Shown in pieces: positions 1 to 39,413 of a stretch of DNA of 39,413 nucleotides (the stretch's first letter is position 1; the number at the start of each line of letters is the position of its first letter). The DNA comes from a virus. The position numbers and the translations under genes were made by a program. The DNA lies in the IMG/VR virus record IMGVR_UViG_3300021247_000250, positions 1 through 39,413 of that record, one strand, 5' to 3'. The notes under the pieces are model-generated. The model made no database searches, had not been told where the DNA came from, and saw nothing but the letters and a program-made list of their open reading frames with translations.

Positions 1-710
1 ATATTTGGGTGTTTGACGGTTCAGAATTTAGACCGCTTGGAAACCAAAAAGTAAAGAATTATTTCTTTTCCAACTTAAACCAGACATACGCAGACCGCAT
101 GTTTGTGGTCAACAACACGCAAAAGAACCAAGTAGAGATTTACTATCCTGACCTGAACTCCACAGGCTGGTGTAACAAGATGCTGTCTTACAGATACGAC
201 CTCAAGCTCTGGAATGCTCCAAGGGATGTGGCCAATGCCTGCATGGGTACTGAGGCTCCCGTGTATAGCGGATCGGCATTTAACTATGCGTCTAGGACTG
301 TTACATATGCCCGTGGCAGTGTTAGCGGATCAAAACTAAGACAAACCAACATCACCAATGGCTTTGCTGGCTCTGCTATACCTTGTTTGTTTGAACGTAC
401 AAACGCTGCGCTACAGACTGCTGAAGGACCTGTTCCTTACTCGGCTAAGGTTTATGTCCACAGAATATTGCCAGAAGTTGTAGGCACTGGAAAACTAACC
501 ATTTCTGTTGGTGGTGCTAATTCCGCAGCGCAGACACCCACATACGGAACATCAGTACAAACTGACATCGTTACAGATAATCCTTGGGTAACAACTCAAC
601 AAAACACGGTCAGAACTATTGCTGTAAAAATGGAATCGAACGACTCGACCGATACATGGAATGTGCCTGCTCTTAACTGGCAAGCCACTATTACTGAGGA
701 TGCGTTCTAA
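1..710 (+). CDS. Tail nozzle-like structural protein, C-terminal part
   Basis: This is the C-terminal part of a virion protein whose N-terminal part is at 38518-39413. The reading frame is open from the first base (codons from position 3), so the GTG at 9 is an internal Val codon and not a start. The segment begins IWVFDGSEFRPLG and contains a YDLKLWNAP strand typical of beta-rich tail proteins in which repeated blades report on a surface. Its place between the fibre genes and the tail-tip gene suggests the nozzle or tube of a short tail, functionally like T7 gp12 or P22 gp10. That role comes from position and composition, not from a diagnostic motif. The stop overlaps the next start by one base. 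Confidence 0.75.
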   Translation, partial: IWVFDGSEFRPLGNQKVKNYFFSNLNQTYADRMFVVNNTQKNQVEIYYPDLNSTGWCNKMLSYRYDLKLWNAPRDVANACMGTEAPVYSGSAFNYASRTVTYARGSVSGSKLRQTNITNGFAGSAIPCLFERTNAALQTAEGPVPYSAKVYVHRILPEVVGTGKLTISVGGANSAAQTPTYGTSVQTDIVTDNPWVTTQQNTVRTIAVKMESNDSTDTWNVPALNWQATITEDAF

Positions 711-2050
711 TGCCCTTCTTTCTTGATGGAAATCCAACACCTTCTGAAGTATCAGAGGCGGTTAACTATCTCCTTAGTAACTTTACGCAAAATACTTCTG
801 CTGATCCTGCAACAGGCCAAATTATTGGCCCCACAGGTGTTGTGCAAGGCTACATATACAAATACATAGCAGTTAAATACGCAGATAGTTTTGATGGCTC
901 TGTTAACTTCAGCAATACTCCCACAGGACGTGGATACTATGGTTTAAGAAACACAAACACTGCTACTCCTGAATCTACTAACCCTGCCGACTATCTTTGG
1001 ACGCAGGTTACAGGTGGTTTTGGAAGTACTAAGTTACTTTATTACACCGTTACTGGTGGTAGACAGATTAGTTTCTTTGCTGGCTTGGCTGCACCTTCTG
1101 CCCTTTGGCAAGCAGACTCAGGCTCTGCAATTGATTTAGATGTGATCTCTGGCTCAGATGGAGCTTCATCGCGTATTTGCTATGCCAAGAGTACAAGTAC
1201 ATCTTTGTCTAGCACTCCTGCTACTTACCAAACAACAGGAAGTTCATCATTCCCTCCTACAAACACTTGGGGTGGATCAGAAACTTGGCAAGCCACTCCA
1301 CCTACATTAGCGGTAAACGAAGCTTTGTTCCAGTCTGATGGCATATATAACCCAATGACTAATCTGACAACATGGAATGTTCCATATTTGTCTAATCTAA
1401 AAGTTGGCGCTCTAAGTGCAATAACTGCAAACATGGGTACGCTAACTGCTGGCGAGATTATTGTTGGCAGTTCACCTACTATTAGTGGAACAACCATGAC
1501 GGGTGCAGGTACTCATCTGTACTCAGATGGTCGGTTTATTATGGGCAATGCTAGTACAAACATAACCTTTAATGGCACTACCGCCTCTATTAACGGATTT
1601 AGTGTTGCTGCAAATGGTGGAACTACCACTGTTAACTTCGTTAGCAATCCAAAAGTAGCATTAACTTCGTTTACTCTTACTACACCTGCCACAGTTACTT
1701 ATGGAACTGGCGGTTATTTAACTGTGCAATCTAGTTCTGTAACTATGGATTCAGTTCTGACAGACGTTAAATTTACTTTAGAAACATCTGGTGGCACTGT
1801 TGTTGATTCAGGATTTGGTGGCGCAAGTGCAAGAACCGCAAACTTGGCTGGAAGTCGATTCCTTCAATCAGGTATTGTTTTCAATAACACTAAGAATTTG
1901 TCAGCAGGAACATATACGCTATACATAGCAAGCAACAATTTGACTGTTTGTGATTCAACAGGATTTGTAATTTCTAGCCCCGCTTTATTGCCAGGCTTTG
2001 CTTGGTATGTGTCAGGCATTTATTCAAACTATCACGTTCTATACGTCTAA
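710..2050 (+). CDS. Tail-tip or central fibre protein
   Basis: A 446-residue Ser/Thr/Gly/Asn-rich protein. The N-terminal third has a motif around residues 50-115 (YIYKYIAVKYADS, then GRGYYGLRNT and DYLWTQVTGGFG) seen in phage fibre proteins that attach to the tail. The middle (about 225-260, NLKVGALSAITANMGTLTAG) resembles the DUF1983 segment of lambda gpJ-type central fibres. The C-terminal 130 residues look like a beta-sandwich receptor-binding domain. Its ATG overlaps the nozzle stop by one base, so the two are probably co-translated. A virion fibre role is well supported by context; the receptor cannot be read from the sequence. Confidence 0.65.
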   Translation: MPFFLDGNPTPSEVSEAVNYLLSNFTQNTSADPATGQIIGPTGVVQGYIYKYIAVKYADSFDGSVNFSNTPTGRGYYGLRNTNTATPESTNPADYLWTQVTGGFGSTKLLYYTVTGGRQISFFAGLAAPSALWQADSGSAIDLDVISGSDGASSRICYAKSTSTSLSSTPATYQTTGSSSFPPTNTWGGSETWQATPPTLAVNEALFQSDGIYNPMTNLTTWNVPYLSNLKVGALSAITANMGTLTAGEIIVGSSPTISGTTMTGAGTHLYSDGRFIMGNASTNITFNGTTASINGFSVAANGGTTTVNFVSNPKVALTSFTLTTPATVTYGTGGYLTVQSSSVTMDSVLTDVKFTLETSGGTVVDSGFGGASARTANLAGSRFLQSGIVFNNTKNLSAGTYTLYIASNNLTVCDSTGFVISSPALLPGFAWYVSGIYSNYHVLYV

Positions 2051-2058
2051 AGGACAAT

Positions 2059-2397
2059 ATGGGATATTCAGCACAAGTACAACAACCACCTAACCAACAA
2101 TATAACCAAGCGTCTGGCAAGAGCGGGGCGGTTGGACAAGTTGTTGATCAAGTACAACAGAATGCACCACGAGTGCCTGATCAGCAATTTCCTGTTGGAA
2201 TGTCACAGGCAGACATGGGTGGTGTTAATGGCGGTGCGCCTCATCAATCTATGGGCAAGGGTGGTAACTACTCTATGTCCGCAACATCAGGACAACCCCG
2301 TATGGGTGTACCTAACGCATACTCAAATACAGTAGGTATGGGCGATAATATGCAACAACAACCTGATAAGGCGCAAGCCAAAGGTAAAGGAGTTTAA
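2059..2397 (+). CDS. Gln/Gly-rich small virion-region protein
   Basis: A 112-residue protein rich in Gln, Gly, Met, Asn and Pro with no cysteine and little predicted order. The ATG at 2059 is chosen because AAAGGA lies just upstream; an in-frame upstream start at 2002 would overlap the fibre gene. It lies between the tail-tip gene and the putative ejection proteins, so it may be a minor virion component. No family is recognised. Confidence 0.65.
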   Translation: MGYSAQVQQPPNQQYNQASGKSGAVGQVVDQVQQNAPRVPDQQFPVGMSQADMGGVNGGAPHQSMGKGGNYSMSATSGQPRMGVPNAYSNTVGMGDNMQQQPDKAQAKGKGV

Positions 2398-2399
2398 TC

Positions 2400-3113
2400 A
2401 TGGGAATGGGTAAATCATCTGGTAGTCAACAAGCTGTTGTAACTCAAGAACAAAAAGATGCATTAAAAGCGCAAACTGATGCTTTAACAGGCACATTTTT
2501 GCCCGCTTACCAAAAAACTATTGGACAAGCTCAAAATGTATATGGCAATACTTTAGGTGGCGCAACAAGTGCGGCTAATGCCGCTTCTGATGTAGCGGGT
2601 CGCACTGGTGCTGTAAATGAATTGGCAGGCACTGGCGGTGTATTAACTGGCATGTCTGGTCTTTCTTCTTTATTTGATCCTAATTATGAAGAAGGTCAAG
2701 TTCAATCAGCTTTGCAATCTGGTCGTGAATCTGGTCGTGAACTTGTAAATACACAAAATGCTACTTTTGGTGGTGCAGGAGGATTGGGATCAACTCGATC
2801 TGCTCTTGCTAATGCAAATCTTGGTAGTTTAATAGAGCAAAGACAAACAGCGGCAGCCGCTGATGCAAGGGCTAAAGTCCAAGCAAACAAGGCCGCAGCT
2901 GCTAGTCAACTTGCTACTCTTGGTGGACAAAATCTTAATGCCGCAAATACTGCTGCCGCTTCTCGCGTTGGTTATGCCATGACTCCACAAGATGTGTTGG
3001 CTAAATATGCTTCTGTAATTTATGGAACACCACAAGCTTCTACTACACCTAACTTTGCTGGAACCCAAGGTTCTACAGGACAAAGTAAAGGCTTTGGAAT
3101 TATGAAAGGATAA
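2400..3113 (+). CDS. Putative internal virion/ejection protein (Ala/Gly-rich)
   Basis: A 237-residue protein starting MGMGKSSGSQQAVV, rich in Ala, Gly and Gln. A long helical stretch (about residues 85-185) carries repeated AAAA/ADARAKVQANK patterns. Podoviruses usually encode small Ala/Gly-rich helical DNA-ejection proteins just after the tail genes, and this gene sits there, starting three bases after its neighbour. Function is inferred from composition and position. Codons are A/T-ending, unlike the capsid gene. Confidence 0.55.
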   Translation: MGMGKSSGSQQAVVTQEQKDALKAQTDALTGTFLPAYQKTIGQAQNVYGNTLGGATSAANAASDVAGRTGAVNELAGTGGVLTGMSGLSSLFDPNYEEGQVQSALQSGRESGRELVNTQNATFGGAGGLGSTRSALANANLGSLIEQRQTAAAADARAKVQANKAAAASQLATLGGQNLNAANTAAASRVGYAMTPQDVLAKYASVIYGTPQASTTPNFAGTQGSTGQSKGFGIMKG

Positions 3114-3115
3114 AT

Positions 3116-3469
3116 ATGCCTTACGTACCAACAGTTCCAGGCGTTCCATCGCCAATGAGTTATGGTCAAGGATATGGGGATTGGCAACAATATGCTGGTT
3201 TTGGAAAAACACAAAACATTTATGGTGGCGCAACAGGTCTTGGTGTTCAACCCGATAAACAAATACCAACGCAAACGCCAGAATCATCAACCCCACCAAT
3301 TGATACAAATCTTCCTCCAGTAAATTATGGTGTTGTTCCTGCTCAACCATCTACTGGACAACTTGGAGCAAATCCAATAAATTCACTTGGTTTAAAACCA
3401 TCTGGACAATTAGGATCAGTTCCACTTAATGCACAACAAGCGATTAATTCGCATTATGGAGTTCAGTAA
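3116..3469 (+). CDS. Pro/Gly/Gln-rich hypothetical protein
   Basis: A 117-residue, low-complexity protein rich in Pro, Gly, Gln, Thr and Asn, with repeated SxGQLG segments (STGQLGANP, PSGQLGSVP). No membrane segment, cysteines or known domain are visible. It is packed between two putative ejection-protein genes; its stop overlaps the next start by one base. A virion role is possible but unproven. Confidence 0.6.
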   Translation: MPYVPTVPGVPSPMSYGQGYGDWQQYAGFGKTQNIYGGATGLGVQPDKQIPTQTPESSTPPIDTNLPPVNYGVVPAQPSTGQLGANPINSLGLKPSGQLGSVPLNAQQAINSHYGVQ

Positions 3470-4965
3470 TGGCTGATCAACTTACACTTGAAAATACAAA
3501 AAATGTATTGGGTTGGGAACCAAATCCTATAACTGCTCAAGCCAATAAAGAAGCAGAAGATTTACATATGAGAGCAACTGCTCCATTAGTTCAAACTGTT
3601 ATGAAAGCGGCATCTCCACAAGCAACGCCAGAAGAAAGAATGCAAGCTGGAGATATATTTAAAAGTGCCAGTGATGCAAGAATTGGTGATGTTATACAAG
3701 GCATTGTTAATTTAAATCCAAAACAAATATATCTTGGTTTAACTGGTGGAGCTGATGTAAAAGAACGTGGTTATGACGGCATAGGTAATGCTTATGGCGT
3801 TGTATATAACCAGCGTGGTGAACTTCGTGGATATGAAAACCCATTAACTGGTAAAAAGTTATCAGAGGAAGAGTTGGCGCAAATAGGACCAATTACATCT
3901 AAAACCGATGTAACTGCTGAAAGACAAAAAGTGTTTCAAGCAATGGGCGCTACTCTTGCTGATGTGGCTGCTGCTAGAGCGCAAAGTTATATAACAACAA
4001 AAAAAGTAGCGGCTGAAGCAGGTCTTAATGGTGGATTAATTCAACAATTAGGCGCACAAAATGATGAAATATCTAAACGCCTTTCTCCTGCATCAATGGA
4101 TGTAAATACTCTTGCATTTATTAGGGGTATATCTAACATAAGAACAGGCGATACGCAAGCAACCAAATCATTAATTGATAAAGCAAAAGAAGTTGCTAAT
4201 GGAACTAGAGATTATAAAGATTTAACTAATGATGAAAAAAAATCTATTGGTTTAAATCTTGGTCTTCAATATCATGAAGGAAAAGGGTTAAGAGATGCAA
4301 AAGGAAATTCTGTAGATAGCAAAGATATTGATCGTATTGGTCGTTCTTTTGAAGAAAGTCAATCATCAGATAAAGCAATTCAAACCCGTCAACAAGATAT
4401 GTTGGCTCGCGCTCAAACATTGTTTGCTGGAAAAGTAGAACGTCTTGATGACATTACTGCTTTAATTAACAACAATGCAAAAATTGCTTCCGCACAAAAC
4501 GCTATTGAACAATATGGCGGTATTGGTGTTGCTAAACCTAATTTACCACATGAACTTGGAAATAGTTTTATGTCTGCTAGACAAAAAGCTATTAGTGATG
4601 AATTTTATGGCGCATCTGCACAATTGTTTGCTCAATTTGTTAATGAAAAAACAGCCAAACTACGACCAGGACAAAGTCCAGATATTGGCGCATTGCAAAT
4701 AGAGTTTGCTAATTCAAAAGATATGGAAAAACTTCGCAGACAAGCGGCAGAACGTAGTCACATGGTTGATAAAGAAAATGCTTTAATTGCTAATGAAATT
4801 AATAATCGTCCCGCAATGAAAGGTTTAACTAACGAGGCTAATAGAACACCTGTACGGCCTCCTGCGGAAACAATGCCTAATCGTACGCCTGCTGGTTCTA
4901 GAACTCCTGCATCACAACCTACAGCACGTCCATCATTAGGCGCTATTTTTGGAGGACCTAGATAA
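3469..4965 (+). CDS. Putative internal virion protein
   Basis: A 498-residue, largely helical, charged protein without membrane segments or cysteines. A helical body (about residues 150-440) is followed by a disordered tail rich in Pro, Thr and Arg ending in GAIFGGPR. Its size and place after the tail genes and before lysis match the large DNA-ejection (core) proteins of podoviruses. No lytic transglycosylase motif is visible, so a purely structural or channel role is more likely. Third codon positions are strongly A/T. The start overlaps the preceding stop (TAATG). Confidence 0.6.
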   Translation: MADQLTLENTKNVLGWEPNPITAQANKEAEDLHMRATAPLVQTVMKAASPQATPEERMQAGDIFKSASDARIGDVIQGIVNLNPKQIYLGLTGGADVKERGYDGIGNAYGVVYNQRGELRGYENPLTGKKLSEEELAQIGPITSKTDVTAERQKVFQAMGATLADVAAARAQSYITTKKVAAEAGLNGGLIQQLGAQNDEISKRLSPASMDVNTLAFIRGISNIRTGDTQATKSLIDKAKEVANGTRDYKDLTNDEKKSIGLNLGLQYHEGKGLRDAKGNSVDSKDIDRIGRSFEESQSSDKAIQTRQQDMLARAQTLFAGKVERLDDITALINNNAKIASAQNAIEQYGGIGVAKPNLPHELGNSFMSARQKAISDEFYGASAQLFAQFVNEKTAKLRPGQSPDIGALQIEFANSKDMEKLRRQAAERSHMVDKENALIANEINNRPAMKGLTNEANRTPVRPPAETMPNRTPAGSRTPASQPTARPSLGAIFGGPR

Positions 4966-6185
4966 TGGCTGATGTAAATACAAGTATTCTTACTGCTCTT
5001 GAGGCTGGCTATCATCCTCAGGAAATAATGGATCACATAAAAAATTCTGAAGACCCAACACATCAAGAGTGGTACAGCAACTATTCTGCAAACATGGCAG
5101 ATCGTTCCAAAGAACCTAGCGCTGCTTCTATTTATTACAATGAAGGTACTGGCGTAACTACTCAAGAGGCAAAACCTACTACAAATTTAGAAACAAAAGG
5201 AGTTAGCACTCCAGTTTTAGATAAATTAGAAAATATGAGTCCTGCTCAAGCGGCTGCTCTTGGTATTGTTGGCTATGGTCTTGTTAAAGGACCAAGCATA
5301 TATAGATCATTAAAAGAACAAGAATTAGATAAGAAAAAGTTTGCACTTGAAGAACGCAGGGTAAAAGCTTATGAACAACAAGTTGGCAAACAAGGTATTG
5401 TCGCTGAACCTGCTACTATTTTTCAATCATCTGAATTAAGTCCACTAGAAGAAGCGCGTGTTAATACAGAACGTGCTAAAGCAGAACACATTCAATCAAA
5501 AATTGCTTTGGCAGAAAGAAAGTTAGCATTAGAAGAAGCCAGAATAAAAGCACAGACTGAAGCAAAAGCAACAAATAAAACAGTTCCTTATGCTACAACT
5601 ACAACAACTAAAGGACCAATACTTCAATTAACACCTAATGCTAGCGTTGCTCCACCATCATCAGGTCCAATGCCTATTGCGCCATCTGTTCCTTTAAATA
5701 CAGAAGTAGGTAAAGCGCCTAAAGAAATGCCAATGATTGAGCAAGGATTGGCTAACAAAGAAATAAACGCTGTTGCTGAAGGCAGAAAACAAGAAGAATT
5801 AAAACCTGTTGAACCACCAAAAAAAGCGCCAAAAGCAAAAACACCAATGCCTGAAGGCTGGGGTAAGGGAATGACTTGGCTGGTTAACCAACATGGTGTT
5901 GAAGGCGCACAAGATTTTATTGATAGATACAACAACGGTCAACCATTTTCTTCTCATAATCAAATGGAAGCGCGTCGTCAAGAAGTTACCATGCGTCCTA
6001 AATTCAGTGATATACCAAAAAGTGTAAGAAAAGAACGTGGCATATCAACAGCAGTTGTTCCTCCTTTGCCACCAAGCGGTGGTGGTATGGGTGTAGCACC
6101 TCGTACTGGTGGTGGTGGAAGATTAAACGAAACAGGTAGACCTGGTGAAGAAATTATTCATAACCTTAACCCATTAAAGCTTTAA
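4965..6185 (+). CDS. Putative internal virion protein with coiled coil
   Basis: A 406-residue protein. A weakly hydrophobic Ala/Gly segment lies at about residues 95-112 (AAALGIVGYGLVKG). It is followed by a Lys/Glu/Arg-rich coiled coil (about 115-205), a Pro/Lys-rich linker, and a compact C-terminal motif (GWGKGMTWLVNQHGVEGAQ) before a Gly-rich end. It overlaps the previous stop by one base and precedes the holin-like gene by two bases. Position and architecture suggest the last of the ejection proteins. No enzymatic motif is seen. Confidence 0.6.
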   Translation: MADVNTSILTALEAGYHPQEIMDHIKNSEDPTHQEWYSNYSANMADRSKEPSAASIYYNEGTGVTTQEAKPTTNLETKGVSTPVLDKLENMSPAQAAALGIVGYGLVKGPSIYRSLKEQELDKKKFALEERRVKAYEQQVGKQGIVAEPATIFQSSELSPLEEARVNTERAKAEHIQSKIALAERKLALEEARIKAQTEAKATNKTVPYATTTTTKGPILQLTPNASVAPPSSGPMPIAPSVPLNTEVGKAPKEMPMIEQGLANKEINAVAEGRKQEELKPVEPPKKAPKAKTPMPEGWGKGMTWLVNQHGVEGAQDFIDRYNNGQPFSSHNQMEARRQEVTMRPKFSDIPKSVRKERGISTAVVPPLPPSGGGMGVAPRTGGGGRLNETGRPGEEIIHNLNPLKL

Positions 6186-6187
6186 TC

Positions 6188-6370
6188 ATGCTAGACAACG
6201 ACGAAACCGTAGGGGCTATTGCAGCCAAAGTAGCGCCACCAGTAACCGTATCACTGGCAACAGTGTATGGCCTTCAGGTCAGCGAACTAGTCCTTTGGGC
6301 TACTTTGATATACACCTTGTTGATGATTGGACTAAAGGTCTATCAAATCTACAAAGAAGTAAAGAAGTAA
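6188..6370 (+). CDS. Small holin-like membrane protein
   Basis: A 60-residue protein with an acidic N-terminus (MLDNDE), a moderately hydrophobic stretch (about residues 9-28), a clear membrane helix (about 30-51, ELVLWATLIYTLLMIGLKVY) and a basic tail (KEVKK). Size, topology and placement at the head of a lysis cassette fit a small phage holin that would permeabilise the inner membrane for the endolysin at 7546. A second, different holin-like gene at 7083 leaves the division of labour unclear. Confidence 0.65.
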   Translation: MLDNDETVGAIAAKVAPPVTVSLATVYGLQVSELVLWATLIYTLLMIGLKVYQIYKEVKK

Positions 6371-6373
6371 GCC

Positions 6374-6946
6374 ATTGAACCAACTCTCATCTTCGCTGGA
6401 TGCAAACTTGCCTACGAAGGAATCAAAACGGCAGTTGAGGCATATCAAGACATCAAGAAGACTGGCGGTGAGGTTGCGGGTATTGCTGGTGAGGTCGGTG
6501 GGTTACTCTCGAAATTCTTTCACGGTCAAAGTCAGCTAGAAGAAGACTATAAGAAAAAACAAGAAGAGACCAAGGAGTTAGCCAAACAGGGTAAGGTCAA
6601 GAATGTAACCATGCAGGCTATTGACAACGTAATGCACGTTCGTCAGATCAGGCAGTATTACAAAGACCTGGAACACATGGTTAGATACGAGTTAGGTATG
6701 CCTGACTTGTGGGTTGAGATTCAGGTAGAACGAGATAAGTTAATAGAAGAAGCAAAAGCAATAACCAAACTACAACAAGAAGCTGAAAGACAAGCGGATT
6801 TAAAGAGACAAGAAAGACTAAAAAGAATCAAAGAGAAAGTACATATATACATTGCTGTTTTGATTGCAACAATTTATGTTTACATTTCTATTTGGTTTTT
6901 AACTTGGTTGGTTGAGTATGACAGGGAATGGAGATGGGGATACTAA
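6374..6946 (+). CDS. Membrane-anchored helical protein with apparent ATT start
   Basis: The frame is open from 6371 to the stop at 6946, yet has no ATG, GTG or TTG before 6611. The codon two after the holin stop is ATT at 6374, giving a 190-residue product starting (M)EPTLIFAG, with AAAGAAG-type purine-rich sequence upstream. Translation from ATG 6611 would give only 111 residues and discard the coding-like stretch before it (GIKTAVEAYQDIKK and GEVAGIAGEVGGLL). The product has a helical N-terminus, a long Lys/Glu/Gln coiled coil and one membrane helix near the C-terminus (about residues 158-180). Its lysis-cassette position suggests membrane-linked lysis or spanin-like work, but it is not a recognised spanin. 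A base error changing ATG to ATT is the main alternative. Confidence 0.6.
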   Translation: MEPTLIFAGCKLAYEGIKTAVEAYQDIKKTGGEVAGIAGEVGGLLSKFFHGQSQLEEDYKKKQEETKELAKQGKVKNVTMQAIDNVMHVRQIRQYYKDLEHMVRYELGMPDLWVEIQVERDKLIEEAKAITKLQQEAERQADLKRQERLKRIKEKVHIYIAVLIATIYVYISIWFLTWLVEYDREWRWGY

Positions 6947-7086
6947 TATGGGAAATCGCTGTGATGGTTGTTGTCACCATATTCCTCGTTGTGGTGGTGG
7001 TTGGTGCGTCTTGGTTTGTGCGTGAGCATGATAAGAGGGCTGATTACTATAAAAAGCAAGCGGAAATCTGTTGGAGAAACAAATGA
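6934..7086 (+). CDS. Small single-pass membrane protein
   Basis: A 50-residue protein. The start at 6934 lies within the end of the preceding gene, just after GGAATGGAG. Residues about 4-27 form one strongly hydrophobic Val-rich helix, followed by a charged tail (REHDKRADYYKKQ). The architecture is N-terminal membrane anchor plus a short helical charged domain. It fits a truncated inner-membrane spanin-like or lysis accessory peptide between the two holin-like genes. The stop overlaps the next start (ATGA). Confidence 0.6.
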   Translation: MGILIWEIAVMVVVTIFLVVVVVGASWFVREHDKRADYYKKQAEICWRNK

Positions 7087-7544
7087 ATGATCTATTTAAC
7101 CTTATCAAGGGCTTTGCGCCTACTCTTGCTACTGCTGTTGCTGGTCCTTTGGGCGGTGCCGCTGTTAGTGCTATTGCTTCTAAGCTGGGTGTTAGTGATT
7201 CTGTTGAGTCAGTAGCCAAGGCTATTGCAGGCGATCCACAGGCTGCACAGAAATTAGCAGAACTGGAACTAGAGTATGCCAAGTTAGATGCTAGCGATAG
7301 AGATTCTGCTCGTAAGAATGAATCTGCCCTAGCGACGAGCGAACATACCCCTCTGCTCAACAAGTCAGTAACACCTATTCTAGCCATTGTGGTGGTGGTT
7401 GCATGGGGTTTGATCCAATATCACTTGTTGACACACATCGTCCCAGACCAAATGCGTGAAATCATTATCCGTGTACTAGGTACATTGGATGGTGCGTTAG
7501 TCATGGTTTTAAGTTACTATTTTGGTGCAAGCCATAAACACTAA
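7083..7544 (+). CDS. Holin of the GTA_holin_3TM type
   Basis: A 153-residue protein. It has an Ala/Gly-rich hydrophobic N-terminus (about residues 8-38, LATAVAGPLGGAAVSAI), a charged Asp/Glu/Lys middle with the ELEYAKLDASDRDSAR segment, and two C-terminal membrane helices (about 100-121 and 128-149). This order matches the three-TM holin family first described in gene transfer agents (PF11351). The ATG at 7083 is chosen because GGAG lies at the proper distance and it overlaps the upstream stop; an in-frame start at 7071 lacks this support. It directly precedes the endolysin. Confidence 0.75.
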   Translation: MNDLFNLIKGFAPTLATAVAGPLGGAAVSAIASKLGVSDSVESVAKAIAGDPQAAQKLAELELEYAKLDASDRDSARKNESALATSEHTPLLNKSVTPILAIVVVVAWGLIQYHLLTHIVPDQMREIIIRVLGTLDGALVMVLSYYFGASHKH

Positions 7545-7545
7545 T

Positions 7546-7974
7546 ATGCTATTAACTCCACACTTTACCCTTGAAGAGCTGACAGTAACTGACCACAGAG
7601 AATTTGACAATACTCCTAACAGTTCTGAGATTAACAATCTAAAGCGCTTGGCTGAATTGCTAGAAGAGGTTAAGACCTTACTGGGTGGCAAACCTATTAT
7701 GGTTAACAGTGCCTTTAGGTCTAAGCAGGTCAATGATGCTGTAGGGTCTAAGGATACTTCTCAGCACCGTGTAGGATGCGCTGCCGACATTAGAGTGCCA
7801 GGCATGTCTCCTGATGAGGTAGTTAAAGCAGTGATTGCTTCTAACATTGGATACGACCAGATCATTCGTGAGTTTAATTCTTGGACGCATATATCTGTAC
7901 CAAACAATCCATCAGGTACACCACGCAAACAAGCACTAATTATTGATAAACAAGGTACTCGCGTTTATTCATAA
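7546..7974 (+). CDS. Endolysin, M15-type zinc peptidase
   Basis: A 142-residue protein that probably cleaves peptide bonds in peptidoglycan. The peptidase M15 layout is visible: MLLTPHFTLEE at the start, SAFRSK with Arg58, the zinc motif SQHRVGCAADI (His74 and Asp81), and a second zinc His in WTHISV (His115). Size is normal for single-domain M15 phage lysins and there is no signal peptide, so export depends on the holins upstream. The start is one base after the holin stop. This is the most secure enzyme in the lysis cassette. Confidence 0.85.
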   Translation: MLLTPHFTLEELTVTDHREFDNTPNSSEINNLKRLAELLEEVKTLLGGKPIMVNSAFRSKQVNDAVGSKDTSQHRVGCAADIRVPGMSPDEVVKAVIASNIGYDQIIREFNSWTHISVPNNPSGTPRKQALIIDKQGTRVYS

Positions 7975-8006
7975 ATAATTCATATAACCTTTGTCTAATA
8001 CGCACC

Positions 8007-8429
8007 ATGCAAATACAGCGTGTAGACACTCGCCTTGAGTCTGTTCAGACGAGATTGTCTGTACTTCAAAAGAAGTGCCTACCATTTGATAAACCATATG
8101 ACACAACTCATGGATATTGGTGGATTGCTACTCAGGATGGGGTGGATTGTGCTTTCGCAGGTCTTATTTGTAGTCCTTGGTGGTCTGATTGCGCTTACCT
8201 TATACGCTGTGGCGTTATGCCTAATTATCGTGGACAAGGATTACAGAAGAAGTTTATTCGTGTCCGAATTAGACAGGCAAAAGCTCTCAAAATGAACTGG
8301 GTTATTACAAGCACATACGATAACCCCGCTTCGGCAAATTCTCTTATTGCGTGTGGTTTCAAAATGTTCAATCCAACCAAACCTTGGATGGCAAAACACA
8401 CAAGTTATTGGCGATTAAAACTGGAGTAG
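8007..8429 (+). CDS. GNAT-family acetyltransferase
   Basis: A 140-residue protein with the acetyl-CoA-binding signature of GNAT enzymes: a strand (LIRCGVMP) followed by NYRGQGLQKKFI (R75-G76-Q77-G78), then a VITSTYDNPASANSLIACGF segment typical of the C-terminal GNAT half. It would transfer an acetyl group from acetyl-CoA to an unknown amine, perhaps a host or phage protein. It lies just after the endolysin, and the ATG has no clear Shine-Dalgarno sequence (CGCACC precedes it), so weak or alternative initiation is possible. Confidence 0.75.
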   Translation: MQIQRVDTRLESVQTRLSVLQKKCLPFDKPYDTTHGYWWIATQDGVDCAFAGLICSPWWSDCAYLIRCGVMPNYRGQGLQKKFIRVRIRQAKALKMNWVITSTYDNPASANSLIACGFKMFNPTKPWMAKHTSYWRLKLE

Positions 8430-8431
8430 TT

Positions 8432-9397
8432 ATGACTCAAACCCCTAATCTTTCTGATGCTGAGTTCATCGAATTATGGCGAACACATGGTTCTGCCACT
8501 GCTATACAAAAACTCAGAGGGGGTAATATAAGAACCATTCAGAGGCGTAGACAGTTATTAGAGACAAAATATGGCATTTTATTGGAGGCTAAAAATCCTA
8601 ATGGTAGACCTGAGAGGCAGCAAAGCGCATATAAGCGTAAGCAGTTGGGTATATTAAACGGCACAGTTATAGTTTTTTCTGACGCGCACTTTTGGCCAGG
8701 CATCCGCACCACAGCCTTTAACGGTCTTTTATGGGCGATTAAAGAGTTTAAGCCATCAGCAGTGATCTGTAACGGGGATGCGTTAGATGGTGCGTCTATC
8801 AGCCGTCACCCACCCTCAGGTGTGTCAGGCAAGGAACCATCTGTTATTGAGGAACTAAAGGCTTGTAAAGAAGCCCTTGGAGAGGTCGAAGAAACGGCCA
8901 AGGAAGCCCGTCACAATGTCAGACTAGTCTATACATGGGGTAACCACGATGCGCGGTTTAACGCCCGTTTAGCGACCAATGCGCCCCAGTTTGCCGAAAC
9001 CTATGGGTTTAAGTTAGAAGACCATTTCCCAACCTGGGAGTTCTGTATGACCTGCTGGGCTACAGATGATGTCATTATTAAACATAGGTATAAAGGTGGT
9101 GTTCATGCTACGCACAATAACACCGCAACAGCAGGAAAAAGTATTGTTACTGGACACCTGCATAGCCTAAAAGTAACACCTTATGCTGACTATAACGGTA
9201 ACAGATTTGGTGTGGATACAGGTACACTTGCTGAACCATATGGACCGCAGTTCAGCTATGGTGAGGACAATCCCTTAAACCACAGGTCGGGTTTCGCAAT
9301 TCTGACATTTAAGGATGGGAGACTTCTCTGGCCTGAACTGGTTCATAAATGGGACGAGGGTCAGGTCGAATTTAGAGGTCAAATCATCAACGTTTAA
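8432..9397 (+). CDS. Calcineurin-like metallophosphoesterase with N-terminal HTH-like region
   Basis: A 321-residue protein with every core motif of the metallophosphoesterase superfamily: SDAH (residues 83-86), NGD (114-116), GNHD (170-173) and GHLH (241-244), with His225 between them. These bind two metal ions for phosphodiester or phosphomonoester hydrolysis. The first ~50 residues (SDAEFIELWRTHGSATAI, then IRTIQRRRQLL) look like a helix-turn-helix that may bind DNA. The start at 8432 follows GGAG. Related phage proteins are annotated as DNA-repair-like or nucleotide phosphoesterases. The substrate is not identifiable. Confidence 0.85.
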   Translation: MTQTPNLSDAEFIELWRTHGSATAIQKLRGGNIRTIQRRRQLLETKYGILLEAKNPNGRPERQQSAYKRKQLGILNGTVIVFSDAHFWPGIRTTAFNGLLWAIKEFKPSAVICNGDALDGASISRHPPSGVSGKEPSVIEELKACKEALGEVEETAKEARHNVRLVYTWGNHDARFNARLATNAPQFAETYGFKLEDHFPTWEFCMTCWATDDVIIKHRYKGGVHATHNNTATAGKSIVTGHLHSLKVTPYADYNGNRFGVDTGTLAEPYGPQFSYGEDNPLNHRSGFAILTFKDGRLLWPELVHKWDEGQVEFRGQIINV

Positions 9398-9407
9398 AAG
9401 GATTTAT

Positions 9408-9644
9408 ATGTACAAAGTCGAGATTGAGTTGGGTGGCTGGGGCGAAACTATCACTATTGAAACCAGTGATTTTTCTAAGATTGCCCTATTGTCAGAGTTT
9501 GTTGAGTTGCAAGAAGAGTGTGGCTGGGGTGAAGACGACGAATTAGTCTTTACTGACGAAGACGGCATCACCTACTACTATGACGAAGAACTCGACGAGT
9601 GGGTCGAAGTAGAAGAAGAAGAAGAAGACGAAGATCAGGAGTAA
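9408..9644 (+). CDS. Highly acidic small protein
   Basis: A 78-residue protein starting MYKVEIELGGWGE, preceded by AAAAGGA. The N-terminal half could form a small beta sheet. The C-terminal third is almost all Glu/Asp, ending in a run of about ten acidic residues. Such charge is seen in DNA-mimic inhibitors and in capsid-associated proteins, but no family is recognised. Its 3' end overlaps, tail to tail, the - strand gene ending at 9635 by ten bases, so it is the last gene of the rightward late unit. Confidence 0.65.
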   Translation: MYKVEIELGGWGETITIETSDFSKIALLSEFVELQEECGWGEDDELVFTDEDGITYYYDEELDEWVEVEEEEEDEDQE

Positions 9645-9826
9645 ATCAGGGGCATAGCGTCTTGCACGATCTCTTGAATGCAGGCCAAGGTCTGCTCCAA
9701 AGGGACATCATGTTTACGCTGCGACCTTAATAACTCGCTAATTTCAGATAGGGCTATCCACGCATCACCTGCATGGATGGCTCTTTTTGCATCTTCTAGG
9801 TCATCAAACTCTAGAGTAATTCTCAT
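9635..9826 (-). CDS. Small hypothetical early protein
   Basis: A 63-residue protein (MRITLEFDDLEDAKRAIHAG) with a perfect GGAGG ribosome-binding site before the ATG at 9826. The longer in-frame upstream extension is rejected because it lacks this signal. It is predicted to be mainly alpha-helical with an N-terminal strand. Last gene of the leftward early arm, overlapping its neighbour by four bases (ATGA-type coupling). No family recognised. Confidence 0.65.
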   Translation of the reverse strand: MRITLEFDDLEDAKRAIHAGDAWIALSEISELLRSQRKHDVPLEQTLACIQEIVQDAMPLIYS

Positions 9827-9924
9827 TTTTCCTCCGATAGCATTAGCACTGCCACCAAAGTAGCGACAGTAGCTATTGCCCCAAACATAATTAAGAACAC
9901 TACCCAAAGAACTGTTTCTAACAT
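9823..9924 (-). CDS. 33-residue membrane peptide
   Basis: MLETVLWVVFLIMFGAIATV begins a 33-residue product that is almost entirely one membrane helix ending SEEK. An AAGGGGG Shine-Dalgarno element lies seven bases before the ATG. It is embedded between two early genes with four-to-seven-base overlaps at both ends, so it is probably translated. A role in modifying the host membrane is possible but unknown. Confidence 0.55.
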   Translation of the reverse strand: MLETVLWVVFLIMFGAIATVATLVAVLMLSEEK

Positions 9925-10178
9925 TCTTGCCCCCTTGCTTTGATTTGATTTGCAATACCAACGGCTGTTCCGTTTTGTGCAGGATATGAAGTCAAACTTA
10001 TGTTCATCGCATAACGTTGCTTTTCCGCAATTTCTACACACGCCTCACGCTCTTTCTCTGCTATCAGTTTTGCAAACATCTGCAAAGGTTCGCCAACACC
10101 ATGCCAACACCATTCTTTATCGTTGCAAAGTTTGTTTGAGACTTCTTTGTAAATCTCAATAATTTCATCTTGTGTCAT
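9918..10178 (-). CDS. Hypothetical protein with KEREAC...ARGQ motif
   Basis: An 86-residue protein starting MTQDEIIEIYKEVSNK with an AAGGGGA ribosome-binding site. The C-terminal part carries EKEREACVEIAEKQ and ends in NQIKARGQEC, a pattern common in small phage early proteins of unknown function. The neighbouring gene at 10175-10387 has the same motif pair, so these are probably paralogues by tandem duplication. Confidence 0.65.
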   Translation of the reverse strand: MTQDEIIEIYKEVSNKLCNDKEWCWHGVGEPLQMFAKLIAEKEREACVEIAEKQRYAMNISLTSYPAQNGTAVGIANQIKARGQEC

Positions 10179-10387
10179 GCTTGTCCCCTTGCTCTGATTG
10201 AATCAGCAATGTCATGCGCCCTTCTATCTCCTTCAGAACACGACCCACGACCACAGCCGCAAAACCATTCCTCAGCAATAATTGCACACGCCTCACGCTC
10301 TTTGGCCACAGCATCATTAACTAGTTTCATAATCCAAGGTGATACAGCCCTGTGACCTGCTAACTCTTTAATCTCTTGGTGGGTCAT
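10175..10387 (-). CDS. Hypothetical protein, paralogue of its downstream neighbour
   Basis: A 70-residue protein starting MTHQEIKELAGHRAV after GGAGGG. AKEREACAIIAEE is followed by a CGCGRGSC cysteine cluster and the ending ADSIRARGQA. The two conserved blocks match the gene at 9918-10178, while the cysteine cluster is unique here and might bind metal. A start four codons earlier is possible but would put the Shine-Dalgarno sequence inside the gene. Confidence 0.65.
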   Translation of the reverse strand: MTHQEIKELAGHRAVSPWIMKLVNDAVAKEREACAIIAEEWFCGCGRGSCSEGDRRAHDIADSIRARGQA

Positions 10388-10671
10388 ATAGCCCTCCACT
10401 CTCTTTCTGATCTACCAGAATTGGACCTAGCGGTTTTTCCAGTTAGTTCGATCATTCCCATCTTTTGCATTTCAGGCAATCGCCTCCAGACCTGATCGTT
10501 ACGCAGGCCAGAGTACTTTGCTATGCCATCTTTTCCAAGGGGGCCATACTTTTTTAGGCAGGCATGGATCACTTCTGTGTGGCCTTTTGCTACATCAGCG
10601 ATGCTTTCTGCTGCCATATGGCTTGTTAATGGATCAAGGACTCGCGCCCTAAAGAAATCAAATAGTTTCAT
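10384..10671 (-). CDS. Putative winged-helix DNA-binding protein
   Basis: A 95-residue protein starting MKLFDFFRARVLDPL. Residues about 40-80 (KYGPLGKDGIAKYSG, then RNDQVWRRLPEMQKMGMI) read as a helix-turn-helix followed by a wing, as in phage regulators that test for template context. The ATG at 10671 overlaps the upstream stop by four bases, which favours it over an in-frame ATG at 10728. A role in early gene regulation or replication control is an inference. Confidence 0.6.
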   Translation of the reverse strand: MKLFDFFRARVLDPLTSHMAAESIADVAKGHTEVIHACLKKYGPLGKDGIAKYSGLRNDQVWRRLPEMQKMGMIELTGKTARSNSGRSEREWRAI

Positions 10672-10883
10672 TTCCTCACCACCCTTCGAAATTTCCTGTC
10701 TTCGTGTGTCCAAAACGCTTGATGACATCTGTTTTCCTCTTTCATGCGTGATTTATAACCAAATTTATCGGTGCAGTCCTCACAGATTGAACAAGTCTCC
10801 TTGACCAATCTTGCGAGAGCTAACCATTCCATAAATTGCTTTCTTGAGTGAAAGCATAAAGGTTTGAGTTCGTCGTCCATCAT
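10668..10883 (-). CDS. Small Cys-rich, probably zinc-binding protein
   Basis: A 71-residue protein. The segment CSICEDCTDKFGYKSRMK, followed by NRCHQ, gives four cysteines and a histidine spaced like a compact zinc finger. This C-x2-C...RC pattern is common in small phage proteins of unknown function located near recombination genes. The start (MMDDE) overlaps the end of the SpoVG-like gene. It may act on DNA beside its neighbours; direct evidence is lacking. Confidence 0.65.
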   Translation of the reverse strand: MMDDELKPLCFHSRKQFMEWLALARLVKETCSICEDCTDKFGYKSRMKEENRCHQAFWTHEDRKFRRVVRK

Positions 10884-11173
10884 CAGAAGGGCACGGAGTC
10901 GTCCATGTCTTGCACGGTTTTAATAGGAGTATTCTGTTTAGCAGCTTTGGCTTTCTCTAGCACCACAGAGTTGAATTTATCGTTGGCGTAGATGTAGTTA
11001 AACCATTTGCCATCGTCCATTTTCTTGGATGGATACTTTACAAACTCACCCTTACTGCCTGACATGATGCTACAGCTCTTGATGGTGATAAACGGGTCTA
11101 CGCCTGCTTTAGATGCCAAGATTAAGTTAAAAGAGGGGTATTTACCGTCTTTCCATTCGATTGAGATTTCCAT
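10883..11173 (-). CDS. SpoVG-like protein with SSB-type acidic C-terminal tip
   Basis: A 96-residue protein. Residues about 28-75 (ITIKSCSIMSGSKGEFVKYP, then SKKMDDGKWFNYI, then SVVLEKA) align in pattern with bacterial SpoVG (inducible strand, FVAMPSKRTPDG, and a closing helix). SpoVG proteins bind DNA or RNA. The last residues, QDMDDSVPF, mimic the acidic DDDIPF tip through which bacterial SSB recruits replication and repair proteins. It lies two bases from the ERF annealase gene, so it probably acts as the phage single-strand DNA-binding partner. Homology and role are inferred by eye. Confidence 0.65.
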   Translation of the reverse strand: MEISIEWKDGKYPSFNLILASKAGVDPFITIKSCSIMSGSKGEFVKYPSKKMDDGKWFNYIYANDKFNSVVLEKAKAAKQNTPIKTVQDMDDSVPF

Positions 11174-11175
11174 GA

Positions 11176-11784
11176 TTAGCCTTTCTGTTTTTTAATTGCG
11201 GACCTGGTGGGGGCGGTCAAAAGACCCCAGAGCCATACTTTTTGATCACTGTCTAGCATTGCTTCGTCTAGCATTTGTGATGCTTCCTTTGCTTTGCCTT
11301 GAGTAACCAATTCCTCGCAAGATGCTGCCATCTCACGCAAGAATTCTTCGTCTTCCTCGTTAACCACTGGGTTACCTTTGGGAGTAATTATTGGTGCATC
11401 GCCTTTGCGACCCGTTGTAGCGTCTAGCGCATCATGTTCTACGATCTCAAGAGCTGCAACCCACAAATATCTGCGGATATATGTTTGTACTGCGCCTAGG
11501 TTTTGAACCTCATGACAGCCCTTTAAAGCTGCCGTAGACATGGGTGAAGAGATAACAATGCGCTCGTCTGGCAAATCGTTGTTAATGATGGTCATGGTCG
11601 CTGTTTCAGTACCAAAACTGATTACAGATGTAAGACCAACTTTGCCAAATATTTCTAATGCTGGAATGATGAAGTCACCCAGTTCAAAGTAATAGTAGTT
11701 AGCAAATTTGTTATGGCCTGATTTCTTTAATTTTGATGTATGGAACTCTGACCGTGCTACGTTTAACTTTTGATATACATTCAT
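11176..11784 (-). CDS. erf: ERF-family single-strand DNA annealing protein
   Basis: A 202-residue protein. The ERF pattern is visible: a Lys/His-rich N-terminus with NKFANYYYFELGDFI (residues about 25-39), a beta region (40-80), then the hallmark GCHEVQNLGAVQTYIRRYLW (89-108) followed by EIVEHDALDA. ERF proteins anneal complementary single strands in phage recombination and genome circularisation. The C-terminal 75 residues are more variable and acidic, as usual. The SpoVG/SSB-like gene follows directly, and a nuclease candidate lies in the other early arm (14664). Confidence 0.85.
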   Translation of the reverse strand: MNVYQKLNVARSEFHTSKLKKSGHNKFANYYYFELGDFIIPALEIFGKVGLTSVISFGTETATMTIINNDLPDERIVISSPMSTAALKGCHEVQNLGAVQTYIRRYLWVAALEIVEHDALDATTGRKGDAPIITPKGNPVVNEEDEEFLREMAASCEELVTQGKAKEASQMLDEAMLDSDQKVWLWGLLTAPTRSAIKKQKG

Positions 11785-11987
11785 TATTCTGCTCCAAATG
11801 CTTGCTCTATTTCAGCGTTGATGATTTCTTGTTGGTCTTCGGGATACAGGTCGCCAAAGGTAACAAAATGGTTTTCTTGGCAACAGCCAATCTTGCCCTC
11901 TCTTGGTTGGCAACAGTAACAGCAGTACTCTTCGCTAGACTGCATAAACTCTTGTTTAAACTGTTCGTATAGGCTTTTTACTTTCAT
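11784..11987 (-). CDS. Small Cys-rich protein
   Basis: A 67-residue protein with a dense cysteine cluster (YCCYCCQP, then GCCQENH) followed by FGDLYPEDQQEIINAEIEQ, a helical segment. The cysteines and His could coordinate zinc. It shares one base with the ERF start and overlaps its upstream neighbour by four bases, so it belongs to the recombination operon. No named family is recognised. Confidence 0.65.
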   Translation of the reverse strand: MKVKSLYEQFKQEFMQSSEEYCCYCCQPREGKIGCCQENHFVTFGDLYPEDQQEIINAEIEQAFGAE

Positions 11988-12205
11988 ATCATCTTTTCCA
12001 ATGCTTGTATTACTCTGTCGCGCAACATATCAATGATGTTTTGGCCATCAAGAGTTTGCACTTCGTCAATGCTATACATGTCGTCATATAGCCTGTGGTA
12101 AACAATAAGAAGCTTTACCTCTTCCCACTTTACATGTTTAACAAATTGTGATGTTTTCATATTCCAAGTGCTGAAGTTTTCTGTCCATGCAATCTTATGG
12201 TCCAT
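11984..12205 (-). CDS. Hypothetical early protein
   Basis: A 73-residue protein (MDHKIAWTENFSTWNMKTSQ). A mixed alpha/beta fold is suggested, with two Trp-containing segments and a C-terminal helix (NIIDMLRDRVIQALEKMI). It overlaps both neighbours by four to eleven bases, which supports translation in the leftward operon. No recognised domain. Confidence 0.6.
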   Translation of the reverse strand: MDHKIAWTENFSTWNMKTSQFVKHVKWEEVKLLIVYHRLYDDMYSIDEVQTLDGQNIIDMLRDRVIQALEKMI

Positions 12206-12443
12206 ACTGAATCCATAGTTTGTGTTCTAGTTCTTTTATTTCTTCTTCTATGTAATTCATCTGGTCGTTATCGAGGGTGTCGGTAATGTCTAAGCCAGCC
12301 TTGCTGCCATCTTCGTCACCACGATAGAACACTCGAAACTCATATGAATGTGGCTCACCCCATTCAGGATCGCCTGCACAGTAGTCATACTCGACATCGC
12401 AAACACCCAAGTCGCCTAGGTCAACTTCCATTTTGTCAGTCAT
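12195..12443 (-). CDS. Hypothetical acidic early protein
   Basis: An 82-residue acidic protein starting MTDKMEVDLGDLGVCDVEYD. The block DYCAGDPEWGEPHSYEF resembles a small phage family with a YxPGxPAxxxxP-type segment preceding a C-terminal amphipathic helix (here MNYIEEEIKELEHKLW). The ATG at 12443 lies inside the 3' end of the upstream gene (8-base overlap), consistent with coupling. Function unknown. Confidence 0.6.
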   Translation of the reverse strand: MTDKMEVDLGDLGVCDVEYDYCAGDPEWGEPHSYEFRVFYRGDEDGSKAGLDITDTLDNDQMNYIEEEIKELEHKLWIQYGP

Positions 12444-12654
12444 GTTCAATCTCCACCTTAACATCTTTAATTGCAATATCAGCGTGAACTTTTAGATATG
12501 CAATAGCTTGTGCCATGCGATCTGCATGTTCACGATAGACGTTGTAAAAACTTTTATCAGTACCCATGCTCTCAATTGCATGTGGCAGGATTGCTCTAGA
12601 GAATGCTTGCATGGCTTGATATGCCTCTATCAAATGCTTTACTTTAATATCCAT
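12436..12654 (-). CDS. Hypothetical helical early protein
   Basis: A 72-residue, mostly alpha-helical protein (MDIKVKHLIEAYQAMQAFSR) ending KVEIEHD. No cysteines, membrane segment or known motif. It shares a single base with the upstream gene stop and overlaps the downstream start by eight bases, so it is part of the same transcript. Confidence 0.6.
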   Translation of the reverse strand: MDIKVKHLIEAYQAMQAFSRAILPHAIESMGTDKSFYNVYREHADRMAQAIAYLKVHADIAIKDVKVEIEHD

Positions 12655-12857
12655 TACTTTACCTCTGCGAACGGATCGCCAAATGTTGAACTAATACCCG
12701 TGTCTAATGAACGGAACTCTTTGCCTGTTTCTTCAACCATGTGGCCATCGTCGTCAATCCACATGTTTCCGCACTTAACAAAAGTCTTGTCATTAGACTG
12801 CTTTACATTACCTGTTGTCACGTAGGTGTTACCCGAATACTTGTTTATCTCAATCAT
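12654..12857 (-). CDS. Hypothetical small protein
   Basis: A 67-residue, beta-rich protein (MIEINKYSGNTYVTTGNVKQ) with two cysteine-free strands around CGNMWIDDDGHMVEETG. The WIDDDGH segment is compact and acidic. The start overlaps the upstream gene by eight bases. It follows the first gene of the leftward arm, so it is an early product. No family recognised. Confidence 0.6.
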   Translation of the reverse strand: MIEINKYSGNTYVTTGNVKQSNDKTFVKCGNMWIDDDGHMVEETGKEFRSLDTGISSTFGDPFAEVK

Positions 12858-13038
12858 AAAAATTCTCCATTTCTTCTATTCTTGCTCTTAACTCTTCTAC
12901 CTGACTCTCTAACTTTTCTATGTACAAAACTATCTGCGATACCTTCTCAAAATCCAGCTTTAACTCTTGGTTAACCAACTTGATAGCAAACTGCTGACCA
13001 CTTGTATAACCTTCCTGCCATGCTGTTAAATAGTCCAT
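12850..13038 (-). CDS. First gene of the leftward arm, coiled-coil protein
   Basis: A 62-residue protein. The N-terminus (MDYLTAWQEGYTSGQQFAIK) is followed by a heptad-like coiled coil (VLYIEKLESQVEELRARIEE). AAAGGC precedes the ATG. It is the promoter-proximal gene of the - strand early operon and faces the Cro-like gene across about 170 bases. A dimeric regulatory or adaptor role is plausible but not shown. Confidence 0.6.
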   Translation of the reverse strand: MDYLTAWQEGYTSGQQFAIKLVNQELKLDFEKVSQIVLYIEKLESQVEELRARIEEMENFYD

Positions 13039-13132
13039 CTTTGCCTTTCTAAGCCACCGTTTTCTGATGACTTGGGTAGACTTTACATCAACTTTGCGAC
13101 ATCACCTAAACATTTATTTCTATCAATTTGTC

Positions 13133-13152
13133 AGAAACCATAGGTAGTTTCT
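13133..13152. promoter_or_regulatory. Operator-like dyad AGAAAC-N8-GTTTCT
   Basis: Perfect six-base inverted arms AGAAAC (13133-13138) and GTTTCT (13147-13152) with an 8-base centre, a 20-bp span typical of dimeric HTH repressors. It ends just before the -35 hexamer of the rightward early promoter, where binding would block polymerase. The Cro-like protein encoded next door is the natural candidate ligand. Confidence 0.45.
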
Positions 13153-13153
13153 A

Positions 13154-13182
13154 TTGCATAGTGTTGTATCATGCGCTATTAT
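13154..13182 (+). promoter_or_regulatory. Rightward early sigma70-like promoter
   Basis: TTGCAT (13154-13159) and TATTAT (13177-13182) are separated by exactly 17 bases. Transcription would start near 13189, giving a short leader before the Cro-like gene at 13211. This is the best-matching sigma70 promoter seen in the window. Confidence 0.6.
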
Positions 13183-13210
13183 CGCACCGTTAACAACTAC
13201 AAGGAAAGCA

Positions 13211-13387
13211 ATGAAAGTCACAGATTTACCGAAGAATGTCACTTTGTATGAACTAGCAAAGGTGTTGGGAATTACCGCGCCAGCAGCTTACAAATACAAG
13301 ATAAAGAACAAGATTCCTGACCTGCGGGTTTATCAGTTAAAAGAGAAAAAACCTGAGTGGTTTAAGGAAGAAGAATGCACACAGTAA
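13211..13387 (+). CDS. Cro/YdaS-like DNA-binding regulator
   Basis: A 58-residue basic protein. MKVTDLPKNVTLYELAKVLG leads into ITAPAAYKYKIKNKIPDLR, a short helix-turn-helix of the Cro-like type in which the recognition helix follows ITAPAA. AAGGAAA precedes the ATG at 13211; an upstream in-frame ATG at 13154 lies inside the promoter and is rejected. It would bind as a dimer to dyads such as 13133-13152 and control the early arms. No partner repressor is present. Confidence 0.7.
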   Translation: MKVTDLPKNVTLYELAKVLGITAPAAYKYKIKNKIPDLRVYQLKEKKPEWFKEEECTQ

Positions 13388-13545
13388 ACATTATCCTGAC
13401 CGACAAAGAAGATGGCACTTTGGGTGTGCAGATCATTGCAGAGCCATCAGAAAGTTACAGTGTTAGTAACCATGTGGCGAATCTTTTTCTAGAAATGCTA
13501 CAAGACCTGCAAAATACTCCGCAGATTGTCACCGACATCCAATAG
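13375..13545 (+). CDS. Hypothetical small early protein
   Basis: A 56-residue protein (MHTVNIILTDKEDGTLGVQI) that starts inside the end of the Cro-like gene, overlapping it by 13 bases. GGAAGAAGA lies just upstream. Two beta strands (NIILTDKEDG and GVQIIAEP) are followed by a helix (SNHVANLFLEMLQDLQ). Such small proteins often follow phage Cro-like genes. Function unknown. Confidence 0.65.
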   Translation: MHTVNIILTDKEDGTLGVQIIAEPSESYSVSNHVANLFLEMLQDLQNTPQIVTDIQ

Positions 13546-13571
13546 TGTTATAGTAGTTTGAAACACGGCTA

Positions 13572-13654
13572 GGTACGAAGTCATGAGCGTACCGAAAAGC
13601 GAACTCCCCGCCTGCCGACTGTTTCTTCTGGGAGATTTGCGGAGATGCTAAATG
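13572..13654 (+). ncRNA. Candidate cis-regulatory RNA upstream of the DUF1376 gene
   Basis: Hairpin 1 is GGTACG (13572-13577) paired with CGTACC (13588-13593) around a 10-base loop. Downstream, CTCC (13604-13607) can pair with GGAG (13631-13634) while CCGC (13608-13611) pairs with GCGG (13639-13642). The crossing order fits an H-type pseudoknot. The GCGGAG that it traps (13639-13644) is the Shine-Dalgarno sequence seven bases before the ATG at 13652. This suggests control of translation of the replication gene. Structure is predicted by eye only. Confidence 0.4.
13583..13651 (+). CDS. Possible 22-residue leader peptide
   Basis: ATG at 13583 opens MSVPKSELPACRLFLLGDLR and ends with TAA at 13649-13651, immediately followed by the ATG of the DUF1376 gene (TAAATG). 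Ribosomes finishing the leader would be placed to restart at the next gene and would unwind the predicted pseudoknot. The initiation signal of the leader itself is weak (TAGGT ten bases upstream), so it may only be part of the RNA element. Confidence 0.3.
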   Translation: MSVPKSELPACRLFLLGDLRRC

Positions 13655-14401
13655 CACTATTTTCAATTTAATATTGGCGATTATCAAAGTCACACAGCAC
13701 ATTTGACTGAAATTGAGGACCTTGCTTATAGGCGGTTACTTGATTGGTACTATCTACATGAGTCGCCAATTCCATTAAACATAGACGAAATATCAAGACA
13801 AATTAGGATGCGTTCGCATAGCGATTGCATTGCGTCCGTTTTAAATGAATATTTTTCTCATACAGAAGATGGATGGATTCATCATAGGGCTAATAAAGAA
13901 ATAGCGAAAGTTGGCATCAAATCAGAAAAGGCAAGCGAAAGCGCTAAGGCTCGATGGAACAAGGCTAAGGATGCGATCGCATTGCCAACGCAATCCGAAA
14001 GCAATGCTACACATAACACATTACCTATTACACATAACACAGTTGTTAAGCAGAACAGAGGCTCACGCCTCCAAGCAGATTTTTGTTTAACAGAAGATTG
14101 GAAACAATTTTGTCGGGCGGAACGATCTGATCTTGATCCACAAAAGGTGTTTGATGGATTCAAAGATTATTGGATAGCCAAACCTGGTCAACAAGGTGTT
14201 AAGCTTGATTGGTTTGCTACTTGGCGTAATTGGGTGCGAAACCAGAAGCAGGGATTGGTTAACAAGGCAGACCAAGTGTTTACTACCGTGCCAAGCACCT
14301 TCAAGAGAGACCCTGCTTTGATCGCTGTGGAAAACAAGTTTAAGGAGGCGGTTCCGATGCCGCCAGAGATTCGTGCTGCAATGGAAAGGTTACGCAAATG
14401 A
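13652..14401 (+). CDS. DUF1376 (YdaU-like) replication-associated protein
   Basis: A 249-residue protein. The N-terminus MHYFQFNIGDYQSHTAHLTE, then EDLAYRRLLDWYYLHESPIP and a HRANKEIAKVG helix (residues 1-95), is the DUF1376 domain found in phage replication-initiation and helicase-loader proteins. Residues about 140-215 (FCRAERSDLDPQKVFDGFKD, then WFATWRNWVRNQKQG) look like a second DNA-binding region typical of the same proteins. With no phage polymerase or helicase present, this protein probably recruits the host replisome. Its translation start is within the structured leader described at 13572. Confidence 0.8.
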   Translation: MHYFQFNIGDYQSHTAHLTEIEDLAYRRLLDWYYLHESPIPLNIDEISRQIRMRSHSDCIASVLNEYFSHTEDGWIHHRANKEIAKVGIKSEKASESAKARWNKAKDAIALPTQSESNATHNTLPITHNTVVKQNRGSRLQADFCLTEDWKQFCRAERSDLDPQKVFDGFKDYWIAKPGQQGVKLDWFATWRNWVRNQKQGLVNKADQVFTTVPSTFKRDPALIAVENKFKEAVPMPPEIRAAMERLRK

Positions 14402-14685
14402 ATAAACTAGAAGCCCATGAACTACTTGAAGCAAGAAAACGAGGACTCTCAGTCCTACCGTCAGCGATTAATCAAGCACTATTCCTCACAGGAGACCTTA
14501 GAGGAGATGCGTTGGAGTTTAGCGAGGGAATGGATAGCCCGTTACCAGCACAAGATCAGGGAAGTTGGCAAAGTAAAGGCTATGACGTGGTGGCTGGAAC
14601 AGGCCGATATTATGGAAGCGAAACATGGTTCAGAGCAAATCACGGACCTAAAGAGGCGAATGAATGCGATACGCAGCGAGAGTAG
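14398..14685 (+). CDS. Alternative-frame product overlapping the DUF7696-like gene
   Basis: ATG at 14398 overlaps the DUF1376 stop (ATGA) and has AAAGG upstream, so initiation signals are better than for 14417. The first ~36 residues (MNKLEAHELLEARKRGLSVL...LTGDL) resemble small phage proteins of the form LL-ARxG...ALxxTGD. The remaining ~60 residues look non-native (Gly, Tyr, Trp in odd order). Either a short true gene runs in this frame with a junk tail, or only the 14417 frame is used. Dual coding of 14417-14685 is possible. Confidence 0.35.
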   Translation: MNKLEAHELLEARKRGLSVLPSAINQALFLTGDLRGDALEFSEGMDSPLPAQDQGSWQSKGYDVVAGTGRYYGSETWFRANHGPKEANECDTQRE

Positions 14686-14701
14686 ACAAAAATCAGGCTG
14701 A
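14417..14701 (+). CDS. DUF7696-like phage protein
   Basis: A 94-residue helical, charged protein. YRQRLIKHYSSQETLEEMRW, then LAREWIARYQHKIRE and KHGSEQITDLKRRMNAIR give the layout of small phage proteins in the DUF7696 group that follow DUF1376 or helicase-loader genes. Shine-Dalgarno support at the ATG is weak (AGAAGCCC). It overlaps the downstream nuclease by 38 bases. The other-frame reading from 14398 competes, so start and extent are less certain than the family-like C-terminal part. Confidence 0.6.
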   Translation: MNYLKQENEDSQSYRQRLIKHYSSQETLEEMRWSLAREWIARYQHKIREVGKVKAMTWWLEQADIMEAKHGSEQITDLKRRMNAIRSESRQKSG

Positions 14702-14933
14702 GATAGTCAAAGTCTTGCGGGATGCTGGCGCTTATGTTTGGATTATTGGCCTACCAGTTGATTTACTTGTTGGCTACAAAAACACAACATTCTTGGTTGA
14801 GATCAAAGATGGGTCAAAAAAGCGTTTAACAGCCCTGCAAGACGAGTTTTTCCAAAAGTGGATTGGTGGTACCTTGTGCAGAATCGACAGCCCTGAGGCC
14901 GCATTACGCATGATAGGTGTGGTGGGTGAGTAA
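14664..14933 (+). CDS. VRR-NUC-like PD-(D/E)xK nuclease
   Basis: An 89-residue protein. Asp33 in PVDLLVGY followed by LVEIKDG (Glu46-x-Lys48) and LTALQ (Gln59) is the compact D...ExK...Q core of VRR-NUC and Holliday-junction-like nucleases; FFQKWIGGT follows as in that family. Length is normal for the stand-alone phage form. It probably cleaves branched or damaged DNA during recombination with the ERF protein, and lies in the same operon as the DUF1376 gene. Confidence 0.75.
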   Translation: MRYAARVDKNQAEIVKVLRDAGAYVWIIGLPVDLLVGYKNTTFLVEIKDGSKKRLTALQDEFFQKWIGGTLCRIDSPEAALRMIGVVGE

Positions 14934-15219
14934 GCATTTCATTGATTGGTCTGACCCAATTTTGTCAAAGGAGGAAACTACCTACGACAAGTATCACAAG
15001 GTTCCAGAAGTTTTTAAAGCTACTTTTGTAGGCCCAGTAAGAACATGGGGCGGTAAACGCAAAGGTGCTGGTAGACCGAAAAAGATAATTCAAGAAATCA
15101 AAAAAGATGGCTTGACAGTTGTAGTAAAGTTAAATAATATTCAGTTGTTGTCCTTAAAGGAGATGGGCAATGGAAGCTTGGACGCAGGTGTTCAGGCGCT
15201 AATTGATCAACATTTATGA
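14926..15219 (+). CDS. DNA-binding protein with AT-hook-like segment
   Basis: A 97-residue protein if started at the GTG at 14926 (MSKHFIDWSDPIL), which overlaps the nuclease stop by eight bases; a GTG at 14917 would add three residues. The middle contains GGKRKGAGRPKK, an AT-hook-like basic Gly/Arg/Pro motif common in phage DNA-binding proteins. The C-terminal VVVKLNNIQLLSLKEMGNGS resembles a small ribbon-helix-helix-type module. DNA binding is likely; the target is unknown. Confidence 0.65.
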   Translation: MSKHFIDWSDPILSKEETTYDKYHKVPEVFKATFVGPVRTWGGKRKGAGRPKKIIQEIKKDGLTVVVKLNNIQLLSLKEMGNGSLDAGVQALIDQHL

Positions 15220-15228
15220 GGTTAACTT

Positions 15229-15432
15229 ATGACTGATGTAAAGGCGTTAGACAGTGCGTTTCATGACTTGGATTATGAGGACGATATTGAGGTGAATTTT
15301 CTGAAGGTGCAGACCGAAGCGGAGCATCTGAAAGCAGAAATCAAAGAATTGCAAAAGTTATTAATTGAATACGATATTGAATTGAGAAAGAGAAACCAAA
15401 TGATTGCAAAGATTGAGGCAGCGATGTTATGA
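15229..15432 (+). CDS. Coiled-coil hypothetical protein
   Basis: A 67-residue acidic N-terminus (MTDVKALDSAFHDLDYEDDI) followed by a clear coiled coil (EAEHLKAEIKELQKLL, then RKRNQMIAKIEAAML). Its stop overlaps the next start (ATGA). It could dimerise or serve as an adaptor; nothing diagnostic is visible. Confidence 0.6.
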   Translation: MTDVKALDSAFHDLDYEDDIEVNFLKVQTEAEHLKAEIKELQKLLIEYDIELRKRNQMIAKIEAAML

Positions 15433-15908
15433 GTTTATGGCGCAAACGCAACGATGTAAGCCATGATGGACAAAACAGGCCTAAATTGTTCACAATGACC
15501 GCCACGACTGACAATGAGTTTAGTATCAAGTCGGACGATTTAAGTATCAAGCAAAGCAAAGGAATAGGAATGAGCAAAGAAGCATTGGCACAACCAGAGC
15601 AAGAGCCTGTGGCGTGGAAACTGGTTCCAGTAGAGCCTACCGAGGAAATGCTGAAAGCAATGGATGAATGTTCAAAAGAGGGTTATGACGAGCGTTTGTA
15701 TGCTGGTCATGCCGCATCTGTTTACATGGCTGCTATTGATGCTGCTCCTACCCCGCCACAGCGCAAGCCGTTGACGGCAATGGAAGTCTATGACGTTGTC
15801 CATGATGCAGACTTAGATTGGCATACAGGCTTTGCACTTGGAGAAGATGAAAACAGGTTTGTGGTATTCGCAAGAGCCATAGAAGCCGCCCACGGAATAA
15901 AGGAGTAA
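15429..15908 (+). CDS. QPEQEPVAW-cassette protein 1
   Basis: A 159-residue protein. After a polar N-terminus it carries the block LAQPEQEPVAW (about residues 52-63), then a variable stretch (PTEEMLKAMD...YMAAIDAAP), TPPQR, and a C-terminal helical segment (TAMEVYDVVHDADLDW). The same QPEQEPVAW...TPPQR architecture recurs in the next gene. These modular proteins are common in phages of betaproteobacteria and have no established function. The start at 15429 overlaps the preceding stop. Confidence 0.65.
   Translation: MSLWRKRNDVSHDGQNRPKLFTMTATTDNEFSIKSDDLSIKQSKGIGMSKEALAQPEQEPVAWKLVPVEPTEEMLKAMDECSKEGYDERLYAGHAASVYMAAIDAAPTPPQRKPLTAMEVYDVVHDADLDWHTGFALGEDENRFVVFARAIEAAHGIKE
15585..15618 (+). 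repeat. 34-bp direct repeat, copy 1 (QPEQEPVAW)
   Basis: This 34-base segment encodes LAQPEQEPVAW and matches 16010-16043 at 33 of 34 positions (one A-to-G difference at the ninth base). Such near identity inside otherwise different genes points to recent duplication or homologous exchange. Confidence 0.9.
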
Positions 15909-15910
15909 AC

Positions 15911-16279
15911 ATGAGACAAGCATTAGAAATGGCACTTGAGGCGTTGGAAGACATGGCTGAGTTCAGTCCAACAAGGCTTGATACGCCAATCACCGCCATC
16001 AAAGAAATCTTGGCACAGCCAGAGCAAGAGCCTGTGGCGTGGATTGATATGGCTTATGCACGATTGGGCATGGTCAGGGACAAAATGTCCGCAGATGCTG
16101 TGGCGACTGTTCAAAGTTTCTTAGAAGGCGATTACACCACCCCACCACAACGCACATGGGTTGGGGTGACGGTTGAAGAAATGGACAACATTACCGCCCA
16201 GCGATTGAAGTGGCAGGTGGCTGACTTGGTTGACGCCATTGAAGCCAAACTCAAGGAAAAGAACCATGATATGGGTTGA
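15911..16279 (+). CDS. QPEQEPVAW-cassette protein 2
   Basis: A 122-residue protein starting MRQALEMALEALEDMAEFSP. It then has LAQPEQEPVAWI (about residues 34-45), a variable middle, TTPPQR and WVGVTVEEMDNITAQ. The Thr-Pro-Pro-Gln-Arg block followed by a WVGLTxEE-like segment is a recurring phage motif that occurs with QPEQEPVAW. Only the motif blocks match protein 1; the connecting sequences differ, so this is a mosaic pair. Function unknown. Confidence 0.65.
   Translation: MRQALEMALEALEDMAEFSPTRLDTPITAIKEILAQPEQEPVAWIDMAYARLGMVRDKMSADAVATVQSFLEGDYTTPPQRTWVGVTVEEMDNITAQRLKWQVADLVDAIEAKLKEKNHDMG
16010..16043 (+). repeat. 34-bp direct repeat, copy 2 (QPEQEPVAW)
   Basis: Second copy of the repeat at 15585-15618, with one mismatch, 425 bases downstream and in the equivalent place of the adjacent gene. 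Confidence 0.9.
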
Positions 16280-16442
16280 CCCACCTGAGGGCTGGAAGTA
16301 TGGTTTTCCTGCTATTTATGACCCTGAAAACGATGGTCAGATGAGCGAATGGATAGTTAACAAGGGTTATCCAGTAAGTCTTATACAAGAGTATGGTGAG
16401 CAATGGCATATTCGTTGTTGGCCTGCTGAAAAACCTGTTTAA
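16266..16442 (+). CDS. Small hypothetical protein
   Basis: A 58-residue protein (MIWVDPPEGWKYGFPAIYDP) with five Trp residues and a compact beta-rich look. AAGGAAAAG precedes the ATG at 16266, which lies inside the 3' end of the upstream gene; an in-frame upstream start at 16230 lacks a ribosome-binding site. No family recognised. Confidence 0.6.
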   Translation: MIWVDPPEGWKYGFPAIYDPENDGQMSEWIVNKGYPVSLIQEYGEQWHIRCWPAEKPV

Positions 16443-16526
16443 AAATATCACTTACTGGTTATTAACGCACAAAAACACGTTAACAACATAAATGTTATCG
16501 TGCAAAACTAATGTTAGGAAAAGCAA
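16443..16526 (+). promoter_or_regulatory. Intergenic spacer with two nested dyads
   Basis: Two perfect inverted repeats are seen: TTAACG (16462-16467) with CGTTAA (16478-16483), and AACAT (16485-16489) with ATGTT (16492-16496). GCAC and GTGC flank the set. The spacing is like operator sites. It lies in an otherwise tightly packed + strand operon, so a second early promoter or regulator-binding site is plausible. No good -35/-10 pair was identified. Confidence 0.35.
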
Positions 16527-16856
16527 ATGACTGAAGATGACGCGCAAAAAGCCATAGATTACATAAGGGATAACGCACCTGTATATGCCAAAGCAAAGGC
16601 AGAACGTACATACATTGAGAACTATCTAAAGGTTGTGAAGGCCACAGAGATGGCTAACAGCGATAAAAAGACCTTGGGTGACCGTGAGATAGACGCATAT
16701 ATGTCCATGAACTATGAGACTCAATTACTGGCCATGAGACAGGCAGTGGCTACAGAAGAGGAACTGAAGTACCGCATGGAAGCTGCCAAACTGAGGTTTG
16801 AGCACTATAAAATCACCTGCTTTAACAACAGAGTAGAAGCCAGGGCGATGTCGTAA
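16527..16856 (+). CDS. Hypothetical phage protein
   Basis: A 109-residue charged helical protein (MTEDDAQKAIDYIRDNAPVY). Internal KATEMANSDKKTLGDREIDA and TEEELKYRMEAAKLRFEHYK segments match the layout of a widespread small phage family that precedes DUF1364 genes. AGGAAAAG lies before the ATG and the stop overlaps the DUF1364 start. Function unknown; it may help the adjacent HNH-like protein. Confidence 0.7.
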   Translation: MTEDDAQKAIDYIRDNAPVYAKAKAERTYIENYLKVVKATEMANSDKKTLGDREIDAYMSMNYETQLLAMRQAVATEEELKYRMEAAKLRFEHYKITCFNNRVEARAMS

Positions 16857-17218
16857 TGTATCGAGACAAAGACTTATTGAGGTTAGCAGAAGGTGCGGAG
16901 TGCCTGCTGAAGATTCACCCATATTGCGATGGTGACGAGGGCAGTACAACAGTAGCCGCACACTCTGACCAACTGATACACGGTAAAGGTAAGGGCATCA
17001 AGGCTGATGACTGCATGACGGTCTGGGCGTGTTACAAGTGCCATACATGGCTAGACAATGGTGGCTTGACAAAGAAAGAAAAAGCCAAGGCATTTGACAC
17101 GGCTTGGTACAATCAAGTTATAGAGTGGGGAAAGATAGCCCACAACCCTATGATGAGACCTTGGAAAGTAGAAGCAGCCAAGGCAGTATTGCAGCATATT
17201 GGAGCGCAACATGAATGA
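16856..17218 (+). CDS. DUF1364 (YbcO-like) putative nuclease
   Basis: A 120-residue protein. Cys16 and Cys24 in AECLLKIHPYCDG, His36 in VAAHSD, KGKGIKADDC, then WACYKCH (Cys59, Cys62, His63) give the DUF1364 pattern, a zinc-bound HNH-like fold (E. coli Rac prophage YbcO has DNase activity). It probably nicks or cleaves DNA during recombination. The gene follows and overlaps its usual partner. Start and length are normal for the family. Confidence 0.8.
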   Translation: MYRDKDLLRLAEGAECLLKIHPYCDGDEGSTTVAAHSDQLIHGKGKGIKADDCMTVWACYKCHTWLDNGGLTKKEKAKAFDTAWYNQVIEWGKIAHNPMMRPWKVEAAKAVLQHIGAQHE

Positions 17219-17567
17219 AGCAGCAGAATTTCTATTAACCCTGTTACATGCAGCGACAAACACACACCTGCTCCACTGGACAACCAAAAGCTATGCACAA
17301 CACAAGGCATTGGGTGAGTTCTATACTGGCCTGCCCGATTTAGTAGATCAAGTAGCAGAAGCAATGATGGGTAAGTTTGATATGACACCCACATTCCCTG
17401 TTAACTACTATGCCCCAGCAGAGACCGCCAAAGAAGAACTAGAAGCCCTAAAAGACTATGTGATGCAGACAAGACAACAGCTACCGCAAGACTCTGAGAT
17501 ACAGAACCTGATTGACGAGATAGCCCAGTCTATTGACCAAACCCTATACCTACTGCGTTTCCCCTAA
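17211..17567 (+). CDS. DUF5856 ferritin/Dps-like protein
   Basis: A 118-residue helical protein starting MNEAAEFLLTLLHAATNTHL at 17211, where a purine-rich site precedes the ATG; an in-frame start at 17199 would add four residues and deepen the overlap. LLHWTTKSYAQHKALGEFY, then GLPDLVDQVAEAMMGKF resembles the first helices of Dps-like ferritins, with His and Glu/Asp at iron-site-like spacing, as in the DUF5856 phage family. Iron binding or DNA protection is inferred. It is the last gene of the rightward early arm. Confidence 0.7.
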   Translation: MNEAAEFLLTLLHAATNTHLLHWTTKSYAQHKALGEFYTGLPDLVDQVAEAMMGKFDMTPTFPVNYYAPAETAKEELEALKDYVMQTRQQLPQDSEIQNLIDEIAQSIDQTLYLLRFP

Positions 17568-17568
17568 T

Positions 17569-17589
17569 CTCCGTTGAGTGGAGTTTTTT
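17569..17589 (+). terminator. Probable Rho-independent terminator of the rightward early arm
   Basis: CTCC (17569-17572) and GGAG (17580-17583) enclose a 7-base loop and are followed by six T (17584-17589). It begins two bases after the stop of the ferritin-like gene. The stem is short, so efficiency may be low; position and T-run support it. Confidence 0.5.
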
Positions 17590-17754
17590 GAGGCGTTAAG
17601 CCAGCTTTCGAGGATGTTGACCTGGGGCGTTTTCTGGTTTTCTACCCCAGCATGTTGAAGACCAAATCGAGCCTCAATATTTTTTTAGCCTCCAGCCAAA
17701 TAAACAATACCCTTGCAAAAAAAGAGGGGGTCTAAATTTTTGAGGGGGGGGGTC

Positions 17755-17868
17755 CTGACTACAAAAATACGACAGATTGCTGAAAAATTAGGCATCGATA
17801 GCGAAATAGTTTTAATTATTATGTTAAATTCGATAGAATCACGCACAATCGCACATCGCCTAAACTGA
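17755..17868 (+). pseudogene. Short HTH-like frame with CTG start and TGA stop
   Basis: The + strand frame from CTG (17755) reads (M)TTKIRQIAEKLGIDSEIVL and on to SRTIAHRLN before TGA at 17866-17868. RQIAEKLGI and RTIAHRL look like HTH segments. A G-rich run just before could be a ribosome-binding site or a homopolymer error hiding a better start. The frame continues without a stop after the TGA (YPHTSILENRL), so this could be a gene broken by a point mutation. Length and codon evidence are thin. Confidence 0.3.
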
Positions 17869-17924
17869 TACCCACACACCAGCATACTAGAAAATCGCCT
17901 TAAATCGCCTTTAAATCGATTCTG

Positions 17925-18107
17925 TACAGCATCACCAGCACACAGCCACGCACACAGCGCACCACAGCAGGCGATCAGGCACACCAGAGCACGCCACAGC
18001 ATCACAGCGCGCACAGCATCACAGCAGGCACCAGCAGCCACACAACCACCAGCGCGCGCCACTGAGCACGCACCAGTAGGCACGACAGCGCACGCCATTA
18101 CACGACG
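17925..18107. repeat. T-depleted CACAGC/CCAGC low-complexity tract
   Basis: The + strand is nearly free of T over about 180 bases and consists of degenerate CAC, CAG, GCA and CGC words (CACAGC, CCAGC, GCACAC recurring). It is not a clean tandem array. Strand asymmetry this strong is unusual in a phage genome and differs from both flanks. No coding, RNA or promoter role is evident. Confidence 0.6.
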
Positions 18108-18132
18108 AAAAAAAACCAGCGCGAAGCTGGTG
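18108..18132 (-). terminator. Strong terminator for the leftward mini-operon
   Basis: On the - strand this reads ACCAGC, a 5-base loop (TTCGC), GCTGGT, then eight T in all. Arms are 18115-18120 and 18126-18131, with the A-run at 18108-18115 on the + strand. It begins 15 bases after the stop of the gene at 18147 and ends the four-gene leftward accessory transcript. Confidence 0.8.
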
Positions 18133-18146
18133 TTGTTTAGTTCATA

Positions 18147-18305
18147 TTAATATCCCTTATGACGAAGGAGCACACGCACAGCAGCAAGGCGCTGTGTCTC
18201 TTCGAATGTGTTTAGCCACTGATGCATCGACAGCGCGCGCCTGATGGCGATCAGCTCCCATCGTGGCCGATCTCCTACAATTTCTCTGGCTTGGAATAGT
18301 GTCAT
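18147..18305 (-). CDS. 52-residue hypothetical protein
   Basis: MTLFQAREIVGDRPRWELIA starts a 52-residue basic, helical protein ending RHKGY. AAGGAG with seven-base spacing precedes the ATG at 18305, and the RBS overlaps the stop of the Gp88-like gene, so the two are coupled. The last gene of the mini-operon before the terminator. The composition (Arg-rich, two Trp) is compatible with a small regulator, but no family is recognised. Confidence 0.65.
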   Translation of the reverse strand: MTLFQAREIVGDRPRWELIAIRRALSMHQWLNTFEETQRLAAVRVLLRHKGY

Positions 18306-18315
18306 TGTGTGCTCC

Positions 18316-18966
18316 TTATGCTGAAATTATGCGGATGACCTTGGCCATCTTCGCGCCATGTGCTGGGTACGCGATCAGATTGACAGACTTGTCCCAGCAG
18401 GCACGACAGCCAGAACACTTTCCATCGTGTTCATATGCACGACACAGCGACACACCATCGCGCGCCTGAAACGTCGATGCATCTGGTCCAATCACTGATC
18501 CATGCAGGCCTTCGATATATTCACCGATAACACTATCACTAGAAAAGCGCACAGACACATTATCTAAGGCGCGCATCTGATCAAATACCATCCTGAATTT
18601 GGGAAATTTATGCATTCTGGTTGGAAGCCAGTGTTTTACCCATGGCGTGCGTATCATGACTTCCAATATCTTTTCAGCCAGTGCTAGTGTGTACACATCG
18701 CCACTATCAAACCAGCGAAAATAACGATCAGAATCAAGCGCTGCCACCATATCGTCGCACCATTCGAGGCGCTGCCAATCTTCGCGATTAGAAATTCTAG
18801 GCGCTTTTACATTTGGATAATGATAATTACCTGTCGTGGCATAACAGCCTTTGCACGCATCAACCAGCACACCAGGCGATGCGATGGAACCAGGACAAGT
18901 ATCAATGGCCTGCAGGGACCAGCTTCTGATGCCGTCAAGCTTGCTAGTAGTTGATATTTTTATCAT
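18316..18966 (-). CDS. Gp88-like cysteine-rich phage protein
   Basis: A 216-residue protein. DTCPGSIAS...DACKGCYAT (Cys24, Cys38, Cys41) near the N-terminus and CSGCRACWDK with an upstream Cys near the C-terminus, together with VSVRFSSDSVIGE in the middle, match the family named after mycobacteriophage Omega gene product 88. The paired cysteine groups suggest a metal site (zinc or iron-sulphur), though activity of the family is not known. AAGGAG precedes the ATG. It is the largest gene of the accessory mini-operon. Confidence 0.75.
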   Translation of the reverse strand: MIKISTTSKLDGIRSWSLQAIDTCPGSIASPGVLVDACKGCYATTGNYHYPNVKAPRISNREDWQRLEWCDDMVAALDSDRYFRWFDSGDVYTLALAEKILEVMIRTPWVKHWLPTRMHKFPKFRMVFDQMRALDNVSVRFSSDSVIGEYIEGLHGSVIGPDASTFQARDGVSLCRAYEHDGKCSGCRACWDKSVNLIAYPAHGAKMAKVIRIISA

Positions 18967-18976
18967 GTCGAGCTCC

Positions 18977-19054
18977 TTATGCTGTCAACCAAATAACCAG
19001 CAGGGCGATAAAACCCAGCACATAGATAACCAGATCAAATAATTGATGTCTCAT
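18977..19054 (-). CDS. 25-residue membrane peptide
   Basis: ATG at 19054 opens MRHQLFDLVIYVLGFIALLV, a 25-residue product that is one hydrophobic helix with a basic N-terminus. AAGGAGCACACC precedes the ATG, almost the same string as before the gene at 18305. The stop merges into the Shine-Dalgarno region of the Gp88-like gene. Conserved signals make translation likely despite the size. It may be a membrane-targeted regulator or toxin-like peptide; no antitoxin is seen. Confidence 0.55.
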   Translation of the reverse strand: MRHQLFDLVIYVLGFIALLVIWLTA

Positions 19055-19064
19055 GGTGTGCTCC

Positions 19065-19361
19065 TTAGATTTTTGTAGGTTTAGCAGAGAAAAAACCAGC
19101 TTTTTCGCTGGTGTGTGCTGTGACCAGCTGGTGTGATGGGTTTAGCTTCTGTGCGATGGCTTTCCAATCAATTACAGCCTGTGGCGCTGTGTAGTAAACC
19201 AGTGTTGAATAGATCGCGCCTTCGTACGTACCAGCGCCTAAGTCTTTCAGCTGTGCTGATAGCTTGTCTTTTTGTGCTGTCAAGCGCTTTATCTCTGCTG
19301 TGATGCTTCCCAGCTCGTCGCTGATAGCTGCCACTGATGGTGTGAGTACTAGTGTTGTCAT
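19065..19361 (-). CDS. Coiled-coil phage protein, first gene of the mini-operon
   Basis: A 98-residue protein starting MTTLVLTPSVAAISDELGSI. AEIKRLTAQKDKLSAQLKDL forms a coiled coil and GAGTYEGAIYSTLVYYT is followed by a WKAIAQKLNPSHQLVTAHT segment. This order (coiled coil, GxxxYEGxxY, a KLSPQ-like block) occurs in a common small phage family of unknown function. The ATG at 19361 follows AAAGGAC; a longer in-frame extension to 19469 would be hydrophobic and lacks a signal. A terminator-like hairpin lies inside the last codons. Confidence 0.7.
   Translation of the reverse strand: MTTLVLTPSVAAISDELGSITAEIKRLTAQKDKLSAQLKDLGAGTYEGAIYSTLVYYTAPQAVIDWKAIAQKLNPSHQLVTAHTSEKAGFFSAKPTKI
19090..19112 (-). 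terminator. Intragenic terminator-like hairpin
   Basis: On the - strand, ACCAGC, loop GAAAAA, GCTGGT, then six T. Arms are 19095-19100 and 19107-19112. It has the same stem as the operon terminator at 18108 but sits in the 3' end of the coding sequence 19065-19361, upstream of three more genes. It could act as an attenuator that lowers expression of the downstream genes. Confidence 0.55.
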
Positions 19362-19434
19362 CGTGTTGTCCTTTGCTTTACGTTTAACCAGATCGCCCAT
19401 CGATCTAGTGCCTCTAATATAACGACACATTAAA

Positions 19435-19449
19435 CCTAGTGACACTAGG
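19435..19449. promoter_or_regulatory. Operator-like palindrome CCTAGTG-A-CACTAGG
   Basis: A perfect 7+1+7 palindrome 74 bases upstream of the first gene of the leftward mini-operon. This length and symmetry are typical of repressor sites. A second, weaker dyad (GATCG, 5-base gap, CGATC) lies between it and the gene. Both are in the presumed 5' leader, so autoregulation is possible. Confidence 0.45.
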
Positions 19450-19774
19450 ATAAACCCTAATAAATACACAATTAAAACTATGATGAATGGTGACTTGATT
19501 TAATTTAACTATTCAAGATACAGAATGGCGCGCAAAAAGAAAATCTAAAACCCAGAGGCTGTGTGTCTTCTGTGTGTGGTGTGTAAGACAGCTTATGTGT
19601 GCCTGGTGTCTGTGCTGTCATCAGAGATATTAAACCCTGAGAGGCGCGATAAATAAGGAAACCCTGAGCCAGTATGTCATCAGACAGTAAGAGACAACAT
19701 ACAGACAGACACATTACAGAACATAGTCAGACACTATTGAAAAACTGAAAATGATAGGGCCTCCGATGGGAAAC

Positions 19775-19792
19775 AATTGGGGACAGATCAAC
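19775..19792. repeat. 18-bp direct repeat, copy 1 (REP-like)
   Basis: AATTGGGGACAGATCAAC, identical to 19801-19818 and 26 bases from it. ATTGGGGACAGA is the shape of REP-type palindromic-repeat units that accompany IS200/RAYT transposases in betaproteobacteria, but no transposase is present here. Confidence 0.7.
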
Positions 19793-19800
19793 ACCAGATT

Positions 19801-19818
19801 AATTGGGGACAGATCAAC
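19801..19818. repeat. 18-bp direct repeat, copy 2 (REP-like)
   Basis: Exact second copy of the repeat at 19775-19792. Confidence 0.7.
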
Positions 19819-19945
19819 TATGACAGCCAGCACAGCGCTGCACATAACAGCAGGCACACACAGCGACGCGTGAAACACATCTGATGGCAGACACGCGCCT
19901 GGTCATTGACCCCCACCCCCATAGGCATAGGGGTATCGCATAGGC

Positions 19946-19988
19946 GGGGCAGGGGGGGTAGGGCTGGAACGGCAGGCAGGGAGGGGGG
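19946..19988 (+). repeat. G-tract cluster with quadruplex potential
   Basis: Five G-tracts of three or more (19946-19949, 19952-19958, 19961-19963, 19979-19981, 19983-19988) occur within 43 bases, with loops of 2, 2, 15 and 1. They follow C-tracts at 19908-19920, so a hairpin and a quadruplex are alternative structures. It stands just ahead of the late promoter repeats. Confidence 0.5.
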
Positions 19989-20003
19989 CCCACTCACTTA
20001 AAT

Positions 20004-20047
20004 CCAAATTTTTCTCAAAACTTTTCTTAACCTAGGTTTACTAAAGC
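20004..20047 (+). promoter_or_regulatory. Tandem promoter-like repeat, copy 1
   Basis: A 44-base unit that recurs at 20061. It has CTCAAA (20014-20019) and TTTACT (20037-20042) 17 bases apart, with an AACCTAGGTT palindrome over the -10 side. The -35 is a poor sigma70 match. Repetition with fixed geometry is the main support. Confidence 0.45.
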
Positions 20048-20060
20048 CAATTCCCCATTC

Positions 20061-20105
20061 CCAAATTTTTCTCAAAAACTTTTTTAACTTAGGTATACTA
20101 GAAGC
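20061..20105 (+). promoter_or_regulatory. Tandem promoter-like repeat, copy 2; probable late promoter
   Basis: A 45-base unit, period 57 from copy 1. CTCAAA (20071-20076) and TATACT (20094-20099), preceded by TAGG, are spaced 17 bases. Predicted transcription starts near 20106, the first base of the 11-bp stem of the leader RNA. It drives the late operon that starts at 20214. Confidence 0.55.
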
Positions 20106-20196
20106 GTTGGTAGCCAAGTAAGGGTTAGCGCCTTACCTTTTATGTTGTGCAAATACAGAAAAGTCGAACACTCTGCTTTATGAGGTGGCTACCAAC
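20106..20196 (+). ncRNA. Structured 91-nt leader RNA of the late operon
   Basis: GTTGGTAGCCA (20106-20116) pairs perfectly with TGGCTACCAAC (20186-20196) to make an 11-bp closing stem. Inside are a perfect hairpin (GTAAGG 20118-20123 with CCTTAC 20131-20136) and a weaker one near 20171-20184, so a junction RNA is predicted. It ends 17 bases before the first late gene. No tRNA-type D, anticodon or T arms fit. Candidate roles are 5'-end protection, RNase III cleavage or translational control. Confidence 0.6.
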
Positions 20197-20213
20197 ATCA
20201 TTTAAGGATGTAT

Positions 20214-20372
20214 ATGAAAGCTGGTTTGTATGCAAATATCCATAAAAAGCAAGAACGTATCAAACGTGAGAAGGCTGCTGGTAAGCCTGTAGAGAAGATG
20301 AGAAAGCCTGGCTCCAAGGGCGCTCCTACTGCTAAGGCGTTTGAACAATCTAAGAAGACTGCCAAGAAATGA
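20214..20372 (+). CDS. Small basic phage protein, first late gene
   Basis: A 52-residue Lys-rich protein (MKAGLYANIHKKQERIKREK, then KMRKPGSKGAPTAKAF). This block is a recurring small peptide in many freshwater and marine phages, usually in the head-gene cluster. The ATG at 20214 is chosen because AAGGA lies five bases upstream; ATG 20208 is in frame but overlaps that element. Nucleic-acid binding or virion packing is likely from charge alone. Confidence 0.65.
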   Translation: MKAGLYANIHKKQERIKREKAAGKPVEKMRKPGSKGAPTAKAFEQSKKTAKK

Positions 20373-20638
20373 AGCACGATAAACCTATGGCCCATAAGAC
20401 TACTGGTAAGGGTAAGACTTATAACCCTACGGACAAGGGTGCTGGTATGACTGCTAAAGGTCGTGCTGAGTACAACAAGAAGAATGGAAGCAATTTAAAG
20501 GCTCCTGCTCCTAATCCTAAGACAAAGGCAGACAAGGGGCGTAAAGCTTCTTTTTGCGCGCGGATGGAAGGTGTGGTCAGGAATGCTAAAGGTCCCGCTG
20601 AGAGGGCTAAAGCATCGTTAAGGAATTGGAAATGTTAA
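20369..20638 (+). CDS. DUF6321-like small basic protein
   Basis: An 89-residue protein. YNPTDKGAGMTAKGRAEYNK, then KNGSNLKAP and a KASFCARMEGV block ending LRNWKC match DUF6321, a family of small basic phage proteins with the SFCARM signature. The ATG overlaps the preceding stop by four bases. The family is commonly next to head genes; function is not established. Confidence 0.75.
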   Translation: MKHDKPMAHKTTGKGKTYNPTDKGAGMTAKGRAEYNKKNGSNLKAPAPNPKTKADKGRKASFCARMEGVVRNAKGPAERAKASLRNWKC

Positions 20639-20648
20639 AGGATATAGT

Positions 20649-21212
20649 ATGGATTGGTCACTCGCAGACCCACGCTTTGACGTGGACGACATCGTTGAAA
20701 TGGCAGATAGTTTCTTTGGACATGAGGCTGATGGCATAGTCACTAGGTCTAGAGCGGTCTTTAGGCATAGGGTTACGGTTGCCTGCACTGAACAACTGTT
20801 TAACAAGTCCAGAGAGTTTATTGCTGTCTGTCGAGATGAACCTAAAACCCTACCGATGTACGATATGAACGGCATGGTTATGGGTAGCCATTCTGTCCAA
20901 CCCCTTCTAGGGTTTTGCTGGTTTGATCGTGGGGGTTATACAACCTATTCTAATGAGGAGATAAGTAATGCAAAGTTCCACCATCTTGATCTTTCTCTGC
21001 CTGTACGTACTCGTGTACGCCTTGTTAACGAGATGATTGACCAACATATACTATGGGCGCATACTTGGGGGGTTCCTATTGTTTGCTCCACCTCTATTCG
21101 AGCGAAGCATGATGGGTTCATGAAAATTCATGCAAAGCGTGGGTTTACCGTAAATGGTTCTTACGCTTGGATACGTACTGAAAAAGGAATGGAATGCCTG
21201 ACGAAAAAGTAG
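20649..21212 (+). CDS. GNAT-like or virion-associated protein
   Basis: A 187-residue protein starting MDWSLADPRFDVDDIVEMAD, with AAAGGATATAGT before it. The C-terminal half (RLVNEMIDQHILWAHTWGVP, then STSIRAKHDGFMKIHAKRGF) has the strand-helix layout of GNAT acetyltransferases, as in podovirus acetyltransferase-like proteins of the head region. The classical RxxGxG loop is not obvious, so catalysis is uncertain. It precedes the packaging genes. Confidence 0.55.
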   Translation: MDWSLADPRFDVDDIVEMADSFFGHEADGIVTRSRAVFRHRVTVACTEQLFNKSREFIAVCRDEPKTLPMYDMNGMVMGSHSVQPLLGFCWFDRGGYTTYSNEEISNAKFHHLDLSLPVRTRVRLVNEMIDQHILWAHTWGVPIVCSTSIRAKHDGFMKIHAKRGFTVNGSYAWIRTEKGMECLTKK

Positions 21213-21544
21213 TCTCTATTAAACCTAAAAACCCTGTGGGTCGTCCTAAGTCGGTCGTCAATCGGGTAACTGAATATGGCGCATTGTTTAACCAATTAAA
21301 CGAACAACACATCGCCAAAGGGCTGCCACCCCTAAAGACCGCAATGGAGGTCCTGATCGAGGCCATGCAGTCTGATGAACTAGATATTAAAGATAAGGCT
21401 AGAATCGCGGACAAGTTGGCTCCGTTTGAGTCTTCCCGCGCACCTGTCATCTCTATCGAGCATGTACAGAACATTAATAGAGAAGAAGAAGTTTCAGCAG
21501 ATGATGCTATGGACGACTTCTTAGATTCCTTAAGGAAAGTATAA
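21194..21544 (+). CDS. Possible terminase small subunit
   Basis: A 116-residue protein. GRPKS near the N-terminus (residues about 16-20) is DNA-binding-like. The stretch LDIKDKARIADKLAPFESSR followed by an acidic helical C-terminus (EEEVSADDAMDDFLDSLRKV) resembles the layout of small terminase subunits. It lies about 1.6 kb ahead of TerL, so the assignment rests on order and pattern. It starts 19 bases inside the GNAT-like gene. An alternative is a transcription factor. Confidence 0.45.
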   Translation: MPDEKVVSIKPKNPVGRPKSVVNRVTEYGALFNQLNEQHIAKGLPPLKTAMEVLIEAMQSDELDIKDKARIADKLAPFESSRAPVISIEHVQNINREEEVSADDAMDDFLDSLRKV

Positions 21545-21696
21545 TGCCACTGAAAAAAGGTAAATCCGAAAAAGCATTTAAGTCCAACATCAAGACTGAA
21601 ATGGAAGCAGGCAAGCCCCAGAAGCAATCCCTCGCTATCGCGTATTCAATGAAGCGTGATTCCGATGACAAACGTAAACCGAAAGGCAAAAAATGA
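21544..21696 (+). CDS. 50-residue basic phage protein
   Basis: MPLKKGKSEKAFKSNIKTEM opens a 50-residue, Lys-rich protein containing GKPQKQSLAIAYSMKR, a small phage signature that recurs in head-gene clusters. It overlaps both neighbours by one to four bases. Electrostatics fit binding to DNA or the acidic scaffold; there is no direct evidence. Confidence 0.65.
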   Translation: MPLKKGKSEKAFKSNIKTEMEAGKPQKQSLAIAYSMKRDSDDKRKPKGKK

Positions 21697-21959
21697 CCAC
21701 CAACTTCTTGTTTACCCAAGCGCCTAATCGCAAGGGCAATTTATCTAAACATGCTCCTACTGGCACTGGTGGCGTAACTGCTGTTACCCGTTCTATGGGT
21801 AACCTAGCACAGCCTAAAGGCGCACAAGGCGCTCCTAAAGCAGGCGGCAACATTGCTACTCGCGGTCAAAAAGTTATGGTTCAGACCAACTGCGACTACG
21901 ATGGAAAAATTAAGAACGATGGTTACATGAACAGTGACCGCACCAACTATTTAAAGTGA
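21693..21959 (+). CDS. Hypothetical Gly/Asn-rich protein
   Basis: An 88-residue protein (MTTNFLFTQAPNRKGNLSKH) rich in Gly, Ala, Asn and Thr with a GTGGVTAVTRS segment and C-terminal DYDGKIKNDGYMNS. Largely disordered in appearance. It overlaps the preceding stop by four bases. Family unknown. Confidence 0.6.
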   Translation: MTTNFLFTQAPNRKGNLSKHAPTGTGGVTAVTRSMGNLAQPKGAQGAPKAGGNIATRGQKVMVQTNCDYDGKIKNDGYMNSDRTNYLK

Positions 21960-21966
21960 GGTTCAT

Positions 21967-22191
21967 ATGTACGGAAGAGTAATCGACGGTGGCAAACAAA
22001 TGTCTAAAGGCCTAAGCAAAGGCATTAACGACAAATTGTCTGGCTTTGAAGAAGAGAATGAGCGTAGAGCTACTATTGCTAAGGCTGTAAACACTGCGTT
22101 TACAGTTCGCCATTTGTCCGACCAAACAACCAACAATTCAAATAATGGCAAATTCCAAACTGTTAAAGAAAAGGCTAAAGTAAACCCATGA
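21967..22191 (+). CDS. Hypothetical small protein
   Basis: A 74-residue protein (MYGRVIDGGKQMSKGLSKGI) with a GFEEENERRATIAKAVNTAF helix and a Lys-rich end. GAGGT precedes the ATG. No domain is recognised. Confidence 0.55.
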   Translation: MYGRVIDGGKQMSKGLSKGINDKLSGFEEENERRATIAKAVNTAFTVRHLSDQTTNNSNNGKFQTVKEKAKVNP

Positions 22192-22334
22192 TTATTGATG
22201 CATTTATTCGTGATGAGCAACAAAATGTAATAGCTATTTGTGGCAAAAAACAAGTCCCATTAACTTGGGCTTACATTGAAGAGAACAAGCCACAAGTAGG
22301 CGACGAAATTATTGAAGACGAACCTAAAGAGTAA
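22188..22334 (+). CDS. 48-residue hypothetical protein
   Basis: ATG at 22188 overlaps the previous stop by four bases (ATGA). MIIDAFIRDEQQNVIAICGK continues to an acidic end (GDEIIEDEPKE). Beta-rich and acidic, with AAAGTAAACCC upstream as a weak ribosome-binding site. Tight packing supports it. No family is recognised. Confidence 0.55.
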   Translation: MIIDAFIRDEQQNVIAICGKKQVPLTWAYIEENKPQVGDEIIEDEPKE

Positions 22335-22343
22335 AGGAAAAGT

Positions 22344-22985
22344 ATGGCAACGTATGACATTGAGGCTTTAAAAGCCGACTTACCCACGGCTAAAGAACTA
22401 GCGCAGTTTGTGTACGACAAGACACAGATTGCTCTAGACCTTGTTGGCAAGTCAAAAGAAGACCAGTACCAAGTGGCTAAGAATGCGCTTGAAGGTAAAA
22501 AAGTACCGACTGAGTTCTTAACAGAAGAAAATCCTTATGTAGATAAGAAAGATTTGATTCCTGTTGACGAACTAAAGGTCATCCCACCACGCAGCAAAGA
22601 CCTGCCTGAGCCTGATACGCAAGTGCATTACTTTGGCGCTACCAATATGCCACACCCATTAGACCCACAGTCTGATAAAAAGGTGGCTATTGATTTCCGC
22701 AAGTATGAGAATGGCTTGATTACTTACCAAGTGGTTGCACCTGTTGAGCAGATTGCTGTTGGTTCACGTATCAACAAGTATGGCCAAACAGTGCCTGAGA
22801 AGTACACATGGCTTGACCCACGCACAGAAGAATTGGTAATGCGTAGACCTGATGGCACATTTACTGAGCGCGGTCGTGGTTTGTACACATACCTGATTGG
22901 CGAAAAAGGCGGTGGCGTATGGTCACTGATTGACAGAGACATGGTAAGCGTATCGGCTAAGAATATCGCTGATCCTTGGGCGTAA
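22344..22985 (+). CDS. Conserved hypothetical head-region protein
   Basis: A 213-residue protein after AAAGGAAAAGT. An N-terminal helical region (MATYDIEALKADLPTAKELA) is followed by a beta-rich part with VIPPRSKDLPEPDTQVHYFG and a TERGRGLYTYLIGEKGGGVW block. Position immediately before the packaging genes and the absence of enzymatic motifs suggest a structural or packaging accessory protein. No named family is assigned. Confidence 0.6.
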   Translation: MATYDIEALKADLPTAKELAQFVYDKTQIALDLVGKSKEDQYQVAKNALEGKKVPTEFLTEENPYVDKKDLIPVDELKVIPPRSKDLPEPDTQVHYFGATNMPHPLDPQSDKKVAIDFRKYENGLITYQVVAPVEQIAVGSRINKYGQTVPEKYTWLDPRTEELVMRRPDGTFTERGRGLYTYLIGEKGGGVWSLIDRDMVSVSAKNIADPWA

Positions 22986-23174
22986 ATGGAAGATTTCTCT
23001 GCAATTTTTAAGCAGAGATTGGCTGGGCAGGCAGAGGTTTGCGCTCGTAAAAGTCTTGAGTGGTTACAAAAAGATTTACAAGGCGAGTACAAGCTTCTAC
23101 CCGCTGAAGTTTATTACTTAGCATCTGCTGCAAACATCTTGTTAAACATACGAGATACCTATGGCAAAAAGTGA
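22986..23174 (+). CDS. Small helical protein preceding TerL
   Basis: A 62-residue alpha-helical protein (MEDFSAIFKQRLAGQAEVCA) starting directly after the preceding stop and overlapping the TerL start by 14 bases. Small helical proteins here often belong to packaging; it is an alternative candidate for a reduced small terminase subunit, but it lacks a visible DNA-binding motif. Confidence 0.55.
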   Translation: MEDFSAIFKQRLAGQAEVCARKSLEWLQKDLQGEYKLLPAEVYYLASAANILLNIRDTYGKK

Positions 23175-24753
23175 AGCCAGTGATTACATCCAGCCAATCT
23201 ACAAAGACAGAGCCTTAAAGTATCTTGTTAAATTAGCAGGCGGTAAACGCGCGACCCAAGCGCTTGATACAGAGCAAAAAAAGAAGATGATGCTGGCACG
23301 GGACAAGTTAGCCCATGACATGCAGTTCAACCAGTTAAAGTGGTTTAGACCATTTGAGTACCAAAAGAAATTCTTTGAGACTGGCCAACATTCTGCCCGC
23401 AGAGGCATGATTGCTGCCAACCGCGCAGGCAAGACAATCGCCAGTACCTTTGAGACTGCCTACCACCTGACAGGCAGATACCCGCCAAACTGGAAAGGTA
23501 AGCGCTGGGACAAACCCATTATTGCTATGTGTGCAGGCGAATCATGGGAGCAGGTCGCCAAAACATTGCAGGCTAAGTTGCTTGGATGTGATGACATTAA
23601 GCAAGCCTACAAACTTGGAACAGGGTCAATTCCTAAGGAGTGTATTGATGACAAATCCTATCGATCCGATGGACAAAACGTCCTCTCTATTGAGATTTGG
23701 CACGAATCAGGCGGTAAATCCAAGCTTTACTTCTCCAATTACACCCAACAAGTCCGCCACCTCCAAGGGTTCGAGCTTGACTTGGTTGTCCTCGACGAAC
23801 AGCCACCTGACGAAACCTTTTCAGAACTTGTTGTTCGTACAGCAGCTAGAAATGGACAGGTTATTTGCTCATTTACCCCACTCAAAGGACTATCTGGATT
23901 AGTCAGGAAGTTTTGGGACCAAGTAGAGGGTTACTCACATGTGCGGGTAACTTGGGACGACATTCCATTTGAGAATGAATGGGGCGAAGCGTTTTTCTCA
24001 CAAACAGAGAGAGACCAATTAGCCAGAGACTTTATGCCGTGGGAGCGGGATTGCCGTATGAAGGGCATTCCATTGGTTGGCAAGGGTGTGGTGTTTCCTA
24101 TCCTTGATTGGCCTACCTACAAAGGGTCTGAGGTTGATTTGCGTAACGATGAGAAGCTTGAGCGATTAATTAGCTTTGACTTAGGAATTAAGAATGACCC
24201 GACAGTTATCTCGTTCTTTTTTAGAGATGCGATACAGGAGATTATTTACCTTCACAGGCAAGTCAAAATCCCGTCTGGGGAAACGCCAGATGAATATGTA
24301 CATTACCTGCTGGACAGAGAATCTAAGGGAGTTCCAATCGCGCTTCCACACGATGCGGCTACCGCAGGGCGGTATACCCTTACGGAGCAGTCCGTTCGGG
24401 AGGTATTTGAGGACACATATGGGCTTAACTGTATTCAGGGCGCTATCCTTAACCCCGTCAACGACCAAGGCAAGGTCACGAACCATAAAGCGTACGGAAT
24501 CAATATAATGCGCTTAGGCATGGAGCGAGGTACATTAATGATAAATGAGTCTTGTACCGAATTCCTAGATGAAGCAAGAAACTACGCTATTGATGAACAT
24601 GGACGATTTTCTGACCCTGATGACCACATCGACTCTGCTCGCATTGGTATTTTGGCATTAATCCAAGGACACGGTGAATCTATAGTGAGTCGAGCCAACA
24701 CATTTGCGTCAAGGCGCTTTACCCCTATTGAGGGAAAAATCCAAAGGATATGA
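23161..24753 (+). CDS. terL: Terminase large subunit
   Basis: A 530-residue packaging motor that translocates DNA with ATP and cuts it at the headful. Walker A is ANRAGKT (residues 86-92), Walker B is LVVLDE (208-213), and the segment RYPPNWKGKRW follows the P-loop as in this phage group. The nuclease half begins at LISFDLGIKNDPTVI with Asp340 as the first metal ligand, followed by PHDAA (Asp398) and a DPDDHIDSAR segment near the C-terminus. All key residues are present. The start lies in the small gene before it, and the portal follows by one base. Confidence 0.92.
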   Translation: MAKSEASDYIQPIYKDRALKYLVKLAGGKRATQALDTEQKKKMMLARDKLAHDMQFNQLKWFRPFEYQKKFFETGQHSARRGMIAANRAGKTIASTFETAYHLTGRYPPNWKGKRWDKPIIAMCAGESWEQVAKTLQAKLLGCDDIKQAYKLGTGSIPKECIDDKSYRSDGQNVLSIEIWHESGGKSKLYFSNYTQQVRHLQGFELDLVVLDEQPPDETFSELVVRTAARNGQVICSFTPLKGLSGLVRKFWDQVEGYSHVRVTWDDIPFENEWGEAFFSQTERDQLARDFMPWERDCRMKGIPLVGKGVVFPILDWPTYKGSEVDLRNDEKLERLISFDLGIKNDPTVISFFFRDAIQEIIYLHRQVKIPSGETPDEYVHYLLDRESKGVPIALPHDAATAGRYTLTEQSVREVFEDTYGLNCIQGAILNPVNDQGKVTNHKAYGINIMRLGMERGTLMINESCTEFLDEARNYAIDEHGRFSDPDDHIDSARIGILALIQGHGESIVSRANTFASRRFTPIEGKIQRI

Positions 24754-24754
24754 C

Positions 24755-26926
24755 ATGTTAGACAAACAAAATATTATTGTTGAGAGTTTGGAAAGCCCAC
24801 CCGCAAACAAAGGTCTGGAATATCAGGTCGCCCACGAAGCGTACTTGAAGATGGTAGATTATCTTCGCCTTACCCAAGCGAAAAATACCCTAAATCGATT
24901 AAGCGATTACCACTATCTAAATATTCCAGTCTCTAACAGTACTGAGCCTATCCGTGGTATTGACTACATTTCCCCCGTGGTTAGCCCAGGCATTGACTAT
25001 TCCACCGATGTTATAACCAAGTGCTTGATGCCAGATGGCAAAGTCAACTTTGAGTTTGAGCGTTTATCTGAAAACGACACTATTGCTAGCCAACAAGCCG
25101 AAAAGATGGTGACTTACTTTATCAATAGTAAGAACGATTCTTATCAAATTGTCCGTGATTGGGCACAAGACAGCCTGCTACACAAAAATGGCGTGGTAAT
25201 GATTTCTCCAATCAGAGAGCCTATTACCCAATATAAGGAAGTCGAAGGCACTAGAGACAATCTGCGTTCTTTCGAGATTATGGCTGCCGAAAAAGGACTT
25301 GTTGCAAAAAGACAACAGATGCGAAGAATAGATGTTGACTTGCAAGGCGTGGCGCAAGAGACCATGATGCCTGATGAAACGGGCCAGCCTATGGAGCCAA
25401 CAACCGAAGAGGTTAATGACGCTATCAAGGCGCACACTATTTACCGTGCCAAGTACAAGCTGACTGGTTTTTCGACCAACATTCGCATTAAGCATGTTGC
25501 ACAGCATTACTTTGTGTGTAACCCCACGATACCAGGCATTCAGAACCAAGATTTCTGCGGTTTCTACATGCCTATGACTATCCATGAGGCTAAGTCGCAG
25601 TATCCGTACATAGATTTAGAGAAGTTTGCCGACCACGCTGCCTACGGTCCTGCTGGCGCGTATCAGGCTGGCGCTTTGGAAAACGATTTGGCGTTACATG
25701 CACGAGATTCAACCCCAGTGCCTGGCCAAGGTGTAATTGCCTCTGCTGGCGCAGATCGCTACAGCCGTGTGGTCATGCTGACTACTGCATGGTTGCGTAA
25801 GGATGTTGATAACGATGGCGAAGAAGAAATTGTCGAGGTTTGCTATTCAGGATCGTATGTCTTGTATATCAAGGAAGTTGATTTCATACCGATGGCCAGC
25901 ATGTGTCCCAAGCCTATTGTGGGTAACTTCTTTGGTTACAGCCAAGCAGAGCGCTTAGTCCCATTACAAGAGTACAAAACAGCAATTAACCGTGCTGAGA
26001 TTGCATTTGCCCTGCAAGCATCTACTCCTCGTATGGGTGTAAACCCTGAGTTTATTGATGCAGAAGAAATACAGCGTGGCGTGTCTGCTTTGTTTATCTT
26101 GGATCGCAAATTTGATCCTACTAAACACGTATTTGAGTTTGCGCCATTACAAGGCAACCTTGGATACATCCAAGACGCTATGGAGCGTTTTGAGTCTGAC
26201 AACAACCGTATGTTGGGCATGACCAGCGCGGCTGACACCTTGAATCCTGAGGTAATGAAAGACGGCAACAGTGGGTATAAGTTGCAATTGGCTATGGGTC
26301 CCAACCAGATCATCCAAGATGCTATGGTCAAGAACTGCGCTATTGGTCTGCGCGACATGATTTATATCGTGTGGAAGACAATGATTCAGTATTCGGACGA
26401 TTACAACATTCAGCAGTTAGCTGATGCAATGTCGCCTGGAATGCCATTCCTAGACGCTAAGGCTATGGAAAACTTTGATTTTATTGACCGCAAGATGATC
26501 AATATTGACTTGGCTTTAGGCTTTTTGTCGGATGAGAACCGTATCACGCGCCAGCAACTAATCATGCAAGCCCAGCAACAGTTTGCCCAAGCCATGTTGC
26601 AACTCGACCCATCAGTGCCTGAGATGTTTACCAAATTGCGTAGACCTTATGAGGACACGCTGTATGCACTAGGTGTCAAGAACTGTGATGCGTATTTGCC
26701 GACAATGGAAGAGGCTGTAAAGATAGCCCAAGCCAAGGCACAACAAGGTCCATCACCTGAACAACAGGAAATCCAGACTAAGGTCGAGATGAACAAAGCT
26801 AAGGCTGGTGAGACTGCTATGAATACAGCGTTGATTAAAAAGAAAATTGAAGATATTGATGTAGACAACTACTACACGGGTATGGCGGCTAAAAAAGGAA
26901 AACTCTCAGCAGTAGAAATGGATTGA
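24755..26926 (+). CDS. Portal protein
   Basis: A 723-residue P22-type-size portal, the dodecameric ring through which DNA enters and leaves the head. AAAGGA precedes the ATG at 24755; an upstream TTG would add non-conserved residues. The central wing and stem region contains LVPLQEYKTAINRAEIAFAL, ASTPRMGVNPEF and RVSALF-like segments, then a LGYIQDAMERFESDNNRMLG helix typical of large podovirus portals. A Gln/Ala/Lys-rich C-terminal barrel helix ends the protein. Order TerL, portal, scaffold and capsid supports it. Confidence 0.85.
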   Translation: MLDKQNIIVESLESPPANKGLEYQVAHEAYLKMVDYLRLTQAKNTLNRLSDYHYLNIPVSNSTEPIRGIDYISPVVSPGIDYSTDVITKCLMPDGKVNFEFERLSENDTIASQQAEKMVTYFINSKNDSYQIVRDWAQDSLLHKNGVVMISPIREPITQYKEVEGTRDNLRSFEIMAAEKGLVAKRQQMRRIDVDLQGVAQETMMPDETGQPMEPTTEEVNDAIKAHTIYRAKYKLTGFSTNIRIKHVAQHYFVCNPTIPGIQNQDFCGFYMPMTIHEAKSQYPYIDLEKFADHAAYGPAGAYQAGALENDLALHARDSTPVPGQGVIASAGADRYSRVVMLTTAWLRKDVDNDGEEEIVEVCYSGSYVLYIKEVDFIPMASMCPKPIVGNFFGYSQAERLVPLQEYKTAINRAEIAFALQASTPRMGVNPEFIDAEEIQRGVSALFILDRKFDPTKHVFEFAPLQGNLGYIQDAMERFESDNNRMLGMTSAADTLNPEVMKDGNSGYKLQLAMGPNQIIQDAMVKNCAIGLRDMIYIVWKTMIQYSDDYNIQQLADAMSPGMPFLDAKAMENFDFIDRKMINIDLALGFLSDENRITRQQLIMQAQQQFAQAMLQLDPSVPEMFTKLRRPYEDTLYALGVKNCDAYLPTMEEAVKIAQAKAQQGPSPEQQEIQTKVEMNKAKAGETAMNTALIKKKIEDIDVDNYYTGMAAKKGKLSAVEMD

Positions 26927-26929
26927 TAA

Positions 26930-27250
26930 ATGAAAAGTCTAGTAAAGAATATTAGGGAATACTTTAACCGTAGAACCAAAGCAACGGATGCTTACAAGGA
27001 GGCAAATCTTGAGAAACGAACTCTAGTAATCCAGAATGGCGAGGTCGCTAGTCGGCTGATGCTAAACACGGATTTTGCATTGATGTTTAACCTTTATCGG
27101 TTCAACATGTTGGAAAGGCTTGAAGAAGCTAAGACCGACGAGGAAAGAATAGGCAACGCATATTATGTTGCTGGAGTGCGTGATTTCATTGACTTCGTGG
27201 AGAAGACTGAATATCTCGCTAGGGTGGCTAATAAAAAAGCCGAACTTTAA
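26930..27250 (+). CDS. Small hypothetical head-region protein
   Basis: A 106-residue charged helical protein (MKSLVKNIREYFNRRTKATD) lying three bases after the portal and 18 bases before the scaffold. RFNMLERLEEAKTDEERIGN is followed by a DFIDFVEKTEYLAR helix. A portal-scaffold connection is possible. No family recognised. Confidence 0.6.
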   Translation: MKSLVKNIREYFNRRTKATDAYKEANLEKRTLVIQNGEVASRLMLNTDFALMFNLYRFNMLERLEEAKTDEERIGNAYYVAGVRDFIDFVEKTEYLARVANKKAEL

Positions 27251-27268
27251 CGAAAAATAGGGTAATAT

Positions 27269-28375
27269 ATGTCAGACGTAATCGCAAACGCGACCGCCAC
27301 TGAGCAAACTGGTAGTGCAGAAGACACCATAGCAGCGATGATTGCCGCTAACAAGCGTAACAATCCGCAGCCAAATGGGAGTACACCGCCACCAGCAGGG
27401 CAAGAAGAAACAGTTGTTGATTCCCCTGAGGCGGCTTTAGAAGCCGAACCTGAAAATAGTGCAACGGAGACTACAGAGGCTGTAGAACCAGAAAACACTG
27501 AAGAGGCCACCGATGGTGTAACCGAACCAGTTAATTTTCTAGAGTTTGCAGAGCAGAATGCCGACATGATGTGGCGTATTCCCAACAAGGACGCAGAAGG
27601 CGGTTTTATTGAGATACCAGTATCAAAGGCTGCTGCGATTCTTGGTCAAGGTAGTGCTATTCATGAGAATGCGCGTAAGCTTAAAGCAGAACGTGCTGAT
27701 TTTGAAGAATATGAAGCGAATCGTCGTAAAGAACTAGATGGATTGCAGATTGGTCTAGAGTTAACGATTCAGCCACAGTTACAACAGGCTGCGGATGAAT
27801 TAGTAACCCTACAACAATATAACCAGCAATGGACGCAAATCCTAAATAACGCTCAAGACGAGGTTCAGCGCAGTGAAGCAGAGGCGGCTATCCGTCAAAA
27901 CTCACAGTTGATCCAAGAAAAGAGTCAGTTCATACAGGCGACCAGACCGAAAGTTGAACAGTTCTACCAACAACGCTCTGCATTTGTGCAGGAACAGTTG
28001 GAAAAGGCAAGACAGAGTTTTTCTGATGCTGAACTGAAAAACAAGGCGACATATACCGAATTGCGGGATAAGTTGTCTAAGGAATGGAAAGGCGCAGAGG
28101 GGTCATTTGTGGCTGGAGTCAAGAATCTTGATTTAGTTTCCAGCGATGAATATCTTCTAGGTCTTATTCGTGATGGCATGAAGTTTAGGGATGGTCCTAA
28201 GGTTAGAAATGCGGGTGGTTCGTTGGCAGCAGCAAGTAAACCCGTAGCAAAAGCCAAGACTAGTCCAGACAACAAAGCCGAAGAACTTCAAAAGAAAGCA
28301 CAAGCAGGCGATAAGAATGCAGCGCGTGACCTTTTGGCAACAATGCTTGCGTCTAATAAACGCAGAACTCGTTAA
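27269..28375 (+). CDS. Scaffold protein
   Basis: A 368-residue, acidic, cysteine-free protein. The N-terminus is disordered and Glu/Pro/Thr-rich (EEATDGVTEPVN). A helical middle has KLKAERADFEEYEANRRKEL and long Gln/Glu stretches (about residues 130-250). The C-terminus is basic (KAEELQKKAQAGDKNAARDL). Acidic coiled-coil scaffolds with a basic capsid-binding C-terminus located directly before the capsid gene are standard, so this is the internal scaffold that is lost during maturation. Confidence 0.75.
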   Translation: MSDVIANATATEQTGSAEDTIAAMIAANKRNNPQPNGSTPPPAGQEETVVDSPEAALEAEPENSATETTEAVEPENTEEATDGVTEPVNFLEFAEQNADMMWRIPNKDAEGGFIEIPVSKAAAILGQGSAIHENARKLKAERADFEEYEANRRKELDGLQIGLELTIQPQLQQAADELVTLQQYNQQWTQILNNAQDEVQRSEAEAAIRQNSQLIQEKSQFIQATRPKVEQFYQQRSAFVQEQLEKARQSFSDAELKNKATYTELRDKLSKEWKGAEGSFVAGVKNLDLVSSDEYLLGLIRDGMKFRDGPKVRNAGGSLAAASKPVAKAKTSPDNKAEELQKKAQAGDKNAARDLLATMLASNKRRTR

Positions 28376-28395
28376 ATCTTCTAAGGAAAACTTAA

Positions 28396-29550
28396 ATGTC
28401 TACTATCACCTCAGCCGCTCTTGGCAATGGTAACGGTTCCTATACAACCGACATCGTGGTCAAAGACCTCGACATGACAGTCTCTAACTATGTTAAAGAC
28501 CGTACCCCAGTAACTAACATGGCTATGTCAAAGAAGCGCAAGATCAATTCGACTTTGCACATTTGGCCAAATGACTACTTCCGCGTACCAGCTTTGAACG
28601 CAAAGTTGGAAGGCGCAAGCGTTGCAGCATCTGATGCAGCATCTAACACCCGTGCTAACTGCGGTAACTACACACAGATTTTCACAACTGTGATTGGCGC
28701 TACTGGCACTGCACGTGCTGTTGAGCAAGCAGGTGGCGATCCGCAGGCTTACCAAGAAGTTAAGCAATTGACTGAGATTATGTTTGACGTTGAACTCCAG
28801 ATGCTTCGTGCTGACGGTGCTTCTATCAAATACTCTGGCCAAGCAGCTACTCAAGGTTCTAGCCCTAACAACGGTCGTCGTTTTGGTTCATTGTTCGCTT
28901 TTGCAGGTACACGTTCTGGTAACCCTACCAGCGGTACAGCAGTTTTGAACTTGGCTACATCTGACAGCAACGACACAACTTCTACCACTTCTACAAACGT
29001 GCCTTTCAACGGCTTGTTGTCTAACGCTGGTTTGGGCTATTTCTCTTTCTCTACTGGTCAAACATTGCAAGCTTTCAGCCCCGTGCTGTACAAGCAATTG
29101 GTGACTGTTGCAGAACAGCGCTTTAACGCCAAGATCACTAACATGGTTGTGCCAACATCGTTGCGTACTACCATCTCTGACAACATTCCTCAGAGCCGTT
29201 CTATCAACCGTTTCAACCCTGCTGACAAGGGCGACACGATTGGTACATACGAAGGTGACTTCAACTACACATACCAAATCGATGACTCATGGGTTATGGA
29301 TCAAACTGGTTCAGACAACACGTCTATCCTGTTCTTGAACCCTGACGTTATCCAATGGGGTAGCTTGCGTGAGTTGGGACCAAACAATGAAGTATTCTCT
29401 AACGCTGATGCCAGCTTAGATCAATACATCATGGAAGGCACTTTGATTGTGCGTAATCCTGCTGGTGTGGCTGTGTTGGCTGGTATGACTACAGGTTCTG
29501 TGGTTACTACTGCTCGCGCTTCTACTCAAGTACAGCGCTATATTGCCTAA
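28396..29550 (+). CDS. Major capsid protein, SU10/DUF5309 type
   Basis: A 384-residue HK97-fold candidate. The segment RTPVTNMAMSKKRKINSTLH, the GNYTQIFTT and GTARAVEQAGG blocks, and VELQMLRADGASIK match the SU10 major capsid protein pattern (RTPF, NYTQI, AV...G, DIE.A). The C-terminal half (QIDDSWVMDQTG...YIMEGTLIVRNP) is the P-domain and final strand. Codons end in C or T more often than neighbours, as expected for the most abundant protein. AAGGAAAAC precedes the ATG and a terminator follows. Confidence 0.85.
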   Translation: MSTITSAALGNGNGSYTTDIVVKDLDMTVSNYVKDRTPVTNMAMSKKRKINSTLHIWPNDYFRVPALNAKLEGASVAASDAASNTRANCGNYTQIFTTVIGATGTARAVEQAGGDPQAYQEVKQLTEIMFDVELQMLRADGASIKYSGQAATQGSSPNNGRRFGSLFAFAGTRSGNPTSGTAVLNLATSDSNDTTSTTSTNVPFNGLLSNAGLGYFSFSTGQTLQAFSPVLYKQLVTVAEQRFNAKITNMVVPTSLRTTISDNIPQSRSINRFNPADKGDTIGTYEGDFNYTYQIDDSWVMDQTGSDNTSILFLNPDVIQWGSLRELGPNNEVFSNADASLDQYIMEGTLIVRNPAGVAVLAGMTTGSVVTTARASTQVQRYIA

Positions 29551-29563
29551 TAAGGCTTTACTG

Positions 29564-29588
29564 AAAGGGCTTCTTCGGAAGCTCTTTT
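29564..29588 (+). terminator. UUCG-loop terminator after the capsid gene
   Basis: GGGCTTC (29567-29573), loop TTCG, GAAGCTC (29578-29584) with one G-T wobble, then TTTT. It stands 14 bases after the capsid stop and before the next gene. It probably reduces transcription downstream so that capsid RNA is the most abundant. Confidence 0.8.
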
Positions 29589-29602
29589 GGTAAGGAGTAG
29601 TT

Positions 29603-30109
29603 ATGGAATTGAATTTAAACAATGAAGAAGCAAAGATTGACGAGAGTTATTACTCCAAAGGTATCCTTGAGGCAGGCGTTGAAGGATTACTAGCCAAGAA
29701 CAATAAAATGTATAACGAGGTCAAGTCTGGTACTTGGTCTCAAACATTTAATACTGACAACATTAACTACAAAGTCGGATCGGTTAATGGAGAACGTTAT
29801 GTTCAGTATGAACAAAAGAATGTTGAGAATATTAAACAGTTTTGCAAAGAGCGTAGAGAGTTTCACGCAATCCACGGGACGGATAACCCAATGTTTGCTG
29901 GCACATTCCATGCTATGCAGTTACCTAAGTGTTTTGCCCATGAGATTAGTTCTAAGTGGTTTAGTAATAGACCGTGGGAACTGATAAAAATGGATAAAAA
30001 AGACAAAATTCTGTTTTATGCAATAGTTAATGAGTACTATTCTGACTTTGTCTGTCACCCCTCAGGAAAGATACCATTGCCTTATAATCCAGCAATACCG
30101 ACAAAGTAA
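29603..30109 (+). CDS. Hypothetical head-tail region protein
   Basis: A 168-residue protein (MELNLNNEEAKIDESYYSKG) with GTWSQTFNTDNINYKVG and EISSKWFSNRPWELIKMD segments. It has Trp, His and Cys but no clear metal site. A strong TAAGGAG lies before the ATG at 29603. Position between capsid and adaptor suggests a head-completion or decoration role. Family unknown. Confidence 0.6.
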   Translation: MELNLNNEEAKIDESYYSKGILEAGVEGLLAKNNKMYNEVKSGTWSQTFNTDNINYKVGSVNGERYVQYEQKNVENIKQFCKERREFHAIHGTDNPMFAGTFHAMQLPKCFAHEISSKWFSNRPWELIKMDKKDKILFYAIVNEYYSDFVCHPSGKIPLPYNPAIPTK

Positions 30110-30118
30110 GGAAGAGTT

Positions 30119-31093
30119 ATGTCGCTTTTTATTCAATCAGCAAACGTCTTAGTTAGTCGTGTTGCTCAATGGGTAGGCGCTCTTCCACAAACTACCACAA
30201 TTACAGCTACTTCAATGAACACCTCAACAGGTGTTATTTCTGTTTCTTCTGATCCCACATCTACTATAAATGTTGGCGATTTTATTGGAAATAGTACGGT
30301 TAATCCATTTACTGCGGTAATTGCTCTTACTTCATCAACTATTACAGTTAATGATCCAGATGCTATTTGGGCAACAACTACATTTCCAGCAACAATACTA
30401 AAGTTACCAACTCAATCAGCAATAGAAATACAAAGTTGTATTCAGTTTGCTGAATTAAAGATGCGTACTTTAGAGTTGCCTTCTTTGCGTTCTGATCCAT
30501 ATGACGCAACCAGCCCATCCATATTAACAACCGATTCCAACGGTATGGCTCCTATTCCTGCTGACATGAATTGGCCTATTTTGTTTTTTCAAGAAACAAA
30601 TGGATATGGAACATCGGGTAATTCTGGTCCTTGGATTATGTATGACCGTGTTGGAGATAGGGAAATTATTCGCAGACGCATGATTGACCAACTGTATGTA
30701 AGACCTTTTGGTGTACCAAGGGTGATACGTGGGTCATTCTCCGAGGTCGGACCAAACTATGTGTTTACGCCAAATCCTGGCAATGCGGTAACTATTAAAG
30801 CGTATTACACCAAGACATTTCCGTTTTTATTTAGCCCTACTGGGGATAGTTTGAATCCTATTGTGCAAAACAACGCTGTATTGGCATCATTTCCAGAAGG
30901 TTATTTTTACGGTACTTTGGAAAGCTATTACGACAAAAACAAAAACTCTGCTGAAGCCCAAAAATGGGGCGCTCGTATTGAAGAAGCTTATGGTCTTATT
31001 GAGGATCAGAACTTTAAGGATAAATGGTCGGGTGGAGATCGTCACCTTACTTCAGAATTCCAGCCACGCGATTATCGCTACAGCTTTAAATAA
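30119..31093 (+). CDS. Head-tail adaptor-like protein
   Basis: A 324-residue protein. An N-terminal Ser/Thr-rich beta region (about residues 20-105) precedes a helical region with SAIEIQSCIQFAELKMRTLE. The C-terminus has PEGYFYGTLESYYDKNKNSA and ALIEDQNFKDKWSGG-like blocks that occur in the adaptor proteins of podoviruses with SU10-type capsids. It would sit below the portal. The assignment is from motif and position. Confidence 0.65.
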   Translation: MSLFIQSANVLVSRVAQWVGALPQTTTITATSMNTSTGVISVSSDPTSTINVGDFIGNSTVNPFTAVIALTSSTITVNDPDAIWATTTFPATILKLPTQSAIEIQSCIQFAELKMRTLELPSLRSDPYDATSPSILTTDSNGMAPIPADMNWPILFFQETNGYGTSGNSGPWIMYDRVGDREIIRRRMIDQLYVRPFGVPRVIRGSFSEVGPNYVFTPNPGNAVTIKAYYTKTFPFLFSPTGDSLNPIVQNNAVLASFPEGYFYGTLESYYDKNKNSAEAQKWGARIEEAYGLIEDQNFKDKWSGGDRHLTSEFQPRDYRYSFK

Positions 31094-31102
31094 GGACCAC
31101 AA

Positions 31103-34003
31103 ATGGCAACTGGTGGACTTTACGGTAGTAGCACAGCCAATGTTTCTGTTTCTTCTGGAGCAGAAAGCAATGGGTTGTATGGAAACAACACCAATTTTGG
31201 TGGAACTTACTTTGAATGGTTTATTTTCAAAGAGTCAGCCACGCAACCTGCTACACCTACGGGCGGTTCTTGGAGTTTTGTAACCAATACTGGAACTGCT
31301 CCTACTGGTTGGACGCTACAACCGCCAATAGCACCTACAAACCAAATATGGGTATCGATAGCCCTAGTTAACTCTAGAAGTAGCACTGCCCTAGTCTGGT
31401 CAACACCTGGCTTGTTTGGCACGATTCCTTATTTCACATTTGGCACGGTTATTACGGGTGCGCCTGGATCGAGCGCTTCGTTGGTTAACACTGGCACAGC
31501 CATCAACCCTAACCTTATATTTACTATCCCTCGCGGGGATACAGGTGCTACGGGAGCCACAGGACCGCAGGGGCCAACAGGTGCAACAGGAACGGCAGCC
31601 ACTATTGTTGTAGGAACAACGACTACAGGCGCAGCGGGTACTTCTGCAATTGTTACCAATTCCGGCACAACTAGTGCTGCAATATTTAACTTTACGATTC
31701 CTAGAGGTCAAGATGGGGCTGCTGCAACTATTGCAGTTGGCACAACAACGACTGGCGCACCGGGCACTAGTGCTGTTGTAACAAATTCTGGAACATCAAG
31801 TGCTGCCGTATTCAACTTTACTATTCCGCAAGGCGCTACAGGAGCTACCGGAGCAACGGGTGCTACTGGTGCTACGGGTGCAGGTGTTGCAGTAGGTGGC
31901 ACAGTTGGACAAGCTTTAATCAAAAACAGTGGAACAAATTACGATACATCTTGGGCAACTCTTGTTAACAGTGTTGCTTCTGCTGATGGCTCTGTAACGG
32001 TAACTAATGTTTCTGGTGCGGTTGATTTATCTGTAGCAGTAGCTGCTTCTACAACAAATGTAATCTGTCAGGTAAGAAATACGACAGGCGCAACTTTAAC
32101 CAAAGGTACTGCGGTCTATATTTCAGGTGCAACAGGTCAGATTCCTACTGTATCTAAGGCTTTGGCTACATCTGATGCTACTTCTGCTCAAACTTTGGGT
32201 TTGATGACGGCAGACTTGGCAAACAACTCAAATGGCTATGTAACTGTCATTGGTTTAATTACAAACATAGATACTTCAGCCTATACAGATGGCGCACAAT
32301 TGTATTTGAGTGGCACTACGGCAGGAACATTGACTGCAACCAAGACATACGCACCTACTCACTTGGTTTATGTGGCGGTTGTTGAACACGCTCACCCAAC
32401 GCAAGGCAAGTTGTTTGTAAAAGTACAAAACGGCTATGAATTAGACGAAATCCACAATGTTTCGGCTCAGTCTCCTAGCAATGGACAAACAATCATCTAT
32501 AACCAAAGCACTTCTCTTTGGGAAAAAGCCAATCTAACAGCAGGAACTGGAATTGGCATTAGTAATGGTGCTGGCTCTATTACTGTTAACAATACAGGTG
32601 TTACCTCTGTCGGTGGTACTGGTACTGTCAATGGTCTTACGCTAACAGGAACAGTTACAACTACTGGTAATTTAACACTTGGTGGAACATTAGGAAGTAT
32701 TGCCAACAGTCAATTAACTAACTCAAGCATAACTTTTGGTTCTACTGCTCAAGCCCTTGGTTCTACTGTAAGTGGAATAAGTGGTGTGACGATAGACAAT
32801 GGTGCAGTAGGTGCAACAACTCCTGCGGCTGGAACATTTACTACCTTAATAGGTGGTGGTGGCTCTGCTAACTACGGACAGTTAACAGGCGGTGCTACAA
32901 CCAAGGCGGTTGAATTTAAGTCTCTTGGAAGCGATACCAATGTATCGTTAGCGGTGCAATCCAAGGGAACTGGTGCTATTGACCTAGCGGCTGGCTCTAG
33001 CGGTGTGAACATTAGTAATGGTGGTACTGTTACTGCTATTACTAGAACAAGCCCTGGTAACCCATATACATCTCAGCCTTCAGTTGCTATTTCTGCGCCA
33101 ACAACTGCTGGCGGTGTTCAGGCAACTGGAACTGCAATTATGTACGCCGACCAAGGTACAACAGTTGCTGCTGGTGGTACTGGCTACACCGTTGGCGATA
33201 CGTTAACTTTGGTTGGAGGTACTCCAACAGGTTCTGCTGCAACATTTACTGTGGCAACTGTCTCTGCTGGCGTTGTGTTAACAGTCAACGCTGTTAACTA
33301 TGCTCCGTATTCTGTTTTGCCTTCTAGTCCAGTATCAACAACTGGAGGTACAGGTACAGGATGCACATTAAATGTCCAATGGAAATTAAACAACGTAACC
33401 ATCACTAACGCAGGTTCAGGCTACGTTGAACAACCAACAGTATCCTTTAGCGGAGGTGGTGGTAGTGGTGCTACTGCTTATGCTACGGTTGGAAGTGCTA
33501 CAACAATCAAGTCTATAGGGTCTAGCACAGCAGGCGTAACTAGCACAAGCATACAGTTTGTGACACCAAATACAACAAACCCGTCATATCCTCCATTAAC
33601 TATCAGAGATATAGCTAGTAGCGATACAGGTTTAGTAATTTCCCCTTCAGCTTCATATGCGCAACTTGTTGCAAATAGCGCTTCGGGTTCAAATTTATTT
33701 TTAGCATCAAGTGGAAGCGCAAGTATTTATTTAAATACAAATGGTTTTAATCAAACCAACCAAATGCGTGTATCCCACACAGCCTCTGCTGTTAACTATG
33801 TACAGGTGACGGGTGCTACAACAGCAAGCAAAGTTGTTGCAATTTCTGCCCAAGGTTCAGACACAGATGTTACTTTGTCGCTATCACCAAAAGGCGCAGG
33901 AACAATTAGATTTGGTACATATACGGCTGGTGTATTGACTCCAGCAGGCTATATCACTATTACAGATAGTGGTGGTACAACTCGCAGACTTTTAGTAGGA
34001 TAA
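31103..34003 (+). CDS. Large tail fibre with collagen-like repeats
   Basis: A 966-residue fibre. The N-terminal docking module (residues about 35-110, FEWFIFKESATQPATPTGGS, then PTGWTLQPP and WVSIALVNS) recurs in the gene at 34285. Next are three ~40-residue repeats (about 113, 165 and 208: VxGTxTTGAPGTSAxVxNSG...FTIPxG), each followed by Gly-Ala-Thr collagen-like triplets. The middle resembles a beta-helix spike and the C-terminal 150 residues form a Gly/Ser/Thr-rich beta receptor-binding tip. It should trimerise and bind the host surface. Confidence 0.75.
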   Translation: MATGGLYGSSTANVSVSSGAESNGLYGNNTNFGGTYFEWFIFKESATQPATPTGGSWSFVTNTGTAPTGWTLQPPIAPTNQIWVSIALVNSRSSTALVWSTPGLFGTIPYFTFGTVITGAPGSSASLVNTGTAINPNLIFTIPRGDTGATGATGPQGPTGATGTAATIVVGTTTTGAAGTSAIVTNSGTTSAAIFNFTIPRGQDGAAATIAVGTTTTGAPGTSAVVTNSGTSSAAVFNFTIPQGATGATGATGATGATGAGVAVGGTVGQALIKNSGTNYDTSWATLVNSVASADGSVTVTNVSGAVDLSVAVAASTTNVICQVRNTTGATLTKGTAVYISGATGQIPTVSKALATSDATSAQTLGLMTADLANNSNGYVTVIGLITNIDTSAYTDGAQLYLSGTTAGTLTATKTYAPTHLVYVAVVEHAHPTQGKLFVKVQNGYELDEIHNVSAQSPSNGQTIIYNQSTSLWEKANLTAGTGIGISNGAGSITVNNTGVTSVGGTGTVNGLTLTGTVTTTGNLTLGGTLGSIANSQLTNSSITFGSTAQALGSTVSGISGVTIDNGAVGATTPAAGTFTTLIGGGGSANYGQLTGGATTKAVEFKSLGSDTNVSLAVQSKGTGAIDLAAGSSGVNISNGGTVTAITRTSPGNPYTSQPSVAISAPTTAGGVQATGTAIMYADQGTTVAAGGTGYTVGDTLTLVGGTPTGSAATFTVATVSAGVVLTVNAVNYAPYSVLPSSPVSTTGGTGTGCTLNVQWKLNNVTITNAGSGYVEQPTVSFSGGGGSGATAYATVGSATTIKSIGSSTAGVTSTSIQFVTPNTTNPSYPPLTIRDIASSDTGLVISPSASYAQLVANSASGSNLFLASSGSASIYLNTNGFNQTNQMRVSHTASAVNYVQVTGATTASKVVAISAQGSDTDVTLSLSPKGAGTIRFGTYTAGVLTPAGYITITDSGGTTRRLLVG

Positions 34004-34006
34004 AAC

Positions 34007-34276
34007 ATGGCATTACTCAAAACTATTGATACAGACTATGGCATACCAGCGGTTTACTGGAATGTGGGGGCAGTACACGAAGACTTTAAGGGTCAAGGAA
34101 CTGAAGTCACCTTCTACGGCTATGCCTCACAACAGGCTAGAGAGCAAGGCAAACAGCCCTTATCTGCTGGCAAAGTACAGATTAGCGGTAGCGAATATGT
34201 GGCTGGTGCTGACAGAGCTACTCTCTATGCAATCATTAAACAGAAGCCAGAATTTGATGGCGCAACGGACGCATAA
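34007..34276 (+). CDS. Small fibre-associated structural protein
   Basis: An 89-residue protein (MALLKTIDTDYGIPAVYWNV, then VTFYGYASQQAREQGKQPLS). This compact pattern recurs in small proteins between fibre genes of freshwater and marine phages. It begins three bases after the large fibre stop. It could be an adaptor between fibres or a chaperone. No experimental role is known. Confidence 0.65.
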   Translation: MALLKTIDTDYGIPAVYWNVGAVHEDFKGQGTEVTFYGYASQQAREQGKQPLSAGKVQISGSEYVAGADRATLYAIIKQKPEFDGATDA

Positions 34277-34284
34277 GGATAAAT

Positions 34285-35055
34285 ATGACTACAGCAAGCA
34301 TTTATGGAGGAGTTGCTCAGTCTGCTGGACTATATGGACTTCCTACGTCTAATGCTTCTAAGTCTATATTTGAGTGGTTTATTTTTCAGGTTTCATCGAC
34401 TCAACCCGCCACTCCAACAGGTGGAACATGGGACTTTGGAACTGCTACTGGTACGCCTCCAACAGGCTGGACAACAATTCCCCCAACCTCGCCAACGACT
34501 TTGGTGTGGTTATCGATAGCAATTGTTAACTCAACAGCCACAACAGCTATAACTTGGTCAGTGCCAGGTCAGGTGGCTTTTGCAGGACCTACTTCACCGA
34601 TTACTTCTACTGGCGACTTAATTGTTGGCAATGGTGTCAATAGCGCCACTAGACTGCCTATTGGTACGAATGGGTATGTTCTTACCTCTAACGGAACTAC
34701 AGCAGTTTGGTCAGCATCTACAGGCGGTGTGTCATCGTTTAGTGCTGGCACAACAGGATTAACCCCTAACAGCACGACTACAGGCGCTATTACTCTAGCG
34801 GGTACTTTAGGAATATCAAATGGAGGTACTGGGCAAACAACAGCTAATGCAGCATTTAATGCGCTTATTCCTTCACAAACAGGAAATGCAAATAAATATT
34901 TAAAAACAGACGGAACTAATTCTTCATGGAATTCTTTGCCTACTGTTTTAAATGTATTGAATCATGCATCAACAATTGTGGCTATAGCATTAGGCAATGG
35001 ATATTTACCCGTATTAAATCACTCTGGAACTACAATTAACGTAGCAGTAAGTTAA
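34285..35055 (+). CDS. Second tail fibre with shared docking domain
   Basis: A 256-residue protein. Residues about 28-105 copy the docking module of the fibre at 31103: FEWFIF, TQPATPTGG, PTGWT, PP..PT, W.SIA.VNS, WS.PG. The rest is a beta-rich short spike with a GGTGQTTANAAFN block and a KYLKTDGTNSSW motif, as in short fibre tips. The shared docking suggests two fibre types mounted on the same site, or a short fibre competing with the long one. Confidence 0.7.
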   Translation: MTTASIYGGVAQSAGLYGLPTSNASKSIFEWFIFQVSSTQPATPTGGTWDFGTATGTPPTGWTTIPPTSPTTLVWLSIAIVNSTATTAITWSVPGQVAFAGPTSPITSTGDLIVGNGVNSATRLPIGTNGYVLTSNGTTAVWSASTGGVSSFSAGTTGLTPNSTTTGAITLAGTLGISNGGTGQTTANAAFNALIPSQTGNANKYLKTDGTNSSWNSLPTVLNVLNHASTIVAIALGNGYLPVLNHSGTTINVAVS

Positions 35056-35063
35056 GGAAATAT

Positions 35064-35591
35064 ATGACATCACGATACCCTTTAGTTTTAAATGGAGCAA
35101 CAATCCAAGAACAACAAACTGGTGATGTTATTACTGGTTTAGTAATAGGAACAGATATTCAAGCTTGGTCTACAACATTAGACTCTTGGGCAACAAAAAC
35201 TGTTCCTACGGGTACTGTAGTTGGAACAACTGACTCACAAACGCTGACTTCTAAAACATTAACCAACCCAACAGTTAACAACTACACAGAAGGTGTTGTA
35301 GCTATTGGTAACTCTAGTACAGCACAGACTCTTGCTTTAACCAATGGTACTGTGCAGACTTGTACTTTAACTGGTAACTGCACATTCACTATGCCGACTG
35401 CTACGGCTGGCAAGTCATTTATTCTGATTCTCTCAACTGGTGCGGGTTCGTTTACGGCTACTTTTACAAGTGTAAAGTGGCCTAGCAACACAGCACCGAC
35501 TATTACCACTACGGCAAGTCGTTGGGATATTCTGACCTTTGTGTCTGATGGCACAAACTGGTATGGCAACTTTGCACAGGCTTACCAATAA
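35064..35591 (+). CDS. Receptor-binding tip protein
   Basis: A 175-residue protein. The N-terminal half has a TLTSKTLTNPTVNNYTEG spike-repeat motif, and the C-terminal half holds CTLTGNCTFTMPTATAGKSF and WPSNTAPTITTTASRWDIL, ending DGTNWYGNFAQAY. This C-terminal domain recurs in aquatic phage receptor-binding proteins. The start follows AAGGAAA; the stop overlaps the next gene by one base. It probably forms the distal tip of a fibre. Confidence 0.65.
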   Translation: MTSRYPLVLNGATIQEQQTGDVITGLVIGTDIQAWSTTLDSWATKTVPTGTVVGTTDSQTLTSKTLTNPTVNNYTEGVVAIGNSSTAQTLALTNGTVQTCTLTGNCTFTMPTATAGKSFILILSTGAGSFTATFTSVKWPSNTAPTITTTASRWDILTFVSDGTNWYGNFAQAYQ

Positions 35592-38032
35592 TGTTTGCTA
35601 GTAAAGACGTATTCTTAACCCCTCCTAGTACTAGTGGTTACACCATCGGTAAGAGTGTGCGTTTGCGCTCTAGCGCTAGTGCTTATTTGAATCGGACATT
35701 TAGTGTGTCTGCAAATCCAAAGGCTTGGACATGGAGCGCATGGATTAAGCGTGGACAATTAAGTTCATCGTCTGTTTTTGTTTTATATTCAGCACAAATC
35801 GTAGCGGGCGCATCCGAAGAATATGTAGGTTTTAACAACGATACTTTACGTTGGGCAGATGGATCAGCCGGTATTTCTGGTTCAACAACAGCCGTTTTTC
35901 GTGACCCTTCTGCTTGGTATCACATTGTTGTTGTCTATGATTCAGCAAATGCAACAGCGGCAAACCGCCTTTTGTTTTATGTAAATGGAGTTTTGAATGC
36001 TGCCGCTGGCGCTTCAATTCCGCAAAACCGAAATTCGTACTTCACTTCATCGGCAGGGAATCCTGTTGCTATTAGCCGTTTTGCAGGTATTGCATCTAAC
36101 TATTTTGACGGATACCTAACCGAAATCAACTTCATTGACGGACAAGCCCTAACACCATCTTCATTCGGCACAACCAACGCTACAACAGGCGTATGGCAAC
36201 CAGCCAAATACACGGGTACTTATGGCACTAACGGCTTTTATCTGAACTTTAGTAGCAATAGCACATCAGCCGCACTAGGAACTGATTTCTCTGGTAACAG
36301 CAATACATGGACAGTAAACAATGTGTCTGTGACTGCTGGTGTTACTTACGACAGTATGGTGGACTCGCCTACTGTGAGTGCAGTGAGCAGTAATTATTGC
36401 GTTCTCAATCCGATTGAAAAGTATTCTGGATTGACTGTTGCTGACGGCAATTTGAAAGTCACCAGTAGCGATAACACACAGTATGGCGCGGCTGGCACGT
36501 TGGCGGTGAGTTCTGGCAAATGGTATTACGAGGCTATGTTCTCCAATGCCAGCGTAAACAATATGTCAATGGGGTTGACTACAACTCAGAACAATGTGCA
36601 AACGGCTCAATGGGCTGGTAGTACGGGAATGTTTATGTGCGGTAATTTTGTTACTGGCACAGCAATTTATGTTGGAGTAAACGGCTCATACACCCAAGTA
36701 TCGACAACGCTTCCGTCTGCTGGCTCATATCTTGTTTGTGCTGTTGATTACGACAACGGCAAAGCATGGTTTGGAACAACTACAAGTAGCGGTGGTGCAG
36801 TCACTTGGTATCCAGCATCTACTGGTGGCTCTGTTGGAGACCCTGCGGCTGGAACAAATCCAACCATTACGTTCAGCACCACCTATCCAATAAGACCATT
36901 TATGGGTTCTTATGGCGCTGGTCTAAACTGGATTGCCAACTTTGGTCAGCGTCCATTTATAACAACTGCGCCTACTGGCTACAACTCATGGAACACCTAT
37001 AACCTACCCGCATCAACCATCACTAATGGTGCGGCTTATATGGCGGCTACGACTTATACGGGTAATGGCGGTTCTACGCAAACAGTAAGTAATGCAGTAA
37101 ATGGTATTTCGTTTCAACCTGATTTGGTGTGGATTAAAGATAGAAGTGTTGCAAGAAACAACGACTTGATGGATTCAATCCGTGGTGCGGGAAATGGTTT
37201 GTTTTCAAACTTAACCAATGCAGAGGTCGCATCTGGATACTTATCTTCATTTAATTCAAATGGTTTTACGACAGGTAATGATGTAAGTACAAACGGAAGT
37301 GGTGAAACATTTGTCGGCTGGCAATGGAAAGCAGGTGGCACATCCTCATCCAACACTAACGGCTCTATCACATCAACTGTAAGTGTGGGTGCTACGCAAG
37401 GCTTTAGCGTGGTGACGTATACGGGTACGGGTGCTAACGCTACTGTGGGTCATGGGCTGGGTGTTGCGCCATCATTGGTTATCGCAAAAAACAGAACAAG
37501 CGGAACTCCATCTTGGCGCGTTTATCACAGCGCATTGCCATACACAAGTTATTTGTATTTGGATACAACCTCTGCGGCATTTACTGGAGGCGGGGTTTGG
37601 ACTCAAACACCATCAAGCACTGTAATTGGAATCAACGGAAGTGATGCGGGCGTTGGTTCAAATGGCGCAAACTATGTTGCCTACTGCTTCTCCGCAGTAG
37701 CAGGATTCAGCAAAGCCTTCTCCTATACTGGCAACGGCAGTACAGATGGAAGTTTTGTATACCTTGGTTTCCGCCCCCGTATGGTTTTATTAAAACGTAC
37801 AGACACAACAGGTAACTGGTATATCTGGGATACAAGTAGAAACACTTACAACGTAGTAGGTGAGGAACTGTATCCAAACTTATCTAACGCAGGGTCTACG
37901 GCTACGGACTTGGATATTTTGTCTAACGGGTTCAAAATGCGTAATACAACTGCTGATTTCAATGCAAATGGTGGAACTTACATTGGTTTTGCGTGGGCAG
38001 AAAATCCTTTTAAACTTTCTTTGGCAAGGTAA
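35591..38032 (+). CDS. Large adhesin with LamG-like, SPRY-like and DUF7483 regions
   Basis: An 813-residue, Ser/Thr/Gly-rich protein. Residues about 45-200 have a LamG/concanavalin pattern (WTWSAWIKRG...WYHIVVVYDS...LFYVNGVL). Residues about 300-410 resemble a SPRY-type sandwich (VSSGKWYYEAMFS...CAVDYDNGKAWFG). Residues about 600-813 match DUF7483, with FSVVTYTGTG, VGHGLGVAP and ANYVAYCFS; this domain is frequent in aquatic phage fibres. The set implies surface sugar or protein binding. It may be the host-range determinant together with the tip protein before it. Confidence 0.75.
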   Translation: MFASKDVFLTPPSTSGYTIGKSVRLRSSASAYLNRTFSVSANPKAWTWSAWIKRGQLSSSSVFVLYSAQIVAGASEEYVGFNNDTLRWADGSAGISGSTTAVFRDPSAWYHIVVVYDSANATAANRLLFYVNGVLNAAAGASIPQNRNSYFTSSAGNPVAISRFAGIASNYFDGYLTEINFIDGQALTPSSFGTTNATTGVWQPAKYTGTYGTNGFYLNFSSNSTSAALGTDFSGNSNTWTVNNVSVTAGVTYDSMVDSPTVSAVSSNYCVLNPIEKYSGLTVADGNLKVTSSDNTQYGAAGTLAVSSGKWYYEAMFSNASVNNMSMGLTTTQNNVQTAQWAGSTGMFMCGNFVTGTAIYVGVNGSYTQVSTTLPSAGSYLVCAVDYDNGKAWFGTTTSSGGAVTWYPASTGGSVGDPAAGTNPTITFSTTYPIRPFMGSYGAGLNWIANFGQRPFITTAPTGYNSWNTYNLPASTITNGAAYMAATTYTGNGGSTQTVSNAVNGISFQPDLVWIKDRSVARNNDLMDSIRGAGNGLFSNLTNAEVASGYLSSFNSNGFTTGNDVSTNGSGETFVGWQWKAGGTSSSNTNGSITSTVSVGATQGFSVVTYTGTGANATVGHGLGVAPSLVIAKNRTSGTPSWRVYHSALPYTSYLYLDTTSAAFTGGGVWTQTPSSTVIGINGSDAGVGSNGANYVAYCFSAVAGFSKAFSYTGNGSTDGSFVYLGFRPRMVLLKRTDTTGNWYIWDTSRNTYNVVGEELYPNLSNAGSTATDLDILSNGFKMRNTTADFNANGGTYIGFAWAENPFKLSLAR

Positions 38033-38035
38033 TCT

Positions 38036-38515
38036 ATGTTTAAACACAACGACACAATCATCCCACTCGATACTCCATTCACTATTGATGGAACATCGTA
38101 CCCAAGTAATTGGCTTCGTATGACCTCTACTGCTGAAAAAGAGGCTATCGGCATTACAGAGGTTGCAGACGAGGTAACTCATTACGATGACCGTTTTTAC
38201 TGGAACGCCACAACACCAAAACAACTCAATGACGAGACAGTAACTCCAGAGGGTGGCGAGCCTTATCTACAAAAAGGGCTAAAAAGCCAATGGATAGCAA
38301 CAGTTAAAGATACGGCTAACAAGTTGTTATCTACAACTGACTGGATGATTATTCGCAAAGCAGAGAGAAATGTGGATGTGCCGACAGAGACAACCACCTA
38401 CCGCCAAGCGGTTATTGCTGAATGTTCTAGGCTAGTCATGGCTATCGGAGCATCTACAGATGTGCCAGCGCTAATTGCTGTGGTAACTGCTCAGAACTGG
38501 CCTAGAGAGGCTTAA
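38036..38515 (+). CDS. Tail fibre assembly-like protein
   Basis: A 159-residue protein (MFKHNDTIIPLDTPFTIDGT) with a YDDRFYWNATTPKQLND segment and a C-terminal helical part with DWMIIRKAERNVDVP and VVTAQNWP. The C-terminal pattern is shared with tail-fibre assembly (chaperone) and DUF4376-like phage proteins. It sits directly after the adhesin and is likely its folding partner. Start is three bases after the adhesin stop. Confidence 0.65.
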   Translation: MFKHNDTIIPLDTPFTIDGTSYPSNWLRMTSTAEKEAIGITEVADEVTHYDDRFYWNATTPKQLNDETVTPEGGEPYLQKGLKSQWIATVKDTANKLLSTTDWMIIRKAERNVDVPTETTTYRQAVIAECSRLVMAIGASTDVPALIAVVTAQNWPREA

Positions 38516-38517
38516 AG

Positions 38518-39413
38518 ATGAGCGAATATACCCCCCTTCGCACCCCGTTTACGGTCATGAGCTTCACGCCAGACGTTCCTAGCAATGCTTTGTCTGTAAA
38601 TGAGTACAACTCAGGACTAAACGTTGAATGCGATGTCAGGGGTATCCGCAAGGTTGCTGGTGAACAAGAAATCCTAGGCGCTATTACTGGTAACATAATC
38701 TTTCTAGATGGCGGTTTTCGTGGCACTGAATGGACTTATATCGCAGCGACCCGTGAAGGTAAGTGGTACAAGATTACTTCTGCTGGCGTGTCTAACATCA
38801 CGCCTGGCGTTGGCGCTAACCCATCCGTTGCCTTGTCTGGCTATACAGATGACACTAATATCACCACCTCATGGGTTGGTAGTGTTTTCTTTATCAATGA
38901 CAGCCTACGCCCTCCTATGTACTTCTTGGCTACAGCCACAGAGATATACATCTATGACTCTGCTCCTGACTACTATGTCTGGAACTATGAATCTACCTTG
39001 TCGCCTGCTGTAACTTCAGTAACCGCTGCTTTTGTCCGCAACTACTCTTCTCCCAATGTTGGCAATATCTTGGTGGCTGGTAACCTGACAAAGACCTATA
39101 GCACTGGTTCTACCATTAACTACCCTACAACCATCCGTTGGTCACAGGCTTTTGCCAATACTGGTGTACCTGCCACTTGGACACCTACCTTAAACAACGT
39201 AGCCAACGAGCAGGAAGTGCCTGTTCGTGGTCCTTTGATTGATGGTTTTTTCCTTGGTGCTAACTTCTATCTTTGTAGTTACTGGGATACGGTTGTTTTG
39301 TCTCCTATTGCCTACCAAAACTCTACAGCGCCAGTATTTGGGGTTCGATTGTTTAACCAAGGTCGTGGTTTGATCCACAACAACTGCTGGTGCAATACAG
39401 ACTCAGAAGAGAT
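38518..39413 (+). CDS. Tail nozzle-like structural protein, N-terminal part
   Basis: Opens MSEYTPLRTPFTVMSFTPDV and is cut by the right end of the window after 298 codons plus two bases. FTPDVPSNALSVNEYNSGLN resembles N-termini of tail nozzle proteins that track packaged DNA. Repeated short strands (YIAATREGKWYKI, SVFFINDSL) fit a beta-propeller-like body. The product continues at position 3 of the window with IWVFDGSEFRPL. As given, the two ends do not join in frame; two bases are missing or an error lies at the cut. Confidence 0.75.
   Translation, partial: MSEYTPLRTPFTVMSFTPDVPSNALSVNEYNSGLNVECDVRGIRKVAGEQEILGAITGNIIFLDGGFRGTEWTYIAATREGKWYKITSAGVSNITPGVGANPSVALSGYTDDTNITTSWVGSVFFINDSLRPPMYFLATATEIYIYDSAPDYYVWNYESTLSPAVTSVTAAFVRNYSSPNVGNILVAGNLTKTYSTGSTINYPTTIRWSQAFANTGVPATWTPTLNNVANEQEVPVRGPLIDGFFLGANFYLCSYWDTVVLSPIAYQNSTAPVFGVRLFNQGRGLIHNNCWCNTDSEE

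What the first reader, a model, noticed from the sequence alone, without database searches (positions are those of the whole stretch)
20004..20213. Tandem promoter repeats that start transcription on a structured leader RNA
Two 44-45 bp units repeat with a period of 57 bases. Each has CTCAAA and a -10-like hexamer (TTTACT, TATACT) 17 bases apart. The predicted start from the second copy is at 20106, exactly the first base of an 11-bp perfect stem closing a 91-nt RNA. A transcript whose 5' end is paired from its first nucleotide would resist decay or serve as a processing substrate. This unit precedes the whole ~29 kb late operon. No known RNA class was recognised.
Basis: partly seen in the sequence, partly recalled or inferred. 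Interest (0 to 1): 0.75.

Follow-up and report, generated by a model that had tools for sequence, protein, structure and literature searches.

The report
New phage leader-RNA family, starting paired
The late-gene message of this freshwater phage appears to begin, at its very first base, with a small folded RNA that belongs to a previously undescribed family found at the start of gene blocks in more than a hundred other phage sequences, often in strings of interchangeable folded RNAs.

Summary
In detail: two promoter-like repeats (20004-20043, 20061-20100) precede an 11-bp stem that closes a 91-nt RNA (20106-20196). On its own sequence the fold is unremarkable (z -2.06). Related sequences make it certain. 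The same three-helix domain (closing stem P1; P2 with loop GUUAGCG; P3 with loop UGCUUUAU) occurs in about 145 distinct copies in IMG/VR phage contigs, most of them without homologs of this phage's proteins. P1, P2 and P3 are all kept by compensating changes, and a loop-loop contact (AGC:GCU, or GGC:GCC) is suggested. Among members not embedded in an array, a -10 hexamer lies 5-7 nt before P1 in 36 of 92, against at most 3 in any other 3-nt bin, and 19 of the 53 with a looser -10 also have a near-consensus -35. Starting transcription on the first paired base is therefore a conserved design. The domain is accessory: 13 of 49 close relatives join the same promoter straight to the first gene. Elsewhere it sits as cargo inside two conserved RNA frames that hold about 150 different insert types and lie beside tRNAs. 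No Rfam family matches. Function is inferred: most likely a 5'-protective, factor-binding leader module. Release as a free ncRNA, or put-like antitermination, is not excluded.

The parts
19961..20003 (+). G-rich block ending in GGGGGGCCCACTCA, conserved upstream of the late promoter in the clade
   Evidence: found before the first late gene in most TerL relatives; role unknown, boundaries approximate
20004..20043 (+). promoter-like repeat copy 1 (CTCAAA-17-TTTACT); no RNA element at +1
20061..20100 (+). promoter-like repeat copy 2 (CTCAAA 20071-20076, -10 TATACT 20094-20099)
   Evidence: -10 placed 6 nt before P1 as in 36/92 free relatives
20106..20106 (+). inferred transcription start = first base of P1
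   Evidence: spacing rule conserved in relatives; not measured
20106..20196 (+). structured RNA domain (91 nt), new family; matches model R1
20106..20116 (+). P1 5' arm, pairs with 20186-20196
   Evidence: shuffled-partner test
20118..20123 (+). P2 5' arm GUAAGG, pairs with 20131-20136
20124..20130 (+). P2 loop GUUAGCG (nearly invariant); A20127 G20128 C20129 proposed to contact U20177 C20176 G20175
20131..20136 (+). P2 3' arm
20137..20170 (+). segment variable in length and sequence among members
20171..20173 (+). P3 5' arm CUC, pairs with 20182-20184
   Evidence: CAC/GUG, CUC/GAG, CCC/GGG, UCC/GGA in members
20174..20181 (+). P3 loop UGCUUUAU (nearly invariant)
20182..20184 (+). P3 3' arm
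20186..20196 (+). P1 3' arm
20204..20208 (+). Shine-Dalgarno AAGGA of the first late ORF, 7 nt after P1
   Evidence: sequence; 23 of 81 members have an RBS within 45 nt
20214..20372 (+). 52-aa ORF (phrog_16028), first late gene here

Best explanation
The late transcript starts at G20106 and its first 91 nt fold into a self-contained three-helix RNA domain. P1 pairs the 5' end from base +1, and P2 and P3 carry invariant loops that probably touch each other. The domain belongs to a new, widespread family of phage RNA modules that are inserted as optional cassettes between a promoter and the ribosome-binding site of the first gene of a phage operon. Shown by comparison: the RNA fold, the family, the start rule and the optional, cassette-like occurrence. 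Inferred: the flush, paired 5' end protects the leader and the long late mRNA from 5'-end-dependent decay, and the invariant loops form a compact surface that binds a host or phage factor not yet known.
For: Covariation: in 63 non-redundant members P2+P3 form 94.7% standard pairs against 76.5% shuffled, covariation score 0.476 against 0.123, 0/500. P1, tested by exchanging 3' flanks between members: mean helix score 9.86 against 5.15 (highest of 200 shuffles 5.72); in the 20 members without GTTGG, 10.37 against 4.11. Loop-loop: 141 A-U and 4 G-C, no mismatch. Start rule: 36/92 free members have a >=5/6 TATAAT hexamer 5-7 nt before P1, at most 3 in any other bin, 0/51 for members inside frame II; 19/53 also have a >=5/6 TTGACA at 16-18. 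In clade relatives with an unrelated cargo RNA, TATAAT or TACAAT also sits 6 nt before its GUUGG stem. Accessory: 13 of 49 relatives have the same promoter without a module, 27 with. 5'-terminal pairing is a known mRNA stabiliser (papers cited in PMC3997798).
Against: No expression, start-site or decay data. A protective stem does not explain invariant loops, nor members placed inside arrays (51 in frame II, 4 in frame I) where they are not 5'-terminal. The loop-loop contact rests on one varying pair in a few related members. The window's own promoter has no consensus -35.
Confidence: 0.5

Rival explanations
1. The module is excised from the late transcript and works in trans as a stable small RNA, like tRNAs from a phage tRNA cluster; the late promoter merely supplies it early in the transcript.
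For: Members lie in arrays with tRNAs on the same strand: 18 of 160 frame instances have a tRNA within 700 nt, although only 20 tRNAs occur in 1.27 Mb of these loci. Frame I resembles a tRNA acceptor stem, and 10/296 inserts contain a T-arm-like hairpin against 0.12 expected. Some members are followed by a new promoter instead of an RBS (downstream sequences printed, e.g. L187, L237, L244).
Against: In the window and in many others the RNA abuts the RBS of the first gene (SD 5-26 nt away in 23 of 81). No processing site or terminator was identified.
Confidence: 0.3
2. The RNA acts in cis on the transcribing polymerase, as HK022 put RNA does, letting it ignore pausing and termination along the long late operon.
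For: Location at the start of long operons, including terminase operons of unrelated phages; compact two-hairpin fold formed as soon as the first ~90 nt are made; put is a precedent for a nascent phage RNA alone suppressing pausing and termination (PMC9378689).
Against: 13 of 49 close relatives run the same operon from the same promoter without any module. The insert repertoire in the frames is open-ended (147 clusters, 95 singletons). No sequence or structural homology to put was tested, and none is recorded in Rfam.
Confidence: 0.15
3. It is a cis-regulator of translation of the 52-aa ORF (riboswitch- or repressor-like).
For: P1 ends 7 nt before the Shine-Dalgarno sequence; invariant loops could be a binding site.
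Against: The domain precedes many different genes (terminases, repressors, head genes), no alternative structure covering the RBS is seen, and the domain also occurs away from any RBS.
Confidence: 0.07
4. Chance hairpin next to a chance promoter-like repeat.
For: Single-sequence fold statistics are weak (z -2.06) and the -35 is poor.
Against: About 145 distinct members with compensating changes and a fixed -10 distance.
Confidence: 0.01

Closest known systems
5'-terminal stabilising stem-loops of bacterial mRNAs (ompA/papA type; Emory, Bouvet and Belasco, cited in PMC3997798)
   Same: 5' end paired from the first nucleotides, directly after the promoter, upstream of the RBS
   Different: those are simple gene-specific hairpins; here a covarying three-helix domain with invariant loops is shared by unrelated phages and also occurs at internal positions
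HK022 put RNA (PMC9378689)
   Same: structured nascent phage RNA near the start of operons, two hairpins making a compact fold
   Different: put was described in a lambdoid phage in front of early genes; the present RNA has a closing stem at +1, other loops, and is dispensable in close relatives
GOLLD and ROOL RNAs (PMC12286853)
   Same: large phage/prophage RNAs of unknown function, often near tRNA islands; GOLLD env-38 was found downstream of a Met-tRNA
   Different: those are several hundred nt with their own conserved folds; no Rfam match here; present units are 60-100 nt and modular
Phage tRNA clusters (tRNA-like elements)
   Same: tRNAs lie beside the frames on the same strand; frame I has a 7-8 bp acceptor-like stem; a few inserts have T-arm hairpins
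   Different: window RNA has no T-arm, anticodon arm or CCA end and ARAGORN does not call it
Polynucleobacter-1 RNA (RF01718)
   Same: freshwater Burkholderiales context in the 2010 survey (PMC2864571)
   Different: the covariance model gives no match in the window genome, although the control did not ring either; the all-Rfam scans also list nothing

Membership tests
Any of 4227 Rfam families | score at or above gathering cut-off, or E <= 5 on the 501-base region | tested here: not met
   relatives gave only tRNA
New RNA family (domain a) | P1-P2-P3 with loops GUUAGCG and UGCUUUAU, pairs kept by compensating changes | tested here: met
   window scores 49.2 bits, E 3.2e-13 with R1, but the window is in the model's own alignment
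5'-terminal stabilising stem | 5' nucleotide paired or nearly so in the primary transcript | tested here: met
   by inferred start only; start not measured
5'-terminal stabilising stem | removal shortens mRNA half-life | not testable with these tools
   needs an infection or reporter experiment
HK022 put | binds RNA polymerase beta' zinc-binding domain and suppresses termination without protein factors | not testable with these tools
   feature from PMC9378689
HK022 put | needed by the operon it precedes | tested here: inconclusive
   13 of 49 relatives lack any module, but another element could replace it
tRNA or tRNA-like RNA | ARAGORN or Rfam tRNA call | tested here: not met
   tRNAs are neighbours in relatives, not the RNA itself
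GOLLD/ROOL | match to the Rfam model | tested here: not met
   no such match
sigma-70 promoter | -10 near TATAAT at 5-7 nt from the start | tested here: met
   TATACT, 6 nt
sigma-70 promoter | -35 near TTGACA | tested here: not met
   CTCAAA; best match 3 of 6 at spacing 16-18

The most novel reading that the evidence does not exclude
Freshwater phages carry a modular RNA-cassette system: two conserved RNA frames (AACACG-CAU-GGGGAUUG...CAGUCCCC-AGC-CGUGUU and GUUGGU...ACCAAC), strung in tandem at the start of operons and next to tRNAs, hold an open-ended, interchangeable repertoire of folded RNAs. The window's leader is one cargo of this system placed at +1. The repertoire may have been diversified in conflict with hosts or rival phages.
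Probability: 0.45. Interest if true: 0.92.

Novelty: categorically new. Interest (0 to 1): 0.82.

Why it matters
It turns one odd leader into a family with a testable rule (-10, six bases, first paired base) and a covariance model. It shows that uncultured freshwater phages commonly start messages with elaborate RNA domains unknown to Rfam. The interchangeable inserts within fixed frames would be a new way for viruses to vary RNA rather than protein. MW202484 and the contigs listed here give ready material for tests.

Tried and rejected
Exact search for the window's own stem (GTTGGTAGCCA...TGGCTACCAAC) found only an unrelated perfect hairpin in a large phage (L002). Assuming that the homologous RNA must lie upstream of the 52-aa ORF failed, because gene order varies; anchoring on the promoter block and the first late gene worked. 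Rfam and the motif strings in papers gave nothing relevant. blastn against GenBank phages and plasmids gave no true relative beyond MW202484. Cellular hosts: six genome hits, two real ones in short contigs of Burkholderiales MAGs, the others inside unrelated sequence; no member in 399 genomes of that order and none by model in the two MAGs. A plain MAFFT alignment misplaces P1 because its sequence is free, so P1 was tested by partner exchange. Idea that AUG-UGA in the P3 loop region is a start-stop element: dropped, it is absent where P3 is CUC/GAG or CCC/GGG. Twister, pistol and hammerhead resemblance recalled from memory: no support in Rfam.

Full report
WHAT IS THERE. The window is a virus record of 39,413 bases. 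Late-type genes on the + strand (52-aa ORF 20214-20372, 89-aa ORF, a 187-aa ORF, terminase large subunit, portal, major head protein) follow a non-coding stretch. In it two 40-nt repeats, spacing 57, each contain CTCAAA-17-(TTTACT or TATACT). Six bases after TATACT begins GUUGGUAGCCA (20106-20116), which pairs perfectly with 20186-20196. Folding 20104-20214 gives P1, P2 (20118-20123/20131-20136) and P3 (20171-20173/20182-20184) in the minimum-energy structure, but with z = -2.06 and 7 of 200 shuffles as stable. So the single sequence proves little. No Rfam family matches.

RELATIVES OF THE PHAGE. Eighty contigs encode a close terminase. MW202484, an uncultured circular podovirus genome from Manatee Spring, is the only close GenBank relative. 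In most, a G-rich block ending GGGGGGCCCACTCA and one to several copies of AAATTTTT-N3-5-AAAACTTTT lie before the first late gene. The nearest relative, L004 (97% TerL), has the same RNA at 84% identity, but about 350 nt downstream of its promoters and behind other structured units. Of 49 relatives with a readable leader, 13 join the promoter directly to the gene (leader under 150 nt) and 27 carry recognisable RNA modules. The RNA is therefore accessory. In a subgroup with an unrelated module (GUUGGGAC..., GUUGGAGC..., GUUGGAAU...), the -10 (TATAAT, TACAAT, TAGAAT) again stands six bases before GUUGG (L026, L028, L030, L033, L035, L037, L038, L039, L043).

THE RNA FAMILY. A descriptor finds 145 distinct copies in 142 fetched loci. 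Most fetched loci have no homolog of the window's proteins: 100 of 144 in the frame-I set. In 63 non-redundant members (alignment A1), P2 and P3 form 94.7% standard pairs against 76.5% after shuffling. There are 108 cells with both sides changed against 32, the covariation score is 0.476 against 0.123, 0 of 500 shuffles reach it, and sliding the partners destroys it. P1 has no fixed sequence. Exchanging 3' flanks between members drops the mean helix score from 9.86 to 5.15 (best of 200 shuffles 5.72). In the 20 members lacking GTTGG it drops from 10.37 to 4.11. The loops GUUAGCG and UGCUUUAU are nearly invariant. Where the first reads UUUGGCU (or UUUGGCC) the second reads UGCCUUAU or UGCCUCAU, so position 4 of both loops is A-U in 141 members and G-C in 4, never mismatched. 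This suggests an AGC:GCU loop-loop contact. Caution: this is one varying pair in a small subgroup, and the collection was fetched by exact strings from the loops.

WHERE TRANSCRIPTION STARTS. In 92 members that are not inside an array frame, a TATAAT-like hexamer (at least 5 of 6) ends 5-7 nt before P1 in 36. The other 3-nt bins hold 0-3, and the 51 members in frame II hold none at this distance. Of the 53 free members with a looser -10 at that distance, 19 also have at least 5 of 6 bases of TTGACA 16-18 nt further up. Base +1 equal to the first base of P1 is thus a rule of the family, and the window (TATACT, 6 nt) fits it. The window lacks a consensus -35. What reads the AT-rich block is unknown.

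THE WIDER SYSTEM. The RNA is one of many cargoes. Frame I (AACACG-CAU-GGGGAUUG...CAGUCCCC-AGC-CGUGUU) covaries (at stem position 2, 147 of 149 paired against 122.8 shuffled; at position 3, 148 against 135.2; both 0/500). It is followed at once by frame II (GUUGGU...ACCAAC), whose 5' arm overlaps frame I's 3' arm. The 301 extracted inserts fall into 147 clusters, 95 of them singletons. The same insert type occurs in both frames: the window's family in frame I in L175, L353, L270 and L171, another in L364 (I) and L291 (II), a third in L071 (I) and L025/L036 (II). tRNAs lie beside the frames on the same strand (18 of 160 instances within 700 nt; 20 tRNAs in 1.27 Mb in all), and 10 of 296 inserts contain a T-arm-like hairpin against 0.12 expected. 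In 30 whole records searched, 28 hold the frame, at one place each, in one or two copies. First genes downstream include terminase small and large subunits, head proteins, repressor-like and other regulators.

HOW IT LIKELY WORKS. Shown by comparison: RNA fold, family, start rule, optional occurrence. Inferred: a transcript whose 5' end is base-paired from +1 should resist 5'-end-dependent decay, as known for bacterial mRNAs (papers cited in PMC3997798). The invariant loops point to a specific tertiary fold and probably a bound factor. I give about 0.5 to this combined reading. Excision as a free RNA (about 0.3) is supported by the tRNA neighbourhood. put-like antitermination (about 0.15) is weakened by relatives that need no such element. 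These are not fully exclusive.

NOVELTY AND LIMITS. No Rfam family, and no relevant paper in the held library with these strings. Subscription papers and preprints are mostly not held, so a prior description cannot be excluded. Each ingredient (promoter, 5' stem) is ordinary. The family and the frame-and-cargo architecture have no counterpart I could find. Hosts are unknown; two short contigs binned to Burkholderiales MAGs carry the frames, while 399 sampled genomes of that order lack the domain. There are no expression data.

Noticed in passing
window 13549-13652 (+): A second, unrelated structured leader at the early operon: TATAGT, then GAAACACGGCUAGG-hairpin-CCGAAAAGCG...CUGCCG..UGUUUC, up to the ATG of a primosomal-like gene. 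Conserved in about 20 loci with the -10 at the same distance; an inner C-rich segment can pair with two downstream segments, one at the Shine-Dalgarno (11 of 17 with two sites, shuffled mean 4.4, max 9), i.e. switch-like.
   Followed up: partly
L004 2640-3030, L018, L073, L317, L293 and ~100 other loci: Tandem arrays of frame I and frame II RNAs with about 150 insert types, many singletons, next to tRNA-Met and tRNA-Asn genes.
   Followed up: partly
L026-L030, L033, L035, L037-L039, L043, L051, L059 leaders: A further strongly conserved ~230-nt non-coding block (GTGGACGAACTATGGCATCCACTG...GGGCTGGATGATGGCCCCG...) between two promoter copies.
   Followed up: no
L229, L236, L246, L247, L255, L265, L267: Members of the window's RNA family in another recurrent context (GGCTTTTTTTGTTTTT before, TCCTCCTCCTACGACAACCGTACTC after), without promoter or frame; may be a different kind of unit.
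   Followed up: no
window 19775-19818: Two perfect 18-nt direct repeats AATTGGGGACAGATCAAC, spacing 26; L004 has three 30-nt repeats at 2378-2467 instead.
   Followed up: no
window 20214-20638: The 52-aa and 89-aa ORFs are very widely shared among aquatic phages (over 590 viral stretches for the 52-aa one) and move to other places in the genome in relatives.
   Followed up: no
L010 and L015 leaders: A long insert TTAACGGCCAGAACGAYAGACCG...GAAAGTCGTGCGATACGRAGTCTCAACTG..., larger than the other cargo, unidentified.
   Followed up: no
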